This document shows positions 1 to 64,000 of a DNA stretch of 64,000 nucleotides, in pieces (position 1 is the first letter of the stretch; each line of letters starts with the position of its first letter). The stretch covers positions 1-64,000 of the forward strand of contig NZ_JALIQS010000007.1 of NCBI RefSeq assembly GCF_024704725.1, given 5' to 3'. This DNA is from Shinella sp. CPCC 101442 (GTDB lineage: Bacteria; Pseudomonadota; Alphaproteobacteria; Rhizobiales; Rhizobiaceae). The position numbers and the translations under genes are program-made. The notes under the pieces were generated by a model. That model was not told the origin of the DNA and made no database searches. It saw only the letters and a list, made by a program, of their open reading frames with translations.

Positions 1-75
1 GCGCAGGACGCAAAGCGGGTTAGCTCTAAGGCGCTTTTGAGGCATCCCTTAAAAAGTCCAACTGATTGTCGTCCA

Positions 76-300
76 TTAGAGAGAATTGACGAGTGGCGCC
101 GGCCGCTCGGTAAGCCTCGAGCTGTTGATGTCCCTGCTGACGCGGTGCATCTGCATTTCGCCGTCGAGATGATGGCCGAGGATACCCTTGAGGTTTTCCT
201 TCGGCGTCGATGGATTGAGCCAGCCCTCAAAGACCTCAGGATCGAGGATGATCGGCATGCGCGTGCGTCTGGTTCGCCACCACGTCGCGTAGGGTGGCAT
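76..300 (-). pseudogene. SRAP (SOS response-associated peptidase, YedK/HMCES) C-terminal remnant
   Basis: The minus strand encodes RMPIILDPEVFEGWL followed about 35 residues later by VSRDINSSR. This matches the C-terminal part of SRAP proteins, which carry RMPVIL...WL and then a V...VNS segment. The catalytic Cys2 and the rest of the N-terminal half are absent: the sequence upstream runs directly into the 3' end of the RTX gene. SRAP proteins crosslink to abasic sites in single-stranded DNA and often lie near imuA-imuB-dnaE2 cassettes. Together with the truncated imuA at 3.8-4.3 kb, this looks like a broken SOS cassette. The homology is recognised by eye only. Confidence 0.6.
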
Positions 301-375
301 ATGCTACTTCGGGCGCCCATCCAACTTGGATGATGCTGTCGATGAACTACCTGACAGAAATATCGGTTGCCGAAA

Positions 376-2991
376 CTAAAATAAGAAGTGATCGACCTTC
401 AGCGCAAAGGCATCATCGAGATAGATGACGAAATCTGACTTTCCATCGCCATTGGTGTCACCCTCGATTCGCGTGTCCGATACGTTTTTAGTGTAGCGCA
501 ACTCTCCCGCCTTGCCAGAGAAAGCCTTCGACCCGACGAAATTGAACTCTTGCGCACCAGACTTCTTCGAATTGGCGTCCCATGCGCTGAGATCGATGCT
601 GTCGGAACTGGAAAAATCAAAGATCGTGTCTGCGGTTACGCGCGTATTACCCGTATCGCCCTTTGCGAAGACGAAGATATCGGCTCCTGAACCACCATAA
701 AGACGATCGATGCCCTTGCCGCCATTGATTACATCGCTGCCGCCGCCGCCATCGATCCTATCCTTACCACTGTAACCCGAAAGTTTGTTGTTGCCGGAAT
801 TGCCGACAAGCACGTTGGCAGAGCCGTTACCGGCGCCGCTGATACCTTTGAAACCGATTAGCGTCAAATTTTCCAATGAGCCGGAGAGCGCGTAGGAAAC
901 CTCAGAGTAGACGGTATCCACCCCTTCACCGGCCAATTCGGTTATCTTGTCGCCACTGATATCCACGTAATAGCTGTCGTTGCCCTTGCCGCCGATCAGC
1001 GTGTCAGCACCACCAAGGCCATCAAGGACGTTGTTTCCGGAATTGCCAGTGATTCTGTTGACAAGGTTGTCACCTGTTCCATCGATGTTCTTACTGCCGG
1101 ACAGGGTTAAATTCTCAATATTGGCAACGTCGTCAGTAAGCGAAAAGGAAAATGGTACGACGATAAGATCGGTACCTTGTCCTGCCAGTTCCTGCACACG
1201 GTCTGCCTTGCTGTCGACGATATAGGTGTCGTTACCAGCGCTACCGATCATGATGTCGGCGCCTCCGCGGCCATCAAGCCGGTTGTTATAAGCATTTCCC
1301 CTGATCGTGTTAGCGATATCATTGCCCGTGCCGTTGATGTTCTTGGTACCGATCAAAGTCAGATTTTCTACGTTGTCGGAGAGAACAAAGGACGCTGAAG
1401 AGTTGACCAGATCGGTCCCCTCTCTCGCTTTCTCCATCACTTTATCGGCACTACTATCGACAAAATAGGTATCACTTCCTCCGCCGCCGACCAGGATGTC
1501 CACACCCCCTTTACCGTCAAGCTGGTTGGCGCTGCTATTTCCGGTGATCTTGTTGTCCTGTTCATTACCAGTGCCCCTCAAACGGGATGTTCCCGTCAGC
1601 TTCAGGTTCTGGACGTATTCGGTGAGAGTGTAGGAGATGGAAGCGATGACGAGATCCGTGCCTTCGCCTGCCTTCTCCTGCACGATCGCGTTGAGATTAT
1701 CGACGAAATAGGTGTCATCACCTTTTCCGCCGATCAGAACATCGGCACCGCCCTCGCCATTGAGCGTATCGTTTCCTCCATAGCCGACCAGATACTCGTT
1801 TCCGGAAGTCCCGACGATCTTTTCGGATGTTGCAGAGCCGAAGATTGCCTCCGAAAAATATTTTACGTGAACACTGCTTCGAGGCGTGTCATCCGCCCAT
1901 GCAACCACCCATCCGCCATCCGCCAGCGAAGTGATCGTGGGCTGTTGTTGGTTGTTATTCCGGACATAATTCACGACAACTTCGGAACCGACCTTATTTC
2001 CATCGGAATCGTAGAGCTGCTGGTATATATCAAGCAGGTTCCTTCCCGTGGTGGCATTCCAGGTAACTATCCAGCCTCCATCGTCAAGCGCTGCAATCGA
2101 CGGCTCAGACTGGTGGCCAACGGTTGACGTGTTGACCAGCTTCTCGCCCCCGGACACACTACCATCGGCCTTGTAGCGCTGCTGATAAACACCGAAATTG
2201 CTGCCGTCCTGTCCAAAGGACGCCCAGGTGATCACCCATCCACCGTCGGAGAGCACGGCAACATCGACGTCGTCCTTGGCCCCCGCTGTAAAGCTGTTGA
2301 CCTTTATCTCGCCCCCGACGCCATTGCCGTTACTTGCATAACGCTGCTGATAGACGCCTGAACCGCTGCCATCCTGCCCGGCGGTAGACCATGTGACGAT
2401 CCAACCACCATCGGGCAACACCGCGACCGCCGTATCATTCTCCTTGCCGACGGTAGAAGTGTTGACCTTATTTTCCTCACCAACTGCGTTACCATTGCTC
2501 CCATAACGCTGTTGGTAGATTCCAAAGCCGCTTTCATCCGGCAGAACGGTGGACCACGTCACAACCCAACCGCCGTCTGTGAAAGCCGTCACGGACGGCC
2601 CACTGCGATCTCTAATTGCGCGACTGCTTACGCTAATCTCGTCGCCAATTGCATCGCCATCGGCATTGTAGCGGCGCTGGGAGATCAAATAGCCACTGTC
2701 GCTCTCGCTATATGACGACCATGTAACCACCCACCCTCCATCGGAAAGCAGCGCCGTGGAAGGCTCCAATTGGGCATCCGGTATGTAGGTGTTAACTTGG
2801 CTTATTTCGCCGACGGGCTCTCCATCTGCATTGAAGCGAAGCTGGTAGATACCGTGGTCGCCGGCGTCCACGGCTCTCCAGTTGACGACCCACCCTCCGT
2901 CGGCAAGTCCAGTCACAACCGGTTCTCTTTTAGGGCCGCTTCTTGATTCGTGTAGGACGACTTCGGACCCTGAGTTCACCTGCGAAACCAT
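376..2991 (-). CDS. RTX-type calcium-binding repeat protein, probable type I secretion substrate
   Basis: This 871-aa protein has no N-terminal signal peptide. Residues 1 to about 385 contain seven imperfect repeats of about 52 aa built on LxDGGWVVTW...GxYQQRYxxxGxxVGxExxVN. From about residue 395 there are four repeats of about 95-100 aa pairing GGxGxDxx calcium-binding nonapeptides with DTYxVDxxxDxVxExAGxGTD and ENLTLxG segments. The last 130 residues resemble the serralysin C-terminal domain (GADIFVF...ADTIFDFSSSDSIDL), and the protein ends DHFLF, an acidic residue plus hydrophobic residues as in type I secretion signals. Such proteins are exported by ABC/MFP/TolC systems and fold in external calcium. 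No transporter is adjacent. The substrate or adhesion role is unknown. An AAGGGC-type ribosome site precedes ATG at 2991. Confidence 0.85.
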   Translation of the reverse strand: MVSQVNSGSEVVLHESRSGPKREPVVTGLADGGWVVNWRAVDAGDHGIYQLRFNADGEPVGEISQVNTYIPDAQLEPSTALLSDGGWVVTWSSYSESDSGYLISQRRYNADGDAIGDEISVSSRAIRDRSGPSVTAFTDGGWVVTWSTVLPDESGFGIYQQRYGSNGNAVGEENKVNTSTVGKENDTAVAVLPDGGWIVTWSTAGQDGSGSGVYQQRYASNGNGVGGEIKVNSFTAGAKDDVDVAVLSDGGWVITWASFGQDGSNFGVYQQRYKADGSVSGGEKLVNTSTVGHQSEPSIAALDDGGWIVTWNATTGRNLLDIYQQLYDSDGNKVGSEVVVNYVRNNNQQQPTITSLADGGWVVAWADDTPRSSVHVKYFSEAIFGSATSEKIVGTSGNEYLVGYGGNDTLNGEGGADVLIGGKGDDTYFVDNLNAIVQEKAGEGTDLVIASISYTLTEYVQNLKLTGTSRLRGTGNEQDNKITGNSSANQLDGKGGVDILVGGGGSDTYFVDSSADKVMEKAREGTDLVNSSASFVLSDNVENLTLIGTKNINGTGNDIANTIRGNAYNNRLDGRGGADIMIGSAGNDTYIVDSKADRVQELAGQGTDLIVVPFSFSLTDDVANIENLTLSGSKNIDGTGDNLVNRITGNSGNNVLDGLGGADTLIGGKGNDSYYVDISGDKITELAGEGVDTVYSEVSYALSGSLENLTLIGFKGISGAGNGSANVLVGNSGNNKLSGYSGKDRIDGGGGSDVINGGKGIDRLYGGSGADIFVFAKGDTGNTRVTADTIFDFSSSDSIDLSAWDANSKKSGAQEFNFVGSKAFSGKAGELRYTKNVSDTRIEGDTNGDGKSDFVIYLDDAFALKVDHFLF

Positions 2992-3213
2992 TATCGCTGC
3001 CCTTATTTCGAGAATATTTTACTCGCATAAGTACATCAATTGCGCTTACTCGCAAAGAAAACATCCCTCAATAGATGATGGCGTTCACAACCGCCCCAGT
3101 CCCGAGGGGAAACATCGATGGCTGAAAATCGTTCAGCCTGTAACAGCGAGAGCGTTGCGCCTCCTAGGCATCACACCCGCGGAGAAAACGTGCTTTGGGG
3201 TGCGAGGCAAATC

Positions 3214-3636
3214 TCAGAGACCGGCGAGGTTCTCACCGAGTTTGCCCATCAGATACTCCGTTGCGGCATTGGTACTGTCCAATGGCACATGAACGTATTG
3301 AATTGGACGAGTACCAACTGGTCTTATCCAGTAAAGGCTTTCAGTAGGACTCCAATGCGCCAACGCATTTTTGCTGTCACTTGCGAAGAAAGCCACCAAA
3401 GTAATCGTGTTCGTGCCCGCATCAAATTGGCGGTCGAACCTCAAGCCTTTTTCGGAAAACTGTTTAATCGAAAGCAAGTTGCTTTCGATTTCAGAAAACT
3501 GCGCGAGCCCGGGCTGCACATCGAGGCATTCAAGCATCTCTCTATGGCGCTGTTCTGCGTAGGTTTCTTTTGGTTGACTGTCCTCAAATCTCTTATTCCA
3601 GTCAGTCAAAGTATCCTCCACCATCGACACCCTCAT
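3214..3636 (-). CDS. Hypothetical protein (140 aa)
   Basis: I do not recognise this family. The protein is soluble, with a charged N-terminus (TLTDWNKRFEDSQPKET) and a C-terminal half with alternating hydrophobic residues (TITLVAFFASDS, SLYWIRPVGT), suggesting a small alpha/beta fold. There is no signal peptide or membrane segment. It lies alone between the RTX gene and the imuA remnant. A second ATG four codons in, at 3624, has a better-placed AGGG and may be the real start. Coding probability rests on length and amino-acid composition only. Confidence 0.5.
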   Translation of the reverse strand: MRVSMVEDTLTDWNKRFEDSQPKETYAEQRHREMLECLDVQPGLAQFSEIESNLLSIKQFSEKGLRFDRQFDAGTNTITLVAFFASDSKNALAHWSPTESLYWIRPVGTRPIQYVHVPLDSTNAATEYLMGKLGENLAGL

Positions 3637-3841
3637 CCCAACCGAGCGCGATCTATCACGCTATTGCAGCCGCATCACCGTCGAACGGACAAACATCGAC
3701 AGCACTCCCAACCTAGCGAAAGCCGGTGCGCAATGAATTTCTGCACCGAAATGTGGCCCGGCTACTGCTTGTACATGCACCGGACCACATTCGCGGTCGT
3801 GGGCGGGGCTCGCTACGACCACACCCAGAAATTCGCAATCT
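3637..3841. other. Intergenic decay region after imuA remnant
   Basis: No coding frame on either strand looks convincing. This segment occupies the place where the rest of imuA should be. I could not recognise imuA or imuB residues in any minus-strand frame, so the original 3' part appears replaced rather than merely frameshifted. Confidence 0.4.
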
Positions 3842-4303
3842 CTAAAATAGTTCCTTCGAAAGGGCGCGATCATGGTGACACCACAGAAGCAATCGAACCA
3901 GTTCGGCCACCATGACTGCGATCCCGCCGTGGTTGAGTATCTCCTCAGCGCTCTCCATCACCCCGTCCTCGTCCGTGCTTTGGACGAAAGTCACCCGGTT
4001 GACGTCGAGGCCCGCTTCCGTAAGCGCGGGAGCGAAAAGGTCGTCGTTCACCAGGCACCAGAACACAGGCCCCTTCGTCCGCGCAGCAACCCCTGCGGTA
4101 AATGAGGCGGCGGTCGCGCCGTTCACCGTATCGCTTCCACCACCCGCTATTTCGTGGGTAGAGCCAAACGCCAACCCACTGTGGATACGCCTATCAATTT
4201 CCGGAACGCCGAAGGGAAGGCGAGGGCGAGTTGAGCGATGGGCGCCAGCGATCGGGTCTATTTTTTCCTGCAGATCGGCTATGGGTGCAGCGTTGGCGCT
4301 CAT
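3842..4303 (-). pseudogene. imuA: ImuA (SOS mutagenesis, RecA-like) truncated fragment
   Basis: The first ~140 residues match ImuA: LPFGVPEIDRRIHSGLAFGSTHEIAG, then GPVFWCLVNDDLFAPALTEAGLDVNRVTFVQSTDEDGVMES, then ILNHGGIAVMVAELVRL. After VAELVRL the usual TASRRLQLAAE continuation is lost and the frame ends after 15 unrelated residues, against about 240-270 aa for the family. No imuB or dnaE2 follows. In intact systems ImuA, with the inactive Y-family polymerase ImuB and the polymerase DnaE2 (ImuC), carries out damage-induced mutagenesis. ATGA overlap with the upstream 82-aa gene shows the original operon structure. The fragment is unlikely to function. Confidence 0.8.
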
Positions 4304-4548
4304 TGGCTTCGTGCCTCAGCATCGTCAGTGTCTAAGGTTGGTCGCCAGCCACGAGTGAACCCCCGACTTATCGCGCTATCTGCCAGTTGAAGCTGCCAGC
4401 GTAGATAGGCGCAGTCAGCCAGCAGCGTGGCTACCGCGGCCCGAGCATTGCCCCCGTGCCAGGCGAGAGCTTCGTCGACCTCGTTGCGAGGCTCAGGTGA
4501 TTCTGCGCGCACGTTCCCGTTCTGCTGTGTTGATGCCAAAGCAGGCAC
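4300..4548 (-). CDS. Small protein preceding imuA in SOS operon (82 aa)
   Basis: This short acidic protein (PEPRNEVDEALAWHGGNARAAVATLLADCAYLRWQLQLADSAISRGF) resembles small uncharacterised proteins commonly annotated just upstream of or near imuA in rhizobia, as far as I recall. It starts with GTG at 4548, 18 bp downstream of a perfect GTTC-N7-GTTC LexA box, and its stop overlaps the imuA ATG (ATGA). It is therefore the first gene of an SOS-controlled operon whose later genes have been lost. Its biochemical function is unknown. Confidence 0.6.
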   Translation of the reverse strand: MPALASTQQNGNVRAESPEPRNEVDEALAWHGGNARAAVATLLADCAYLRWQLQLADSAISRGFTRGWRPTLDTDDAEARSQ

Positions 4549-4565
4549 TCGTTTGGTTTCGGAGT

Positions 4566-4580
4566 GTTCTTATTATGTTC
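4566..4580 (-). promoter_or_regulatory. LexA (SOS) box GTTC-N7-GTTC
   Basis: The plus strand reads GTTCTTATTATGTTC, a perfect match to the alphaproteobacterial LexA operator GTTC-N7-GTTC. It lies 18 bp upstream of the GTG start of the 82-aa gene and imuA fragment, the expected position for repression of an imuA operon. Confidence 0.85.
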
Positions 4581-4653
4581 TTGTTGGGAAAACAGTCAAG
4601 GAGATCGGGAAAATATTCCTATGGCTTGGCCACCCACGCTTTCCAGAGCAGCG

Positions 4654-4854
4654 TCACTCTGCTCGGCGAGGATGGACGTACGGCAGGAAGTCCTCGTCGA
4701 AGTCTTCATGCGCGAAGTAATCGAGCGCACGCTGTCCCTGCGGTGAATCCAGGTCCTCCGACTTGCCGTCAGGGCCGCCCAGAAGCTGGCCGATAACGTG
4801 GTAGGCTTGTTGGATTTTCGCCTCGAGCTCGGCGATGCGTTCTGCGTCGGTCAT
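4654..4854 (-). CDS. Small hypothetical protein (66 aa)
   Basis: This is a 66-aa acidic protein. Its start, MTDAERIAELEAKIQQAYHVIGQLL, is a likely amphipathic or coiled-coil helix, followed by an acidic tail (YFAHEDFDEDFLPYVHP). It lies between the SOS operon and the integrase operon, just 21 bp after the stop... of the winged-helix gene in reading direction, so it may be the last gene of the integrase operon. The family is not recognised, but codon use and a clear ATG make it a plausible gene. Confidence 0.5.
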   Translation of the reverse strand: MTDAERIAELEAKIQQAYHVIGQLLGGPDGKSEDLDSPQGQRALDYFAHEDFDEDFLPYVHPRRAE

Positions 4855-4875
4855 TGTTGGTGTTCTTCCCTGTGT

Positions 4876-5415
4876 TCAGATGCGCCGCTTTCCGCCGTGC
4901 CAGTCGTTCAGACGCGCGATTTCTTCAAGCCCGAGATCCGCCACAATCCAGGTACGATCACCTTGACTGTCTCGCTTGCCTTCCTTGATGGCGCCCCTGC
5001 TGGCCAACTCATTCATAGTAAAATCCGTGGTGCCCGGAATTTCCGCGCTCGTCCTTACGTCGGGATGTTCTACAATATACCGGAGGGCATTCATGCAGCG
5101 GGTGTTTAAGCCAAGCTTCGGCTTACGATCATTGCGCTTGTCTCTCGCGGATCGCCAACCCTCAGGGTTCTCTTTACCGTCCTGCAGAGATTGCAATATG
5201 TAGCTTTTGTCGACGCCCATGTGGATGTTGTACCACTTCCTTACGAGTGGCACAGGCCGACCGTCATGAAGAGGATCGATTTTGGGAAAGCCGTGGCGCT
5301 CAAGCGCTGGGATAACCACCTTCACGTACATCAACGCGCGCTCCTTGCCTACGACCGCGATGGCGATCTCGCGGTCAGTGGCGAACAGCGAGAGTTTGGA
5401 GAGGGGATCGGTCAC
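4876..5415 (-). CDS. Winged-helix/AlpA-like protein coupled to the integrase
   Basis: This 179-aa protein starts at GTG 5415, whose GTGA overlaps the TGA stop of the upstream recombinase, indicating translational coupling. The N-terminus (LSLFATDREIAIAVVGKERALMYVKVVIPALERHGFPKIDPLHDGRPVPLVRKWYN) resembles the short winged-helix or excisionase-like modules found beside phage and island integrases. The middle is basic (DKRNDRKPKLGL), and a second helical, possibly DNA-binding region (HPDVRTSAEIPGTTDFTMNELASRGAIKEGK) follows. A role in recombination directionality or regulation of the island is inferred from position, not shown. Confidence 0.6.
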   Translation of the reverse strand: MTDPLSKLSLFATDREIAIAVVGKERALMYVKVVIPALERHGFPKIDPLHDGRPVPLVRKWYNIHMGVDKSYILQSLQDGKENPEGWRSARDKRNDRKPKLGLNTRCMNALRYIVEHPDVRTSAEIPGTTDFTMNELASRGAIKEGKRDSQGDRTWIVADLGLEEIARLNDWHGGKRRI

Positions 5416-7568
5416 TCCGCCCCCCACATTCGGTTCAAGATTTTCGCGGCCATAGCCGCCTTGTCCTGAGGAAAGAAGCGACCGTAGTGCTTCATGACCG
5501 TCTCGGGTGTGTCCTGGATCGCATAGCTGGCCTGCTCATAAGAACCAGTTTTCTTGAGGACGTGGGTGGCCAGCACGTCGCGTACCGAGTGTGGTCCATG
5601 AGGCAGAAGACCCGCAATCGCTCCGCGGCCGGTGTAGGGATTGTAGATGCCGTACCTTTGGATCGTTAGGCGCCAAGCCTCATAGAAAGCTGCTTCGTCG
5701 TATGCGGCGGATGAGGTGTTGCGCTTAGTCGATTTGACGAAGAAAGTCCCTGGATCGGACGAAAGTCCTAAGAGGCGGGGCCTGTGTCGCTCGATGTAGG
5801 CCTCGATGTGAGCGTATAGCTCCGACAGATCGTTGAGAAACAGCCGGAACGGGTTGGAGCTGAAAAAAGATGAACCGGAGTTCTTGAACGCAATAGCAGG
5901 AATGAACACCTCCCATTTACCCTCACGGGGATTCCAACGCAGTTCGCCGCACCGCCGTTCGGCAAGGCGCCGCTCCGTGCTCGGAGGCGCGTCTCGATGG
6001 CAAATCAATAGCTCTCGGAGGTTTCGCTGACGGAGCCCCAAATGAAGACCCAAGCGCAGCATTAGATAAGACCTTAGGCCCTCGGCAGCGGCCATCGGAA
6101 ATTTCCTCTCATCTGGTAGTCTGCGCAGGATCTCATCCGTAATCTTCCGATATTCAAGCACCGGGCTTTCGGCTTCGAGTATCGGAAGGATTGGTTCGAA
6201 CGGGTCGCGGTGCACCCGCAAGACCTGCTGCACCTCGGCAAAACGAACGGCAGCATGTTTTCGGAGCACATTACAGGTTCCTGACCAGTCGTCGCGAGCG
6301 GCAGCAATCTCCGCTTCTTCGAGGATTCCCGGAATCGGTTTGAGCCGGTTAGCGAGATCCGGGCGCTGCCGCAGCCAGCCGGTGTCTTCTCGGACCAACT
6401 CGAGTGCAGAACTCAACATGTTGCACTCCCACACCGTAAAGAATCCGCGACGGCGCTCGCGCCAGGTAAGATACCAGTCCCAGATTCCGGGAAAAACAAG
6501 CAACGCCAGCGTGAGGTCAGCTATCGGCACGCCCGCGCCGCATACTCGCCCTGATGGGAGTGAAGAGAGCGCGCCGAGTAACAGGCCTAGATGCTCGATC
6601 TTTTGCCCTGCCGTGAAGTGGCCCCACTTCTTATTGCGCAGTAGGCCCTTGTCCGTTAGCGTGGCTGTCTTAAAGCAAACGAGGTCACGCATTTCTCCAG
6701 CCAAAGCCGCTGGCGCAGTACGTCGCCTGCTTCTCTTCCGCGCCGTTCGTCGCTCAAGTGAAGGGAACCTTATTCCAAAGCTCTCGCTGATCGTGTCAGC
6801 CTGATATCGCCGATAGTCCGTTGTTCTAGAAATGACGTTTTCGCGAGCCCATCGAATTATCTCTGCCTGTTTTTTTGCAGGTAGCTCGTTGAAGTCGTCG
6901 GGGAGATGCCATGCTAGGCGGCGCCTCTCTGCCGGACCTACGGAAAGCCCCGTCTCATGGCCGATGAGCGCTCGCCCTTGATGGGGAAGTTTCATCCTGA
7001 GATATCCTTTTTCCAGCCCATAGCGGACTTCAATCCGGCGCAGAATCTTCATGCTGCGAGCGCCGCGAGGAACCTTGCGGTCGCGCAGCCATGTTCGGAT
7101 AGTTGTCGAGCAAAAGCGATCTTCTGGTATCACGACATGCTTGTGAAGAAAGGAGGCTGTTTCACCGTGGCGCTGCATCTGGAACGCCAACGCCTCCCGA
7201 AATGTAGGCGGGTCGTATTGGCTGTCGAAGCGGGCTACAGCGGGTGTCACGGTCGCCAACTCGGCAGCCGCATCACAAGTATGAGTCGGCGTTGGATGCT
7301 CGCGAATCCATTTCTCGATCACGAGAAGGCCGACCTGGATGTTTCTGCAGAGGTTGACTGGAAAATCTCCGTCCGCCCCGCAAGCCAACGAAATAGCGCG
7401 CCAGTCAGGGCGACCGTACCGTTTTGGCGGAGGTGTTCGAAAAACCAACAGACCAAGCAGATAGCTGGTTATGCTCGCGTACAGATCGGGGCCAGCTATC
7501 GGGGCGATACACGCGCCGCAGAAGACGGATATTTGATTCCTGATTTCCCTTGCGTCTGATGCCGGCAT
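5412..7568 (-). CDS. Large tyrosine recombinase/integrase-like protein
   Basis: This 718-aa protein (from ATG 7568; a GTG at 7607 would add 13 residues) carries a tyrosine-recombinase catalytic domain in its last ~220 residues. Arg box I is LGLRQRNLREL. Near the end are HSVR (about residues 660-663) and MKHYGRF, whose Tyr (about 695) is the predicted nucleophile. The GH motif usually found ten residues before Tyr is replaced by QD, so one catalytic position is non-canonical. The ~500-residue N-terminal part is much longer than in phage integrases and is rich in Arg and Trp, so it probably binds DNA. It is the likely mobility enzyme of the island next to tRNA-Asn, although it lies 6 kb from the tRNA. 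Confidence 0.75.
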   Translation of the reverse strand: MPASDAREIRNQISVFCGACIAPIAGPDLYASITSYLLGLLVFRTPPPKRYGRPDWRAISLACGADGDFPVNLCRNIQVGLLVIEKWIREHPTPTHTCDAAAELATVTPAVARFDSQYDPPTFREALAFQMQRHGETASFLHKHVVIPEDRFCSTTIRTWLRDRKVPRGARSMKILRRIEVRYGLEKGYLRMKLPHQGRALIGHETGLSVGPAERRRLAWHLPDDFNELPAKKQAEIIRWARENVISRTTDYRRYQADTISESFGIRFPSLERRTARKRSRRRTAPAALAGEMRDLVCFKTATLTDKGLLRNKKWGHFTAGQKIEHLGLLLGALSSLPSGRVCGAGVPIADLTLALLVFPGIWDWYLTWRERRRGFFTVWECNMLSSALELVREDTGWLRQRPDLANRLKPIPGILEEAEIAAARDDWSGTCNVLRKHAAVRFAEVQQVLRVHRDPFEPILPILEAESPVLEYRKITDEILRRLPDERKFPMAAAEGLRSYLMLRLGLHLGLRQRNLRELLICHRDAPPSTERRLAERRCGELRWNPREGKWEVFIPAIAFKNSGSSFFSSNPFRLFLNDLSELYAHIEAYIERHRPRLLGLSSDPGTFFVKSTKRNTSSAAYDEAAFYEAWRLTIQRYGIYNPYTGRGAIAGLLPHGPHSVRDVLATHVLKKTGSYEQASYAIQDTPETVMKHYGRFFPQDKAAMAAKILNRMWGAE

Positions 7569-7763
7569 CGTTGTCCACCACTTTGCGAGGATTGCCGCCG
7601 GCACCAATGCCGACCGCGGTGTCGTGCTCCTCTAAGGTGGTGACCGGCCAGAGCCGGGCGCGGTTGGTGCCAGCGAGGGAAGGCTAACGCGAACGGTCAG
7701 AGACCGCAATAGGCGAAATCTGGCTAAGTATTTGACAAAATTGTAAAAATATGGAGTTGGACT

Positions 7764-8282
7764 GCCGTCGAATGCGTCGTCTACGAGGTCGATGATCTTC
7801 ATGCCGAGCTAATGGAGATCGACGAAAACCTAGCCCGGTCTGAACTAACGCCTGCCGAAGAGTCCGCATACATCCTGCGACGCAAAGTTGTGTGGGAGGA
7901 GATTAATGGTTCCGTTGGTGCGAAAATTTTGCACACCAACGAACTCCGCGCTGACGGCAGACGCAAGGGCGAACAACACCTTAAGCAGTTCGCCGCTGAG
8001 ATCTCGGAGGTTACGGGTTCCTCTAAACGCGACGTTCAACTCAAGATCGCACGCGCCCGCGAACTCGGTCCCGACATCACCCGCATCGTTGGAACGTCTC
8101 TGGATAAAGGCGTCGAGATGGACGCCCTCATAAAGCTCCGACCGTTTCTCCCGCTGACATTATTGCGAGAGCCGAGGCAGGTGACGGACTCGACCAATTA
8201 CCGCGTGATGCCGACTAAGCCAAACCTCGCAGCGGGCTTACATTATGAATGGGCGTGGGTCTTTTCTTATCAACAGCGTTGA
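7764..8282 (+). pseudogene. ParB-like nuclease-domain protein, remnant lacking both ends
   Basis: In frame with ATG 7812, but starting about 16 codons earlier, the sequence reads AECVVYEVDDLHAELMEIDE, then NLARSELTPAEES. This is typical of the end of a ParB/Sulfiredoxin-fold domain. It is followed by the helical stretch TGSSKRDVQLKIARARELG and GTSLDKGVEMDALIKL. The N-terminal catalytic part of the fold is missing (an in-frame stop lies at 7725), and after DALIKL the usual tail is replaced by unrelated sequence running into the convergent gene. Such proteins occur on plasmids and integrative elements. This copy is almost certainly inactive. Confidence 0.65.
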
Positions 8283-8702
8283 CGCGTCCAGATTGTTGAA
8301 ATCAGCGTAATCGCCGGTTCGATAGATGACCGCATTTGTCAGATTTAGGAAGGCTCTGCGGATCTTGATGTTTTTCCCCGCCAAAGCATCCTTCACTTTT
8401 TCGATGTAGCTGACGTAGTCGTCCGGAGCGCACGACATAACCAACTTTGTGTTGAAGTCATTTGTGTCTACACCGTCAAGCAACCCATCCCAGTCCAAAT
8501 TGCCTGGACCTCCACCGGCATGATGGCCGCGGGCATTGAAGTAGTTATTGGTATTAATGGGCTTATTCCACAGGAGAACGACAGAGCAGCACCCGCCCAT
8601 GACTCCGGTAATTATCGCCTCCTCTCCAGCCTGAAGCGTTACAATTATAGCCTTATCCCTCGGGCTTTGAGTGAGTTGCGCCATTTTCGTTTTTTTTGCC
8701 AT
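8238..8702 (-). CDS. Hypothetical protein with CheD/CNF-like Cys-His pattern
   Basis: This 154-aa protein starts at ATG 8702, preceded by GAGGACC. It lacks a signal peptide. Residues about 18-45 read AIIVTLQAGEEAIITGVMGG then CCSVVLLWN, reminiscent of the LGSCVAVxLYD catalytic-cysteine strand of CheD deamidases and the SGC motif of CNF/BLF1 toxins. A GHHAGGG segment follows about 22 residues later, where those folds have the catalytic His. The rest (YVSYIEKVKDALAGKNIKIRRAFLNLTNAVIYRTGD) looks alpha/beta. GC is lower than in neighbouring core genes, consistent with transfer. Assignment to the CheD/CNF fold is a hypothesis; otherwise the protein is of unknown function. Its 3' end overlaps the ParB remnant tail-to-tail. 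Confidence 0.5.
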   Translation of the reverse strand: MAKKTKMAQLTQSPRDKAIIVTLQAGEEAIITGVMGGCCSVVLLWNKPINTNNYFNARGHHAGGGPGNLDWDGLLDGVDTNDFNTKLVMSCAPDDYVSYIEKVKDALAGKNIKIRRAFLNLTNAVIYRTGDYADFNNLDASTLLIRKDPRPFIM

Positions 8703-8949
8703 TTCGGTCCTCGCAACAAAAGTAATATCCAGTGGCAATATCATCTGGCGCTCTGCCGCCGCCGATCCGACCTGAACGCCCCCTGTAACTCACGGCATCC
8801 TCGCACCGCATCTTGCGGTTGTCGAGCTAGGTGTCGCCGGTTTCGAAGGCAGCTGAACGCAATTTTGCACCGAGCGAAGTTACCGAGTGAAGTTAAGGGG
8901 ATGGCGGTGGTGCGGAGGATTATTGCGCGGGGCTTGTGCTAGCGAGGTG

Positions 8950-9471
8950 CTAATCAGGCGCGGCTATTCCCATCCGCTTCATTCTCTCCAGCCTGGCTTC
9001 CCGCTTCTTTCGCATCTCCTCCTTCCGCTCAGGCGTCCAAAATGCCGGATCCTTTATCTTGTGGCTGATCCGCTTAGACTTGGGCAGGTTGGGAGGCGAG
9101 ACCGGGTCGTATACTGCGGGGAGTGTTTTGGTCGGCGGCGCAATTGGGCGAAGCTCATTCCGAAAGACGGCTCCAATGGCTTTGGCGAGTTTGGATGTGT
9201 GATCGAGTTCCACCGTTTGCACCACGATAAACCAGGCATACGCCTCGTCACCGTTACTCTCGTTGATGTATCGGACGAAGTGGCGACCGACAACCTCTTC
9301 GATCGCAAGGCCATCGCTCTCGTCATTGTTGCACAGGTCTAGGGTAATTCGATCACCAAGGTTCGGCACCACACCTTTGAGGGCAGACAGAGGAATCGTG
9401 TCGATGTGCTGGTACCCGCCGTTCGATACCGGGCAGAGGACATAGACCTCCTCAAGGGCCTGCTCTTCCAC
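8950..9471 (-). CDS. Hypothetical protein cotranscribed with XRE regulator
   Basis: This 173-aa protein begins at GTG 9471, one base after the stop of the XRE gene. Its ribosome site AGGAG lies at the end of that gene, so the two are translationally coupled. The N-terminal ~110 residues are acidic and beta-rich (YVLCPVSNGG, YAWFIVVQTVEL). The C-terminus is strongly basic and helical (FWTPERKEEMRKKREARLER), a possible nucleic-acid or coiled-coil segment. The family is not recognised. Pairing with an XRE regulator resembles toxin-antitoxin or phage control modules, but the order regulator-first and the lack of a known toxin motif leave the role open. Confidence 0.6.
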   Translation of the reverse strand: MEEQALEEVYVLCPVSNGGYQHIDTIPLSALKGVVPNLGDRITLDLCNNDESDGLAIEEVVGRHFVRYINESNGDEAYAWFIVVQTVELDHTSKLAKAIGAVFRNELRPIAPPTKTLPAVYDPVSPPNLPKSKRISHKIKDPAFWTPERKEEMRKKREARLERMKRMGIAAPD

Positions 9472-9472
9472 C

Positions 9473-9709
9473 TTACTCCTGCCGATCCCGTAGGCGCACG
9501 CCGGCGCCGCCACTAGTGGTTTCTCCATCGGCTAGGAAAATCACTTTATCCTCAAGGGCGGCCCGAAGCGCATCAAGCGTGGATTGCTTTGCATCGGCGC
9601 CATTTTCAATCCGCGTGATCGTGTTGGCCGTCACACCCGCCAACTCGGCAAGTTCGCGAACGCCGAGTCCCACGGCAGCACGAGCCATCTTAAGCTGAAT
9701 AGCCTTCAT
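9473..9709 (-). CDS. XRE-family HTH transcriptional regulator
   Basis: This 78-aa protein is a single Cro/C1-type helix-turn-helix: MARAAVGLGVRELAELAGVTANTITRIENG is the core, with the recognition helix around TANTITRIE. Short stand-alone XRE proteins usually act as dimeric repressors. It is divergent from the small gene and HNH gene at 9814 and 9995. The 104-bp space between them contains two copies of the 17-mer TCGGTACnnTGTACAAA, likely its operators. The first copy lies immediately upstream of its own start codon, so autoregulation is probable. Confidence 0.85.
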   Translation of the reverse strand: MKAIQLKMARAAVGLGVRELAELAGVTANTITRIENGADAKQSTLDALRAALEDKVIFLADGETTSGGAGVRLRDRQE

Positions 9710-9710
9710 T

Positions 9711-9779
9711 TCGGTACCCTGTACAAATGCGTATTGACACGGAACCAGAATCGGCTATTGTGTCGGTACAGTGTACAAA
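9711..9779. promoter_or_regulatory. Two direct copies of a partly palindromic operator (TCGGTACnnTGTACAAA)
   Basis: TCGGTACCCTGTACAAA (9711-9727) and TCGGTACAGTGTACAAA (9763-9779) are identical except at the central two bases. Each contains the near-palindrome GTAC-nn-TGTAC. Their starts are 52 bp apart, and the copies flank the divergent promoters of the XRE gene and the 9814 gene. The layout suggests binding sites for the XRE protein. Confidence 0.7.
9734..9761 (+). promoter_or_regulatory. Sigma70-type promoter for the 9814/HNH genes
   Basis: TTGACA at 9734-9739, a 16-bp spacer and TATTGT at 9756-9761 form a good housekeeping promoter. The second operator copy (9763-9779) covers the predicted transcription start, so binding there should block initiation. 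Confidence 0.6.
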
Positions 9780-9813
9780 CACACTTCGACAAACGCAACA
9801 CGAGGAGCCAACG

Positions 9814-10122
9814 ATGACCGCCACGTCACCCAGATTAAGACCTTTCCGCTTCGCAGAAGGTCAACCAGTCCTGCTCGGAGGAGATCTGCCTGCGGTTATC
9901 CGCGGCAGATTAAGAACCTACGCAGGGCAGGCGCTTTATCAGATTGAACTGACCGGCGAGGCCGCCGGTCGCCCCTTCCGGACTGTGATGGAGGATGGGC
10001 TTGTCGAAGTCACTCAGCGGCCGACGCAAGCGCGCAATTACCGCGCTGCTGTTCTATCTCCAAGAAGGCCGATGCTGCTACTGCCGCAAGTTCCTGCGGT
10101 TAAGCTATGCGCCGCTTTATAG
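9814..10122 (+). CDS. Small hypothetical protein upstream of HNH gene (102 aa)
   Basis: ATG 9814 is preceded by GAGGAG at 7-8 bp, a strong ribosome site, and follows the promoter at 9734-9761. The first ~65 residues look like a small beta-barrel-type domain (FRFAEGQPVLLGGDLPAVIRGRLRTY..., with FRTVMEDGLVEV). The last ~40 residues (RRPMLLLPQVPAVKLC) are encoded on top of the HNH gene in another frame and look like frame-shadow sequence. Either the real protein ends by overlapping the HNH start for 128 bp, or a frameshift joined two formerly fused parts. Function is unknown. Confidence 0.5.
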   Translation: MTATSPRLRPFRFAEGQPVLLGGDLPAVIRGRLRTYAGQALYQIELTGEAAGRPFRTVMEDGLVEVTQRPTQARNYRAAVLSPRRPMLLLPQVPAVKLCAAL

Positions 10123-10282
10123 AAGCCGGCATAACGCAGCCACGCTTGAGCACCTGCGCCGCCGCGCTGATGGCGGCCGACACTCGCTCGATAATCTCGC
10201 TCTAGCTTGTAAATCCTGCAACGACGGGCGAGGGGTGATCGATTGGCTCACCTATGACAGCTGGATCCGAAACGAATTTTGA
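9995..10282 (+). CDS. HNH endonuclease
   Basis: This 95-aa protein has the classic HNH/zinc arrangement: GRCCYCRKFL (first CxxC pair), ATLEHLRRRADGG (the His of the beta-beta-alpha-metal motif, with EH in place of the more usual DH), then SLDNLALACKSCN (Asn and second CxxC). Such enzymes nick or cut DNA and are common in phages and genomic islands. ATG 9995 lies immediately after GGAGG inside the 9814 gene, so translation is probably coupled to it. The proposed XRE repressor would control this nuclease through the shared promoter. Confidence 0.8.
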   Translation: MGLSKSLSGRRKRAITALLFYLQEGRCCYCRKFLRLSYAPLYRSRHNAATLEHLRRRADGGRHSLDNLALACKSCNDGRGVIDWLTYDSWIRNEF

Positions 10283-10488
10283 GTTTGCCGCTGACGCGCC
10301 GTAGGAGGCTGCACGCGGTCTTTTATTCGAATGCTCGTGCCACGGGGTGGTATCCGCGGCGCCTTCCTCGTGAGGGGATAGGGTGGGCTGTGTTCGCCTC
10401 GTAGCCCACCCGAGCAAAAGTCACCACGAGGCCCGCACTGACCACCCGCTCCAACACCGCGGAGCGCGGGCCGTTTCCACACCTCTAT
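10283..10488. other. Intergenic region between convergent HNH and minus-strand operon
   Basis: It contains the inverted repeat GGGTGGGCT / AGCCCACCC at 10381-10411 (9-bp perfect arms, 13-nt loop) and a looser GGCCCGC / GCGGGCC pair around 10431-10471. Neither is followed by a clear U-tract, but both lie between converging genes and may help terminate transcription. No coding potential is seen. Confidence 0.5.
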
Positions 10489-11253
10489 TCAGTCGCTCAG
10501 CAGCACCACGATTTCAGCTAAAAGCACATCGAGCGAATTTGACGAGTCCACCTGCGTGATTGTCGGTAGAGCTTCCTTTTTTCTAATCTGTGAATGAAGG
10601 TGCAGGTCTGCGATGTTCCGGGCCGTGGTATCCAGATGCTTCAGTTCGCGCTTCAGTGTGGCTCCGCCGTAGTTATTGGCGACCTCCGAGAAAGTCATCT
10701 TGCCAAAAATTGGCGGCACATGGTCCACGATTGCTCGCGTAAGCATCGCCATCGAAAGATAGCTCTCTGTCGCAAATGCTAGGTTGAGTTCTTCACAAAG
10801 GCGTATCAGCCTAGCTAGATCGAAGTTAGAAGATTTTATAGCACGAAGGGACTCGATACGCGTAGGATCCACGATCGCCCGAGATGTAACCGCCAACTTA
10901 ACTTCTCGACGCCCGATTTCAGCGCCCTGCGCATTTACGGCTTCCGGTACCGACAATCGTCTAACCTGTGCGTTTACCGGAAGGTGTGCCAGCCATCGGA
11001 GGTGCTTGTCCAGATTGAACTCAGCATGTTCGCGGACGGTCGTCGATGGAAATCCAAGCGGGTCGCCAATGTCAATCGACGGCATTGCGGCCCACTCTGC
11101 CGCGAAACCTGAGTCAGGACATGTACACGCGATCCAATCGGCTACTCGAGCTTTCCATCCTGCAGCCTTCATACCCACTTCAAGAGGTGTGCCGAACTTC
11201 ACGTGGGTCTTAAGTTCAGCGCCGAGGCGCGATAACTCGTCTAATCCCTTCAT
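10489..11253 (-). CDS. Hypothetical protein, second gene of a two-gene operon
   Basis: This 254-aa protein starts at ATG 11253, 17 bp after the upstream gene stops. Its N-terminal half is mixed (WKARVADWIACTCPDSGF), and the C-terminal ~110 residues are helical (YLSMAMLTRAIVDHVPPIFG, FSEVANNYGG, LKHLDTTARNIADLHLHSQI, RKKEALPTITQVD). The motif around DHVPPIFG...FSEVANNYG and IRKKE..P recurs, as I remember it, in uncharacterised proteins scattered in bacterial accessory regions. No enzyme motif is evident. Position in an island and pairing with a membrane-tethered partner make a defence or stress role conceivable but unproven. Confidence 0.6.
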   Translation of the reverse strand: MKGLDELSRLGAELKTHVKFGTPLEVGMKAAGWKARVADWIACTCPDSGFAAEWAAMPSIDIGDPLGFPSTTVREHAEFNLDKHLRWLAHLPVNAQVRRLSVPEAVNAQGAEIGRREVKLAVTSRAIVDPTRIESLRAIKSSNFDLARLIRLCEELNLAFATESYLSMAMLTRAIVDHVPPIFGKMTFSEVANNYGGATLKRELKHLDTTARNIADLHLHSQIRKKEALPTITQVDSSNSLDVLLAEIVVLLSD

Positions 11254-11272
11254 TGCTAGTCCTGACGCAAGT

Positions 11273-11998
11273 TCAACCGGCGAAAAACATCTTGGCCATC
11301 TCGTAGACAGCAAACAGGCCTCCCGCCAATTTCAGCCAAAACCCTGCGGTAAGGGAATCCGCCGCTCTTTTGCCTAGCTGACTGGCAAAATTCTCCGCGA
11401 ACGTCTCACCGTGCCTCTGGCAAAAGTCCATTAGTTTCTGGCCGGTCGTGCGAAGTTGGTTGGCTGCATGAAGACCCGCTTGCCGGTTCGCGATCAACCG
11501 TTCTCTCGGCTGCCTAAGAACAGCCATAGCTTCCCGAATGCGCTCATTCTCCTCTTCGCCATACGGCGGAAGCCCAATTTCTTCGGGAGGGCCATTTCCG
11601 CCAATCATTGGAGAAGGAAGTTGAATATCCTTGAGGAGATCGGCTACCTCGTCTAGCGCAACTTGAAGCTGCTCATAGGAATCATCGTCATCCGGAATAA
11701 TTCGGTCTTCGTGAGGCGCCCAATCAACTGCCATCGCCTCCAGCTCGTCGATTATCTCTTCGAGAAGGTCTGAAGGGATTTCGAAGAAATGGTCATCGAG
11801 CACCTCGCGCACATCATGAGGGCCTCCCCAAATCCAGTGGTATCCACCCTCGGCGCTGTCGTGTGGGGTGCTGTGTGCCGGGTCCTCGAAGTTCTCAAGA
11901 AACCAGTCTTTGACCCTTTCCCTGATGTCGTCTTCGGAGTCCTCATCGACGTCGATGAAAGGCGTGGTAGTTACCGGACCCAACTTCAACCCACTCAA
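11273..11998 (-). CDS. Hypothetical acidic protein with C-terminal membrane segment
   Basis: The start is TTG 11998, chosen because a clear GAGGTGA lies 6 bp upstream and no ATG is near. The 241-aa protein is very acidic in its first 120 residues (VDEDSEDDIRERV, IIPDDDDSYEQL). It then has the motif PMIGGNGPPEEIGLPPY, similar to IGxNxPPE segments seen in other island-borne proteins. Next comes a helical arginine-rich region (IREAMAVLRQPRERLIANRQ), and it ends in a hydrophobic stretch (FWLKLAGGLFAVYEMAKMFF) that could be one membrane helix. It is the first gene of the operon with 10489-11253. Function unknown. Confidence 0.6.
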   Translation of the reverse strand: MSGLKLGPVTTTPFIDVDEDSEDDIRERVKDWFLENFEDPAHSTPHDSAEGGYHWIWGGPHDVREVLDDHFFEIPSDLLEEIIDELEAMAVDWAPHEDRIIPDDDDSYEQLQVALDEVADLLKDIQLPSPMIGGNGPPEEIGLPPYGEEENERIREAMAVLRQPRERLIANRQAGLHAANQLRTTGQKLMDFCQRHGETFAENFASQLGKRAADSLTAGFWLKLAGGLFAVYEMAKMFFAG

Positions 11999-12027
11999 GT
12001 CTCACCTCTTTAGCCGGCAGTATGCGC

Positions 12028-12060
12028 ATAAAAAGAAAAAGGCCGGCATTCGCGCCGGCC
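12028..12060 (-). terminator. Rho-independent terminator of the 47-aa gene
   Basis: On the minus strand a GGCCGGC / GCCGGCC stem (12040-12059) is followed by TTTTTCTTTTT. It begins 8 bp after the stop codon of the 47-aa gene. Confidence 0.85.
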
Positions 12061-12067
12061 CGTTCCG

Positions 12068-12211
12068 TTACTTCTTTCTCGTGCCCTTGGTCTCATCCTG
12101 ACGAAGGACAGAGGCGGCAAGCGTCTTCACCTGGGATGCAGTTGGCTTTTGACCACCTAGCACCTTGCCGGCAATGGACGACGCCCTATTTCCAGTTTGA
12201 GCTTTTGCCAT
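12068..12211 (-). CDS. Small conserved-looking protein (47 aa)
   Basis: ATG 12211 has a GGAG at about 10 bp upstream. The product starts MAKAQTGNRASSIAGKVLGG, continues with KPTASQVKTLAASVLRQDET and ends with basic KGTRKK. This resembles small proteins of rhizobial genomes with the pattern SxxASLAGKxL...K(S/T)LAAS(A/V)L, usually annotated hypothetical. A textbook terminator follows directly, which strongly supports a real monocistronic gene. Its Ala/Lys-rich, single-helix character suggests a nucleic-acid or protein-binding peptide; no function is known. Confidence 0.7.
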   Translation of the reverse strand: MAKAQTGNRASSIAGKVLGGQKPTASQVKTLAASVLRQDETKGTRKK

Positions 12212-12840
12212 TCGGCTTACTCCGGGCCTTGATTAAAGGAACCTCGGGGACTATCACCAGCGTGCAACCGTCTGCCGATAGACTCGGCCTGTCCGACGGC
12301 CAGGCCACGACCAATCGAGCAAACACGAAGAGGCGACACCGCAAGGTGACGCCTCTTTTTGTACTGTCTAATAAAGGGACGCAAGCATCGCGCGTGAAAT
12401 TCGCGCAGTAATCCACAGGTAATATAGCACGGCGTTTTCGGGTTATCCACACAGGATCGCAGAATTTCTACGCTTCAGTGGAAAGCGGGGAAAACTACTA
12501 TTGATACTTGACAGATGTTTCTTGCCGCCGGGGCACCCAACATCCTCCCGCACACCGCATCCCGTATCGGCGCGCGCTACAAGCGCGCGTGCGAGAAGTC
12601 TCGCGCTGCACTCTATCGAATGGCACCGGTGGCTGTCGCGCGTGAGGCGTTTGTGTCCGCCTGCCTCGAAGCGGGGTTACCTGTCGAGGCTTTGGCGCCA
12701 AGTTGGCAGCAAGGACCGTCGTCGCCGCCTCGCATGAGTGCCTGAACATGCTCGCCGCTCGTCTATTGGGGCGGGCGGCGCCCTTTGGGAACGAAGTTCA
12801 GTTCGCCGCGTTCGTCTCTTGATCAAAACAGGAGAGCGTC
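12212..12840. other. Gene-poor stretch with one orphan terminator
   Basis: Open frames of 60-130 codons occur on both strands here but overlap each other and have no convincing ribosome sites or recognisable motifs. One candidate is a 76-codon plus-strand frame at 12515-12745, which I cannot support. The segment contains a plus-strand terminator (12329-12361) with no recognised gene in front of it. Confidence 0.4.
12329..12361 (+). terminator. Strong Rho-independent terminator without an assigned gene
   Basis: AGAGGCG-ACACC-GCAA-GGTG-ACGCCTCT forms a stem with a GCAA tetraloop followed by TTTTT on the plus strand. No plus-strand gene ends here, so it may end an unannotated small RNA starting after about 12220. 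Confidence 0.75.
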
Positions 12841-12915
12841 ATGAATCGCATAATCTATATCGTTGGACTGGTCGTTGTCGTCCTGGTGATTTTGTCGTTC
12901 CTCGGTCTCCGCTGA
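12841..12915 (+). CDS. 24-residue single-pass membrane mini-protein
   Basis: ATG 12841 is preceded by AGGAGAG at 5-6 bp. The product starts MNRIIYIVGL, continues with a run of Val/Ile/Leu and ends SFLGLR: nearly all of it is one transmembrane helix with a positive residue at each end. I recall near-identical peptides as hypothetical proteins in rhizobia, suggesting real conservation. It lies 16 bp before the PepSY-like gene and may be cotranscribed. Too short for most gene finders. Confidence 0.65.
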   Translation: MNRIIYIVGLVVVVLVILSFLGLR

Positions 12916-12931
12916 TTTCGTGAGGTGAGCA

Positions 12932-13201
12932 ATGATTACGCGATTCATTCTCGGCGGCGGTGCGCTGATCCTGTTACCTTTTGCAGCGTTTGCCGATGAA
13001 GCCAAAGTCACGTCTGACACAAGCTCGCTCCAGGCCTCAGAGATACTCTCCTCAGTCGAAAGGCGCCCTGACTTTGCGCGAATCTCCGGGATGTCGTGGA
13101 ACGATAAGGGCTACTACGAGATCGAGTACCGTACGCGTGACAAGGCGAAGGTCGAGATCAATATTGATGCGAAGAGCGGCCAACCGGTCGACCAAGAGTA
13201 G
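12932..13201 (+). CDS. Periplasmic PepSY-domain-like protein
   Basis: This 89-aa protein starts at ATG 12932 after GAGGTGAGC. It has a signal peptide (MITRFILGGGALILLPFAAFA, cleaved before DEAK). The mature part (LSSVERRPDFARISGMSWNDKGYYEIEYRTRDKAKVEINIDAKSGQPV) has the layout of a small PepSY domain: helix, then two strands ending in INIDAKSGQPV. Such domains are thought to inhibit proteases or sense envelope conditions. It forms a small cluster with the 24-aa membrane peptide and the broken DUF2934 gene. Confidence 0.75.
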   Translation: MITRFILGGGALILLPFAAFADEAKVTSDTSSLQASEILSSVERRPDFARISGMSWNDKGYYEIEYRTRDKAKVEINIDAKSGQPVDQE

Positions 13202-13210
13202 GGGCATAAA

Positions 13211-13402
13211 ATGAACGATCCACGCGAAAGGCGCATCACAGCGCGAGCCTTCGATCTCTGGCAGGCTGAAGGGTGACTAGAGGGGCGAAGCCTCAGCCAT
13301 TGGCTGCAGGGGGAGAAAGAGGTCGACGAAGAGATCTACGAGGAATCGCGGAAAGGCAAAATCGAGTCGGTCGCACTTGCCGGCGCTGCGAACCCGCGTT
13401 GA
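13211..13402 (+). pseudogene. DUF2934 protein interrupted by one in-frame TGA
   Basis: ATG 13211 begins MNDPRERRITARAFDLWQAE, followed by G and TGA (13274-13276). The same frame then continues as LEGRSLSHWLQGEKEVDEEI and on to a TGA at 13400, 63 codons in total. DUF2934 proteins read RIRxRAYxLWExEGRPEGRDxxHWLxAExE, so the TGA sits inside the domain, where the family usually has Arg or Lys; a CGA-to-TGA change would explain it. The downstream half shows no decay, so the mutation is recent or a sequencing error, or the stop is read through. Confidence 0.7.
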
Positions 13403-13458
13403 GGTTTGACTCCAATAGGAGCCAACCGCGGCAGCCGAAAACTACGTTAGGAATGAAA

Positions 13459-13492
13459 TTAGGAGCCGGTTCAATCAAGAACCGACTCCTAA
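13459..13492. repeat. Inverted repeat between DUF2934 pseudogene and tRNA-Asn
   Basis: TTAGGAGCCGGTTC / GAACCGACTCCTAA arms of 14 nt with one mismatch enclose a 6-nt loop. No U-tract follows on the plus strand. It lies 30 bp from the 3' end of tRNA-Asn, the side where an island would integrate. Confidence 0.6.
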
Positions 13493-13521
13493 AACAATAT
13501 CAGCATGTTAGCTGAAGAAAC

Positions 13522-13596
13522 TGGCTCCCCGGGCCGGATTCGAACCGGCGACCTGTCGATTAACAGTCGAATGCTCTACCGCTGAGCTACCAGGGA
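13522..13596 (-). tRNA. tRNA-Asn (GTT)
   Basis: A complete cloverleaf on the minus strand: acceptor TCCCTGG pairs with CCGGGGA, D-arm GCTCAGCGGTAGAGC, anticodon loop CTGTTAA with anticodon GTT, T-arm CCGGTTCGAATCCGG, and encoded CCA at 13522-13524. Its 3' end faces the accessory island, the usual orientation for a tRNA-integrated element. I found no second copy of the tRNA 3' end in positions 1-13500, so the other attachment site, if any, is outside the window. Confidence 0.97.
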
Positions 13597-13781
13597 TCAT
13601 CCGCTTGCTGCTAGTTTCTAGCTGCTCGCTGCGGAGTGAGCGCGTAATACAAATGCTGGATCGATTTGCCAAGCGCTTTTTGACAAAAAAATGCATCAGA
13701 CTTGATTGATTGTGGAGAAGTCTCCAACTGGGAGAGAGATGATGCCTGGAAAACCGGGCTTTTCAGCGAAAAGAGCGGTGG

Positions 13782-14066
13782 ATGACAGCGAAAAAAAACA
13801 GCATGCATTTTGGTATCGATCCCCGCACCAGGGAGGTCGTCATCGGTTCTTTTCGCTTCAAGCTGCCGGAATCGCGCTGGTTGCGCACGCTGATCGGGGT
13901 GCTCCTGGTCTTCGGCGGTCTTCTCGGCTTCCTGCCGGTGCTCGGATTCTGGATGGTGCCGCTTGGCCTTCTCGTGCTTTCGCACGATTCCCACTTCGTG
14001 CGGCGCCAGCGCCGCCGCCTCGCCGTTTGGTGGGCGACCCGCAAGGCGCGCCGCAACGCCCGCTGA
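13782..14066 (+). CDS. Small membrane protein, PGPGW-like
   Basis: This 94-aa protein has a polar N-terminus (MHFGIDPRTREVVIGSFRFKLPESRW), then a hydrophobic hairpin (LIGVLLVFGGLLGFLPVLGFWMVPLGLLVLS) and a very basic tail (RRQRRRLAVWWATRKARR). This matches the layout of PGPGW-type transmembrane proteins, where a two-helix core ends in a Pro/Gly turn. Function is unknown. It stands 65 bp in front of the DUF2938 gene on the same strand and may be cotranscribed. Confidence 0.7.
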   Translation: MTAKKNSMHFGIDPRTREVVIGSFRFKLPESRWLRTLIGVLLVFGGLLGFLPVLGFWMVPLGLLVLSHDSHFVRRQRRRLAVWWATRKARRNAR

Positions 14067-14130
14067 TCGTTCCTTGCGTCATTTCCGCTGACCTGATTTA
14101 ACCCGATGGCTATCGGAAGAGGGGAAGCCT

Positions 14131-14607
14131 ATGGAATTGCTGGTGAAAGGCGCCGTGGTCGGTTTTGGCGCAACGGTGCTGATGGATGTGTGGGCTGTCT
14201 TGCTGTGGAAAGCCTTCCGCCAGTCGCGGCCGAACTGGGCGCCGGTCGGTCGCTGGGTCTGGCATCTGAAGAACGGCACCGTCTTCCATGACGATATCGC
14301 CGCCGCCGAGCCCCATGCGCAGGAGCAGGCGCTTGGCTGGATCTTCCACTACGTGGTCGGCATTCTCTATGGCGTCATTCTGGCGGTGTTTGTCGGCACA
14401 TCGTGGTTTGCCGCACCGACCTTTCTGCCGGCCTGGATACTCGGCATCGTGACCGTCGGTGCGGGGTGGTTCCTGCTTCAGCCGGGGCTTGGGATTGGCG
14501 TTGCGGCCTCGAAGCTGCCGAACGCCAATACGGTGCGCGTCCTCAATCTGGTGTCGCACACCATCTTTGCGCTGGGGCTCTACGGAACGGCGCTTCTCAT
14601 TCGCTGA
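14131..14607 (+). CDS. DUF2938 family membrane protein
   Basis: The 158-aa protein has four hydrophobic segments: residues 5-27, about 67-87, 95-117 and 135-156. It carries the family pattern WVWHLKNGTVFHDDIAAAEPHAQEQALGWIFHYVVGILYG, in which the conserved HDDI and the E..LGW.FHY motif recur in DUF2938 proteins. It is an inner-membrane protein of unknown role. A ribosome site GAGGGGAAGCC precedes ATG 14131, and a strong terminator follows the stop. Confidence 0.8.
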   Translation: MELLVKGAVVGFGATVLMDVWAVLLWKAFRQSRPNWAPVGRWVWHLKNGTVFHDDIAAAEPHAQEQALGWIFHYVVGILYGVILAVFVGTSWFAAPTFLPAWILGIVTVGAGWFLLQPGLGIGVAASKLPNANTVRVLNLVSHTIFALGLYGTALLIR

Positions 14608-14615
14608 CAGGAAAC

Positions 14616-14651
14616 ACGCCACCGCCGCGAGCCGGCGGTGGCGTTTTGTTT
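14616..14651 (+). terminator. Rho-independent terminator after DUF2938 gene
   Basis: ACGCCACCGCCG / CGGCGGTGGCGT forms a 12-bp stem followed by TTTGTTTT. It sits between converging genes and may partly serve the rcnB-like gene as well. Confidence 0.85.
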
Positions 14652-14974
14652 TAGCGTGCGGCGGCGACGCCGAGAATGAGGCCCGTGGCGACGCTCATCA
14701 GAAGGTAGGAATTGTCCACCTTCACCCATTGCTGACCGCGGGCGGGCTTGCGCAGGCCGTAGCGATGGTAGTCGCGCACGGCCGGCCGGCCTTTCCAATT
14801 GGAATAGCGCTCGCCCTTGCGCCAGCTATGGCGCGTCGTGACCTCCTTCTTCTTTACGACGTAGGAATGGCCGGGCTTGCGGTCTTGGCGGTGCTGCTGC
14901 TGGGCCTGCGCCATCGGTACGACGGCAAAGGAGAGAGCGACGGCCGTCAGAAGAGTGCGGGTGAAGAGTTTCAT
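14651..14974 (-). CDS. RcnB-family periplasmic protein
   Basis: Starting at ATG 14974 (GAGGAACC upstream), this 107-aa protein has a signal peptide (MKLFTRTLLTAVALSFAVVP, cleavage after AQA). The basic, aromatic mature part KKKEVTTRHSWRKGERYSN...VRDYHRYGLRKPARGQQWVKVDNSYLLMSVATGLI is typical of the RcnB domain. E. coli RcnB is a periplasmic protein affecting nickel/cobalt efflux, but the many alphaproteobacterial members have no proven metal role. No metal transporter is adjacent, so only the family assignment is firm. Confidence 0.8.
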   Translation of the reverse strand: MKLFTRTLLTAVALSFAVVPMAQAQQQHRQDRKPGHSYVVKKKEVTTRHSWRKGERYSNWKGRPAVRDYHRYGLRKPARGQQWVKVDNSYLLMSVATGLILGVAAAR

Positions 14975-15128
14975 CGGTTGGTTCCTCGTTGTTGATACGA
15001 GAAGCCTAGGACCGCATCGATGAACCAAAACTGAACGATATGATTACGATTTTGTAATGAAAATAATGGCTTAAATAGAGCGGTACGCTATAGAGGTAAG
15101 CTGGCAAGGCCCAGACGGGCCTGTCGCC

Positions 15129-15392
15129 TCAGTGGGTGGAGGGAATGTCTTCTTCCTCCAGGAAGGAGTGGATGCCGTCCCGCGCCACGGTGGCCAGGAA
15201 CTCGTCGAAGGCCTCCCGGTCGGTTGCAAAGGGGGCATCCCATTCAAAAAGGTCCTCGTTCTGCGTCACCACCTCCAGCCGCCAATCCTGCTGGGTGCCG
15301 GCCGGCCGGTAGATATCCACGAGAACGGTGACGTCATCCTCCGTAAATTCGCCGGAGAGTTCGGAATGCTCGAGTTGAGGTTTCTTCGCCAT
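15129..15392 (-). CDS. Conserved-looking hypothetical protein (87 aa)
   Basis: Starting at ATG 15392 after GGAATCACCC, this small acidic protein (LSGEFTEDDVTVLVDIYRPA, then GTQQDWRLEVVTQNEDLFEW, then FATDREAFDEFLATVARDGI) has no signal peptide or membrane segment. It looks like a compact alpha/beta protein of the kind widely annotated hypothetical in Rhizobiaceae. An upstream ATG at 15422 lacks a ribosome site. Function is unknown. Confidence 0.65.
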   Translation of the reverse strand: MAKKPQLEHSELSGEFTEDDVTVLVDIYRPAGTQQDWRLEVVTQNEDLFEWDAPFATDREAFDEFLATVARDGIHSFLEEEDIPSTH

Positions 15393-15470
15393 GGGTGATT
15401 CCGTTTGATTTGTGTTCGGCATATGCGCACAGCAGCACGCGTCTGCAAGAGCCTGCGTTGTCAGGCAGGA

Positions 15471-16019
15471 TCAATTTCCGCGAATGCGAATGCAGGCGTC
15501 CCGCCATTGCACCAGCTTCGCCCCGTCGCCCTTTTGCGGCGCAAGCGCGAAGGTCCTGTCGCCGATGGCGATCGTCGCTCCCTCGCTGTTGTCTTTCGAC
15601 AGCGTGTCGAGCATAGGCGCGGTATCGTAGGTACCCAGACTGAGCATCCACCCACCGTCCATCTCGTTTGCATCGACATGGATCATGGAAATCGGCAGGT
15701 CTATGCTCTTTCCTCCGGCCGAAAGCGCCACCTTGGCGTAGGCAAGACCTGCGGAAGCCTTGATCAGGTCGATCGCCATCGGCTCCACTGGACCCGTGAT
15801 GATGCTGATCTGCAGCGGCGGGCTCCGGGCGGGATCGCAGGAGAGGCTGTAGGCGGCGCATTCCGAGACCTCTTCTCCAGTGCAGGGACTGAAGGTGAGG
15901 TGGGCGGCCGGCTGTTCCTCGTTCTCATACATATAGGCGTAGAACTCCTCGCTTCGCGCCGACGTGAGGCCGAGGGAGAACACAGCAAGGATACTGGCAA
16001 GAAGCGATGCGAACCTCAT
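15471..16019 (-). CDS. Secreted hypothetical protein (182 aa)
   Basis: ATG 16019 with AGAGGGT upstream gives a signal peptide (MRFASLLASILAVFSLGLTS, cleavage after ARS). The frame is open far upstream, but that part is Arg/Cys-rich and not protein-like. The mature protein has a Cys-containing segment (FSPCTGEEVSECAAYSLSCD), beta-rich stretches and a near-C-terminal WRDACIRIRGN, so one or two disulfides are likely in the periplasm. I do not recognise the family. Confidence 0.65.
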   Translation of the reverse strand: MRFASLLASILAVFSLGLTSARSEEFYAYMYENEEQPAAHLTFSPCTGEEVSECAAYSLSCDPARSPPLQISIITGPVEPMAIDLIKASAGLAYAKVALSAGGKSIDLPISMIHVDANEMDGGWMLSLGTYDTAPMLDTLSKDNSEGATIAIGDRTFALAPQKGDGAKLVQWRDACIRIRGN

Positions 16020-16298
16020 GAGACCCTCTTGTCGATGTCGAGCCGAATCGTCGCAGCCGGTGTGATGGCCGGCGGTTTGCTGCGGCCCTGCGCACCCGCG
16101 CCAGCAAAGTATCAGAGCTTGGCGAGCATTTGTCGACGGTCTTTTGACTGAGGGCAGGCAATGCACCGCAAGCACGCCGAAAGAACGCCGCCGACGGGCA
16201 ACAACGGCCTGCCGAACGAGGCAAGGACGATGCGGAACGCACAAGGCAACGGAAGCCCGTCAGGGCTGGTAACTTTTTGATTTCACTGATGAAGAAGT

Positions 16299-16372
16299 TG
16301 GAGGCCTCGCCGAGAATCGAACTCGGGTGCAAGGATTTGCAGTCCTCTGCGTCACCACTCCGCCACGAGGCC
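16299..16372 (-). tRNA. tRNA-Cys (GCA)
   Basis: Minus-strand cloverleaf: acceptor GGCCTCG pairs with CGAGGCC, anticodon loop CTGCAAA with anticodon GCA, T-arm GAGTTCGATTCTC, encoded CCA at 16299-16301. The product is 74 nt long. Confidence 0.97.
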
Positions 16373-16860
16373 ATCCGTTGTGGTGACGGGCGTTTAGAAC
16401 GAATCTCAGGAGCGCGCAATACCCTTCATTCTCAAGCGGCTCCTTTTTTATCGGGAATGTCTGTTCCTTTCTTTTTTCGAGAGATTCTTGTCGCTGGCAT
16501 CGAAACGAGGCCTCCTGGCTCAGGGCTCCAACTGCCCTGTGTCTTTCGTGCGCCAGCAGCGCCCGGGCATTTTTTGTACAGTATGGCAACTCCTCTATCG
16601 CGCTTCTGCTGGAGGTACAGCGGTCTTTCCTTGTCCAGATTCCGTGAAAATATCCCCGCTCTTTGCTGCGCGCCTATCATGAGATGTCCGCTCAGAATGG
16701 GTGCGGAAAGGCAGGTTGGTTGGCGGCAAACTGGATTGTACCGGTGGCCCTTGGAAGGAGAAATCAGCCGACCACTGCGATGCAGATGCAGCCGGCAATC
16801 GTGTCGGCCGAGGCGATCTTGTGTCGCCACTTAAGCAGAAAACTCGAAAAGGACTTCACA
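16373..16860. other. 488-bp region with no supported gene
   Basis: No frame shows credible coding character. A weak AGGAGC / GCTCCT stem followed by TTTTTT lies at about 16408-16451 on the plus strand. Its source transcript is unknown. The 3' part (from about 16640) should hold the promoter of the 171-aa gene at 16861. Confidence 0.4.
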
Positions 16861-17376
16861 ATGACAGGTATTATGCAGCGCATCCAAGGTACGGTCCAGA
16901 GCCTCAACGGGATCTCTTTGAGCACAGGTGTGATCATTCCCATCAATCCAAAGGCGGTGATGGTCGAACTGACATTTCAGGATATCAGCGTATCGCCTGC
17001 TGCCGGGGCAGGGTGGGGCCTGAGGTTGGAGGCGAGTTCCACCATTGAGACGACCGGCTACCAGGCCGGTCACTCGAAGATGACATCGTCGGCGCAGAGC
17101 GTTTCGCAAAGCGGGACCTGGTTCGTCCTTTGCGGAAACGAGTCGTCGGGCGACAGCTTCTACGGATATTCCCGTCTGTCTCTGGCCAATACCAGCAACA
17201 ACAGGTGGTTTTGCGAGAGCATGCTGTTCGAATGCTCCGGTCAGGATATCCAGAGGCTCTCGGCGGGAACGAAGAGCGTCGCGTCGCAACTGACCGGCAT
17301 CCAGATTTGGGGCGGTGGTGCGGCCGGAACCTTTGTTGGCGGCTCGGTTACGCCCGTGGTCTACGTCATCGACTGA
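16861..17376 (+). CDS. Orphan hypothetical protein (171 aa)
   Basis: ATG 16861 is preceded by AAAGGAC. The protein is rich in Ser, Thr and Gly and lacks a signal peptide. It has beta-strand character throughout (GVIIPINPKAVMVELTFQDI, GWGLRLEASSTI, GTWFVLCGNESS, GIQIWGGGAAGTFVGGSVTP). The composition resembles phage structural or jelly-roll proteins more than its neighbours, but no motif confirms this. It stands alone, in a gene-poor stretch beside tRNA-Cys, which fits horizontal acquisition. The family is not recognised. Confidence 0.6.
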   Translation: MTGIMQRIQGTVQSLNGISLSTGVIIPINPKAVMVELTFQDISVSPAAGAGWGLRLEASSTIETTGYQAGHSKMTSSAQSVSQSGTWFVLCGNESSGDSFYGYSRLSLANTSNNRWFCESMLFECSGQDIQRLSAGTKSVASQLTGIQIWGGGAAGTFVGGSVTPVVYVID

Positions 17377-17429
17377 CGGATACACAAGAGGGGTCTCAAG
17401 TAGTCTTTTGAGTGGCCCTTTCGAAGACG

Positions 17430-17454
17430 GCGGCGCGCCCGTGAGGCGCGCCGT
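17430..17454. terminator. GC-rich hairpin between convergent genes
   Basis: CGGCGCGCC / GGCGCGCCG perfect 9-bp arms with a 5-nt loop lie 7 bp beyond the exbD stop. A U-tract is lacking on both strands, so termination efficiency is uncertain. Confidence 0.5.
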
Positions 17455-17460
17455 ATCATG

Positions 17461-17889
17461 TTATTGCGCCGGTGCGCCTTCCAGGCCGACAAGGGCGATC
17501 TTGGCGTAACCCGCGCCGCGCAGGAGGTTCATGACATCCATGACGCTGCCATAGTCGACGGCCTTGTCCGCGCGCAGCAGGATGCGTGTATCCTTGTTGC
17601 CTTCCGTCACGGCATCGAGTTCCGGACCGAAAGTGTCGCGGCCGATCTCGCCGTTGCCGATCGAGACCGTAAGGTCCTTTTTCAGCGTCATGAAGACCGG
17701 CTTGTCCTCGCGCGGTGTCGGCTGGGCGACGGAGGAGGGCAGGTCGACATTGATGTCGACGGTTGCAAGCGGTGCGGCCACCATGAAGATGATGAGCAGA
17801 ACCAGCATGACGTCGATGAACGGCGTCACATTGATCTCGCTGTTTTCCTCCAGGTCGTCTCCGCCGCCTTCCTTGATCTTGCTGGCCAT
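17461..17889 (-). CDS. exbD: Biopolymer transport protein ExbD
   Basis: The 142-aa protein has the ExbD layout: a short cytoplasmic N-terminus (EENSEINVTPFIDVMLVLLIIFMVAAP) with the conserved Asp in the single membrane helix (NVTPFIDVMLVLL), then a periplasmic domain (residues ~45-142). ExbD with ExbB forms the proton channel that drives TonB for uptake of siderophores and other ligands through outer-membrane receptors. It follows exbB with a 4-bp gap. No tonB gene follows, although exbB-exbD-tonB is a common arrangement. Confidence 0.93.
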   Translation of the reverse strand: MASKIKEGGGDDLEENSEINVTPFIDVMLVLLIIFMVAAPLATVDINVDLPSSVAQPTPREDKPVFMTLKKDLTVSIGNGEIGRDTFGPELDAVTEGNKDTRILLRADKAVDYGSVMDVMNLLRGAGYAKIALVGLEGAPAQ

Positions 17890-17893
17890 GACG

Positions 17894-18973
17894 TCACCCG
17901 AGCTTCACAACGGAGCCGGCGGCCCGCTCGCCACGCTGGGCGGCGGGGTGACGGACGGCGCGGCGTACGTCTAGGTCGCGGCTGGCGAGGCGTTCGATGG
18001 CGGCCGAGGCGTCGGCAAGATTCTGGCGGTAGCCGGTGATGGCGCGGGCGAGGAAATTGTAGATCACCACGGCCGGAATGGCCGCGACCAGGCCGATGGC
18101 GGTGGCGAGCAGCGCTTCGGCGATACCGGGCGCCACGATGGCAAGGTTGGTCGTCTGCGCCTTCGAGATGCCGATGAAGGAGTTCATGATACCCCAGACG
18201 GTCCCGAACAGACCGACGAACGGCGCCGTGGAGCCGATAGTGGCCAGGAGGCCCGTCCCCTTGGCGATGCGGCGGCCGCCATGCACTTCCATGCGGCCGA
18301 GGCGCGAGGCGATGCGCTCCTTCACGCCACCATCGGAGACGTGGTCGAGCACAGCCTCAGAGGCTTCCATCTCTTCGCGGGCGGCGCGCGTCATGCGGGC
18401 GACGAGCCCGCGGTTGCGGCCGAGCGCCTGTTCGCCATCCTCAAGGCCGCGGGCGGCCACAAGGCGACGCACGGCGCGGCTGGCAGACCGCTGCGCAGCG
18501 CCGAGTTCGGCGAGCTTGACCAGAAGCACCGTCCAGGTGACGACGGAAGCGAAGGCAAGACCGATCATCACGCCCTTCACGACGATATCGGCCGCCATGA
18601 ACATGCCCCAGGGGGAAAGATCGTGCGGCAGGCCGGCCTGGCGTGCACCGGCGGCATCATCGACCGCGTCGAGTTCCGTCGCGTCGTCGACAGCCATGAC
18701 ATCGGTCTCGGTCGCCGCTGCCGGGCTGGCCGACGTATCGGCATCGCCTTCGGTCGCGGTCGGGCGCGATGTCGTTTCGGTCGTTGTCGTGCCCGCGCCC
18801 GTTGCGGTGCCCGTAGACTGCGCCTGCGTGGATTGGCTCTGCGTGGATTGGCCTGTATCCGGCTGGGCGTCCGTCTGGACCGTGGGTGTCTCCTGGGTCT
18901 GCGCCGAAACGGCGTAGGGCGCGGCAAGCGCCATCAGGATCATCGCGAAGTGCAGTCGAGACCGTTTCAGCAC
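17894..18973 (-). CDS. exbB: TonB-system proton channel protein ExbB
   Basis: The 359-aa protein has a signal peptide (ending AVSAQ), then ~95 residues of Thr/Ser/Gln/Ala-rich low-complexity sequence, then the MotA/TolQ/ExbB domain: a first membrane helix (VVKGVMIGLAFASVVTWTVLLVKL) and the conserved pair LLATIGSTAPFVGLFGTVWG and GIAEALLATAIGLVAAIPAV. It energises TonB together with ExbD. The extended periplasmic N-terminus with its repetitive QSTQSQSTQAQS stretch occurs in rhizobial ExbB proteins. Iron regulation is likely in this group but I saw no certain operator. Confidence 0.93.
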   Translation of the reverse strand: MLKRSRLHFAMILMALAAPYAVSAQTQETPTVQTDAQPDTGQSTQSQSTQAQSTGTATGAGTTTTETTSRPTATEGDADTSASPAAATETDVMAVDDATELDAVDDAAGARQAGLPHDLSPWGMFMAADIVVKGVMIGLAFASVVTWTVLLVKLAELGAAQRSASRAVRRLVAARGLEDGEQALGRNRGLVARMTRAAREEMEASEAVLDHVSDGGVKERIASRLGRMEVHGGRRIAKGTGLLATIGSTAPFVGLFGTVWGIMNSFIGISKAQTTNLAIVAPGIAEALLATAIGLVAAIPAVVIYNFLARAITGYRQNLADASAAIERLASRDLDVRRAVRHPAAQRGERAAGSVVKLG

Positions 18974-19300
18974 GGCGTATTCCTCTTGTATGTCTTACTT
19001 TTAAACGGAGCCCGTTCGAGCGAAAGGGCGTCGGTGCGGCCGCAAGCGCGGCCTTAAAACCTGACTGTCCAATACGACATTATGCCCCGGACAGGCAATA
19101 ATATGTTGAGTAATTTATTCATGATAACGCGGGCAGGCTGCGGGCCATCCTGCAAAGGCCGCTGAGGAGGGCGGTTTTTGCGCGCAAACCGTTCGCACCT
19201 ATGGACACCCGGCCCGAAACCGCACTAAGAGAATTGCGACGCATCCGGCAGCGGGCCGGGCCTTCGCGCCGGTCCTCGCCGTTTTACTCAAGGGCTAGAG
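18974..19300. other. Divergent promoter region exbB / methyltransferase gene
   Basis: No gene is seen. An AT-rich stretch at 19098-19133 (ATAATATGTTGAGTAATTTA) stands out from the GC-rich surroundings and is the best place for regulatory sites; I could not assign an Irr, RirA or Fur box with confidence. Confidence 0.4.
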
Positions 19301-19954
19301 ATGATTGACTACAAAGCAGCGCGCACGAAGATGGTGGACAACCAGATCCGTACGACGGACGTGACGTCGCACGAGGTGCTTGACGCCTTCCTGACCGTCG
19401 CGCGCGAAGAGTTCGTGCCCGCGGCGGTAAAGCCGCTCGCCTATATCGACACCGATATCCAGCTGGTGCCCGGCCGCTTCCTCATGGAGCCGTCGCCGCT
19501 CGCCAAGCTGATCCAGCTCGCCGAGATCGCCAGCACCGATATCGTTCTCGAAGTCGGCTGCGGCACCGGTTATGCCTCAGCGGTCCTGTCGCGCCTGGGC
19601 AGCTCGGTCGTCGCGCTCGAAAGCGACGCGGAGCTTGCCGCGACGGCGACGGAAACGCTTTCCCGCCTCGGTTATGACAATGTCGCCGTCGTCTCGGGCG
19701 ATCTTGAGGCCGGTTACGCTGCGGAAGCGCCCTATGACGTGATCTTCGTGCACGGCGCCGTCGAGTTCGTTCCGGCAGCACTTTTCGCGCAGCTGCGCGA
19801 TGGTGGCCGCCTGATCGTGGTCGAAGGCTATGGCAATGCCTCGCAGGCACGCATCTACATCAAGGAAAGCGGCCATGTTGCCGAGCGCAACGTGTTCAAC
19901 ACCGCCGTCAAGCCGCTGCCGGGCTTCCGCAGGGCAAAAGAATTCGTCTTCTAA
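19301..19954 (+). CDS. Protein-L-isoaspartate O-methyltransferase family protein
   Basis: The 217-aa protein matches the PCMT family. It opens with MVDNQIRTTDVTSHEVLDAF and has the region REEFVPA.....AYIDTDI. The SAM-binding motif I is VLEVGCGTGYASAVLSRLG, followed by ESDAELA and a late FRRAKEFVF. In rhizobia this divergent PCMT paralogue regularly sits just upstream of tolC. Its substrate is not established, and a second, more canonical pcm lies at 43780. The name pcm is therefore left for that copy. Confidence 0.85.
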   Translation: MIDYKAARTKMVDNQIRTTDVTSHEVLDAFLTVAREEFVPAAVKPLAYIDTDIQLVPGRFLMEPSPLAKLIQLAEIASTDIVLEVGCGTGYASAVLSRLGSSVVALESDAELAATATETLSRLGYDNVAVVSGDLEAGYAAEAPYDVIFVHGAVEFVPAALFAQLRDGGRLIVVEGYGNASQARIYIKESGHVAERNVFNTAVKPLPGFRRAKEFVF

Positions 19955-19978
19955 TACGGTGTAGTCCGATTGATGGAG

Positions 19979-20020
19979 GAAAGGCCCGCTTTTGTTGCGC
20001 TTTGGCAACGGGCCTTTCCT
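19979..20020 (+). terminator. Hairpin after the PCMT-family gene
   Basis: AAGGCCCG / CGGGCCTT with an inner GTTGC / GCAAC pair forms a long stem, followed by TCCT. It is placed 25 bp after the stop codon and separates this gene from tolC. Confidence 0.7.
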
Positions 20021-20216
20021 ATTGTCGCTGCCGGACCTGATGGGACTGGCGCGATCCCTGTTTCCCAAGCAACTTAAAGCCACTATCGCAAGCGGTGCGG
20101 GAACCGTCGGGAACGGATGCCACATCGCCGAAAGGCGTGTGCGGCTTTTCGCGGGTCAAAGTGTATCAAAGGGCGGCTCTCTGTGGCGGGTCGATCCAGG
20201 ATCGGAGTTTTGTACT

Positions 20217-21599
20217 GTGTCCATTCTTCGTCGAACCGCCCTTGCTTTTGCGTTTGCTTCCGCCGCGTTCGTCCTGCCACAGGGCGTCTGCGCCGAAACG
20301 CTGGCCGGCGCGATGGCCAAGGCCTACGAGAACAATCCGGATCTCAACGCTGCCCGCGCGGCGCTGCGCGCCATCGACGAGAACGTGACCATTGCGAAGG
20401 CCGGCTATCGGCCGCGTATCAACGCGGTGTCGGAATACGAGGTCACCGGCACCAAACTGGACAAGCGCCCGGTCTTCGGCAACCGCAAGACAAAGCAGCT
20501 TACTTCCACCCACGGCATCACCGTCACGCAGCAGATTTTCGATGGCTTCCAGACGTTGAACCGCGTGAAAGCGGCGGAACTGAATGTTCTGGCAAGTCGT
20601 GAGCAGTTGCGCGCCAACGAGATCTCCATCTTGCTGGCGGCTGTCGAATCTTACACCAATATCGCCCGGGATCAGCAGGTCGTCTCGATCCGCAAGCAGA
20701 ACCTCGCCTTCCTGCGCGAGCAGCTCAACGCCGCCAACGCGCGCCTTGATGTCGGGGAAGGTACGCGGACGGACGTCAGCCTCGCCGAAGCCGAACTTGC
20801 TGCCGCCAAGGCGCTGTTGACGGCGGCCGTCTCCCAGCTCAAGCAGAGCGAGGCGGCCTATGTGCAGATCGTCGGCGTCGCTCCGTCCGGTATCAAGCAG
20901 CCCGCTGCGGCAAAGAAGGCCATGCCGGCCTCGCTCGATGCCGCAGTCGCGATGGGCTATCAGGAAAACCCGAACATCCTTTCGGCCATGCGTAGCGTCG
21001 ATGCGGCCGGCTACAATGTGCGGGTGGCCGAAGGCACGATGCTGCCGGGTGTCTCGCTGCAAGGCGATCTTTACAAGTCCGTGAACAACGATGCCGGCCC
21101 GGCCGACAATCTGACCGGTGCGCTCTCGGCCCGTGTCGTCGTGCCGATCTATCAGGGCGGCGCCGAATACGGTCAGATTCGCCAGGCCAAGGAACAGCTC
21201 GGCCAGCGCCAGATCCTCGTCGATTCCGCCCGCATGGAAGTCCAGCGCACCATCGTTTCGGCCCACGCCCAGTATGAGGCGTCGGTCGCTGCCATTTCGG
21301 CGATCCGCCAGCAGATCGAGGCCGCCAACATGGCGCTGAACGGCGTGGTCGAAGAGCGCAATGTCGGCCAGCGCACGACGCTCGACGTGCTGAACGCGCA
21401 GCAGAACGTGCTCGACGCGAAGGAAAGCCTTGTCGCCTCACAGCGCGACGCCGTTGTCGCCAGCTATTCGCTGATTGCGGCCATGGGCGCGCTTACGGTG
21501 CACAGCCAGGGGCTGGAGGTCGCGGAATACCGCGCCGAGCGCCATTACGAGAAGGTCAAGGACAAGTGGTTCGGCCTTCGCACGGTCGACAGCAACTGA
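20217..21599 (+). CDS. tolC: TolC-family outer membrane channel
   Basis: Start GTG 20217 is preferred because the signal peptide (SILRRTALAFAFASAAFVLP...CAE) begins there and CGGAG lies upstream. The frame is open further upstream but that part is not protein-like. The 460-aa product has two OEP repeats: ETLAGAMAKAYENNPDLNAARA at the start of the mature part, and SLDAAVAMGYQENPNILSAM at about residue 240. The helical heptads (AAELNVLASREQLRANEISI) build the periplasmic tunnel. It is the exit duct for type I secretion and RND efflux, so it could also serve the RTX protein encoded in this window. Confidence 0.93.
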   Translation: MSILRRTALAFAFASAAFVLPQGVCAETLAGAMAKAYENNPDLNAARAALRAIDENVTIAKAGYRPRINAVSEYEVTGTKLDKRPVFGNRKTKQLTSTHGITVTQQIFDGFQTLNRVKAAELNVLASREQLRANEISILLAAVESYTNIARDQQVVSIRKQNLAFLREQLNAANARLDVGEGTRTDVSLAEAELAAAKALLTAAVSQLKQSEAAYVQIVGVAPSGIKQPAAAKKAMPASLDAAVAMGYQENPNILSAMRSVDAAGYNVRVAEGTMLPGVSLQGDLYKSVNNDAGPADNLTGALSARVVVPIYQGGAEYGQIRQAKEQLGQRQILVDSARMEVQRTIVSAHAQYEASVAAISAIRQQIEAANMALNGVVEERNVGQRTTLDVLNAQQNVLDAKESLVASQRDAVVASYSLIAAMGALTVHSQGLEVAEYRAERHYEKVKDKWFGLRTVDSN

Positions 21600-21761
21600 G
21601 CGGCCGCGGCCCTGCCCTTGGCAGGGTAAACAAATCTGTGCATCACTCTTAACACATGATTCGCGACGATTTAGTTCGCCGCTGAACTCGCCTAGGGTTT
21701 TCGGGATGTCCGGCAGGCCTTGCATGCCATGCCGCGGACGCCGCAGAGAACGGGGATAGAA

Positions 21762-22529
21762 ATGGCTCAGCCAAGTGTAGCGCGTGAACCGTCCATGGAT
21801 GAAATCCTGGCGTCCATCCGCAAGATCATCGAGAACAACGAAGCTCAGCCGGACCTCGCCGCCGATGCGCAGGACGATGACGGCTTCGATATCTCGACGG
21901 AAAGGGATGCCAGCCTTCTCGACCATCCCTCCGTTGTGGAACACTTCCACGTCGAGGAAACCCGGTCCGCCCCCGTGCATGCCGTTGCGCGCGCCGAACC
22001 TCTGCAGGGCGGCCAGCCGGCACTGTCGCTGGCCGATGTCGCCGCGCGCGTCCGCGCCGCTTCCGAGCGCCATGTCGCCGCCAACCGTGGCGAGCCGATG
22101 GAACGCGATTCGTTCTCGGTGGAGCCGATGCAGCCGGTCGTTGCGCGCGAGGACAATCCATTGGTGACGGCGCGCGTTGCCGCCACGGCGAGCCGTTTTG
22201 CGCCGGTGAACGAGACTGTCGAGCCGGTGGAGGCCGTCGCGCCCCGAATGGCACCGGTGCAGAGCACCGTTGCCGAGACGATCGAAGATAGCCCTGTCGG
22301 CCGCGAGATCGCTTCCCTCGTGTCGCCTGCCGTCAGCGAACGCGTCGCGCAGTCCTTCGGCGCGCTGGCGGAAGCCGTCGATGCCGGCCCGCGCCGTTCC
22401 TTCGACGAGATCGCCGAAGACATGCTGCGCCCGATGCTGCAGGAATGGCTCGACGACAACCTGCCGACGCTCGTCGAACGGCTGGTGCGCGAAGAGATCG
22501 AGCGGGTGGCGCGCGGCCCGCGCCGCTGA
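21762..22529 (+). CDS. popZ: PopZ-like polar organizing protein (DUF2497)
   Basis: The 255-aa protein has the short conserved N-terminus SMDEILASIRKIIE, a long low-complexity acidic/Pro/Val/Ala middle (residues ~25-190), and the conserved C-terminal helical block SFDEIAEDMLRPMLQEWLDD followed by NLPTLVERLVREEIERVARG. This is the PopZ/DUF2497 architecture. PopZ forms a polar condensate that anchors the ParB-parS centromere and signalling proteins; in Agrobacterium it marks the growing pole. The order tolC-popZ-valS is conserved in Rhizobiaceae. Confidence 0.9.
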   Translation: MAQPSVAREPSMDEILASIRKIIENNEAQPDLAADAQDDDGFDISTERDASLLDHPSVVEHFHVEETRSAPVHAVARAEPLQGGQPALSLADVAARVRAASERHVAANRGEPMERDSFSVEPMQPVVAREDNPLVTARVAATASRFAPVNETVEPVEAVAPRMAPVQSTVAETIEDSPVGREIASLVSPAVSERVAQSFGALAEAVDAGPRRSFDEIAEDMLRPMLQEWLDDNLPTLVERLVREEIERVARGPRR

Positions 22530-22559
22530 CCGACGCCGCCATTTTCGAAAAGATGGTTT

Positions 22560-22593
22560 AAGCCGCGCCGGGGCCACCCGGTGCGGCTTTTCT
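22560..22593 (+). terminator. Terminator after popZ
   Basis: AAGCCGCGCCGGG / CCCGGTGCGGCTT stem followed by TTCTTCT, 30 bp after the popZ stop. Confidence 0.8.
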
Positions 22594-22667
22594 TCTGATA
22601 TTGTTGACTCCATGCCGCTCATCCGGTTTACAAAACCCAACCGATAAACAGCAGGCCACGCACGAAA

Positions 22668-25595
22668 ATGCTTGAAAAAACCTATGATTCCGCAGCGGTC
22701 GAGCCGCGCATCGCCAAAACGTGGGAAGATGAGGATGCTTTCCGCGCGGGCGAGGGCGCAAAGCCTGGCGCCGAGACCTTCACCATCGTGATCCCGCCGC
22801 CGAACGTAACGGGCTCGCTGCATATGGGCCATGCGCTCAACAACACGCTGCAGGACATCATGGTCCGCTTCGAGCGCATGCGCGGCAAGGACGTGCTTTG
22901 GCAGCCGGGCATGGATCATGCCGGCATCGCCACCCAGATGGTCGTCGAGCGCAAGCTCGCCGCCGAAAAGCTGCCGAGCCGCCGCGAGATGGGCCGGGAG
23001 GCCTTCATCGAGAAGGTCTGGGAGTGGAAGGCGGAATCGGGCGGGCTGATCTTCAATCAGCTGAAGCGCCTCGGCGCCTCCTGCGACTGGTCGCGCGAAC
23101 GCTTCACCATGGACGAGGGGCTCTCCGAAGCCGTGCTCGAAGTTTTCGTCTCCCTCTACAAGGAAGGCCTGATCTATCGCGGCAAGCGTCTCGTCAACTG
23201 GGACCCGAAGTTTGAAACGGCGATTTCCGATCTCGAAGTCGAGAACAAGGAAGCCGACGGCCATATGTGGCACTTCAAGTACCCGCTTGCCGACGGGGCC
23301 ACCTATACCTATGTCGAGAAGGATGCCGACGGCAACGTCGTCTTCCAGGAAGAACGCGACTACATCTCGATTGCCACCACGCGTCCGGAAACGATGCTGG
23401 GCGACGGCGCGGTTGCCGTTCATCCGACGGATGAGCGCTATGCGCCGATCGTTGGCAAGCTCTGCGAAATCCCTGTTGGTCCCAAGGAACACCGCCGCCT
23501 GATCCCGATCATCACCGACGAATATCCGGAAAAGGATTTTGGTTCGGGTGCGGTCAAGATCACCGGCGCGCACGACTTCAACGACTATCAGGTCGCCAAG
23601 CGCAACAACATTCCGCTCTACCGCCTGATGGACACGCAGGCCGCGATGCGCGCCGATGGCGAGCCCTATGCGTTCTACGCTGCGCAGGCGCTGGAGATCG
23701 CGAAGTCCGGCCATGTTCCCAACGAGGCCGAAGTCGACGACATCAACCTCGTTCCCGACGAATATCGCGGCCTCGATCGATACGAAGCCCGCAAGCGCAT
23801 CGTCGATGCGATCAATGCCGAGGGCCTAGCCGTCACCGTCAAGGACGCCGAAGGCAACGACATTCCCTATGTCGAGAACAAGAAGGTCATGCAGCCCTTC
23901 GGCGACCGCTCCGGTGTCGTCATCGAGCCGATGCTGACCGACCAGTGGTTTGCCGACGCCAAGACGCTGGCCAAGCCCGCCATCGCCTCCGTCCGCGAGG
24001 GCCGCACCAACTTCGTCCCGAAAAACTGGGAAAAGACCTATTTCGAATGGATGGAAAACATCGAGCCGTGGTGCATCTCGCGCCAGCTGTGGTGGGGACA
24101 CCAGATCCCGGCCTGGTACGGTCCTGATGGCCAGGTCTTCGTCGAGAAGACCGAGGAGGAGGCGTTGCACGCCGCCATTCAGCACTATATCGCCCATGAA
24201 GGCCCGTGGAAGGCCTGGGTCGAGGAGAAGCTGGAGAATTTTGCGCCGGGTGACATCCTCACACGCGACGAGGACGTGCTCGACACCTGGTTCTCCTCCG
24301 CGCTCTGGCCGTTCTCGACGCTTGGCTGGCCGGAAAAGACGCCGGAACTGGCAAAATACTACCAGACCGACGTGCTGGTCACCGGCTTCGACATCATCTT
24401 CTTCTGGGTCGCCCGCATGATGATGATGGGCCTGCACCTGATGAAGGACGAACTCGGCAATCCGATCGAGCCATTCCACACCGTCTACGTCCACGCCCTG
24501 GTGCGCGACAAGAGCGGGCAGAAGATGTCGAAGTCGAAGGGCAACGTCATCGATCCGCTCGAACTGATCGATGAATACGGTGCGGACGCGTTGCGCTTCA
24601 CGCTCGCCATCATGGCCGCGCAGGGCCGCGACGTGAAGCTCGACCCGGCCCGCATCGCCGGCTACCGTAATTTCGGCACCAAGCTCTGGAACGCCACGCG
24701 CTTTGCCGAGATGAACGGCGTTGCCTCCGATCCGAAGTTCGTACCTGAAACGGCCTCGCTGACGATCAATCGCTGGATCCTGACCGAACTCGCCCGCACG
24801 GCGCGCGACGTCACGGAGGCGATCGAGACCTATCGCTTCAACGATGCGGCAAGCACGCTCTACCGCTTCATCTGGAACCAGTTTTGCGACTGGTATCTGG
24901 AGCTGCTCAAGCCGGTCTTCTCCGGCGAGGACGAGGCCGCAAAGGCGGAATCGCAGGCCTGCGCGGCCTATGTTCTGGAAGAGACCTACAAGCTCCTCCA
25001 TCCCTTCATGCCCTTCATGACGGAAGAGCTGTGGGCGCACACCGCGGGCGAGGGCCAGAAACGCGACAGCCTGATCTGCCATGCCGAATGGCCCGCACCC
25101 GCTTATGGCGACGACGCCGCAGCCGACGAAATCAACTGGCTGATCGATCTCGTTTCGGGCATTCGCTCGGTCCGCGCCGAGATGAACGTGCCGCCGAGCG
25201 CCACCGCACCGCTCATCGTGGTCGGTGCGAATGCGCTGACCCAGAAGCGGCTAACCACGCACGACTCGGCGATCCGTCGCCTGGCGCGCGTCTCCGAGAT
25301 CGGCCTCGAGGATGCGGCACCCAAGGGCGCAGCACAGATCGTCGTCGGCGAGGCGACCGCCTGCCTGCCGCTTGGCAACCTGATCGATCTCGGCGCCGAA
25401 AAGGCGCGCCTTGAAAAGGCAATCGAGAAGGCGAAGGCGGAAGCAGGCCGTATCCAGGGCAAGCTCTCGAACGAAAAGTTCGTCGCCAATGCAAAGCCAG
25501 AGGTGGTGGAAGCCGAACGCGAGCGCTTCGCGGAACTCGAGCAGCAACTCGCGAGCCTTGCCGTTGCACTGACAAGGGTCAGCGAAGCCGGCTGA
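22668..25595 (+). CDS. valS: Valyl-tRNA synthetase
   Basis: The 975-aa class I aminoacyl-tRNA synthetase charges tRNA-Val. The HIGH signature is HMGH at residues 52-55 inside PPPNVTGSLHMGHALNN; KMSKS is at residues 619-623. The editing domain (CP1) lies between, with TTRPETMLGDGAVAVHP at about residues 238-255. The anticodon-binding domain and a C-terminal coiled-coil arm (LGAEKARLEKAIEKAKAEAG) complete a full-length enzyme. A terminator follows. Confidence 0.98.
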   Translation: MLEKTYDSAAVEPRIAKTWEDEDAFRAGEGAKPGAETFTIVIPPPNVTGSLHMGHALNNTLQDIMVRFERMRGKDVLWQPGMDHAGIATQMVVERKLAAEKLPSRREMGREAFIEKVWEWKAESGGLIFNQLKRLGASCDWSRERFTMDEGLSEAVLEVFVSLYKEGLIYRGKRLVNWDPKFETAISDLEVENKEADGHMWHFKYPLADGATYTYVEKDADGNVVFQEERDYISIATTRPETMLGDGAVAVHPTDERYAPIVGKLCEIPVGPKEHRRLIPIITDEYPEKDFGSGAVKITGAHDFNDYQVAKRNNIPLYRLMDTQAAMRADGEPYAFYAAQALEIAKSGHVPNEAEVDDINLVPDEYRGLDRYEARKRIVDAINAEGLAVTVKDAEGNDIPYVENKKVMQPFGDRSGVVIEPMLTDQWFADAKTLAKPAIASVREGRTNFVPKNWEKTYFEWMENIEPWCISRQLWWGHQIPAWYGPDGQVFVEKTEEEALHAAIQHYIAHEGPWKAWVEEKLENFAPGDILTRDEDVLDTWFSSALWPFSTLGWPEKTPELAKYYQTDVLVTGFDIIFFWVARMMMMGLHLMKDELGNPIEPFHTVYVHALVRDKSGQKMSKSKGNVIDPLELIDEYGADALRFTLAIMAAQGRDVKLDPARIAGYRNFGTKLWNATRFAEMNGVASDPKFVPETASLTINRWILTELARTARDVTEAIETYRFNDAASTLYRFIWNQFCDWYLELLKPVFSGEDEAAKAESQACAAYVLEETYKLLHPFMPFMTEELWAHTAGEGQKRDSLICHAEWPAPAYGDDAAADEINWLIDLVSGIRSVRAEMNVPPSATAPLIVVGANALTQKRLTTHDSAIRRLARVSEIGLEDAAPKGAAQIVVGEATACLPLGNLIDLGAEKARLEKAIEKAKAEAGRIQGKLSNEKFVANAKPEVVEAERERFAELEQQLASLAVALTRVSEAG

Positions 25596-25624
25596 TTCCA
25601 CGCATTGCGTGTGAAGAGACAAGG

Positions 25625-25658
25625 AAAACCGCGCCGGTGCCCCCGGCGCGGTTTTTTA
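25625..25658 (+). terminator. Terminator after valS
   Basis: CCGCGCCGG / CCGGCGCGG stem followed by TTTTTTATT, 30 bp after the valS stop. Confidence 0.9.
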
Positions 25659-25938
25659 TTCGGTGGCGGGCTGCAAAATTTCCATTGTGGTCGAAATGTG
25701 ACATGTTGTCGCCGTGTTGGAATATTTTTCCGGATTTTGCGATAAATTTGTGTCGTTCTGAAATTTTCTTCCTGCTGTTTTGATTGTTGAGGTGCCCTCG
25801 AAAAATCTTACGTAATTCTGTGAATGCTCATGGGAAATTACGGGCGAGAAGTGGGGTTTGCTAATGTGGCGCGTGTCTTCGATAGTCATGACGGACAGGC
25901 GGTGGAGAGGCCGCTTACATGACATTGGGGGACTGTGA
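25659..25938. other. AT-rich promoter region of the FadL-type porin
   Basis: About 280 bp without a gene, clearly richer in A/T than its surroundings, with several T- and A-tracts (25720-25830). It should hold the porin promoter; GGGGGAC before ATG 25939 is the ribosome site. Confidence 0.5.
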
Positions 25939-27108
25939 ATGATCAACTCGATCTTCAAGAACGGTGTTCTCACCGTTGCGGCATTGGCAGCCTTTGCGAC
26001 AGCTGCCCAGGCGGGTGGCTTCAGCCGCGGCGAAGCGGATACGGATATTCTTTACGAAGACGGTACCGCGGCGTTCCGCGCGAAGACGACTTTCGTCGCT
26101 CCGCAGCGCGGATACGATACCGTCAATGGTGTCGAGGGCACGGACGGCGACTACACGGACAACTATTTTATCCCGAGTCTGGCCGGCAAGGTACGTCTGA
26201 CGGACAACCTGTCCTGCGCGGCGACCTACACCCAGCCCTTCGGCGCGTCCTCGACCTATGGTCTGCAGGCACAGGCCGCCGATGCGGCCACCTCGAGAAT
26301 CGGCAACGCGACCATCGAGGCGAGCTTCGAAACGCAGGAATACGGCCTGACCTGTGCTGCGAACTTCAACCTTGAGACTGGCCGGCTGTGGCTGCTTGGC
26401 GGCCTCTTCCTGCAGAGCTTCGACTATGAGGAAGTTTCCCGCTACGGCACGCTGCGCCTGAAGGACAGCAGCGAGCTCGGCTATCGCCTCGGCGCCGCTT
26501 ACGATATCCCGGATATCGCCCTGCGGGCCGAGCTCATGTACCGCTCGCAGATCGACCATTCGGGCGACGGTTCTTTCACCATCAGCCCCGCCGGCTCCCC
26601 GATTCTGGGCGTGCCGGCAGGTTTTGAACTCCCGGCCTATGGTGCAGGCAGCTTGCCGCAGTCCCTCGAGCTGAGCCTCCAGAGCGGCATCGCGCCCGGC
26701 TGGCTTGCGTTCGGTTCGATCAAGTGGACGGACTGGAGCGTGCTGCCGACGCTCAACTACAACATCACCGGCCTCGGCGATCTCAAGAAGAACTTCAAGT
26801 TCCGTGATGGTTGGACTGTGATGGGCGGCATTGGCCATACCTTCACCGATACCGTCTCCGGGGCGATCAGCCTGACATGGGATCGCGGTGTCGGCACCGG
26901 CGCCGATATCATGACCGACACGTGGACGGTCGGTATCGGCACGGCCATCAAGGCCGGCCCGGGCGAGTTCCGTCTCGGCGGCGCAGTCAGCTACCTGACG
27001 TCGGGCGAGCAGAAGTTTGATCCCGGCGGCGAGCTTGCGGATTTCAATGCGACGGTTGACGGCGACTTCGCCTACGGCGCAAGCCTGTCTTATCTCGTAA
27101 AATTCTGA
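25939..27108 (+). CDS. Outer membrane transport protein, OmpP1/FadL/TodX family
   Basis: The 389-aa protein has a signal peptide (FKNGVLTVAALAAFATAAQA, cleaved before GGFS) and then repeated amphipathic strands. Family features include GGFSRGEADTDILYEDGTAAF near the mature start, with the FIPSLAGKVRLTDNLSCAAT and FNLETGRLWLLGG segments, and a final strand YGASLSYLVKF ending in Phe. FadL proteins take up long-chain fatty acids or other hydrophobic compounds by lateral diffusion. The ligand here is unknown. The last Phe is the usual BAM recognition residue. A strong terminator follows. Confidence 0.88.
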   Translation: MINSIFKNGVLTVAALAAFATAAQAGGFSRGEADTDILYEDGTAAFRAKTTFVAPQRGYDTVNGVEGTDGDYTDNYFIPSLAGKVRLTDNLSCAATYTQPFGASSTYGLQAQAADAATSRIGNATIEASFETQEYGLTCAANFNLETGRLWLLGGLFLQSFDYEEVSRYGTLRLKDSSELGYRLGAAYDIPDIALRAELMYRSQIDHSGDGSFTISPAGSPILGVPAGFELPAYGAGSLPQSLELSLQSGIAPGWLAFGSIKWTDWSVLPTLNYNITGLGDLKKNFKFRDGWTVMGGIGHTFTDTVSGAISLTWDRGVGTGADIMTDTWTVGIGTAIKAGPGEFRLGGAVSYLTSGEQKFDPGGELADFNATVDGDFAYGASLSYLVKF

Positions 27109-27129
27109 TCGGCGGACCAGAAGCATCGG

Positions 27130-27165
27130 AAAAAGGGCCCGGCGTCATCGCCGGGCCCTTTTTCT
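27130..27165 (+). terminator. Terminator after the FadL-type porin gene
   Basis: AAAAGGGCCCGGCG / CGCCGGGCCCTTTTT stem with a TCAT loop and a T-run, 22 bp after the stop. Confidence 0.93.
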
Positions 27166-27363
27166 TGGTTAACACTTCGTTTCATGGTCGCCTGCCTTCT
27201 GGGGAAACCACAGCGAAGCCTGAAAATATGTGACGGAATCGCAACACATTTTTTTCCAGAGTTTGCTACACCCCTAGGCAAGCGACGAAATGTCCATTTC
27301 CCGCCACAAACGGGGCGCAGCGATACGGACATGTAGACGCGTGGAACCGCGCTTAAGGAAACG

Positions 27364-28275
27364 ATGAGCCAGCCTATGTCATTGCCGCCGGAGAAGCCGG
27401 AAATCAGCACGGGCCCCGTGCATTCCCGGTTTGGCGCAAATAGGAAGGCCAGGCGCGGAATTGTAGAGTCGATGCCGAAGTCCGAGTTGATGCCGATGAA
27501 ACTTTTGGTAATGGGCCTGTGTCTTTCGCTTTCCTCCGGGATGGCGTCCCAAGCCCTCGCATTTGACACGCAGTCCGGCGTAAGCCGGGAAAGTGGTCCT
27601 TTCGACCTCTTCAAATTCGGCTTCTTCTCCTACAAGGAGGGTCGCAAGAGCGACGCCGTGGAGGCGTATCGCTATGCGGCGGAAAAGGGCCATACCGGGT
27701 CGCGCTGGGCACTCGCCAACATGTATGCCGATGGCGACGGCGTGCCGGAAAACGATCTCGAAGCCTTCAAGATCTACAGCGAAATCGCCCAGGCCGGCGT
27801 GGAGCCGGGCTCGGAAGACACCGGCTACTTCGCCAATGCGCTGATTGCGCTTGCCAGCTACTACCGTCGCGGCATTGCCGACAGTCCCGTGAAGATCGAC
27901 CTCACCCAGGCTCGTCAGCTCTATTTCCAGGCGGCGTCCGCCTTCGGCATTCCGGAAGCGCAGTTCCAGCTCGGCCGCATGATGCTGAGCGGCGAGGGTG
28001 GTTCCGTCAGCGTGCACCAGGCCAAGAAGTGGCTGAACCGCGCCCGCAACAACGGCCATGCCGGCGCCATGGGCCTCTTCGGCAACATCATCTTCCAGGA
28101 AGGTGATGCGGCGCGCGGTCTTGCTTTCATGACGGCAGCCCTCGATCATTGCCCGCCGAAGGACTGCGCGTGGCTTCAGACAACGCAGGAAGAAGCCTTC
28201 TCGGTTGCAAGCGAGGAAGATCGCCGCAAGGGCGTTGCGCTGGCGAAAAACATTCGCTCCAACTCAGCCGAATAG
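27364..28275 (+). CDS. exoR: ExoR, periplasmic Sel1-repeat regulator of ExoS-ChvI
   Basis: From the secretion signal (MKLLVMGLCLSLSSGMASQA) onward the protein reads as ExoR: ESGPFDLFKFGFFSYKEGRK, AEKGHTGSRWALANMYADGDGV, and Sel1 repeats such as AQFQLGRMMLSGEGGSVSVHQAKKWLNRAR and GAMGLFGNIIFQEGDAARGL. In Sinorhizobium and Agrobacterium, ExoR binds ExoS/ChvG in the periplasm and holds the two-component system off until acid or host signals trigger its proteolysis, controlling succinoglycan, motility and virulence. ATG 27364 has a strong AAGGAAACG site but places ~45 residues before the signal peptide; ATG 27472 or 27496 would give 267 or 259 aa, close to the known 268 aa. Confidence 0.92.
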   Translation: MSQPMSLPPEKPEISTGPVHSRFGANRKARRGIVESMPKSELMPMKLLVMGLCLSLSSGMASQALAFDTQSGVSRESGPFDLFKFGFFSYKEGRKSDAVEAYRYAAEKGHTGSRWALANMYADGDGVPENDLEAFKIYSEIAQAGVEPGSEDTGYFANALIALASYYRRGIADSPVKIDLTQARQLYFQAASAFGIPEAQFQLGRMMLSGEGGSVSVHQAKKWLNRARNNGHAGAMGLFGNIIFQEGDAARGLAFMTAALDHCPPKDCAWLQTTQEEAFSVASEEDRRKGVALAKNIRSNSAE

Positions 28276-28316
28276 AGATCCGGTAGGATACTGGGCGGGC
28301 GGCCTGCCGCCCGCGG

Positions 28317-29126
28317 CTACGCCGCTGCCGACAGCGCGTAGTCGAGCACGGCCACGACCGGAACGTGGTCGGATGGTTTTTCCCAGTTGCGCACATGCTT
28401 TTCGACATCCGTCGAAACGAGCCGATCGGAAGCTTCGGCCGACAGCATCAGATGGTCGATGCGGATCCCGTTGTTCTTCGGCCAGGCGCCGGCCTGATAA
28501 TCCCAGAACGTATAAAGCGGCGTTGCGTCGGACGACGCGCGCACGGCATCGGTCAGGCCAAGGTTTTCGAGGCGGCGGAACGCCTGGCGGGTCGGCGGCA
28601 GGTAGAGCGCATCGCGCTCCCAGACCTTCACGTCCCAGCAATCATGCGGTTCGGGAATGACATTGTAGTCGCCGGCGAGGATCAACGGTTTCTCCAGCGC
28701 GAGCCGGTCCTCGGCAAAGGCGACGAGACGATCCATCCAGGAAAGTTTGTAGGGATATTTCACCGGATCGTCGGGTGGATTGCCGTTCGGCAGGTAAAGG
28801 CAACAGAAGCGGATCGAGCCGCCTTCGACGGAAAAGACGCCCTCGATGAAGCGGGACTGTTCGTCGCCATCGCCGCCGGGCAGGCCGCGGTGGACTTCGT
28901 CAGGGCGAATCTTCGAGAGCAGCGCGACGCCGTTGAAGCCTTTCTGGCCATGCGTCTCGATGTGATAGCCCAGCGCCTCGATTTCGGTGCGCGGAAAACT
29001 CTCGTCGACCGTCTTGATTTCCTGCAGGCCGACGATGTCCGGGTTCGACTCTTTCAGCCACGCGACGAGATTGTCGATGCGCGCCCGCACGCCGTTGATA
29101 TTCCAGGTGGCAATCTTGATCGGCAT
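28317..29126 (-). CDS. xthA: Exodeoxyribonuclease III
   Basis: This 269-aa enzyme of the EEP superfamily starts at ATG 29126 (MPIKIATWNINGVRARIDNL). It contains the metal-binding Glu in IVGLQEIK, the Tyr/Asp region ILAGDYNVIPEPHDCWDVKV, RRLENLGLTDAVR, and the C-terminal NNGIRIDHLMLS and KPSDHVPVVAVL with the catalytic Asp-His. It cleaves at abasic sites and degrades 3' ends in base-excision repair. The longer reading frame to 29198 has no conserved residues. It is 26 bp downstream of erpA and probably cotranscribed. Confidence 0.95.
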   Translation of the reverse strand: MPIKIATWNINGVRARIDNLVAWLKESNPDIVGLQEIKTVDESFPRTEIEALGYHIETHGQKGFNGVALLSKIRPDEVHRGLPGGDGDEQSRFIEGVFSVEGGSIRFCCLYLPNGNPPDDPVKYPYKLSWMDRLVAFAEDRLALEKPLILAGDYNVIPEPHDCWDVKVWERDALYLPPTRQAFRRLENLGLTDAVRASSDATPLYTFWDYQAGAWPKNNGIRIDHLMLSAEASDRLVSTDVEKHVRNWEKPSDHVPVVAVLDYALSAAA

Positions 29127-29154
29127 GCGGGTTCCGTTTCGGTTTTCAGAGAAA

Positions 29155-29487
29155 TCAGATCGAGAAACTTGTGCCGCAGCCGCAGCTGGCAACGGCATTC
29201 GGGTTCCTGATCTGGAAGGACTGACCGAGCAGGTTGTCGATGAAATCGATCTCCGACCCGTCCATGTAAACGAGGGAGAGCTGGTCGATCAGCACCTTGG
29301 CATTGTCCTTTTCGAGCACGATGTCATCGTCCTGCTGGACGTCGACGAGGTCGAACTTATAGGAGAAGCCGGAACACCCGCCGCCTTCGACCGAGACGCG
29401 AAGCGCCTGCTTTTCGGGCGCCGAGCCGAGGATAGAGGCGATGCGCCGGGCGGCGGCATCGGAGATGGTTACGGACTTGTCAGTCAT
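29155..29487 (-). CDS. erpA: A-type iron-sulfur carrier, ErpA/IscA family
   Basis: The 110-aa HesB/IscA-type protein carries the three conserved cysteines: GGGCSGFSYKF (first) and SCGCGTSF (second and third). It delivers Fe-S clusters to apo-enzymes. IDNLLGQSFQIRNPNAVASCGCG is typical of the ErpA subgroup in alphaproteobacteria. It lies upstream of xthA and divergent from dgt, an order conserved in rhizobia. Confidence 0.92.
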   Translation of the reverse strand: MTDKSVTISDAAARRIASILGSAPEKQALRVSVEGGGCSGFSYKFDLVDVQQDDDIVLEKDNAKVLIDQLSLVYMDGSEIDFIDNLLGQSFQIRNPNAVASCGCGTSFSI

Positions 29488-29706
29488 GTCTGCCTCCTGC
29501 CGGGGTCAAGATCCGGAGAGAATCGCTTCCTTGCGCGGGTGGCGGCCGTGAAGCCGCCTTGGGTCCGTCTGCTCCGGGCCATCTTTGCAAGTCTCTGAAA
29601 AGATTTGCATTTCAAGCTTTCCTTGCAGCCGGACTTGCCGCTGTGCACACTATAGGTATGAAGGCATTGCGGCCGCGTCAATGGGCGGCGTGAATGCAGG
29701 TGACGA

Positions 29707-30927
29707 ATGACCTTTGACAGACATGCGCTCGGGTTTGGTGCCGGGCAACGCGCAATCTACGCCTCCGACCCGTGGACGACGCGCGGACGGCTTCATGCCG
29801 AGAGCGAAAGCCCGACCCGATCGGACTTTCAGCGCGACCGTGACCGCATCGTGCACACGACCGCCTTCCGGCGCCTCAAGCACAAGACGCAGGTCTTTAT
29901 CGCCGCCGACGGCGATCATTATCGCACGCGCCTGACCCACACGATCGAGGTGGCGCAGATCGCCCGGGCGCTGGCGCGCGCGCTGAGGCTCGACGAGGAC
30001 CTCGCCGAGGGCGTCGCGCTGGTGCACGATTTCGGCCACACCCCCTTCGGCCACACCGGCGAAGATGCGTTGCATGACGTGCTGAAACCCTTCGGCGGCT
30101 TCGACCATAATGCCCAGTCGCTGCGCATCGTCACCAAGCTTGAGCGCCGCTACGCGGAGTTCGATGGGTTGAATCTCACTTGGGAAAGCCTCGAGGGCCT
30201 CGTCAAGCACAACGGCCCGCTGATCGGCCCGACCGGCGAATGCACCCATGGCGAGGATGTGCCGCGCCCGATCCTCGAATACTGCGCCATACACGATCTC
30301 GAGCTGGCGAGCTTCGCCAGTCTGGAGGCGCAGGTCGCGGCTATCGCCGATGATATCGCCTACAACACCCACGACATCGACGACGGCCTGCGCTCCGGCT
30401 ATCTGACATTCGAGATGCTGGAGGAGGTGCCGTTCCTTGCCGGGCTCATGCGGGAAGTCTCCGACAAATATCCGGGCCTGGAAGCACCGCGCTTCACTCA
30501 CGAGATCATGCGCCGCCAGATCACCCGCATGGTGGAGGATGTGATCGGCTATGCGCAGGCGGCGATCCGCGAGGAGCGCCCGGAAAGTGCGGAGGATGTG
30601 CGCAAGGCCCGCCGCTGCCTGGCGACCTTCACCGAGGAAATGTCGGTGACCGACAAGCAGATCAAGAAGCTCTTGTTCTCGCGCATCTATCGCCACCCCG
30701 AGGTCATGCGCGTGCGCGCCAATGCCGCCTCGATCCTGACGGACCTTTACCATGCCTATATCGACGAGCCGCAGCTCATGCAGGGGCACTATTGGGTGGA
30801 CCGTATTGCCAGCATGCCGGAATCGGCGCGCGCCCGCCATGTCGGCGACTATCTCGCCGGAATGACCGACAATTACGCTATCAGCACGCATCGGCGGCTG
30901 TTTGACCATACCCCGGAATTGCGATAG
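29707..30927 (+). CDS. dgt: dGTP triphosphohydrolase-like protein (HD domain)
   Basis: The 406-aa protein has the dGTPase-like HD domain: [37 protein letters not shown] (first His), then [17 protein letters not shown] with the metal-binding HD pair, and later [18 protein letters not shown] with the distal Asp. These enzymes hydrolyse dNTPs to nucleosides plus triphosphate and act in dNTP pool control. The alphaproteobacterial type-2 subgroup, to which the length fits, often has broader substrate range. It is followed 67 bp later by argS on the same strand. Confidence 0.93.
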
Positions 30928-30994
30928 TCACCCGCCGAACCGAACTTCTTCGCAGGATTGGCCATGAAATGGCCGCCGCGAGCGGATGGATGAG

Positions 30995-32755
30995 ATGAAC
31001 CTTTTTACAGACTTCGATAGCAGAATCAAAAACGTACTCGAAGGACTTGAGATCGTGCGTGAAAAGCGCGCCGATGTCGATTTCAGCCGCATCAGCGTCG
31101 AACCACCGCGCGACGCCAGCCATGGCGATGTCGCGACCAACGCTGCGATGGTTCTCGCCAAGCCGCTCGGCCTCAATCCGCGCGCACTCGCCGACCTCAT
31201 CGTCGGCGAGCTGAAGAACGATCCTGAGGTTGCCGATGTCAGCGTCGCCGGACCGGGCTTCATCAATGTGCGCCTTTCCGTTCCCTATTGGCAGAAGCTG
31301 CTGGCAGCCATCGTTGCGGAAGGCACGGACTACGGTCGCGGTTCGCTCGGCGCTGGCCGCAAGGTCAATGTCGAATATGTCTCCGCCAATCCGACCGGCC
31401 CGATGCATGTCGGCCATTGCCGCGGCGCCGTGGTGGGCGATGCGCTCGCCAATCTGCTGGCGTTTGCCGGTTATGCGGTGACGAAGGAATATTACATCAA
31501 CGACGCCGGCTCGCAGATCGACGTGCTGGCCAAGTCCGCATTCCTGCGCTACCGCGAGGCGCTTGGCGAAACGATCGGCGAAATTCCCTCCGGCCTCTAT
31601 CCGGGCGACTACCTTGTTCCGGTCGGTGAAGCGCTGGCTGTCGAGCACGGGACGACCCTGCGCGCCATGTCGGAGCAGCAGTGGATGCCGATCGTCAAGG
31701 AAAAGACGATCGGGATGATGATGGCGATGATCCGCGAGGATCTGGCAGCACTCAACGTCAAGCACGACGTGTTCTTCTCCGAGCGTTCGCTACATGCCGG
31801 TAATGGCGCGTCGATCCGCACTGCCATCAACGACCTGACCTTCAAGGGCCATGTCTACAAGGGCGTGCTGCCGCCGCCGAAGGGCCAGCTGCCGGAAGAC
31901 TGGGAAGATCGCGAGCAGACGCTGTTCCGCTCCACGGAGGTCGGAGACGATATCGACCGCCCCCTGATCAAGTCGGACGGCTCCTACACCTATTTCGCGG
32001 CCGACGTCGCCTATTTCAAGGACAAGTACGACCGCGGCTTCGACGAGATGATCTATGTGCTCGGCGCCGACCATGGCGGTTACGTCAAGCGCCTGGAGGC
32101 TGTCGCGCGGGCCGTGTCGGAAGGCAAGGCCAAGCTCACGGTCCTGCTGTGCCAGATGGTCAAGCTCTTCCGCGACGGCGAGCCGGTGAAGATGTCGAAG
32201 CGCTCGGGCGACTTCGTCACGTTGCGGGACGTCGTCGACGAAGTCGGCCGCGATCCGGTCCGCTTCATGATGCTCTACCGCAAGAACAGCGAACCGCTCG
32301 ATTTCGACTTCGCGAAGGTAACCGAGCAGTCCAAGGACAACCCGGTCTTCTACGTGCAGTATGCCCATGCACGCTGCATGTCGGTGTTCCGCCAGGCGGC
32401 CGAGGCCTTCCCGGGCCTCGATATCGCCTCGCTCGACCTCGCAGGCGCAATCGAAGGCAATATCGTCGATCCGAGCGAGCTTCTGCTTCTCGCCAAGCTC
32501 GCAGAATATCCTCGTGTCATCGAGGCCGCTTCACTGGCGCAGGAGCCGCATCGCATCGCATTTTATCTCTATGATCTCGCCAGTTCGTTCCATTCGCACT
32601 GGAATAAAGGCAAAGAACAACCGGAATTACGGTTTGTTAACGATAAAAATAGAGAATTGAGTATCGCCAGACTTGGGCTGGTGCACGCGGTTGCCTCCGT
32701 TCTCAAGTCGGGCCTTGCCATTACAGGCACGGCCGCTCCGGACGAGATGCGATAA
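30995..32755 (+). CDS. argS: Arginyl-tRNA synthetase
   Basis: This 586-aa class I synthetase charges tRNA-Arg. ATG 30995 ([11 protein letters not shown]) matches the conserved rhizobial N-terminus; ATG 30986 three codons earlier is also possible. The N-terminal Add1 domain ([20 protein letters not shown]) precedes the HIGH motif in [19 protein letters not shown] (about residue 138). A KMSKR-like motif is at about residue 397 ([20 protein letters not shown]). The DALR anticodon domain forms the C-terminus. Confidence 0.97.
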
Positions 32756-32818
32756 CGTCACCATTTGCCCACAATAAGCTGGCAAATGCGTATTTGTGGC
32801 TTGTGAGTGGGAAGCAGT

Positions 32819-35800
32819 ATGGCAGACAAGAACTTCGCGCGAAGCGGAACCGCGGACACAGATCTCTTGGCGGATGATGATCCGCTAAGTGAACTTGCCC
32901 GTCTCGTCGGCTACGAGCCGCGTCCAGTCAAGGATGTGGCCAAGTCTTACTCGGAGCCCCTCGATACTGTGCCACGGCGGGAAAATCCTGTCCTGGCCCT
33001 CGAGGACGAGCTTATGCGCGCTTTCGAGCAGTATGACGCGCCGAGCCGCGTTGCTGCCGAGCCGGTCGTTGCCGAAAAGCCCGTTGCGCGCCCGGTCGAG
33101 CCCGTCTTCGAGGAGTTTCGGCCTGTTGCCGAGGATCGCGCTGCCGTCATCGACGAAATTCCGACGCGCGACGATGCGGTCACGGATGTCGATCCACGCG
33201 AGCCGTCGTTCACCGAAGAGGTCGTGGAGCCGGTCCTTGAAGCCGATCCGTCGCTGCTGCTCGCCGACGAGCTGGAAGCGGCCGTCAACGAGGTGCCTGC
33301 CGTCGAGGTGGAACCGGTTGTTCACACTGGCCGCCAGTTTGCCGATCGCCTGGAGCCGCACTTCGAAGCGCCCGTTCGCCATGAGCCGGTCGTTGATATC
33401 GTTCCGAGCAATCATACGGCCTCCAATGAACGTCAGCCGGAATTTCTCGGCTTTCAGCCGATGGTCGCTGACGAGAACCCGCTCGACGATCTGAGCCTGG
33501 ATTTGGAGCGCGAACTGGAGCTTTCGATCGGCGATGGTTTCGCCGACGATCTCGTTGCTGATGACCGCTCCGTTGCCGAGGCGTCGTTCGTCGAGCCGCA
33601 GCCGGTGGTCGTCGAAGTCGTCGAGAACAATGCCGAGCCGGCCTTCCAGGAGTGGATGCCGGCGGAGGCTGATGCCGAACCGTTCCAGGCCGAGACCGCC
33701 TATGCCGCGGACGAGCCGCATTTCGTCGCGGACCTCGCCTTCGATAGCCGTGAGGAGCGTGCCCGCGCTGCCGCCGTGGTGGAAAACCAATGGCAGGCTG
33801 AAGAGCCGGTCTTCGAGGCTGTGTCCGACTATCGCGTCGAATCCGTAGAGACGGCCGTCCATGACCGCGACGCCTTGCTGGCCGATGTCGAGCGCTATCC
33901 GGTTCCCGAAGCCCGCACGCCCTTCGCAGGCGAATCGCGCAATCCCGCGAACATCGCCTCGATCTTCAGCCGTCGCGCGACGCCGACCGTGCATCACCGC
34001 GAGCCGGTGCTCTCCAAGGTCACGACGCCCGTCGTAGAACCCGTGAAGGAACCGGTCGCCAGGATCGAGCCTGCTCCGGTGGTCGAAACCCGTTCGGAGC
34101 CTGTCGTTGCACCGGCAGCGGTTGCTGCCGCCGAGCCGGAAATCGATTTCGAATCGATGGAATTCGATCTCTCCGATATCGAACTCGACCTTTCCGACAT
34201 CGTGCTGGACGATTTGCCGGTCAAGGCGGACGCGAAGCCCGTGGAGGTGAAGCCTGTCGCGATGACGGCTACCGTCGCCAAACCGGCCGAAGCCCAGGCG
34301 CCGGTTCGCCGCGAACCCGCCGTCGCGGTTCCTGTATCGACCTATACGGCAACGCCGCAGCCGGTTGTGGCCGAAATGGCCGACGGCTCGCTGCCGTTCG
34401 ATCCATCGATGATCGCCGACACCGACGTGGGCGTTTCTCCGGTCACCGAACTCGACGTGCCGCAGTTGCCGGTCATCGAGAAAGAAAAGCCCCCGGTCGC
34501 CCAGCCGGACTATGAATTCGACATCGATGCCGAGATGGCGCAGCTCTTCACCGAGCCTGCCGCCAAGCCGGCGCGTGGCGAAAGCCTGCAGGCGGGCGTC
34601 GCCGCCGGTGCGGTTGCCGCGGCCACCGTGGCCCAGCCGGCCGCGCAGATGAACGATGTCGATGATTTCGAGCGTGCGCTCGAAGAGGATTTCCGCCGCT
34701 CGCTGAGCCAGCCCGAGCGTATGGCAATTCCGGTCGATCCGGGTCAGGCGACGCAGCTTTACAGCGGCGATGGCTATGACGACGAACAGTCGCGTCCGCG
34801 CCGCGGCCTGCTGATCGCGGCCTCGATCGCCGGCTTGCTGCTGATTGGCGGCGGTGGCGTTTATGCCTGGAGCGCCTTCACGGGTGGCACCGCCGCTTCC
34901 GGCGAGCCGCGTGTCATCCTCGCCGACAAGGCCCCGATCAAGGTCGTGCCCGAGGAAAAGGGCGGCAAGACCGTTCCGAACCAGGACAAGGCGGTCTATG
35001 ACCGCGTTGCAGGCGACAATGCCAACACGCCGCAGCAGGAACAGCTCGTCACCTCGACGGAAGAGCCCATCGACGTCGTGCAGCGCACGCTGACGCCGGA
35101 AACCTTGCCGGATGATGGTATCGACACGCCCGCCACGGCGGAAGACGACAGCAACCGTCTGCTGCCGGGTGTGGACGAGCCGGAAACGGGGACCGCAGAT
35201 GGCAAGCCGTTGGTCTCGCCGCGTAAGGTAAAGACGATGATCGTCAAGCCCGACGGCACGCTCGTCGCCCGCGAAGACATCGTGAGCGAGCCGGCAGCCG
35301 AAACCGCCGGCCTTGATGCCAAGGCGACGGCGACGACGGCCGCCACGTCAGGTGAAGCGTCGGCGACGGCCAATGCCACCCTCGACGCCGACGCCTCGTT
35401 GCGCGCCGAGCAGATTGCGACGGACGGCCAGCCGCGCTCGGCGCTCGCCGAAGTGGCGACCGCTGAAGTCGACGACACCGCACCTGTTCGTACCGTCAAG
35501 ACGACGACGATCGGCGCGACGACGGGCACCACGACCGACGGCAAGGCACCGGTTCCGGTAACCCGCCCGGTCGACCAGCCGGTCACCGTGGTCGGCACCG
35601 TCACGGAAAACGGCAATGTCGCCGGCACGCAGACCGCGTCGGCAACCCAGACCCAGCAGACGGCGGAACAGACGCAGGTCGCGGCGGTCGCGCCGGGCAG
35701 CTACGTCGTCCAGATCGCCTCGGTGCCTTCGGAAGCCGAAGCGCAGAAGACCTACAAGACGTTGTCCTCGAAGTTCGGCAGCGTCATCGGTGGCCGCGGC

Positions 35801-35938
35801 GTGGATATCAAGAAGGCGGAAATCCCCAACAAGGGCACGTTCTTCCGCATTCGCATTCCGGCCGGCTCGCGCGAAGAAGCAAACGCGCTGTGCAGCCGCT
35901 ATAAGGGCGCCGGCGGCAGCTGCCTCGTCACGCGCTGA
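32819..35938 (+). CDS. SPOR-domain protein with very long disordered N-terminal region
   Basis: This 1039-aa protein starts MADKNFARSGTADTDLLADD at ATG 32819 (GGGAAG upstream). Residues 1-655 are acidic, rich in Glu/Pro/Val/Ala, and contain many EPVVxE-type repeats, so they should be disordered and cytoplasmic. A single membrane helix (GLLIAASIAGLLLIGGGGVY) lies at about 663-685, then a Thr/Ala/Asp-rich periplasmic linker. A SPOR domain is at about 958-1039 (GSYVVQIASVPSEAEAQKTY, ending GAGGSCLVTR). SPOR domains bind denuded glycan strands at division septa. Its place between argS and nagZ-scpAB is conserved in rhizobia and links it to peptidoglycan remodelling at division. Confidence 0.9.
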   Translation: MADKNFARSGTADTDLLADDDPLSELARLVGYEPRPVKDVAKSYSEPLDTVPRRENPVLALEDELMRAFEQYDAPSRVAAEPVVAEKPVARPVEPVFEEFRPVAEDRAAVIDEIPTRDDAVTDVDPREPSFTEEVVEPVLEADPSLLLADELEAAVNEVPAVEVEPVVHTGRQFADRLEPHFEAPVRHEPVVDIVPSNHTASNERQPEFLGFQPMVADENPLDDLSLDLERELELSIGDGFADDLVADDRSVAEASFVEPQPVVVEVVENNAEPAFQEWMPAEADAEPFQAETAYAADEPHFVADLAFDSREERARAAAVVENQWQAEEPVFEAVSDYRVESVETAVHDRDALLADVERYPVPEARTPFAGESRNPANIASIFSRRATPTVHHREPVLSKVTTPVVEPVKEPVARIEPAPVVETRSEPVVAPAAVAAAEPEIDFESMEFDLSDIELDLSDIVLDDLPVKADAKPVEVKPVAMTATVAKPAEAQAPVRREPAVAVPVSTYTATPQPVVAEMADGSLPFDPSMIADTDVGVSPVTELDVPQLPVIEKEKPPVAQPDYEFDIDAEMAQLFTEPAAKPARGESLQAGVAAGAVAAATVAQPAAQMNDVDDFERALEEDFRRSLSQPERMAIPVDPGQATQLYSGDGYDDEQSRPRRGLLIAASIAGLLLIGGGGVYAWSAFTGGTAASGEPRVILADKAPIKVVPEEKGGKTVPNQDKAVYDRVAGDNANTPQQEQLVTSTEEPIDVVQRTLTPETLPDDGIDTPATAEDDSNRLLPGVDEPETGTADGKPLVSPRKVKTMIVKPDGTLVAREDIVSEPAAETAGLDAKATATTAATSGEASATANATLDADASLRAEQIATDGQPRSALAEVATAEVDDTAPVRTVKTTTIGATTGTTTDGKAPVPVTRPVDQPVTVVGTVTENGNVAGTQTASATQTQQTAEQTQVAAVAPGSYVVQIASVPSEAEAQKTYKTLSSKFGSVIGGRGVDIKKAEIPNKGTFFRIRIPAGSREEANALCSRYKGAGGSCLVTR

Positions 35939-35958
35939 GGTCAAGACCAGATATTTGC

Positions 35959-35989
35959 AAGGCGCGGGACGGGTTCCGCGCCTTTCTCT
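35959..35989 (+). terminator. Hairpin after SPOR gene
   Basis: AGGCGCGG / CCGCGCCT stem followed by TTCTCTT, 20 bp after the stop and 37 bp before nagZ. Confidence 0.65.
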
Positions 35990-36025
35990 TTGCCCATCCA
36001 ACGCCAAACCGCTGAGATTGCCGAC

Positions 36026-37045
36026 ATGAGCGAATCGAAATCCTTCATTTCGGGCTGCAAGGGCCTGAGCCTCACCGAAGACGAAAAGGCCTTCTTCCGC
36101 AGCGAGCGGCCCTGGGGCTTCATTCTGTTCGGCCGCAATATCGGCGATCCCGCGCAGGTCGCGGACCTGACGGCCGAGATGCGCGCCTGCATCGGCGGCG
36201 GCAGCGATATCCCTGTGTTGATCGACCAGGAGGGCGGTCGCGTTCAGCGCATCAAGCCGCCGCATGTCCAGCAATATCCGAACGCAGCGGCGCTCGGCGC
36301 GATCTACCGTGCGGATGAGGAGAAGGGGCTGCGCGCCGCCTGGCTGATGTCGCGTCTGCATGCCTTCGATCTCCACCGCCTCGGCATCAATGTCGATTGC
36401 CTGCCGGTGCTGGATGTCGCCGTGCCCGGCGTACACGACGTCATCGGCAACCGTGCCTATGGTCAGGAGCCCGAAATCGTCTCGGTCATGGGCAAGGCGG
36501 CGGCTGAAGGCTTGAAGGCGGGCGGCATGCTGCCGATCATGAAGCATATGCCGGGCCACGGCCGTACCATGGTCGATTCGCATCACGACCTGCCGGTGGT
36601 GCATGCCGGCCTTGACGAGCTGGAGGCCTGCGACTTCGTTCCCTTCCGGCGCATGAACGGCGAGCTGATGGGGATGTCCGCCCATATCGTCTTCACCGCC
36701 ATCGATGCCGACAATCCTGCAACGACCTCGGCCAAGGTGGTGCGCGAGATTATTCGCGGCCATATGGGCTTCGATGGCCTGCTGATGTCCGATGACGTGT
36801 CGATGAACGCCCTGAAGGGCGATATTGCCGAAAGAACCCGGGGAATCATCGCCGCGGGCCTCGACATGGTGTTGCATTGCCATGGCATCATGGACGAAAT
36901 GCTGATGGTGACTGAAAACACGCCGCCACTCTCGGGCGAAAGCCTTCGGCGGGCCAAGGCGGTGCGTGCAGCCTTTACCGCGCCCGATGGCGCGGACGAA
37001 CAGGCGTTGCGCGAAGAATTCAATGCCATGATCGCGGTGTCCTAG
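36026..37045 (+). CDS. nagZ: Beta-N-acetylhexosaminidase NagZ (GH3)
   Basis: The 339-aa protein shows the GH3 NagZ signature MKHMPGHGRTMVDSHHDLP, including the flexible-loop Asp/His pair of this subgroup (DSHHDLP). VLIDQEGGRVQRIK and LLMSDDVSMNAL carry the substrate site and the catalytic nucleophile Asp. NagZ removes GlcNAc from anhydro-muropeptides in cytoplasmic peptidoglycan recycling, producing signals for beta-lactamase regulation in some bacteria. ATG 36026 is chosen because homologous sequence begins there. scpA follows 22 bp later, so they form an operon. Confidence 0.94.
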   Translation: MSESKSFISGCKGLSLTEDEKAFFRSERPWGFILFGRNIGDPAQVADLTAEMRACIGGGSDIPVLIDQEGGRVQRIKPPHVQQYPNAAALGAIYRADEEKGLRAAWLMSRLHAFDLHRLGINVDCLPVLDVAVPGVHDVIGNRAYGQEPEIVSVMGKAAAEGLKAGGMLPIMKHMPGHGRTMVDSHHDLPVVHAGLDELEACDFVPFRRMNGELMGMSAHIVFTAIDADNPATTSAKVVREIIRGHMGFDGLLMSDDVSMNALKGDIAERTRGIIAAGLDMVLHCHGIMDEMLMVTENTPPLSGESLRRAKAVRAAFTAPDGADEQALREEFNAMIAVS

Positions 37046-37067
37046 GAGGCTCCGCAAAGGGAGTTTC

Positions 37068-37934
37068 GTGCTGGGACCGGGAAGCAAGTCGCAGAAGAAA
37101 GGCCGCGGCGCAGATGCGCCGATGGACGGCCTGTGGCAGGACGGCGGCGAGGAGCGGGGGCTTTCCGAGGAAAGCCTCGTCGTGGATCTCGCCGGCTTCG
37201 AAGGTCCGCTCGATCTCCTGCTGCATCTCGCCCGCACGCAGAAGGTGGATCTCACCCGAATCTCGGTGCTGGCGCTCGCCGAGCAGTATCTCGCCTTCAT
37301 CGACAAGGCGCGGAAAATCCGCATCGAGCTTGCCGCCGACTATCTCGTCATGGCGGCGTGGCTGGCTTACCTCAAGTCTCGCCTGCTGATCCCCAGGCAG
37401 GCCAAGGACGATGGTCCCTCGGGCGAGGAAATGGCCGCGAGCCTGGCCTTCCGGCTGAAGCGGCTGGAGGCGATGCGCGATGCCGCGACGCGCCTCGTCA
37501 ACCGCAACCGCCTTGGCCGCGACGTCTTCGCCCGCGGCATGCCGGAGCATATCCCGACCGAGCGGCGCTCCGCCTTCGAAGCGTCGCTCTACGACCTGCT
37601 CAACGCCTACGCCTCGTTGCGCCAGCGCCATGCCATCACGCAGGTCACCATCGAGAAGCGCTCGGTCTGGTCGCTGTCCGATGCTCGCGAAATCCTGACG
37701 CTGCTGGTCGGCGGGTTCGAGGACGACTGGACGGCGCTCGACCATTTCATGCTGCGCTACCTGACCGATCCGACCGAGCGCACCACGGCGATCGCCAGCG
37801 CGTTCGCGGCAACGCTGGAACTCGTGCGGGAAGGGCGCCTGGAACTTCGCCAGGACGGCGTGTTCCAGCCGATCTATCTCCGGCGCGGCCCGAAGCCCGA
37901 CGGAGAGGACGAGGGGAGCACGGATCGTGATTGA
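37068..37934 (+). CDS. scpA: Segregation and condensation protein A
   Basis: The 288-aa kleisin starts with GTG 37068. After a ~45-residue polar leader comes the conserved LAGFEGPLDLLLHLARTQKVDLTRISVLALAEQYL, the N-terminal helical domain contacting the SMC neck. DYLVMAAWLAYLKSRLLIP follows, and the C-terminal winged helix (residues ~215-275) closes the SMC ring. With ScpB and SMC it condenses and segregates chromosomes. scpA overlaps scpB by 8 bp. Confidence 0.95.
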   Translation: MLGPGSKSQKKGRGADAPMDGLWQDGGEERGLSEESLVVDLAGFEGPLDLLLHLARTQKVDLTRISVLALAEQYLAFIDKARKIRIELAADYLVMAAWLAYLKSRLLIPRQAKDDGPSGEEMAASLAFRLKRLEAMRDAATRLVNRNRLGRDVFARGMPEHIPTERRSAFEASLYDLLNAYASLRQRHAITQVTIEKRSVWSLSDAREILTLLVGGFEDDWTALDHFMLRYLTDPTERTTAIASAFAATLELVREGRLELRQDGVFQPIYLRRGPKPDGEDEGSTDRD

Positions 37935-38631
37935 CGGCGAGGGGGATGCACTGGAGGGCGGAACGATCGTCGATCCACGCCGGTTGCACGAGGCCGCGCG
38001 CATCGCCGAAGCGCTGGTCTTCGCGTCCGCCGGGCCAGTCTCGCAGTCCTATATCGCAGAGCGCCTGCCGCGCGGCGTCGATGTGCTGCATGTCATGCGT
38101 GAACTGAAGGGGTTGTATGCCGGGCGCGGCGTCAATCTCGTGCAGGTCGGTGACGGCTGGGCTTTTCGCACGGCGCCGGACCTGTCCTTCGTCATCCGCA
38201 CAGACGAGACGGAGGTGCGCAAGTTGTCGCGCGCGGCTCTCGAAGTGCTGTCTATCATCGCCTATCACCAGCCGGTCACGCGCGCCGAAATCGAGGACAT
38301 CAGAGGCGTGCAGACCTCCAAGGGCACGCTGGACGTCTTGATGGAGGCGGGTTGGGTGCGGTTCCGTGGCCGCCGCCGTACCCCCGGCCGCCCCGTAACC
38401 TTCGGCACGACACGGGACTTCCTCGATCATTTCGGCCTCGAGGAACTGCGTGACCTGCCCGGTCTCGAAGAATTGAAGGGGGCGGGCCTGCTCTCCGGCC
38501 GCATTCCTTCGAACTTCCAAGTGCCTCTTCCGCTTGGGGAAGACGAGATGGCGGAGGACGAGGACCCCATTACCCAGCTCGACCTCGAAGAGCTGGGTCT
38601 CTTGACACCGGGCGGAAAAGACGACGAATAG
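37927..38631 (+). CDS. scpB: Segregation and condensation protein B
   Basis: The 234-aa protein begins at GTG 37927 within the scpA end. It contains two winged-helix domains; EALVFASAGPVSQSYIAERL lies near the N-terminus, and the conserved core is LSRAALEVLSIIAYHQPVTRAEIEDIRGVQTSKGTLDVLMEAGWVRFRGRRRTPGRPVTFGTT. ScpB dimers bind ScpA in the SMC condensin complex. The acidic C-terminal ~45 residues are extra. The operon nagZ-scpA-scpB ends here; no clear terminator is seen in the following 164 bp. Confidence 0.95.
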   Translation: MIDGEGDALEGGTIVDPRRLHEAARIAEALVFASAGPVSQSYIAERLPRGVDVLHVMRELKGLYAGRGVNLVQVGDGWAFRTAPDLSFVIRTDETEVRKLSRAALEVLSIIAYHQPVTRAEIEDIRGVQTSKGTLDVLMEAGWVRFRGRRRTPGRPVTFGTTRDFLDHFGLEELRDLPGLEELKGAGLLSGRIPSNFQVPLPLGEDEMAEDEDPITQLDLEELGLLTPGGKDDE

Positions 38632-38795
38632 ACGAAGCTTATCGAGCAGCTCCAGCAAAAGGGCGAAGCGGTTTCGCGTCTGGACGTTGCCTCAAGACAA
38701 ACAGCTCGAAGCGTTCCCGTCGTAAGGAAAGACGAGAATGCTTGCAGACAGGACTGCATCGCCGGTCTGACCGGTGACAGGGAAAGACTTCGGCA

Positions 38796-39899
38796 ATGGC
38801 TTCGGACCCCTCGGGCTCCAACGGTATCGAAACGAGACGAGCATCGGCGGTGACCTTCGCCGCGCGCCTTGCCTTCGAAGACATTCATCACAGCTACCAC
38901 AACAAGCCGACGATCCGCGGCATTTCGCTGACGGCGGAGCCTGGTGAAGTGCTCTGCCTGCTTGGCCCCTCCGGCTCAGGCAAGACGACGCTTCTGCGCA
39001 TCGCCGCGGGCATCGAGGCGCAGACGTCGGGCCGCGTGCTCCTCAACGATCGCGAGATCGCCGGTCCCACCACGTTTCTTCCGCCGGAGCGGCGCGGCGT
39101 CGGCCTGATGTTCCAGGACTTCGCGCTCTTCCCGCACATGTCGGTGCTCGACAATGTGCGCTTCGGCCTGACGGCTCTGCCGCGCGCCGATGCGGAAGCC
39201 GAAGCCGAGGTGGCGCTGGAACGCGTCGGTCTCTCCCATTATGCCCAGAAATTTCCGCACGTGCTGTCCGGCGGCGAGCAGCAGCGCGTGGCACTCGCCC
39301 GCGCGCTGGCACCGCGACCTTCGGTGCTGCTCATGGACGAGCCGTTCTCCGGTCTCGATTCGCGGCTGAAGGATTCGATCCGCGCCGATACGCTCGCTAT
39401 CCTGCGCCAGTCGCGCGCCAGCGCCATCGTCGTCACGCACGATGCCGAAGAGGCGATGCGCATGGGTGACCGGATTGCGCTTCTGAAGGACGGCTGTCTC
39501 GTGCAGGCCGGCACGGCGGAGGAGCTTTATCTCCATCCGAAGGACATCTTCGCCGCCGCGTTCTTCTCCGAGATCAACGAGTTTCCGGGGCACGTGCGTG
39601 GCGGCGTCGTGGAGACGCCGCTCGGCGCCGTTGACGGGAAGCGTTTTGCCGATGGTCAGAAGGTGAATGTCGCCGTGCGCCTCTCGGGGCTTCGCGTTCT
39701 TGAGACTGGCGGTGAAATTCCCGCGCGCATATTGTCGCGCCGGTTTCTCGGCGTCGTGGAACTGCTGGACCTCGCCATACCCGGCGCGGACCGGCCGATC
39801 CGGGCACGCGTGCGGGCAGACCAGTTGGCAGCCGGATTGCGCGACGTCACGCTTTCGGCTAACCAGCGCGATATTCTAGTGTTTGAAAAAAACGGTTGA
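38796..39899 (+). CDS. ABC transporter ATP-binding protein, FbpC/PotA-like, without partner genes
   Basis: The 367-aa ATPase has Walker A GPSGSGKTT (residues ~58-66), Q-loop, signature LSGGEQQRVALARAL, Walker B VLLMDEPFSGLD and the switch His in VVTHDAEEAMRMGD. A C-terminal TOBE-like regulatory domain (residues ~265-360) marks it as a subunit for an iron(III), spermidine or thiosulfate-type importer. No permease or binding protein gene is nearby: it stands between scpB and tatA. It could energise a transporter encoded elsewhere. Substrate cannot be inferred. Confidence 0.88.
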   Translation: MASDPSGSNGIETRRASAVTFAARLAFEDIHHSYHNKPTIRGISLTAEPGEVLCLLGPSGSGKTTLLRIAAGIEAQTSGRVLLNDREIAGPTTFLPPERRGVGLMFQDFALFPHMSVLDNVRFGLTALPRADAEAEAEVALERVGLSHYAQKFPHVLSGGEQQRVALARALAPRPSVLLMDEPFSGLDSRLKDSIRADTLAILRQSRASAIVVTHDAEEAMRMGDRIALLKDGCLVQAGTAEELYLHPKDIFAAAFFSEINEFPGHVRGGVVETPLGAVDGKRFADGQKVNVAVRLSGLRVLETGGEIPARILSRRFLGVVELLDLAIPGADRPIRARVRADQLAAGLRDVTLSANQRDILVFEKNG

Positions 39900-39941
39900 A
39901 CGTCTTACATCGGGGTAAGGGTTCGTAAGGGAGTGGAAAAA

Positions 39942-40139
39942 ATGGGTTCTTTCAGCATCTGGCATTGGCTGATCGTTCTGGTGGTTGTGCTGCTGCTGTT
40001 CGGCCGTGGCAAGATTCCGGAACTGATGGGCGACGTCGCAAAGGGTATCAAGAACTTCAAGAAGGGCATGTCCGACGAGGAGGCCGCTGCCGCCGAACAG
40101 GCGAAGACGGTCGATCACAAGGCCGACGAGGTCAAGTGA
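39942..40139 (+). CDS. tatA: Twin-arginine translocase subunit TatA
   Basis: The 65-aa protein has one membrane helix ([20 protein letters not shown]) followed by the conserved amphipathic helix [24 protein letters not shown]. TatA oligomerises to let folded proteins with RR signal peptides pass. ATG 39942 is used; a GTG three codons earlier is less likely. First gene of tatABC. Confidence 0.96.
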
Positions 40140-40189
40140 CCGGCATTCGGCCGTGGACCGCTGTTTACGGCCTATGAGGACAGTTTCCT

Positions 40190-40822
40190 ATGCTTGATGT
40201 CGGCTGGACCGAGATACTCGTCATCGCCATCGTTTTGATCATCGTGGTGGGTCCGAAGGACCTGCCGCAGATGCTCAGGACGTTCGGCCGCATGGTCTCC
40301 AAAATGCGCGGCATGGCCGGTGATTTTCGCCAGCAGTTCGACGAGGCGCTGCGCGAAGCCGATCTCGACGACGTGCGCAAGACCATCGGCGAAGCGCAGA
40401 AGCTCAACCCGCTCAACACCATCAGGGATGCGGTTAATCCGTTGCGCCAGATGGGCGATGAGCTGAAGGCCGACCTGCATAAATCGACCGGCTCCGTCAC
40501 CACGTCGATACCCTCGGCCAGCACGGCCGAGAGTGTTTCCAGCGCGCCGGTGGCTGTGCCGTCCGAGGCAGCAAAGCCTGCCTCCGCCGAGCCCGTTGCC
40601 GCCGTGCCGCTGAAGGCAGGGCCGGTGAGCAAGACGGCAAAGCCGCGCAAATCGGCTGCAAAAGCCGAGGCGGAGCCGAAAAAGACTGTCGCCAAGCCCG
40701 TCACCAAGGCGACGGCAGCCAAGAAAGCGGCCCCCGCGAAGTCCGAGACAGCAAAGTCCGCGACCGCGAAGTCCAGGACGCCGAAGGCCAAGACTGCGAA
40801 GATCAAGAAGGACGGCGCATGA
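40190..40822 (+). CDS. tatB: Twin-arginine translocase subunit TatB
   Basis: The 210-aa protein begins MLDVGWTEILVIAIVLIIVVGPKDLPQMLRTFGRMVSKMRGMAGDF, the TatB hallmark: membrane helix, GPKDLP hinge and long amphipathic helix. The C-terminal half is a Lys/Ala/Pro-rich tail (residues ~105-210), longer than in enterobacteria but usual in rhizobia. TatB with TatC receives the twin-arginine signal peptide. Confidence 0.96.
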   Translation: MLDVGWTEILVIAIVLIIVVGPKDLPQMLRTFGRMVSKMRGMAGDFRQQFDEALREADLDDVRKTIGEAQKLNPLNTIRDAVNPLRQMGDELKADLHKSTGSVTTSIPSASTAESVSSAPVAVPSEAAKPASAEPVAAVPLKAGPVSKTAKPRKSAAKAEAEPKKTVAKPVTKATAAKKAAPAKSETAKSATAKSRTPKAKTAKIKKDGA

Positions 40823-41649
40823 GCGGTGATATGGACGACAAGCCCCAGCCGCTCATCGAGCATCTGATCGAACTGCGCCGGCGCCTACTCTGGGCCGTCG
40901 GCGCGTTCTTCATTGCTTTCCTCGTCTGTTTCTATTTTGCCAAGCAGCTGTTCAACCTGCTCGTCCTGCCTTTCAAGTGGTCGGTGGAGTGGGCTGGGCT
41001 GACGCATCGCAATGTCGAGCTGATCTATACGGCCCCGCAGGAATTCTTTTTCACGCAGATCAAGGTCGCCATGTTCGGCGCCTTCGTCATCGCGTTTCCG
41101 GTGATCGCCCAGCAGGTCTACAAATTCGTCGCGCCCGGCCTCTACAAGAACGAGCGCGCCGCCTTCCTGCCGTTCCTGATCGCGTCGCCCATCCTGTTTC
41201 TGATCGGCGCGGGGCTCGTCTATTTCTTCTTCACGCCCATGGTCATGTGGTTCTTCCTTGCCATGGAGCAGGGCGGTGGCGAAGGCCAGGTGTCGATCCA
41301 GCTGTTGCCGAAAGTGTCCGAATATCTCAGCCTCATCATGTCGCTGATCTTCGCCTTCGGTCTCGTCTTCCAGCTCCCGGTGGTCTCGTCGCTTCTCGTG
41401 CGTGCCGGTTTCATCACGTCGCAGACGCTGAAGGAAAAGCGCAAATACGCGATCGTCATCGCCTTCGTGGTGGCCGCCGTTCTGACGCCGCCCGATCCGG
41501 TTTCCCAGATCGGCCTTGCGCTGCCGGCCATCCTTCTCTACGAGATTTCCATCTATACGGCCCGACTCATCGAACGGCAGCGGGCGAGCGTCTCGAACGC
41601 GCAGGATGCGGAAAACGAGGTCGCTGCAACACCGGGCGAGGCCGATTGA
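40819..41649 (+). CDS. tatC: Sec-independent protein translocase TatC
   Basis: The 276-aa protein has six membrane helices and the conserved sequence [23 protein letters not shown] at the N-terminus, where the first cytoplasmic Glu/Arg residues contact the RR motif. The P-rich loop [26 protein letters not shown] and [26 protein letters not shown] are typical. It starts by ATGA overlap with tatB. serS follows 64 bp after it. Confidence 0.97.
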
Positions 41650-41713
41650 GGCTTCGCCGCCGGGGCGCTGCCGGGCGGGATGGGCTCTCATCCACGGAAC
41701 GCCTGGAACGACA

Positions 41714-42997
41714 ATGCTTGATATCAAATGGATCCGCGACAACGCCGCCGCCCTTGACGCCGCTCTGGCAAAACGTGGCACAAGCCCCCTTGCACAGAGC
41801 CTGATCGACCTCGACGAGAAACGTCGCAGTGTCATCCAGAAGGCGCAGGACATGCAGTCGCGCCGCAACGCCGCCTCTAAGGAGATCGGCGCGGCGATGG
41901 CCGCCAAGAACAGCGAACTTGCCGACAAGCTGAAGGCGGAAGTTTCGGTCATCAAGGATCAGCTTCCGGCCGCCGAGGAAGAAGAGCGTCAGGTCACCGC
42001 CGAGCTCAACGACGCCCTGTCGCGCCTGCCGAACATCCCGTTTGACGACGTACCCGTCGGTTCGGACGAAACAGGCAATGTGGAAAAGCACAAATGGGGC
42101 AGCAAGCCCGGCTGGAACCACAAGGCGCTGGAGCACTACGAGATCGGTGAAGCGCTCGGCTACATGGATTTCGAGGCTGCGGCCAAGATTGCCGGATCGC
42201 GCTTCACGGTGCTGAAGGGCCAGCTCGCCCGCCTCGAACGCGCGCTCGGCCAGTTCATGCTGGACGTGCACACGCAGGAGCATGGCTACACCGAGGTGCA
42301 TGCGCCGTTGCTCGTGCGCGACGATGCCATGTTCGGCACCGGGCAGTTGCCGAAATTTTCCGAAGACCTGTTTCGCACCACGGATGGACGCTGGCTGATC
42401 CCGACCGCTGAAGTTTCGCTCACCAACCTCGTGCGCGAAGACATCCTGGATCAGGAAAAGCTGCCGCTACGCTTCACCGCGCTGACGCCCTGCTTCCGCT
42501 CGGAAGCCGGTTCCTCGGGCCGCGATACGCGCGGCATGCTGCGCCAGCACCAGTTCATGAAGTGCGAACTCGTCTCGATCACCGACGCCGAAAGCGCGGT
42601 CGACGAGCACGAGCGCATGACGGCCTGCGCGGAAGAGATCCTGAAGCGTCTCGGCCTGCATTATCGCGTCTTGACGCTGTGCACGGGCGACATGGGTTTT
42701 GGCGCGCGCAAGACCTACGATCTGGAAGTCTGGCTGCCGGGGCAGGATACGTTCCGCGAAATCTCGTCCTGCTCTGTCTGCGGCGATTTCCAGGGCCGGC
42801 GCATGAATGCGCGTTATCGCGGCAAGGACGACAAGGCGACGAAGTTCGTGCATACGCTGAACGGCTCGGGCACCGCCGTCGGCCGCGCTCTGATCGCCGT
42901 TCTGGAGAACTACCTCAACGACGACGGCTCGGTCACCGTGCCGGACGTCCTGCTGCCCTATATGGGCGGCCTGAAGAAGATCGAGAAGGCCGCGTAA
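41714..42997 (+). CDS. serS: Seryl-tRNA synthetase
   Basis: This 427-aa class II synthetase has the N-terminal tRNA-binding coiled-coil (residues ~30-100, with [20 protein letters not shown]). Class II motif 2 is in [24 protein letters not shown]. Motif 3 is [27 protein letters not shown] and DLEVWLPGQ are also present. It charges tRNA-Ser and tRNA-Sec. ATG 41714 gives the conserved start [10 protein letters not shown]. surE follows after 15 bp. Confidence 0.98.
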
Positions 42998-43012
42998 AGA
43001 GCGGAGCACCCT

Positions 43013-43783
43013 ATGCGCATTCTGCTGACCAATGACGACGGCATCCATGCCGAGGGCCTCGCGGCCCTCGAGCGGATCGCCCGGGAACTGACGGACGATG
43101 TCTGGATCGTGGCGCCGGAGACGGACCAGAGCGGCCTTGCGCATTCGCTGACGCTTTCGGAACCTTTGCGTCTGCGGAAAATCGATGAGAAGCGTTTCGC
43201 GCTGCGTGGCACGCCGACCGACTGCGTGATCATGGGCGTGCGCGAAGTTCTCGACAGGAAGCCTGATCTCGTTCTCTCGGGCGTGAATGTCGGAGCCAAC
43301 ATGGCCGACGACGTGACCTATTCCGGTACGGTCGCGGGCGCCATCGAGGGAACGCTCCAGGGTATCAAGTCCATGGCGTTAAGCCAGGCCTATAACCATG
43401 CCGGCGGCCGTGTCGTGCCGTGGGACGTGGCCGAGACCTTTGCACCGAAACTCATCCGCCAGCTGATGGATGTGGAGTTGCCGGACTGGACGTTCTTCAA
43501 CGTCAACTTCCCGAACTGCGCACCCTCCGATTTGCAGGGCGTCGAAGTCACCGCCCAGGGCAAGCTCGATTTCGGTCTGACGATCGACGAGCGCGCCGAT
43601 GGCCGCGGCTTCCCCTATTATTGGTTGCGATTCGGTGAGCGGAAGGGCGATTTCCGCGCCGGTACCGATATCCATGCCGTGAAGAACCATAAGATTTCGG
43701 TCACGCCGCTGAAGCTCGACCTTACGGACTACTCCGTGCTCGACCGCGTGCAGCGTGCCCTTAGCGGCGAGGACGCGGATTGA
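43013..43783 (+). CDS. surE: 5'-nucleotidase SurE
   Basis: The 256-aa protein starts [15 protein letters not shown] with the metal-binding Asp-Asp pair. It has [17 protein letters not shown]-like sequence ([20 protein letters not shown]) and the loop [27 protein letters not shown], which provide the metal and phosphate site. SurE dephosphorylates nucleoside monophosphates in stationary phase. It overlaps the following pcm gene, an arrangement shared with many bacteria. Confidence 0.97.
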
Positions 43784-44436
43784 GCACGGGGCGGGTGATC
43801 GAGAAGGAAGGTTTTGCTGCGCTGGCTCTGCGTTTGCGCGGGCAGGGCATAAACAATCTCGACCTCCTGACGGCTGTCGAACAGACGCCGCGCACGCTCT
43901 TCGTTCCACCGCAGTTTACCGGCGAGGCATATTCGCGCCGGGTGCTGCCGCTCGAATGCGGCTCCTTCATGGAGGGTATCGACCTCTCCGTGCGCATCCT
44001 GCATCTTTTGAACCTGAAGACCGGCCAGCGCATCCTCGAGGTCGGTACCGGCAGCGGCTTCACCGCCGCCGTCATGGGGCGCATGACCGAGCGCGTGCTG
44101 TCAGTCGATCGATACCGCACGCTCGTCACCAATGCGCAGTCGTCGATCGACAAGGCGGGCATCCGCAATGTCATCGTGCGCCAGGCCGATGGCAGCAACG
44201 GCATGCCGGGCGAAGGCACCTTCGATCGCATCCTCGTCACTGCCGCCTTTCCGGCCCTGCCACGCTTCTTCGCCGAGCAGCTGGTTTCCGGCGGCATGCT
44301 GATCGCACCCGTCATGGTCAGCGAAACCGAGTGTCGCATGCTGAAGCTGGTGAAGACCGGCAGCCGGTTCGATCGCGAGGACCTCTTCGAGGTGCCTTAT
44401 CTACCGATCGTGCCCCAGATGGCGCAGGCCCTCTAG
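43780..44436 (+). CDS. pcm: Protein-L-isoaspartate O-methyltransferase
   Basis: The 218-aa protein matches canonical [25 protein letters not shown], motif [26 protein letters not shown], and the C-terminal [20 protein letters not shown]. It repairs isoaspartyl residues in damaged proteins using S-adenosylmethionine. The start TTG 43780 overlaps the surE stop (ATTGA); GTG 43795, five codons on, is an alternative. The surE-pcm coupling is a classical stationary-phase survival operon. Confidence 0.94.
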
Positions 44437-44692
44437 GACCTTACGACACATCCCACAATCAACATTTTGCGGCTGAACGGGCTTTTGCTCGCTGAGTCTT
44501 GCGGCATTTGCGCGGCAAGGCGAGGTGCCGGCTGCCGCCCGTCAGGCGCGTCGCGTGAATTCCTTTCGCAAATACAGCGCGTTAACCATTTGTTAACTTT
44601 GGTAAGCTTCGCGCAAGCTTCGGGGCGTAGGCCGATGACGAAGCACAAGTTCCACGCAGAATGCCGGTTTTCCAACAGGTACCGGAGTTCCG

Positions 44693-45331
44693 ATGGAGAG
44701 GGTAATGTACGTCTCGAACAGGATTGCCAGCAGCTCGACCAATGACAGCCTCGCGTATCTCGCGACCAAGGCTGCCGGCAAGGCTGTCGAGGAGAATGCC
44801 GAGGCTGCGTCGACCGCGCATCTGGCCGGCGGCAGCTATGATCCCTCCGCTCATGTCGGCCTGTCCGTCGATGCACTTCTCGTGCTGAGCGTCGCCAAGG
44901 AAGAGACCGCTTACAGTCAGCCGTCGCTGACGGAAGCCGAGCGCAACAACCTCGACACATCGGAACTGGAAAAGCGGGAATACGCCGCCTACGGCCACTT
45001 CCTCGATCAGGGTGACCGCAAGGGCTACTATCGCGCCTACATCGAGTATTTCGACAGCATGCCGGCGGAAGACCAGCGCGGCGACCGTTATGCCGGCACG
45101 CGCGAGCCGGCCGTGTCCGCCTTGAGGGCCATCGCCTACAATGAAAGCGCCCTCGACATGGCGGCGCCGGATGCTGCGCTTGAGAATGCGACCGCCGCCA
45201 GCGAACGCAACCAGCGCCGGGTAACGCCGATCTCGGCGATCTTTCAGCCGAGCGCTGTCGACTATGAGAACGCCGCGCGTGTTGCCGGCCGTATCTCGCG
45301 CGCCGACAGCATGTATGTCTCCGGTTTCTGA
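44693..45331 (+). CDS. Hypothetical protein (212 aa)
   Basis: The protein has no signal peptide. Its N-terminal ~70 residues are Ala/Ser-rich and helical (NRIASSSTNDSLAYLATKAA). The middle is charged (LTEAERNNLDTSELEKREYAAYGHFLDQGDRKGYYRAYIEYFDSMP), and the end, VDYENAARVAGRISRADSMY, is also helical. Both ATG 44693 and ATG 44705 have GGAG-type sites. It resembles uncharacterised rhizobial proteins found between pcm and the LytM gene. Function unknown. Confidence 0.65.
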   Translation: MERVMYVSNRIASSSTNDSLAYLATKAAGKAVEENAEAASTAHLAGGSYDPSAHVGLSVDALLVLSVAKEETAYSQPSLTEAERNNLDTSELEKREYAAYGHFLDQGDRKGYYRAYIEYFDSMPAEDQRGDRYAGTREPAVSALRAIAYNESALDMAAPDAALENATAASERNQRRVTPISAIFQPSAVDYENAARVAGRISRADSMYVSGF

Positions 45332-45472
45332 GGTCCGGTGGGCGGCCGTGCTGCCACGCCATGGTTATCAATTCATCAAAAAACCGTCGTTGATAGCCCG
45401 GCTTTAACCGGGCAGTAACTCTAACGCGCTTTAATCGGACTACATCAAGTAGCGTACCGATTGGGTAGTCTC

Positions 45473-47053
45473 ATGCGTAAGAGTGTATCGCCGAGTTTTG
45501 GTAGGACTGCGACCCGTCTGATGGCGGCCGCCCTGCTGGCCAGCGTTGCGACCGGGTGCAGCTCGGACGTTTCCCGTTTTGGCGGCCTCTTCTCCAGCTC
45601 CGGCTCGGATAACATCACGACGAATTCAGTTCCGCGCCGCACGCTTCTCGGCGGCGATCCGGTTCCGCGCGGCACGGTCGGTAGCGGCCAGATGGCGCAG
45701 GTCAACCAGATGGGCGGTTCGCGCGACGAAGCGTTGAACCAGCCCTTCCCGGATCAGGGCAACGTTTCCTACGACCCGATCAATACCGCCACCACGAATG
45801 GCTCCGGCACGCGTCTTGCGACGACGCCGATGACGGTTCAGCGCGGCGAGCTGACCGACCCGACCGCTGGCGCCCGAGCCGATGCCGAGCGTAATGTCGC
45901 CATGGCGCAGGAGTTGCCGCAGCGCAAGGCCAAGGCCATTGTCGATGAAGCCGACGCGATGACGGCGACCGCAAAGGCTGGCAAATCCGGCTGGTCCACG
46001 AACAACGCACCGGTTGTCATGTTGCGCCAGGGCGAAAGCGTGAAAACGCTCGCCAATCGCTACGGTGTGCCGGAAAAGGAAATTCTCGCTGCCAACGGCC
46101 TGAAACGCTCGTCGGATGCGGAGCCGGGTCAGCGGATCGTCATCCCGACCTTCAGCACCACGGCCAGCGCCGCCAAGGCCTCGACGGACCATACCCTGAA
46201 GGTCGACGGCAAGCTGCCGACACCAGAGCAGAAGGGCGAGAAGAACGTCGCCATCCTGCCCGGCACGTCCAGCCGCGACAAGCAGAAGTCGGAGAACGGC
46301 CAGACGAACACCAACGTCGCCGACGCCGCCGAAGGCAAGGGCAAGAGCGGCTACGAAGTGCAGCCGGGCGACTCGCTCGCCAAGATCGCCCGCAGCAACG
46401 GCGTTTCGGTTGAAGCGCTGAAACAGGCGAACGGTCTCAATACGGCGTCGATCCGCATCGGCCAGAAGCTGGTGATCCCGGCCGGCGGTGGCGCGGTCGT
46501 CGCGGAAAAAGCGACCACGGACAAGACGACCACGGCCTCCGTTCCGGTCAACAAGGAAAAGAAGGTCGAGACGACGGAAAAGAAGCCGGAATCCTACAAG
46601 GCGCCGGTGAAGACGGTTTCGGTTACGGAAGCCACCGAAAAGTCCGACGTGACGGACGATGCACCCGAATCGACGGGCATCGGCAAATATCGCTGGCCTG
46701 TACGCGGCGCGGTCATCGCGGCATACGGCGCCAATGTCGAGGGCAACCGCAATGACGGTATCGACATCTCGGTGCCCGAGGGCACGCCGATCAAGGCTGC
46801 GGAAAACGGCGTGGTGATCTATTCGGGCTCGAGCCTGAAGGAACTCGGCAACGCCGTGCTCGTACGCCACGACGACGGGACCGTCACCGTCTATGGCCAT
46901 GCCGGCGAACTGAACGTTCAGCGCGGCCAGAAGATCCAGCGCGGCCAGACGGTCGCGACCTCGGGCATGAGCGGCAACGCCAGCCGTCCGAAGGTGCATT
47001 TCGAGGTGCGCAAGAACGCCACCCCGGTCAATCCGATGACCTTCCTGGAATAG
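45473..47053 (+). CDS. LysM/LytM-domain lipoprotein, probable septal amidase activator (NlpD/DipM-like)
   Basis: This 526-aa lipoprotein (lipobox ASVATGCSS near residue 24) has two LysM domains: residues ~179-225 (VMLRQGESVKTLANRYGVPE) and ~292-337 (YEVQPGDSLAKIARSNGVSV). A C-terminal M23/LytM domain spans ~400-526. The zinc site is degenerate: the usual GxHxGIDI reads GNRNDGIDI (His to Asn), and HLHFEVR reads KVHFEVR. Only YGHAG and one His of HxH remain. Such inactive LytM factors (NlpD, EnvC, DipM) activate peptidoglycan amidases during division. A terminator follows. Confidence 0.88.
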   Translation: MRKSVSPSFGRTATRLMAAALLASVATGCSSDVSRFGGLFSSSGSDNITTNSVPRRTLLGGDPVPRGTVGSGQMAQVNQMGGSRDEALNQPFPDQGNVSYDPINTATTNGSGTRLATTPMTVQRGELTDPTAGARADAERNVAMAQELPQRKAKAIVDEADAMTATAKAGKSGWSTNNAPVVMLRQGESVKTLANRYGVPEKEILAANGLKRSSDAEPGQRIVIPTFSTTASAAKASTDHTLKVDGKLPTPEQKGEKNVAILPGTSSRDKQKSENGQTNTNVADAAEGKGKSGYEVQPGDSLAKIARSNGVSVEALKQANGLNTASIRIGQKLVIPAGGGAVVAEKATTDKTTTASVPVNKEKKVETTEKKPESYKAPVKTVSVTEATEKSDVTDDAPESTGIGKYRWPVRGAVIAAYGANVEGNRNDGIDISVPEGTPIKAAENGVVIYSGSSLKELGNAVLVRHDDGTVTVYGHAGELNVQRGQKIQRGQTVATSGMSGNASRPKVHFEVRKNATPVNPMTFLE

Positions 47054-47080
47054 GCGGGTTGGAATATTGTAACAGACAGC

Positions 47081-47112
47081 GCGGGCAGCCTATGGCTGCC
47101 CGTTTGCGTTTT
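47081..47112 (+). terminator. Terminator after the LytM gene
   Basis: GGGCAGCC-TAT-GGCTGCCC stem followed by GTTTGCGTTTT. It overlaps the 3' end of the convergent regulator gene. Confidence 0.8.
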
Positions 47113-48112
47113 ACTGTCGGGTTGTTGCGGCTTGCCGCCCGAAAGCCTCGCGGTAGGCCACCGGCGTCGTCGACAGATGCAGACGAAAATGATGGCGCAG
47201 CGTGCCAGTGGTGCCGAAGCCTGAAAGGGCTGCGATTTCCTCGATCGAGGCGCTGGTTTCCTCCAGGAGATCGCGAGCCTTGCCGAGGCGCTGGACAAGC
47301 AACCAGCGGGCGGGCGTCATGCCCGTGGCCGATTCGAAGCGGCGCAGGAAGGTGCGGTCGCTCATGCCGGCGCGGCGGGCGAGCGTGGCCACCGTGTGGT
47401 CGGCGCCGAGATGTTCCCGCATATGATCGAGCAGCGGTCCGAGCCGGGTGCTTTCATGCGAGCGCGGCACGACCTGGCGAATGAACTGCGCCTGGCCGCC
47501 ATCGCGGTGCGCAGGCATGACGAGCCGCCGGGCAACGAGATTGGCTGCCTCCGTGCCAAAATCCCGACGGATGAGGTGCAGGCAGAGGTCAAGCCCCGCT
47601 GCCGTGCCGGCCGACGTCAGCACATTGCCGGCATCGACATAGAGAACGTCTGGCGTCACCGCGATGTTCGGGAACCGTTGCGTCAGCGTGTCCGTATAGC
47701 GCCAGTGGGTTGTCGCGCGCCGGCCGTCGAGCAGACCGGCCGCTGCGAGGACGAAGACGCCGGAGCAGAAGGAAAGGATGCGCGCACCGCGGGCATGGGC
47801 TGCCTGCAGCGCAGCGATCAGCACGTGCGGCACCGGTGCGTCGATGCCGCGCCAGCCGGGAATGACGATCGTGCCGGCCTCCGCCAGCAGGTCCAGCCCG
47901 CCATCCACGGCAAAGCGCAGGCCGCCCGTCGAGCGCATTTCACCTTCGTCGAGGCCGGCAACGGCGAAGCGATACCAGTTCGGTCCCATTTCGGGCCGGG
48001 GAAGGGCGAAAATCTCGGTCGCGATGCCGAATTCGAAGGTGCAGAGCTGGTCATAGGCGAGCGCCACGACCAGCGGATTGGCGATGGGTTGACGTGAAAT
48101 CGCGTTTGTCAT
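47111..48112 (-). CDS. GlxA/FtrA-family transcriptional regulator (DJ-1/PfpI plus AraC HTH)
   Basis: The 333-aa protein has a DJ-1/PfpI-like N-terminal domain (residues ~12-185), with the nucleophile-elbow segment ILSFCSGVFVLAAAGLLDGRRATTHW. An AraC-type double helix-turn-helix covers ~230-325 (LARRAGMSDRTFLRRFESATGMTPARWLLVQRL and IAALSGFGTTGTLRHHFR). This is the FtrA subgroup architecture. It is divergent from a rhodanese gene, an arrangement suggesting that the regulator controls that operon. Inducer unknown. Confidence 0.92.
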   Translation of the reverse strand: MTNAISRQPIANPLVVALAYDQLCTFEFGIATEIFALPRPEMGPNWYRFAVAGLDEGEMRSTGGLRFAVDGGLDLLAEAGTIVIPGWRGIDAPVPHVLIAALQAAHARGARILSFCSGVFVLAAAGLLDGRRATTHWRYTDTLTQRFPNIAVTPDVLYVDAGNVLTSAGTAAGLDLCLHLIRRDFGTEAANLVARRLVMPAHRDGGQAQFIRQVVPRSHESTRLGPLLDHMREHLGADHTVATLARRAGMSDRTFLRRFESATGMTPARWLLVQRLGKARDLLEETSASIEEIAALSGFGTTGTLRHHFRLHLSTTPVAYREAFGRQAATTRQ

Positions 48113-48199
48113 GATCTTGATGCTATATGGCGATCATGCCATCTGCAAGCCGTGCCCGGATGCGGCTACATCTGTCTCGTCCCAACAAGGAAAGAGACA

Positions 48200-48631
48200 A
48201 TGAGTTTTGTCACCGACCATGCGGCCGCATCCCCGTCCGTCGCCATCGCGCATTTCCTGAAGCTTTTGTCGGTCGAGACCGACTGTGCGGATGTCGCCGC
48301 AGCGCTGACGTCCGGCGATCAGGATTTCGTTCTCCTGCATGTCATCGGTTCGCCTGAAGCCTATGCCCGCCGGCATGTGCCGGGGGCGGTGCATCTGCCG
48401 CATCGGCAGATCAGCGCCGAGCGCATGGCCGAATGGGCCGAGGATACGCTGTTCGTCGCCTATTGCGCCGGCCCGCATTGCAACGGCGCGGACCAGGCCG
48501 CGCTCAAGATCGCCCGTCTCGGCCGCCCGGTCAAAATCATGATCGGCGGTATCACCGGTTGGGAAGACGAGGGTCATCCTTTCGCCTCGGGAAGCGAACC
48601 GGGCAGCCTGATGCCGATCGCCGCCGAATGA
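48200..48631 (+). CDS. Rhodanese-like domain protein
   Basis: The 143-aa protein is a single rhodanese domain: FVLLHVIGSPEAYARRHVPGAVHLPHRQIS, then the active-site loop VAYCAGPHCNGAD with the catalytic Cys, and PVKIMIGGITGWEDEGHPF at the end. It likely handles sulfane sulfur in the cytoplasm. It starts at ATG 48200 after AAGGAAAGAG and its stop overlaps the acetyltransferase start (ATGA). It probably belongs to the regulon of the divergent FtrA-like protein. Confidence 0.9.
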   Translation: MSFVTDHAAASPSVAIAHFLKLLSVETDCADVAAALTSGDQDFVLLHVIGSPEAYARRHVPGAVHLPHRQISAERMAEWAEDTLFVAYCAGPHCNGADQAALKIARLGRPVKIMIGGITGWEDEGHPFASGSEPGSLMPIAAE

Positions 48632-49101
48632 ACGCCAACGACATCCATGTCCGACCCTTTACGCCCGACGACGTCGATGCCGTCTGGGAATTGATGCGGG
48701 CGCTCGCCGTCTTCGAAGGCTATATCGATGCTTTCGCTGTCACGCCCGATGATATCAGGCTGCACGGCTTCGGCTCGGCCCCGCCCTTCGGTGTCTTCGT
48801 GGCGGCGAAGGGCGAGGCGATTGCCGGCATTGCGGTGCACTACCGCATTCCCTGGACCTATGACCTGAAACCCGTCGTGGTGCTCAAGGAGATCTTCGTT
48901 GCGGAGGCCTTTCGCGGGCAGGGCGTGGGGCAGGCGCTGTTTGGGCATCTGCATGCCCATGCCGCCGCTACCGGCGCTTCCGCCCTTCGCTGGACGGTCT
49001 TACCGGACAACATGGCGGCGAAGCGATTCTATACGGGGCAGGGCGGCATGCTCGATGCTGACTGGGAGCATTGGACCCTGCCTTTAAAGACGCGAATCTG
49101 A
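48628..49101 (+). CDS. GNAT family N-acetyltransferase
   Basis: The 157-aa GNAT protein starts IHVRPFTPDDVDAVWELMRALAVFEGYIDAF and has the acetyl-CoA loop VAEAFRGQGVGQALFGHLHAHA (R/Q-x-x-G-x-G/A type). WTVLPDNMAAKRFYTGQGG follows. It resembles diamine or thialysine acetyltransferases of the SAT group in these motifs, but the substrate is not certain. It is translationally coupled to the rhodanese gene. Confidence 0.88.
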   Translation: MNANDIHVRPFTPDDVDAVWELMRALAVFEGYIDAFAVTPDDIRLHGFGSAPPFGVFVAAKGEAIAGIAVHYRIPWTYDLKPVVVLKEIFVAEAFRGQGVGQALFGHLHAHAAATGASALRWTVLPDNMAAKRFYTGQGGMLDADWEHWTLPLKTRI

Positions 49102-49134
49102 AATGGTCCGCGCCATCAAAGACGGAGAGTTCAC

Positions 49135-49440
49135 TTGATCACCTGCTATCTCAGATATGTCATCGATCCGCACAAGCTCGAAGAATTCGAAGCCTATGCC
49201 CGCGCCTGGATCCCCATCGTCAACCGCATGGGGGGCCAGCACCACGGCTATTTCCTGCCGAGCGAGGGCGCAAACAACATCGCGCTCGCGCTGTTCAGCT
49301 TCCCGAGCCTTGCGGCTTACGAGGACTACCGCACCCGTATGCTGAGCGATCCGGAATGCATCGCAGCTTTCGAAATGGACAAGCGCAACCGCAGCATCAT
49401 CAGCTACGACCGCAGCTTCATGCGGCCGGTTTTTTCCTGA
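49135..49440 (+). CDS. NIPSNAP family protein
   Basis: The 101-aa ferredoxin-like-fold protein starts with TTG 49135, supported by GGAGAG upstream, in the sequence MITCYLRYVIDPHKLEEFEAYARAWIPIVNRMGGQHHGYFLPSEG. The motif pattern (Y.IDP.KL..FE.Y...WIP...R.GG.H.GYF.P) is typical of NIPSNAP proteins. Function is unknown; some members relate to vesicle or mitochondrial quality control in eukaryotes. It follows the GNAT gene by 33 bp on the same strand. Confidence 0.85.
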   Translation: MITCYLRYVIDPHKLEEFEAYARAWIPIVNRMGGQHHGYFLPSEGANNIALALFSFPSLAAYEDYRTRMLSDPECIAAFEMDKRNRSIISYDRSFMRPVFS

Positions 49441-49446
49441 AAGCAA

Positions 49447-49477
49447 AACGCCGGCCCGCTGTTTCCGGGCCGGCGTT
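49447..49477. terminator. Bidirectional terminator between NIPSNAP and DUF815 genes
   Basis: AACGCCGGCCCG / CGGGCCGGCGTT perfect 12-bp stem between converging genes. The plus side continues TAGCATTATTT, the minus side TTGCTTTC. Confidence 0.8.
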
Positions 49478-49481
49478 AGCA

Positions 49482-50351
49482 TTATTTGTTGAGCGGCTTG
49501 CCGAGACGGCCGGCCAGATCCTGCACATATTGCCAGGCGACACGACCGGAGCGTGAGCCGCGCGTCGTCGCCCATTCGAGCGCTTCGGCGTGCAACTGCT
49601 CCTGCGAAACCTCCAATTCGAAATGGCCGGCATAGCCGTCGATCATCTCGAGATAGTCGCTCTGGCTGCATTTGTAGAAGCCGAGCCACAGGCCGAAACG
49701 GTCCGACAGCGACACCTTCTCTTCAACCGCCTCCGACGGGTTGATCGCCGTCGATTGCTCGTTCTCGATCATGTTGCGCGGCAGGAGGTGCCGGCGGTTC
49801 GAGGTGGCGTAGAGCAGCACGTTGTCCGGCCGCCCCTCGACGCCGCCGTCGAGGGCGGCCTTCAGCGACTTGTAGGACGTGTCGTCGTGATCGAAGGACA
49901 GGTCGTCGCAGAAGATGATGGACGGGAACGGCGCATCTTTCAGCACATCCAGAAGCTGGGGCAGCGTCGCAATGTCCTCGCGGTGCACCTCGATCAGCTT
50001 CAGGCCGCTTGCGGTTTCCTTCGCCGCAAGCGCATGCACCGATTTCACCAGTGACGACTTGCCCATGCCGCGCGCGCCCCACAGCAGCACGTTGTTGGCC
50101 GGCAGGCCGCGCGCGAAGCGAACGGTGTTGTCGACGAGAATGTCGCGCACATGGTCGACGCCGCGGATGAGATCGATCTCGATGCGGTTCGGCCGCTTGA
50201 CGGGCTGGACATGCTGGCGGGCCGGCGACCAGACGAATACATCGGCGGCGTTCCAGTCGTTGATGGCGGGGGCGGGGCCTGCGAGGCGCTCGAGCGCCAC
50301 GGTGATGCGGCCGATTTCGGCCAGCAGAAGCTTGACGTGATCTTCCTGCAC
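49482..50351 (-). CDS. DUF815 family AAA+ ATPase
   Basis: The 289-aa AAA-type ATPase has Walker A LLWGARGMGKSSLVKS and Walker B-like FPSIIFCDDLSFD, plus NVLLYATSNRRHLLPRNMIEN (sensor 1 with Arg residues) and TTRGSRSGRVAWQYVQDLAGRL at the C-terminus. It matches DUF815 proteins. The role is unknown. The start GTG 50351 is chosen because AGGAGA precedes it at 8 bp; ATG 50366 is an alternative. The frame remains open for another 1.3 kb upstream as antisense to secDF, which is not coding. Confidence 0.88.
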   Translation of the reverse strand: MQEDHVKLLLAEIGRITVALERLAGPAPAINDWNAADVFVWSPARQHVQPVKRPNRIEIDLIRGVDHVRDILVDNTVRFARGLPANNVLLWGARGMGKSSLVKSVHALAAKETASGLKLIEVHREDIATLPQLLDVLKDAPFPSIIFCDDLSFDHDDTSYKSLKAALDGGVEGRPDNVLLYATSNRRHLLPRNMIENEQSTAINPSEAVEEKVSLSDRFGLWLGFYKCSQSDYLEMIDGYAGHFELEVSQEQLHAEALEWATTRGSRSGRVAWQYVQDLAGRLGKPLNK

Positions 50352-50534
50352 TTTGTCTCTCCTCATGCGTGAGAGCCGGGTAGCATGCGACGGCCGGTCG
50401 CGAAAAGGGGGAAAGTGCTTGAAAACGGAGGGGTTGACGCGGTCGTGTGTTGCATTCAAGGCCCGCTTGCCTATATTCCGGCAACCGAAATGGCCGCTGC
50501 GGCCGCGCAAATTCAAGATTTCAAGGAGTAACTG

Positions 50535-50873
50535 ATGTTCATTACCGAGGCCTTCGCTCAGACGGCGGCACCTGGCGGGGCAGCGGGCGGCGCTGACATT
50601 CTCATGTCGGTCCTGCCATTCCTGCTGATCTTCGTGGTGATGTATTTCCTCATCATCCGTCCGCAGCGCGCCAACATGAAGCGTCGCGAAGAGCTTCTGA
50701 AGAACATCCGTCGCGGCGATCAGGTCGTCACCGGCGGCGGCATCGTCGGCAAGGTCACCAAGGTTATCGACGACGGCGAACTCGAAGTCGAAATCGCCGA
50801 GGGCACCAAGGTGCGCGTCGTGCGCAGCGGCATCAGCGAAGTCCGCGTCAAGGGCGAGCCCGTCAAGGAATAG
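50535..50873 (+). CDS. yajC: Sec translocase accessory protein YajC
   Basis: The 112-aa protein has one membrane helix (VLPFLLIFVVMYFLIIRPQRANMKRREELLKNIRRGDQVVTGGGIVGKV), including the diagnostic FLIIRPQ and GDxVVTxGGIxGxV motifs. It associates with SecDF in the inner membrane. A ribosome site AAGGAG precedes ATG 50535. secDF follows after a 145-bp gap that contains a large hairpin. Confidence 0.96.
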   Translation: MFITEAFAQTAAPGGAAGGADILMSVLPFLLIFVVMYFLIIRPQRANMKRREELLKNIRRGDQVVTGGGIVGKVTKVIDDGELEVEIAEGTKVRVVRSGISEVRVKGEPVKE

Positions 50874-50964
50874 TCTTGGCTTGCCGTCCGGCTGGGGTAA
50901 ACTCGGCCGGGTGGCTCGACTGGTATTCAGCCGGCGTGCACGCCGCGTTGTTTTTTGGTTCACG

Positions 50965-51002
50965 CAATTCCGGCAAGATGGCTTGGCCTTTTGCCGGAAT
51001 TG
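50965..51002 (+). repeat. Perfect 12-bp inverted repeat in the secDF leader
   Basis: CAATTCCGGCAA / TTGCCGGAATTG with a 14-nt loop, preceded by GTTTTTTGG. Its 3' arm ends 16 bp before the secDF ATG. It could act as an intercistronic terminator/attenuator or as an mRNA structure near the ribosome site. Confidence 0.75.
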
Positions 51003-51018
51003 ACGTAGCGAGACCGTG

Positions 51019-53523
51019 ATGCAGCAATCCGCCCGCTGGAAGACCCTTGCTCTCTGGCTCGTCCTCGTGACGAGCCTTCTTGTCCTTCTGCCGAGCCTTT
51101 TGCCGGCCCGCATGGCCGCCGGCTTGCCGAACTGGATGGCGACCCACCGCCTCGTTCCCGGGCTGGACCTCACCGGCGGTTCCCGCCTGGTTCTCGAAGT
51201 TTCCCGCGCAGATATCGCAGCAGAGCGCCTGCGCGCCGCCGTGGAGAGCATCGGCAACACGCTGCGGGCCGCCCGCATTCCACATGGCGATCTCAATGGT
51301 GCGGAAGACACCGTCGATGTCACGGTGACAGCGAGTGACCGCATCGACGCCGCCCGCCAGGCGCTGGTAGGCCTCGATCTCGGCACGTTGAGCGAGCCGC
51401 AGGCCGGCCAGTTCCGCGTCGTGCTCTCGTCTGCCGCCGTCGAGGAGGCCGTCCAGGCCGCATCGCTCGGCGCCGTCGATGCCGTGCGCCGCCGCGTCGA
51501 AAGCCTCGATATCCCGGCACTTTCCGTCGGTCGCGGCGAGCGCGGCCGCATCGTTGTCGCAATGCCCGGCCTGACCGATCCGCAGCGCGTCAAGGACCTC
51601 CTGGCGCAAGCCGGCAAGCTTTCCGCCCGCCTTGTCGATGACAGCATGCCGGTCAATACGGCAATCGAGGACGGCGCGCCGACAGGCTCGGAAGTGCTCT
51701 ATTCCACCGGTGAGCCGCCCGTCGGCTATCTCGTGCGCCAGGACGATCTCTTCACCGCGGCGGATGTCGCCTCGGCGGAGCCGGCGGCGAATGATGAGCC
51801 CTTCATCGAGTTCGTGCTGCGGGGCGAAGCCGCCGAGCGCCTTGCGGCTTTCACACGCGATAACAGCGGCCGCACCATCGCCGTCCTGCTCGACGGCCAG
51901 GTGATCTCGACGTCGCAGATCCAGGGCGCCATCACGGATGGCGTCGGTCGCCTGTCCGGCGATTTCGATGCGGAGGGCGCGGCCAACCTTGCGCGCATCG
52001 TCGCAAGCGGCCCCCTGCCGGCACCTGTGACAATCATCGAGGAGCGTTCGATCGAGCCCGCTCTCGGCGCCACCTCGACCCGGACCGTCGCCGTCGCTCT
52101 TGCCGCCGCCGTTTTGGCCGTTGTCGCCTTCATGACCTTCTTCTACGGCGTGCTCGGCATCATCGCCTCGCTCTCGCTGTTCTTCAACGTGGCTCTGACT
52201 TTTGCCGTTCTCGCGCTGGTCGGTGCGCCGCTTTCCCTTTCCATGATTGCTGGCATCGTCCTGACCATCGGCATCGCCGTCGATGCGAGCGTGCTGATTT
52301 TCGAACGCATCCGCGAGGAAACAAAGGCCGGCTTGTCGCTGGACGAGGCCGTCGACACCGGCTTCAACCGTGCCCGCGCAACAGTGTTGGATGCGTCAGC
52401 CACAATGCTCATTGCCGTCGCCGTGCTCTTCCTGCTGTCGGCGGCGCCCGTGCGCGCCTTTGCGCTTGCCGTCGGCATCGGCATGCTGGCGACGCTCTTC
52501 ACCACCTTCGGCCTGACGCAGCGTCTCGTGCGCGCCTGGCTTGGCCGCAGCCATATCACCCACCTGCCCAAGGGCGTGCGCACGGGGATTTTCGATCGCC
52601 TGAACCTGCGTTTCATGGCGGTGCGCAACGGCGTCTTCCTGCTGACGGCCGTGTTGTCGATTGCTGTCGCGGGCCTGCTTTATGCCGGCAAACTGCGGCT
52701 CGGCATCGATTTTACCGGTGGTGCGGCGCTGGAGCTTCAGGCGAAAACCGGCAACGCCGATCCGTTCGAGATCGCTGCCCGCCTGACCGATACGGGTGTC
52801 GATGTCCAGAGCGTCGACGGTGCGCGTGATCCGCGCCGCGCGCTCGTGCGCCTCACGGCGCAGGGCGAAGGCGAGAATGCCGAGCAGACATCCGTCCTCA
52901 TCGCCCGCGGTGAGCTGGAAGACGACTATGATTTCCGCCGCGTCGAAGTGGTCGGGCCGGCCATATCGGGCGAGTTGATCGATACGGCGACGCTCGGCTT
53001 CGTTGCCGGCCTCATCGCACTTGTCGCCTATATCTGGATCCGCTTCGAATGGCATTTCGCCATCGGCGCGATCATCTCGCTGGCGCATGACGTGTTCTTC
53101 ACGCTGGGCTTTTTGGCGCTGGCGAAGATCGAGTTCAACATAAGCGCCGTTGCCGCGCTTCTGACGGTTGCCGGCTACTCGCTGAACGACACGATGGTCG
53201 TCTATGACCGCATCCGCGAGAATCTGCGCCATTTCAAGCAGATGCCGCTTCCCATCCTCATCGACGACGCGATCAATCGCACGCTGTCGCGCACCGTGCT
53301 GACCTCGGCGACGACGCTGATCGCGCTTGCGGCGCTCGCGTTCTTCGGTGGCGAGGCGATCCGCACCTTCGCGCTGACGCTGCTCTTCGGGGTGGCGATC
53401 GGCACCATATCCTCTATCTACATTGCCGGACCGATCCTTATCCTGTTCCGTCTCCGGCCGGAGCGCTACCGCCCCGGCAAGGGCGGCGCGGGGGCGGTCC
53501 CGGAGACGGGAGCCAATGGCTAA
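51019..53523 (+). CDS. secDF: Fused protein translocase subunit SecDF
   Basis: This 834-aa fusion combines SecD and SecF, each with six membrane helices. The SecD half starts with a signal-anchor helix (WKTLALWLVLVTSLLVLLPS), has the VPGLDLTGGSRLVLEV motif and the large periplasmic P1 domain, and ends with the helices around AGIVLTIGIAVDASVLIFERIREE carrying the conserved Asp and Arg. The SecF half has LRLGIDFTGGAALEL and AGYSLNDTMVVYDRIREN. It uses proton motive force to pull substrates from SecYEG. The next gene overlaps by 8 bp. Confidence 0.96.
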   Translation: MQQSARWKTLALWLVLVTSLLVLLPSLLPARMAAGLPNWMATHRLVPGLDLTGGSRLVLEVSRADIAAERLRAAVESIGNTLRAARIPHGDLNGAEDTVDVTVTASDRIDAARQALVGLDLGTLSEPQAGQFRVVLSSAAVEEAVQAASLGAVDAVRRRVESLDIPALSVGRGERGRIVVAMPGLTDPQRVKDLLAQAGKLSARLVDDSMPVNTAIEDGAPTGSEVLYSTGEPPVGYLVRQDDLFTAADVASAEPAANDEPFIEFVLRGEAAERLAAFTRDNSGRTIAVLLDGQVISTSQIQGAITDGVGRLSGDFDAEGAANLARIVASGPLPAPVTIIEERSIEPALGATSTRTVAVALAAAVLAVVAFMTFFYGVLGIIASLSLFFNVALTFAVLALVGAPLSLSMIAGIVLTIGIAVDASVLIFERIREETKAGLSLDEAVDTGFNRARATVLDASATMLIAVAVLFLLSAAPVRAFALAVGIGMLATLFTTFGLTQRLVRAWLGRSHITHLPKGVRTGIFDRLNLRFMAVRNGVFLLTAVLSIAVAGLLYAGKLRLGIDFTGGAALELQAKTGNADPFEIAARLTDTGVDVQSVDGARDPRRALVRLTAQGEGENAEQTSVLIARGELEDDYDFRRVEVVGPAISGELIDTATLGFVAGLIALVAYIWIRFEWHFAIGAIISLAHDVFFTLGFLALAKIEFNISAVAALLTVAGYSLNDTMVVYDRIRENLRHFKQMPLPILIDDAINRTLSRTVLTSATTLIALAALAFFGGEAIRTFALTLLFGVAIGTISSIYIAGPILILFRLRPERYRPGKGGAGAVPETGANG

Positions 53524-53902
53524 GGGCATCGAAATCCGGGAGGCGCATTTCCCCGGGCGTGCACCGATCGACGCATATGGCAATGGCGGCTTCCGCTTTG
53601 CCGACATGTCGCATCGCGGCTCCATCCTGTGCCTTCCCTCGGGCATTCACGGTTGGGACAAGACGGAAGAAACGCCGCTGACGCTGGCCGACCTTGAGCG
53701 CGTGCTGGACGAGGCGGGCGAGATCGAGGTGCTGCTGGTCGGCACGGGAAAGGAAATCCGTCCGCTGCCGGCCGATATCAAGGCGGCGCTGAAAGAGCGC
53801 CGCATCAGCTCCGACCCGATGAGCACGGGTGCCGCCGTGCGCACGTTCAATGTCATGCTGGCCGAGAGCCGGGCAGTTGCCGCCGCCCTCATCGCGGTGT
53901 GA
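53516..53902 (+). CDS. Mth938-domain protein, NDUFAF3-like
   Basis: The 128-aa protein has the Mth938/DUF498 fold signature: the segment IDAYGNGGFRFADMSHRGSILCLPSGIHGW, the central LLVGTGKEIRPLPADIKAAL, and AAVRTFNVMLAESRAVAAAL at the end. Mitochondrial NDUFAF3, a complex I assembly factor, belongs to this family and its bacterial homologues lie next to secD/secF in alphaproteobacteria. The start overlaps the secDF stop, so translation is coupled. Its bacterial function is not established. Confidence 0.88.
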   Translation: MAKGIEIREAHFPGRAPIDAYGNGGFRFADMSHRGSILCLPSGIHGWDKTEETPLTLADLERVLDEAGEIEVLLVGTGKEIRPLPADIKAALKERRISSDPMSTGAAVRTFNVMLAESRAVAAALIAV

Positions 53903-53917
53903 CGCGGAAGACAAGAA

Positions 53918-54769
53918 GTGACCGATACCAAGGACAATTATGCGCACTGCCTCGCAGTGCTCCGCGACACTGATCGCGACCGCTATCTCGCCTGCCTTCT
54001 GGCGCCTGCCGAAAAGCGCGGGCCGCTCGCGGCTCTCTACGCCTTCCATGCCGAGATCGCCCGCGTGCGTGATCTCGTGCGCGAGGCGCTGCCCGGGGAA
54101 ATCCGCCTGCAATGGTGGCGTGACCTTCTGGAGGGCGAGGCCGATGGCGATGCCATGGCCAATCCGCTCGCTGCCGGCCTGCTCACCTGCGTGAAAGAAC
54201 ATCGACTGCCCGTCGCGGTGCTGACGGACATGATCGAGGCACGCATCTTCGACGTCTACAACGACCCGATGGAAAACCGCGCGGCGCTGGAAGGCTACGC
54301 CGGAGAGACGGCTTCCGCGCTGATCCAGCTTGCAAGCCTTATCCTCGACCCTGCAAGTGCGCCGGAATCGGCGGTTGCCGCCGGCCATGCCGGCGTTGCG
54401 CAGACCGTCGCCGGCACGCTGCTTCTGCTGCCGATCCATCGTCGCCGCGGCCAGATCTATCTGCCGGCCGATCTTATGGCGGCGACGGGCCTGACGCCGG
54501 AAGCGCTACTTGCGGGAAACGATCCGGCCGCAGCGACGCGCGCCATCGAAGCCTTCGTCGGCCTCGGACGCGACCATCTTGCCAAGGCGCGCGCCGCAGG
54601 CGGCGTATCGCGCGCGAATCGTGCGGCCTTTTTGCCAGTCGCCCTTGTTGAGCCTATATTGGCCGCGGTGGAGAAGGCCGGCGCCATTGCGCTTGAACGA
54701 TCCCTCCAACCCGCGCAATGGCGCCGGCAGTGGTGGATGTGGCTGGCAATGCGCCGCGGACCGTTCTGA
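53918..54769 (+). CDS. Phytoene/squalene synthase-like protein, NDUFAF6-like
   Basis: The 283-aa protein has the isoprenoid-synthase fold sequence of the squalene/phytoene synthase family: RDRYLACLLAPAEKRGPLAALYAFHAEIARVRD and PGEIRLQWWRDLLEG. The later GHAGVAQTVAGTLLLLPIHRRRGQIYLPADLMAATGL is typical of the NDUFAF6 subgroup. The DxxxD substrate-binding motifs of true phytoene synthases are not obvious, so carotenoid synthesis is unlikely. Its position after the NDUFAF3-like gene suggests a shared role in respiratory complex I assembly. GTG 53918 is the start. Confidence 0.85.
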   Translation: MTDTKDNYAHCLAVLRDTDRDRYLACLLAPAEKRGPLAALYAFHAEIARVRDLVREALPGEIRLQWWRDLLEGEADGDAMANPLAAGLLTCVKEHRLPVAVLTDMIEARIFDVYNDPMENRAALEGYAGETASALIQLASLILDPASAPESAVAAGHAGVAQTVAGTLLLLPIHRRRGQIYLPADLMAATGLTPEALLAGNDPAAATRAIEAFVGLGRDHLAKARAAGGVSRANRAAFLPVALVEPILAAVEKAGAIALERSLQPAQWRRQWWMWLAMRRGPF

Positions 54770-54849
54770 GCAACTGACGAGACGCAAAACTGGCGCAAGC
54801 CTTGTCCGCTACAGGCATTGGATCATGTTTTTGGAGGAGGAGAGAGACA

Positions 54850-55293
54850 ATGCTCTGGACCATCATCATCGCCTGCCTGTTCCTGGCAGGCCTGATCTTC
54901 CGCCACAGTTTCCGCCGCGACGACGGGCAGGAGCAGGCGGGCGATGATTCAGGGCTTGCAATCGTGGAATTCGGCCGGGCTTTCCCGGAGGAGGCCATCC
55001 GCGCCGTGGTGACCACCAGGGATCGGCGTACGGTCTTTCTCCGTCTGCATGACGGCAAGGCCGGCTGCATGCAGGCCCACGGCCACCACTATGCCTGCCA
55101 CCTGATCGAGCCGGGCACGGTGCGCGTCAGCAGCGCCGGCCCGAAGCGCCTCTCCATACAGTTCGCCAACGCCGCCTTCGAAGGCGGCACCTATGAGTTC
55201 CAGGACGAGAAGGAGGCAGCAGAGGTCTCCCTCTGGCTGCTCGGCAGCTTCATGCCGGGGGCGGCAAACCTCAACGCCCAGCCTGTCAACTAG
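54850..55293 (+). CDS. Membrane-anchored hypothetical protein (147 aa)
   Basis: ATG 54850 has a strong ribosome site (GGAGGAGGAGAG). The protein starts with one membrane helix (MLWTIIIACLFLAGLIF) and then a soluble domain with beta-rich segments (REAVVTTRDRRTVFLRL-like region; KAGCMQAHGHHYACHLIEPG). GTYEFQDEKEAAEVSLWLLG resembles a compact PH-like or beta-sandwich end. The CxxxHGHHxxxC cluster could bind a metal. Family not recognised; conserved-looking near trmFO in rhizobia. Confidence 0.65.
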   Translation: MLWTIIIACLFLAGLIFRHSFRRDDGQEQAGDDSGLAIVEFGRAFPEEAIRAVVTTRDRRTVFLRLHDGKAGCMQAHGHHYACHLIEPGTVRVSSAGPKRLSIQFANAAFEGGTYEFQDEKEAAEVSLWLLGSFMPGAANLNAQPVN

Positions 55294-55303
55294 ACACGTA
55301 GAG

Positions 55304-55338
55304 TCAGGATGTTTTCGCGTCGTGCGACAACATCCTGA
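55304..55338. repeat. Inverted repeat between convergent genes
   Basis: TCAGGATGTT / AACATCCTGA, 10-bp perfect arms with a 15-nt loop. It lies between the converging 147-aa gene and trmFO. It lacks a clear U-tract but may terminate in both directions. Confidence 0.6.
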
Positions 55339-55390
55339 TTCTAGTCTGCTCTATAGTGGACACGAAACTGCGGCGAACGTCCGGGGCTGC

Positions 55391-56800
55391 TCAGCACCCA
55401 AGCCAGCGGGCGCAGTCTTCAAGCGCGCGGGCGGCGGTGGCCTGCTTCTTTGCGACCGCCTTGTCCTTGCCGCGAAAACGCTTCAACCCTTCGGGTCTGA
55501 CGACGGCGCCTGCTTCCAGCGGCGGGAAAAGGCCGAAATTGACGTTCATCGGCTGGAAGGAGCGTTTGCCCGGCTCCTCGTCGGAGACGATGTGGCCGCC
55601 GGTAATGTGGTTCAAGAGCGCGCCGAAGGCCGTCGTTTCCGGCGGCAGCACCGGCGTCTCGCCGCGGCGCTCGGCGGCGGCGAAGCGCCCGGCAAGCAGG
55701 CCGATGCTGGCGCTCTCGACATAACCTTCGCAGCCGGTGATCTGTCCGGCGAATCGGAGGCCCGGACGGCCCTTCAGCGCCAATGAACGGTCGAGCAGCG
55801 TCGGCGAATTGATGTAGGTGTTGCGGTGCAGGCCGCCGAGACGGGCGAATTCCGCATTTTCGAGGCCGGGAATCAGCCGGAAGATTTCCGCCTGCGCGCC
55901 GTATTTCAGCTTCGTCTGAAAGCCGACCATGTTGTAGAGCGTGCCGAGCGCATTGTCCTGGCGCAATTGCACGACGGCATAGGCCTTGACGCCAGGGTTA
56001 TGCGCATTGGTCAGGCCCATCGGCTTCATGGGGCCGTGGCGCGGCGTCTCTCGACCACGCTCGGCCATCACTTCGATCGGCAGGCAGCCGTCGAAATAGG
56101 GCGTGCCTTCCCACTCCTTGAAGCCCGTCGTGTCACCGGCGATCAGTGCGTCGATAAAGGTGTTGTACTGCGCCTCGTCCATCGGGCAGTTGATGTAGTC
56201 CTTGCCCGTGCCGCCGGGGCCGACCTTGTCGTAACGCGACTGGAACCAGCAGATATCCATGTCGATGCTGGCGGTATGGACGATGGGGGCGATTGCGTCG
56301 AAGAAGGCGAGCGAATCGGCGCCGGTGCGTTCCTGGATGGCGGCAGCGAGCGACGGCGCGGTGAGGGGGCCGGTGGCGATGATCGCCTGGTCCCACTCTT
56401 CCGGCGGCAGGCCAGTCACCTCCTCACGCGTGATCGTGATCAGCGGGTGGTTTTCCAGAGCTGCGGTGACGGCGGCAGAAAAACCGTCGCGGTCGACGGC
56501 GAGCGCGCCGCCGGCCGGCACCTGGTTGGCATCGGCCGAGCGCATGATGAGCGAGCCGGCAAGCCGCATTTCGGCATGCAGAACGCCGACAGCATTCGAC
56601 GTCGCATCGTCCGAGCGGAAGGAGTTCGAGCATACGAGCTCGGCAAGGCTGTCCGTCTTGTGCGCATCCGTGCCGCGCACGCCGCGCATTTCATGCAGGA
56701 TGACGGGAACGCCGGTTTCGGCGATCTGCCAGGCGGCTTCAGAGCCGGCAAGGCCGCCGCCGATGACATGGATTGGATTTTGCGAAGAGGTCTGGGTCAT
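55391..56800 (-). CDS. trmFO: Methylenetetrahydrofolate-tRNA-(uracil-5-)-methyltransferase TrmFO
   Basis: The 469-aa flavoprotein begins with a Rossmann FAD motif ([19 protein letters not shown]). It shows family markers [21 protein letters not shown] (with the conserved catalytic-region Cys), [31 protein letters not shown] and [23 protein letters not shown]. It forms m5U54 in tRNA using methylene-THF and FAD. ATG 56800 is the start; upstream residues in the same frame are not conserved. Earlier literature names it gid. Confidence 0.96.
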
Positions 56801-56877
56801 GGGCGGTTCGTTACCATGGGCAACGGCGCTTTTCCAAGGAAAAGCATGGGGGCGGGGCGTCATGCCCCCGGAATCAA

Positions 56878-56905
56878 AAACGGCACCAGATGGTGCCGTT
56901 TGATC
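56878..56905 (-). terminator. Terminator of the first DUF1127 gene
   Basis: On the minus strand AAACGGCACCA-TC-TGGTGCCGTTT is followed by TTGATT. It lies about 50 bp after the DUF1127 stop codon. Confidence 0.75.
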
Positions 56906-56955
56906 GTCCCTCGCGCGGGCCGTTTCCGGCCGCAGCGGCGGAAACCGGCTATGTA

Positions 56956-57099
56956 TTAGCGGAAGGAACGGGCTGCGATATCACGGATGTCGTAACGGGT
57001 CAGGCCGATGTCGGACAGCGTGTGGTTCGACAGGTTGCCGAGTTCGTTCATCGTGCGGCGGTAGGACATCCAGTTCTTTGCGATGCGGATCGGGTTCAT
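56956..57099 (-). CDS. DUF1127 mini-protein (47 aa), copy 1
   Basis: The minus strand encodes [20 protein letters not shown] followed by [20 protein letters not shown], ending IAARSFR. This is the DUF1127 (YjiS-like) pattern: W..YRRT..EL..L....L.DIG..R.DI. GAGGAGAAG lies upstream of ATG 57099. In Agrobacterium, Brucella and Rhodobacter such proteins are small Arg-rich, possibly RNA-binding factors affecting phosphate, carbon use and RNA turnover. It has its own terminator, and a TATGCAT motif is about 105 bp upstream. Confidence 0.9.
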
Positions 57100-57203
57100 G
57101 ATCTTCTCCTCGAAGTGTTGGCCGGGAGGTCTGTCTCACCGGTTTGTGACGCCTATATACGCGACACCCTTGTTAATGTGCAGTGCAAAGAAAATGCAGC
57201 TGC

Positions 57204-57218
57204 TATGCATTTGTGCAA
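57204..57218. promoter_or_regulatory. TATGCAT-type motif, copy 1
   Basis: TATGCATTTGTGCAA, about 105 bp upstream of the first DUF1127 start. Similar motifs are found at 57712 and 58431. The half-palindromic ATGCAT/TGCA layout and far-upstream position fit a LysR-type regulator. Confidence 0.45.
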
Positions 57219-57382
57219 TAAGACGATGAAGGATCGTGCAGATGCTCTTGTTGTATGCGCAATAGGCAAAAAGTGGCGCAATTCCAAGCAGGTAGACTAA
57301 AAGAGTGATGTTTCCGGCGGGCGGCGATGACGTCGCAGCGGAAGGATTGCGACATTGTGCGCCGCAAAAAGATGCGCAAATG

Positions 57383-57416
57383 AAAACGCCCCCCGGTGGG
57401 AGCCGGAGGGCGTTCA
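57383..57416 (-). terminator. Terminator of the second DUF1127 gene, with CUCCC loop
   Basis: On the minus strand AACGCCCTCCGG-CTCCCA-CCGGGGGGCGTT is followed by TTCATTTG. The loop shows CTCCC, a short form of the CUCCUCC loops of the sRNAs nearby. Confidence 0.8.
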
Positions 57417-57443
57417 AATTGCGACCCGAAGGGTCCGTTCGGC

Positions 57444-57587
57444 TTAGATCGAAGCCTTGCGAGCGATGTACGGGATATCGCTGCGGCCGATGCCGAGGTC
57501 GCGGAGCTCGCGGTCCGTCATACGGCCGAGTTCGCTGACGGTCTGACGATACTTGCGCCAGTTGTTGAAAGAGCGTGCCAGGTTCAT
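57444..57587 (-). CDS. DUF1127 mini-protein (47 aa), copy 2
   Basis: The protein MNLARSFNNWRKYRQTVSEL followed by GRMTDRELRDLGIGRSDIPY and IARKASI is a clear DUF1127 member. It shares W.KYR.T..EL..M....L.D.GI.R.DI with copy 1 but differs at most other positions, so the copies are old paralogues. ATG 57587 is used because the domain begins there. A terminator follows at 57383-57416. The next transcription units upstream on the same strand are the two CUCCUCC-loop sRNAs. Confidence 0.9.
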   Translation of the reverse strand: MNLARSFNNWRKYRQTVSELGRMTDRELRDLGIGRSDIPYIARKASI

Positions 57588-57711
57588 GTCATTTACCCCT
57601 TTCGTGGGCTTGCGTACTGGGCGGCCGCTCGTCTTTGGCGCCGCCCTGATCTGATGGATTGAAATATACGCTGCGCCGCGAAAAAAGACAGCGCTATTGC
57701 TGTATGGCACC

Positions 57712-57728
57712 TATGCATATTTCGCATG
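57712..57728. promoter_or_regulatory. TATGCAT-type motif, copy 2
   Basis: TATGCATATTTCGCATG, about 125 bp upstream of the second DUF1127 start, similar to copies 1 and 3. Confidence 0.45.
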
Positions 57729-57819
57729 TCAAGCGGAAATTTAGGCGAAATTTCGACCAAATACCGGATGTGGCGCCACAATGGTAAATGAGTTATGCGG
57801 GATTGATTGGTTGCAGCGC

Positions 57820-57945
57820 AAAAAGAAACGCCCGCCGGGGGAGGAGATCCGGCGGGCGTTTCTGATCTCGATTGGCAGCTTGGGAGGAGGAGGGCTGCCA
57901 ATCATGTCGGGGGACGTTGGGAGGAGGAGATCGTCGCCCGACCGA
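57820..57945 (-). ncRNA. CUCCUCC-loop sRNA (cuckoo/alpha-r14-like), copy 1
   Basis: Read on the minus strand this ~125-nt unit folds into three hairpins. The first (57913-57940) has a GGGCGACG stem and loop ATCTCCTCCTCCCAA. The second (57870-57903) has GATTGGCAGC / GCTGCCAATC with loop CCTCCTCCTCCCAA. The third (57829-57860) has CGCCCGCCGG / CCGGCGGGCG with loop ATCTCCTCCC, followed by TTTCTTTTT as terminator. Loops that expose an anti-Shine-Dalgarno CCUCCUCCC are the hallmark of the cuckoo RNA family (alpha-r14 in Sinorhizobium, CcsR in Rhodobacter), which also lie near DUF1127 genes. The 5' end is estimated from the first stem. Confidence 0.85.
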
Positions 57946-58118
57946 TGAAAGAGATGTAACCTGCCCATGCAGCGAGCAAAAGCGCGCGCTCGGAATGGCA
58001 CCCATGCGCGAGATGCATGCGTTTGCAGGGCACGCGAAATGTCGCGCGGAGCCTGGGCTGCGTGGCGACGGTCTCGGAATTTTGCTGATGGGCGATTGGT
58101 TCGCCACGCGGGTCGGCG

Positions 58119-58243
58119 AAAACAATAACGCCCGCCGGGGGAGGAGGTCCGGCGGGCGTCATTAAGAGTGATTGGCAACTGGGAGGAGGAGTGTTGCCAA
58201 TCGTATCGGAGGAGCGCTGGGAGGAGGAGTGCGCTGCTCCGAA
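58119..58243 (-). ncRNA. CUCCUCC-loop sRNA (cuckoo/alpha-r14-like), copy 2
   Basis: The second copy is 173 bp upstream of copy 1's 3'-side processing unit, on the same strand, with the same three-hairpin plan. The first stem is CGGAG..GCGC / GCGCTCCTCCG with loop CTCCTCCTCCC; the second is GATTGGCAAC / GTTGCCAATC with loop ACTCCTCCTCCCA; the terminator is ACGCCCGCCGG / CCGGCGGGCGT with loop CCTCCTCCC and tail TATTGTTTT. Stems 2 and 3 are nearly identical to those of copy 1, while stem 1 and the spacer differ, indicating duplication with selection on loops and stems. A ~170-bp spacer separates the copies and could carry a separate promoter. Confidence 0.85.
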
Positions 58244-58430
58244 TTCCTGTGCGATACCGTTTCCGGCGATCGGGTCTGTCGGCATCATGCCGGGCGTTCG
58301 ACCATTCCGCCCTCCGGTCTGCCTGTCGCCTCAGCGGCGCCTTGGTTTCCGGTTCGAACCATCTCTGATCCGATGACTGCAATGTAACCCGATCCCTCGA
58401 TTTTGTGCAGTGCAATATGGGAATGGATGA

Positions 58431-58447
58431 TATGCATCCGCTGCATG
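58431..58447. promoter_or_regulatory. TATGCAT-type motif, copy 3
   Basis: TATGCATCCGCTGCATG lies about 190 bp upstream of the second sRNA. A TGTGCAGTGCAA identical to that upstream of DUF1127 copy 1 is at 58404-58415. A partial hairpin arm AACGCCCACCGGGGC at 58459-58473 may be a relic of a third sRNA terminator. Confidence 0.4.
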
Positions 58448-58666
58448 CCCAAAATCGAAACGCCCACCGGGGCTTTGTTGCTAAATCTATCGGGTATTTC
58501 TTTGATTTTCGTTAACCGTCGTGCTGTTTGCAGCCGTTCTGCCGAGAATAGCCATTCGCTTCGTGGATTTCGCTTCGATTGCGAATTTCTGGGTGCGCTA
58601 TACCGTCTCTGTTGACAGGATTCGAAACGGTCGAGTCGGGCGCATTTTCCGAGGGAGCGATGGCGG

Positions 58667-59770
58667 ATGTATAGAGGCAGGCTGGAGCGCGATCTCAAAT
58701 TGTGGACGCAGCAGGGCTTGCTCGACATGCCCACGGCCGATCGCCTCCTGAAAGAGTTCGATTCCCGTGAAAGCTCCTTCAGCCTCGGCCGCGTGCTGAT
58801 GATGATTGCCGCGCTGCTGATGTCGGCTGCCGTGCTGTTGCTGGTTGCCGCCAACTGGGAGGCGATACCGCGCCTCGTGCGCGTCATCGGCATCGTCGCG
58901 CTGATCTGGGGGGCCTATCTGGCGGGTGGCCTGCTCATCCAGCGTGGGGCGCCGCGGCTTGCCGCAGCCTTCCTTGCGACGGGTACGCTCGCTTTCGGTG
59001 GCGCCATTGCCCTTGTCGGACAGATGTATCACCTCTCGGGCGATGCGCTTCAGGCGATGCTCGTCTGGTTCGGCGGCGCGGTGATTGCGGCCGCGCTCTT
59101 CCGCTCCGGCGCGGTGACCGCCATCGCCGGCTTCCTTGCGTTCGCCGTTGCCTGGACGGACTGGAGTGAAGCCTACAATGCTAACGAGACGCTGCTTTTG
59201 TGGCTGATGCCGCTCATGGCCGTCATCATCATTCTGCTGGTACGCTACACGGATGCCGGGCGTGTCCGCCATCTCGCCTATCTGCTGCTCGTCGCCTCGC
59301 TCGCTTTCATCTATGGCGAACACGAGACCCCGACGACCGCCATAACCATCGCCGGGCTTGGTGCGGTCGCCTATCTCCTGGCCAGCGTGCCGCAATCGCC
59401 CCTCCATGCGCTGGCCCGCAGCGCGGGCGCCGCGCCCGCCTTCTATTCCTATCTCGTATTGCTGCTCGGCCTTTTCGTGCTGCATGCCGAGTTCGACAGC
59501 GTGGGGGATCGGCTGTTTCTCGGCATCATCACGCTCGTCGCAGCCATCGGCGGCATTGTGCTGTCCGGCAAGAACAATGGCGCGGTGCGCTACCTCGGCT
59601 ACGCGACCTTCGCGGCCGAAACGCTCTATCTCGCCTCCGAGACCATCGGATCGATCATCGGCACCTCGGGTTTCTTCCTGATTTCGGGGCTGGTCGTCGC
59701 TCTCGTCGCCTGGGGCGTGATCGTCGTCGAGCGGCGTTTTTCCAAGGCTGAAACGAAGGCGGAGGCCTGA
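58667..59770 (+). CDS. DUF2157 family membrane protein
   Basis: The 367-aa protein has a soluble N-terminus (RGRLERDLKLWTQQGLLDMPTADRLLKEFD) and then about ten membrane helices starting with VLMMIAALLMSAAVLLLVAANWEAIPRLVRV, which is the DUF2157 signature (ANWE.IPR..R). Function unknown. GGAGCGATGGCGG precedes ATG 58667. It is coupled with the following GDYxxLxY gene, a pairing seen widely. Confidence 0.9.
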   Translation: MYRGRLERDLKLWTQQGLLDMPTADRLLKEFDSRESSFSLGRVLMMIAALLMSAAVLLLVAANWEAIPRLVRVIGIVALIWGAYLAGGLLIQRGAPRLAAAFLATGTLAFGGAIALVGQMYHLSGDALQAMLVWFGGAVIAAALFRSGAVTAIAGFLAFAVAWTDWSEAYNANETLLLWLMPLMAVIIILLVRYTDAGRVRHLAYLLLVASLAFIYGEHETPTTAITIAGLGAVAYLLASVPQSPLHALARSAGAAPAFYSYLVLLLGLFVLHAEFDSVGDRLFLGIITLVAAIGGIVLSGKNNGAVRYLGYATFAAETLYLASETIGSIIGTSGFFLISGLVVALVAWGVIVVERRFSKAETKAEA

Positions 59771-59773
59771 AAC

Positions 59774-60364
59774 ATGTCGACACTCTCTTCCTTCCGCATT
59801 CCGCCGCTTGCCGCCGCCATCATCGCAGCAAGCCTCCAGACGGCCGTGCTCGGCTATATGGTCGAAAGCCGTGCCTCGATCCTGCGCAATGGTGCGGATA
59901 TCAAGCTGAAGACGCTGCCGGTCGATCCGCGCGACCTGCTGCGCGGCGACTACGTCATCCTCTCCTATCCGATCTCGACGATCCCGAAGGACATCATCAC
60001 CGGCGAGGTGCCGAAGGTGAACGGCCGCGAGCGTCTTGCCGTGCGGCTGAAACCCGGTGCAGACGGCCTGTGGACGGCGACCGAGGCAAGTTTCGGCACG
60101 CTTACGGCGGAAGAGGGCAGTGTCGTGCTGCATTCGCTGCCCTTCGACTATTATTCCGTGACCGACGGCGTGCTGCCGGACAGTCTCTTCGTCAGCTACG
60201 GCCTCGAGCGCTATTATGTGCCGGAAGGCGAGGGCAAGGTGCTGGAAGAGGCTCGCAATCAGGAGGAGCTCGAGGTGGAGGCGCGCGTGGCGAAAGACGG
60301 CAGACCGCAGATCGCCCGGCTGATCCTGCGCGGCGAACCGGTCTACGACGAACCGCTCTATTGA
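59774..60364 (+). CDS. GDYxxLxY domain protein
   Basis: The 196-aa membrane-anchored protein has one N-terminal helix (PPLAAAIIAASLQTAVLGYM) and the name-giving motif VDPRDLLRGDYVILSYPIS. ERYYVPEGEGKVLEEAR follows, and RPQIARLILRGEPVYDEPLY closes the domain. These proteins nearly always follow a DUF2157 gene, here by 3 bp, so the two probably work as one membrane unit of unknown role. Confidence 0.9.
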   Translation: MSTLSSFRIPPLAAAIIAASLQTAVLGYMVESRASILRNGADIKLKTLPVDPRDLLRGDYVILSYPISTIPKDIITGEVPKVNGRERLAVRLKPGADGLWTATEASFGTLTAEEGSVVLHSLPFDYYSVTDGVLPDSLFVSYGLERYYVPEGEGKVLEEARNQEELEVEARVAKDGRPQIARLILRGEPVYDEPLY

Positions 60365-60499
60365 GCCAAAGAGCCGGGAAAACAGTCTTTTGACTGTCAT
60401 TTTTCCTTTGATCCGTCGAAAACGGATGATATAGAGACGCCGCGCTCGGAAGGCGTCATGGGAGCGGCCTGGCCGCCCGTGGCAACGAGGTTTCTGAGA

Positions 60500-60584
<85 letters not shown>

Positions 60585-60764
60585 GGACCACGAAACGCGT
60601 AAAACAACAGGTTTGCGCGGGCGTGGAGCATTTCAGCGCGCCATTTTGCTTGCCAAAAGGCCACCGAATTCAGTAAAGCCACTGCCGGCAAATGGACCGG
60701 CGGGGTGTTCGCCATAACCGGCAGGCCGGTTTGAGCACCGCCAACTCGAAATGAAGGTTTGAAC

Positions 60765-62240
60765 ATGCAGGTTATCGAAACGCTCGCTGAAGGGCTGAAG
60801 CGCGAAATCAAGGTCGTTATCCCGGCCAAGGACATGGAAGCTCAGATGAACGAGCGTCTTGAGGACGTGAAGGGCCGCGTTCGCATCAACGGCTTCCGTC
60901 CGGGCAAGGTACCGTTCGCCCATCTCAAGAAGATGTACGGCAAGTCCGTCATGGCCGAACTCGTCAACGAGATCGTCCGCGACCGTCCGACCACGATTCT
61001 CTCCGAGCGCGGCGAAAAGTCGGCCACGCAGCCGGAAGTCGCGATGACCGAAGACCAGGCCGAGGCCGAGAAGATCCTCAACGGCCAGGCCGATTTCGAG
61101 TTCACGCTCTCCTACGAAATCATCCCGGCGATCGATCTCAAGGACAATTCCGGCATCGCCGTCACCCGCGAAGTCGTCGATATCGACGCCAAGGAAGTTG
61201 ACGAGCAGATCCTGAAGATCGCCGAAAGCGCCCGCTCCTACGAAACCAAAAAGGGCAAGGCCGCCGACGGCGACCGCGTCACGATCGATTACCTCGGCAA
61301 GGTCGATGGCGAAGCCTTTGACGGCGGCAAGGACGAGGACGCAGAACTCGTCATCGGCTCCAACCGCTTCATCCCGGGCTTCGAAGAACAGCTCATCGGC
61401 CTGAAGGCTGGCGACGAGAAGGTCATCACCGTCACCTTCCCGGCTGAATACCCGGCCGCAAACCTCGCCGGCAAGGAAGCCACCTTCGACATCAACGTCA
61501 AGGAAGTCGCTGCTGCAGCCGACGTCGAAATCAACGACGAGCTGGCCACCAAGCTCGGCCTCGAATCGGCCGACAAGCTGCGCGAAATCGTCCGCGGCCA
61601 GATCGAAAGCCAGTACGGCTCGGTCACCCGCCAGAAGGTCAAGCGTCAGATCCTCGACCAGCTCGACGAGATGTACAAGTTCGAAACCCCGGAGCGCCTC
61701 GTCGAAGCCGAGTTCGAAAACATCTGGCGCCAGATCAACACCGATCTCGCCCAGTCCGGCAAGACCTTTGCTGACGAAGACACGACGGAGGAAGCCGCTC
61801 GCGAAGAATACCGCAAGCTCGCCGAACGCCGCGTCCGCCTCGGCCTCGTTCTCTCGGAAATCGGCGAAAAGGCCGGCGTCCAGGTAACCGACGAGGAAAT
61901 GCAGCAGTCGCTTTACCAGCAGCTGCGCCAGTTCCCGGGCCAGGAAAAGCAGATCCTCGAATACTTCCAGAAGACCCCGGGTGCCGCCGCTTCGCTGCGC
62001 GCGCCGATCTTCGAAGAAAAGGTCGTCGATCACCTGCTCGGTGAAATCAAGGTGACGGACAAGACCGTTTCCAAGGAAGACCTGCTCGCCGACGACGAAG
62101 ACGGCGACGACAAGGATGCCAAGAAGGCTGCGCCGAAGAAGAAGGCTGCTGCCAAGGCCGAAGCTGCGGAAGGCGACGATGCCGCTCCGAAGAAGAAGGC
62201 CTCGGCCAAGAAGAAGGCCGCTGAAGGCGACGCCGAGTAA
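60765..62240 (+). CDS. tig: Trigger factor
   Basis: The 491-aa ribosome-associated chaperone has the ribosome-binding signature [20 protein letters not shown] near residue 45. A FKBP-type prolyl isomerase domain ([41 protein letters not shown]) spans ~160-245. The long helical C-terminal substrate-binding arms follow. The last ~60 residues are Lys/Ala/Asp-rich ([20 protein letters not shown]), an extension beyond the E. coli protein but usual in rhizobia. A terminator follows. Confidence 0.97.
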
Positions 62241-62265
62241 TCGGTTCGGATCCTCTCGAATTTGG

Positions 62266-62295
62266 AAAAGGCCGCCCAATAGGCGGCCTTTTTCG
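62266..62295 (+). terminator. Terminator after tig
   Basis: AAAAGGCCGCC-CAAT-AGGCGGCCTTTTT stem-loop with T-run, about 27 bp after the tig stop. Confidence 0.93.
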
Positions 62296-62346
62296 TTCCA
62301 CGATAGCTGAAAATGCCGCATCGCCCTATGGCGAACGGCGCCGTGG

Positions 62347-62988
62347 CTATCCTGCGTATAGTGCTTCGACCACTGCGGTCTGTGTCTCCGTCGCCGTAAG
62401 CTGACCGAAGAAGCCTTCAGCACGGGACTGTCGGCAGGCCTGAGCCAGGGCGTCGTCATCGAGGTCAAATACCGAATCGTAGGCGGGCACGCGGGCGGCG
62501 GCGGCAGTCAACAGCGTTGCGGCGCGGGCACTGGTGAAAGAGGGGGTCCATTCGCCGGCTTCCGTTCTTGTCCGCCGGGCGCCGAGGGTGAGAGCGAGGG
62601 CTCTCTGGTCCCAAACCAGGCCGGCCAGGCGCTTTGATTTTTCCGCAAGGCTTTCCCGCGCGGCGGGGGCAGGGAGGAGTCCATCGGTCATGGCAAGGAT
62701 GGATGTGCTGCCTTCGGGGCAACCGCACTCCGCTTCCGCGACACAAAGCAATGTGGCGAGGCGCTGGAGATCTGCACCGGTGCGGTAGCCACGCAGCGCG
62801 ATCATGGACGCACTGGCGGCGAGGGCCATTTGAAGCGTTGCGATGTCCGAGTCGGTCTCGACCATGACGATGGCGCCACGGATGTCCGTTTCGCCGATCC
62901 GCCCGGAGGGAATGAGCACGCCGTGCCGCGCAAGGGGGATCGGCTGGTCAGGGGCGAGAGCGAGCAGGGCGCGGGGAAGCGGTGTCAT
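62347..62988 (-). CDS. HpcH/HpaI aldolase/citrate lyase (CitE)-like protein
   Basis: The 213-aa protein resembles CitE-like TIM-barrel lyases: GAIVMVETDSDIATLQMALA (metal-binding Glu in IVMVETD), then LAMTDGLL and RTRTEAGEWTPSFTSARAATLLTAAAARVPAYDSVFDLDDDALAQACRQSRAEGFFG, with the conserved D in the PAYDSVF..L.D...L...C..SR..GF pattern. The N-terminal third of the usual ~280-aa barrel is short, so it may be a reduced or degenerate member. Substrate unknown. Confidence 0.7.
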   Translation of the reverse strand: MTPLPRALLALAPDQPIPLARHGVLIPSGRIGETDIRGAIVMVETDSDIATLQMALAASASMIALRGYRTGADLQRLATLLCVAEAECGCPEGSTSILAMTDGLLPAPAARESLAEKSKRLAGLVWDQRALALTLGARRTRTEAGEWTPSFTSARAATLLTAAAARVPAYDSVFDLDDDALAQACRQSRAEGFFGQLTATETQTAVVEALYAG

Positions 62989-63116
62989 GGCTTTTCATAG
63001 GACTTTGCGGCCGCTTCTGGCAATGACCGGTCCGTTAATGGACATGGTGAACCAATCTTAAACACTTTGGCGATAGCGTGGTTTCAATCGCGTATTGCAG
63101 GCGTTTGGGGCGTCCA

Positions 63117-64000
63117 TTGATCGTTCATGCTTTTCTCCGTTGGGTCGAGACCGCCCGGGCCGCCGACAGGGCGAAGGCCGCCAGTGTGCTGGCAAAGGCT
63201 TATGCAAAGCTGCGTATTGCGCCCGATGATCGCCGCGCCGCCGAAATGGCCATGATCTTCCTGCTCGACGATCCCGCGCCGAAGGTGCGGCTGGCTCTGG
63301 CGGAGGCGCTGGCCGAATGCGAAGACGTGCCGCGCGCCGTCATCCTGCCGCTGGCTGAAGACCAGCCGGAAATCGCCGCCCATATCATCTTGTCTTCGTC
63401 ACTGCTGACGGATGCCGATCTCGTCGATCTCGCCGCCAAGGGCAGCGCGGTGACGCGCATGCTGATCGCAAACCGCGCCTATATCTCGCGCGCCGTGTCG
63501 GCAGCGATGGCGGAGATCGGCGATGTGCCGGATGTTTTGGCGCTGCTGGAAAACGAAGGTGCCGTGCTTTCGCGCCGCAGCCTGACCCGCATTGCCGACC
63601 GCCTCGGCGAGGACGCCGAAATCCGCGCCCTGCTGCTCGACCGCGACGATCTTCCGAGCGATGCGCGGCATACCCTGGTCGAGAAGGTCGGCACGGCATT
63701 GGCCGGATTCGGGCTTATCCAGGCGGCCATCGGCGAGAACCGGGTCGAGCGCGTCACGCGCGAAGCCTGTGACGTTGCGACGATCGGCATGGTTGGTGAG
63801 GTCAATGCCGCAGAAATGCCTGACATGGTGGAGCATCTGCGCCTGACGGGGCGTCTTACGCCCGTCTTCCTGATGCACGCGCTGTGCACCGGCCGCGTCG
63901 AGTTCTTTGCCACGGCGATCGCCAATCTTTCGGGACAGGCCGAGCGGCGGGTCCGCTCCATCCTTTCCGACGGTCGCGAGGCGGCCGTGCGAGCGCTCTA
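63117..64000 (+). CDS. DUF2336 domain protein (5' part; continues beyond the window)
   Basis: From TTG 63117 the frame encodes LIVHAFLRWVETARAADRAK then AASVLAKAYAKLRIAPDDRR and stays open to the window end (294 codons). The repeated helical pairs (PAPKVRLALAEALAECEDVP, QPEIAAHIILSSSLLTDADL) are HEAT-like repeats typical of DUF2336 proteins. The start is set by similarity to rhizobial relatives, which I recall begin MIVQAFLKWVETA. No ATG is near. Function unknown; the gene is truncated by the window edge. Confidence 0.85.
   Translation, partial: MIVHAFLRWVETARAADRAKAASVLAKAYAKLRIAPDDRRAAEMAMIFLLDDPAPKVRLALAEALAECEDVPRAVILPLAEDQPEIAAHIILSSSLLTDADLVDLAAKGSAVTRMLIANRAYISRAVSAAMAEIGDVPDVLALLENEGAVLSRRSLTRIADRLGEDAEIRALLLDRDDLPSDARHTLVEKVGTALAGFGLIQAAIGENRVERVTREACDVATIGMVGEVNAAEMPDMVEHLRLTGRLTPVFLMHALCTGRVEFFATAIANLSGQAERRVRSILSDGREAAVRAL

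What the first reader, a model, noticed from the sequence alone, without database searches (positions are those of the whole stretch)
56956..58473. DUF1127 pair next to tandem CUCCUCC-loop sRNAs (cuckoo/alpha-r14 family)
Two DUF1127 mini-genes and two sRNA genes lie on one strand within 1.3 kb. Each sRNA has three hairpins, and all six loops expose CUCCUCC, a perfect anti-Shine-Dalgarno. The terminator of DUF1127 copy 2 also has CTCCC in its loop, so its mRNA could have been the source from which the sRNAs arose, or it could compete for the same targets. Family-level precedent (alpha-r14, CcsR) exists from memory; the arrangement of 2 proteins + 2 sRNAs + loop-bearing mRNA end has, to my knowledge, not been described as a unit.
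Basis: partly seen in the sequence, partly recalled or inferred. Interest (0 to 1): 0.8.

Follow-up and report, generated by a model that had tools for sequence, protein, structure and literature searches.

The report
Paired anti-Shine-Dalgarno sRNAs beside DUF1127 genes
Two known-type regulatory RNAs and two tiny DUF1127 protein genes sit together in a Shinella-like soil bacterium, and their matching promoters suggest that one regulator switches on all four and that the RNAs descend from the tail ends of DUF1127 messages.

Summary
Both sRNAs are members of Rfam family ar14 (123.6 and 106.2 bits; cut-off 58.8), all six loops expose CUCCUCC, 25 of 28 stem pairs show compensatory changes in 36 relatives, and both small genes are DUF1127. 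The genome is most likely a Shinella. The association is already known (the 'CIN1' locus), and the order sRNA-sRNA-DUF-DUF recurs in Shinella and Sinorhizobium, so the claim that the unit is undescribed is weak. The CTCCC loop of the copy-2 terminator is not conserved, which removes the 'competitor/source' idea.

Two points seem new. (1) All four units carry an LsrB/VtlR-type box (TGCA-N5/6-GCAT) at a near-fixed distance from a -10 across the genus, so this looks like a co-regulated set, not an operon. (2) At the same trmFO-linked locus, many other Rhizobiales carry promoter-DUF1127-ar14. Here the upstream sRNA keeps that promoter and the AATTCGG junction, but a 127-nt leader replaces the ORF. 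The sRNAs thus probably descend from DUF1127 3'UTRs. Predictions: sRNA1 is cut from a ~250-nt precursor, sRNA2 is a primary transcript. Function (aSD silencing; DUF1127 as maturation partner) is inferred from S. meliloti NfeR1 and Rhodobacter CcsR/CcaF1.

The parts
58123..58247 (-). sRNA1, ar14/cuckoo sRNA body with three CUCCUCC loops
   Evidence: RF02344 123.6 bits; fold; covariation
58248..58374 (-). sRNA1 5' leader (predicted TSS 58374), in place of the DUF1127 ORF found at related loci
   Evidence: present in window and 18 of 20 Shinella loci, missing in L048 and L051; related leaders by alignment in Sinorhizobium L171/L165 and in L096; no DUF1127 coding trace; structural support weak
58423..58445 (-). 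LsrB/VtlR-type box of sRNA1 (TGCA-N6-GCAT)
58405..58415 (-). TTGCACTGCAC element at the -35 position of the sRNA1 promoter, shared with DUF1127 copy 1 and with DUF1127-ar14 operons elsewhere
58382..58387 (-). weak -10-like hexamer TTACAT of sRNA1, 58 nt from the box start (in the window the best-scoring hexamer, TACATT, is at 59)
57823..57946 (-). sRNA2, ar14/cuckoo sRNA body (predicted TSS 57946)
   Evidence: RF02344 106.2 bits; fold
57995..58017 (-). LsrB/VtlR-type box of sRNA2 (TGC-N7-GCAT-N3-TG-N3-T)
57954..57959 (-). weak -10-like hexamer TTACAT of sRNA2 at offset 58 (in most relatives CTATAT stands here; in the window the best-scoring hexamer lies at 67)
57444..57587 (-). DUF1127 gene A (copy 2), 47 aa, Shine-Dalgarno AAAGGGG
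   Evidence: PF06568 61.5 bits; start and RBS
57704..57726 (-). LsrB/VtlR-type box of DUF1127 gene A
   Evidence: best PWM hit in the window, 24.2 bits
57663..57668 (-). -10 hexamer TATATT of DUF1127 gene A (predicted TSS 57655)
57385..57414 (-). terminator of DUF1127 gene A, loop CUCCCA (loop not conserved)
56956..57099 (-). DUF1127 gene B (copy 1), 47 aa, Shine-Dalgarno GAGGAG complementary to the sRNA loops
   Evidence: PF06568 55.6 bits; RBS duplex -11.3 kcal/mol
57205..57217 (-). variant box TGCA-N5-GCAT of DUF1127 gene B
   Evidence: once in the window and in each of 20 Shinella loci; -10 mostly at offset 58
57178..57188 (-). TTGCACTGCAC element of DUF1127 gene B
57154..57159 (-). -10 hexamer TATATA of DUF1127 gene B
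56880..56899 (-). terminator hairpin of DUF1127 gene B
   Evidence: read from sequence
55391..56863 (-). trmFO, conserved downstream neighbour used to recognise the orthologous locus (longest ORF; its first codons are uncertain; the name is recalled, not from a family search)

Best explanation
The segment is the Shinella form of the trmFO-linked 'CIN1'-type locus: two ar14 (cuckoo, NfeR1-type) trans-acting sRNAs followed by two short DUF1127 genes, all on one strand, each unit with its own promoter and terminator. A shared operator of the LsrB/VtlR type sits at near-fixed distance from each -10, so one LysR-type regulator probably turns on all four together. The sRNAs work by exposing three CUCCUCC loops that block Shine-Dalgarno sequences of many mRNAs, as reported for S. 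meliloti NfeR1. The locus evolved from an operon in which ar14 was the 3'UTR of a DUF1127 message, as in Rhodobacter ccaF1-CcsR. In the lineage of Shinella and Sinorhizobium the ORF was lost, so sRNA1 keeps the old promoter and the AATTCGG junction with a noncoding leader and is probably cut from a ~250-nt precursor, while sRNA2 starts directly at its promoter. Shown here: family membership, structure, shared promoter geometry, conserved locus, distribution of the DUF1127-ar14 form. Inferred: LsrB binding, transcription, processing, targets, and action of DUF1127 proteins on the sRNAs.
For: Family and structure. Locus conserved: sRNA1 in 20 of 20 other Shinella loci, second ar14 in 16 of 20 (15 by exact motif; L051=G005 by Rfam score), DUF-A and DUF-B each by HMM in 19 of 20, and the gene start by pattern in the one locus missing from each. 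Operator: a matrix from 29 boxes of other genera puts its seven best window hits at 57248-58453, all inside this locus; the best elsewhere scores 11.1 bits against 24.2, 17.4, 17.3, 14.9 and 13.9 for the distinct minus-strand sites. The combined box TGC-N7-GCAT-N3-TG-N3-T occurs twice in the window, at DUF-A and sRNA2, expected 0.12; 1 of 100 shuffles has two. In the genome it has 20 matches against 3 for the reversed control; 6 of them, at 5 sites, lie upstream of three DUF1127 genes, sRNA2 and the first ar15 (AbcR1 by position) next to a LysR gene beside trxB. Box start to conserved initiator is 70-71 nt in 21 of 21 sRNA1, 15 of 16 sRNA2 and 20 of 20 DUF-A promoters found; such an initiator stands there at 87 of 6300 random anchors. 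NfeR1 has its LsrB box at -72 to -60 (passage in PMC10746234). Best -10 at offset 58-59: sRNA1 21 of 21, sRNA2 12 of 16, DUF-A 20 of 20, DUF-B 18 of 21, against 1406 of 6300 random anchors. Ancestry: among 35 trmFO- or DUF2157-linked loci with ar14, the first ar14 follows a DUF1127 stop within 70 nt in 18, any ar14 in 20. On a trmFO tree the label needs 4 changes (shuffles mean 14.0, 0 of 500 as low), and one clade of 17 rows (11 of them Shinella, SH-aLRT 97) is ORF-less throughout. L098 at the same locus has promoter, intact DUF1127, AATTCGG, ar14.
Against: No transcript data. No binding data for LsrB in Shinella. In the window itself the -10 hexamers of both sRNAs are poor (TTACAT), and the best-scoring one for sRNA2 lies at offset 67, so the window is among the 4 of 16 misses; a generic sigma70 scan found no promoter. 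The -10 search looked only at offsets 50-67 with ties broken towards 58. The leader has no DUF1127 coding trace and only 6 of 19 predicted pairs covary, so ORF loss is inferred from position, promoter and junction only. The tree is a quick one with long branches at the root; 4 of its 41 labels were set by hand and only 10 of the 20 other Shinella loci were used. L088, L104 and L109 have ORF-less first units outside the main clade, so loss was not a single event. sRNA1 and DUF-B boxes depart from the published GCAT-N3-TG-N3-T. One paper reports that LsrB does not control the AbcR sRNAs in S. meliloti (PMC7486931), another that it does (PMC8844928). Fourteen genomic matches of the box elsewhere were not examined.
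Confidence: 0.72

Rival explanations
1. Bystander model: the sRNAs and the DUF1127 genes are co-regulated neighbours without a functional link. The proteins act on other proteins (as reported for A. tumefaciens short DUF1127 proteins and PhoR), the sRNAs act on ABC-transporter mRNAs.
For: Separate promoters and terminators; PhoR interaction, complementation by several DUF1127 proteins including CcaF1, and no evidence of RNA binding for Salmonella YjiS (passages in PMC12501420).
Against: The association is retained across many Rhizobiales loci and in several Rhodobacterales records; CcaF1 binds RNA and takes part in maturation of CcsR RNAs in Rhodobacter (passages in PMC10253847).
Confidence: 0.4
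2. One reading: the DUF1127 copy-2 terminator loop competes with, or gave rise to, the sRNAs.
For: Loop CUCCCA in the window; a weak 21.6-bit ar14 match to 57381-57457, far below the cut-off of 58.8.
Against: CTCCTCC in 0 of 20 orthologous terminators and CTCCC in the loop of 6, while the stems stay paired by eye.
Confidence: 0.05
3. Polycistronic precursor: one long transcript from the sRNA1 promoter is cut into sRNAs and DUF1127 mRNAs, as in Rhodobacter.
For: Same strand and order within 1.3 kb; operon form with RNase E processing in Rhodobacter (PMC10253847).
Against: The sRNAs and DUF-A end in strong hairpins and each of the four units begins with its own box and -10-like hexamer.
Confidence: 0.08
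4. The sRNA1 leader is a functional element of its own (separate sRNA, target site or regulator of processing) rather than a relic of a lost ORF.
For: Sequence kept in the window and 18 Shinella loci, with relatives in Sinorhizobium; the Sinorhizobium leader L171 folds better than chance (z -2.7, 1 of 200 shuffles as good).
Against: Lost in L048 and L051 while promoter and ar14 body remain; weak covariation; the window leader folds with z only -1.4.
Confidence: 0.3

Closest known systems
ar14 / cuckoo sRNA family (Rfam RF02344), S. meliloti NfeR1
   Same: Three hairpins, CCUCCUCCC-type loops, multi-copy, LsrB-type box at about -71 with a sigma70-type promoter (NfeR1 features from passages in PMC10746234 and PMC7143759)
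   Different: sRNA1 carries a 127-nt leader between predicted start and hairpins; which Sinorhizobium copy is NfeR1 was not determined
CIN1 locus; Rhodobacter sphaeroides ccaF1-CcsR1-4 operon
   Same: Short DUF1127 gene(s) beside ar14-like sRNAs (PMC10253847 passage)
   Different: In Rhodobacter the sRNAs follow the ORF in one RpoH-driven transcript; here the sRNAs come first and each unit appears to have its own promoter; the Rfam CcsR1 model matches only below its cut-off (35.3 and 22 against 65.3 bits); CcsR RNAs are reported to interact with Hfq (PMC8307010 passage), NfeR1 not
VtlR/LsrB-activated DUF1127 genes (A. tumefaciens atu1667, ortholog of Brucella small-protein genes; Brucella, three DUF1127 genes) and AbcR sRNAs
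   Same: Box GCAT-N3-TG-N3-T upstream of DUF1127-type and sRNA genes (passages in PMC7486931, PMC12595884, PMC8844928). That atu1667 is a DUF1127 gene is inferred from its Brucella orthologs
   Different: Here sRNAs and DUF1127 genes with the box lie in one locus; two of the four boxes fit the consensus only partly

Membership tests
ar14 / cuckoo sRNA (RF02344) | Covariance-model score above the curated cut-off | tested here: met
   123.6 and 106.2 bits against 58.8
ar14 / cuckoo sRNA (RF02344) | Three hairpins with aSD motif unpaired in each loop | tested here: met
   folds; pattern (sRNA1)
ar14 / cuckoo sRNA (RF02344) | Stems supported by covariation | tested here: met
   25 of 28 pairs, 36 sequences, 0 of 500 shuffles
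ar14 / cuckoo sRNA (RF02344) | Transcribed, trans-acting on SD sequences | not testable with these tools
   no expression data; only a duplex estimate for DUF-A/B ribosome-binding sites
DUF1127 (PF06568) | Pfam score above gathering score | tested here: met
   55.6 and 61.5 bits against 23.3
CIN1 locus (DUF1127 with CcsR-like sRNA) | Short DUF1127 gene associated with ar14/CcsR-like sRNA | tested here: met
   conserved. Definition taken from one sentence of PMC10253847; the original (Reinkensmeier and Giegerich 2015) could not be read
ccaF1-CcsR operon | sRNAs downstream of the DUF1127 ORF in one transcript | tested here: not met
   order is sRNA, sRNA, DUF, DUF with a box and -10-like hexamer before each unit; transcripts themselves not tested
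LsrB/VtlR regulon | Box TGCA-N6-GCAT / GCAT-N3-TG-N3-T at the right distance from the start | tested here: met
   sRNA2 fits both; DUF-A fits TGC-N7-GCAT and GCAT-N3-TG-N3-T; sRNA1 fits the first only; DUF-B has a variant with N5
LsrB/VtlR regulon | Regulator binds and activates | not testable with these tools
   a LysR-type gene beside trxB and two ar15 sRNAs exists in the genome

The most novel reading that the evidence does not exclude
The locus is a ribonucleoprotein module switched on as a set by LsrB: the two short DUF1127 proteins are the missing, Hfq-independent partner of NfeR1-type sRNAs, and sRNA1 is a 3'UTR sRNA whose protein-coding parent was erased while promoter and cleavage site survived, that is, a traceable birth of a free-standing sRNA gene from an mRNA tail.
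Probability: 0.2. Interest if true: 0.7.

Novelty: new variant of a known kind. Interest (0 to 1): 0.45.

Why it matters
NfeR1 is reported to be Hfq-independent and its chaperone, if any, is an open question (passage in PMC10746234); [quoted passage not shown] A locus that places both under one kind of operator, with a series of relatives from DUF1127-3'UTR sRNA to stand-alone sRNA, makes both questions testable in a laboratory rhizobium and gives a possible worked case of how an sRNA gene separates from its parent mRNA.

Tried and rejected
Terminator-loop source/competitor idea: rejected, loop not conserved. Decayed DUF1127 ORF inside the leader: searched in three frames with an HMM at full sensitivity; best hit 1.6 bits, so not shown. 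Leader as a strongly structured RNA: 6 of 19 predicted pairs covary, covariation term 0. Generic sigma70 scan: 0 promoters found. LsrB consensus GCAT-N3-TG-N3-T alone is not specific (10 hits, 7.4 expected); TGCA-N6-GCAT alone gives 8 hits against 2.6 expected, 4 of them in this locus; only the combined box stands out, and 14 of its 20 genomic matches lie elsewhere and were not examined. TTGCACTGCAC alone: 4 genomic matches, 2 of them here; the other two (C1:602950, C8:55451) are at no DUF1127 or ar14 place listed. NfeR1 promoter signature CTTAGAC-N17-CTATAT: a loose scan (spacer 15-19) of all loci then held (window left out) found none, so the NfeR1 copy was not identified. Duplex estimate: DUF-B ribosome-binding site -11.3, DUF-A -7.5; 5 and 16 of 54 roughly called window ORFs score as low, so autoregulation of DUF-B is possible but not special. 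In the first tally my regex found DUF-B in only 12 loci; others (HMM hits, 20 of 20 with the box; 21 loci) replace it. My ORF length filter missed DUF-B in L047 and DUF-A in L060; one search shows their starts. L108 and L115 were scanned but dropped from the table because no ar14 reached the cut-off. Papers wanted but not held: PMC4615179, PMC8034643, PMC3346310.
Full report
What was checked. The finding claims two DUF1127 mini-genes and two sRNAs with CUCCUCC loops on the minus strand of 56956-58473. Rfam's ar14 model matches 58123-58247 and 57823-57946 at 123.6 and 106.2 bits, well over the cut-off of 58.8. Single-sequence folds put CUCCUCC unpaired in all six loops, with z-scores of -9.7 and -8.4. 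In an alignment of 36 ar14 bodies of the same family code (f1), chosen by me to span copies and genera out of the loci held, 25 of 28 pairs change on both sides and stay paired; no shuffle of 500 reaches this, and slid structures pair in 33-52% of cells against 94%. Pfam confirms both 47-aa proteins as DUF1127.

Where it is. Contig G018:C11 of the same genus has the length (777,776 bases) of a Shinella yambaruensis contig found by pattern (L160), so the window's genus is most likely Shinella. The genome holds three ar14 genes over the cut-off and seven DUF1127 genes. All three ar14 genes have a DUF1127 gene within about 550 nt: the two here, and C2:948311 downstream of the DUF1127 gene at C2:948690.

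The unit is conserved. In the orthologous segments of 20 other Shinella genomes, sRNA1 is present in 20, a second ar14 in 16 (15 by exact loop motif; L051 = G005 by Rfam score), and DUF-A and DUF-B are each found by HMM in 19; the one missing from each list (L060, L047) was lost to my length filter and its start is there by pattern. trmFO lies downstream and the DUF2157 gene upstream in 20 of 20. Sinorhizobium sp. 6-70 (L171) has the same order ar14, ar14, DUF, DUF, trmFO; S. psoraleae (L165) shows ar14, ar14, DUF up to the end of the fetched stretch. The second Shinella locus has DUF1127 about 200 nt upstream of ar14 in 17 of 20 loci fetched (own genome and 19 others), by HMM.

Promoters. Upstream of each unit lies a box of the type known from NfeR1 (TGCA-N6-GCAT, PMC10746234, passages) and from VtlR/LsrB targets (GCAT-N3-TG-N3-T, PMC8844928 and PMC7486931, passages). 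A weight matrix made from 29 boxes upstream of ar14 genes in other genera places its seven best hits in the 64-kb window within 57248-58453; the best hit elsewhere has 11.1 bits, against 24.2 (DUF-A), 17.4 and 14.9 (sRNA1), 17.3 (sRNA2) and 13.9 (57248-57270, upstream of the DUF-B box). The combined box TGC-N7-GCAT-N3-TG-N3-T has two matches in the window, at DUF-A and sRNA2, with 0.12 expected and 1 of 100 shuffles as high. In the whole genome it has 20 matches against 3 for the reversed pattern; 6 of them, at five sites, sit upstream of three DUF1127 genes, sRNA2 and the first ar15 (AbcR1 by position). The other 14 were not examined. AbcR1 is a reported LsrB target in S. meliloti (PMC8844928; disputed by PMC7486931) and serves as a control of a sort; its LysR-type neighbour next to trxB is the candidate LsrB of this genome.

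Geometry. The distance from the first base of the box to the conserved ATC-type initiator is 70-71 nt in 21 of 21 sRNA1, 15 of 16 sRNA2 and 20 of 20 DUF-A promoters found in the genus (window included); an initiator stands at that distance from 87 of 6300 random anchors. This fits the -72 to -60 position of the LsrB box at the NfeR1 start. The best -10 within offsets 50-67 (ties towards 58) lies at 58-59 in 21 of 21, 12 of 16, 20 of 20 and, for DUF-B with a TGCA-N5-GCAT box, 18 of 21, against 1406 of 6300 random anchors. Against this: in the window itself both sRNA promoters have a poor TTACAT at 58, and the best hexamer of sRNA2 is at 67; a generic sigma70 scan found nothing. On balance the four genes read as four separately started transcripts under one switch. 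Binding by LsrB is inferred.

Origin. sRNA1 differs from sRNA2: between its predicted start (58374) and its hairpins lies a 127-nt leader, conserved in the window and 18 of 20 Shinella loci, missing in L048 and L051, with related leaders in Sinorhizobium and in L096. At the same trmFO-linked place many other Rhizobiales carry promoter, DUF1127 ORF, a short junction and ar14. By rule (DUF1127 stop at most 70 nt upstream) this holds for the first ar14 in 18 of 35 loci and for any ar14 in 20 of 35 (two further scanned loci had no ar14 over the cut-off). L098 shows it with the same TTGCACTGCACAAA promoter element and the same AATTCGG junction as Shinella sRNA1. On a quick trmFO tree of 43 rows (41 labelled, 4 by hand, 10 of 20 other Shinella loci used) the label needs at least 4 changes, against 14 in shuffles, and one clade of 17 rows (11 Shinella) with SH-aLRT 97 is ORF-less throughout; L088, L104 and L109 are ORF-less outside it. 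Several Rhodobacterales records of the pattern scan (for example Paracoccus L149, Thalassovita L190, Yoonia L196, Aliiroseovarius L132) also show DUF1127 followed closely by ar14, though Yoonia litorea L182 shows no DUF1127 there. The simplest reading is that ar14 began as the 3'UTR of DUF1127 mRNA and that the ORF was lost from the first unit in the ancestor of this clade and in a few other lines. Against this: the leader holds no DUF1127 coding trace and only weak structure, and long branches near the root weaken the direction.

Mechanism. For the sRNAs, silencing through three redundant aSD motifs is reported for NfeR1 (PMC7143759 and PMC10746234, passages) and is transferred here by family membership. 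For the proteins, CcaF1 of Rhodobacter binds RNA and promotes RNase E maturation of CcsR (PMC10253847, passages), while another paper of the same field says that increased CcaF1 interferes with that maturation and that CcsR RNAs interact with Hfq (PMC8307010, passages). Short DUF1127 proteins of A. tumefaciens act on PhoR (PMC12501420, passages). I cannot decide between these. DUF-B has a GAGGAG Shine-Dalgarno that pairs with the loops (-11.3 kcal/mol), DUF-A has AAAGGGG (-7.5); 5 and 16 of 54 rough window ORFs score as low. Another S. meliloti DUF1127 gene is controlled by a leader with a small upstream ORF and attenuation (PMC12218461, abstract and sections 6 and 12); it is called a large DUF1127 gene there and I found no sign that it concerns this locus.

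Known or new. The sRNA family, the DUF1127 association (CIN1), LsrB control of NfeR1 and VtlR control of DUF1127 genes are published. I found no paper in the held library that joins them: searches for DUF1127 with sRNA (18 papers), cuckoo/CcsR/NfeR1/ar14, CIN1/cuckoo, LsrB with DUF1127, CcaF1/CcsR1/CIN1 (25 of 2,399 listed), VtlR in Agrobacterium (10 of 11 listed) and NfeR1 with DUF1127/trmFO/Shinella. I read passages or sections of eleven papers, not whole texts. The library lacks three key papers, so this absence is not strong. I rate it a new variant of a known kind.

Noticed in passing
own genome C2:744332-744439(-), L273: A further DUF1127 gene with the LsrB-type box upstream is followed by a single hairpin with loop ATCCTCCTCCCAGAT-type sequence and a terminator: possibly a one-hairpin relic or precursor of an ar14 RNA (ar14 match 19.7 bits; sequence; box).
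   Followed up: partly
window 58456-58480: A short inverted repeat with changing stem letters lies just upstream of the sRNA1 box in many of the Shinella loci, between two divergent genes (seen by eye).
   Followed up: no
window 57100-57140(-): The 5'UTR of DUF1127 gene B holds an ACCTCCC stretch, kept in most Shinella loci and flanked by CCGG, upstream of its GAGGAG-type Shine-Dalgarno; it could fold on it (seen by eye).
   Followed up: no
L047 between the two ar14 genes: About 0.9 kb extra lies between sRNA1 and sRNA2; the reading frame there looks like a transposase by eye.
   Followed up: no
L105 and L112: In two other genera of the same family code three to four ar14 copies follow a DUF1127 gene in tight tandem, much like the Rhodobacter CcsR array.
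   Followed up: no
window 58667-59770(+): A DUF2157 membrane-protein gene is the conserved divergent neighbour of sRNA1 in 20 of 20 Shinella loci.
   Followed up: no
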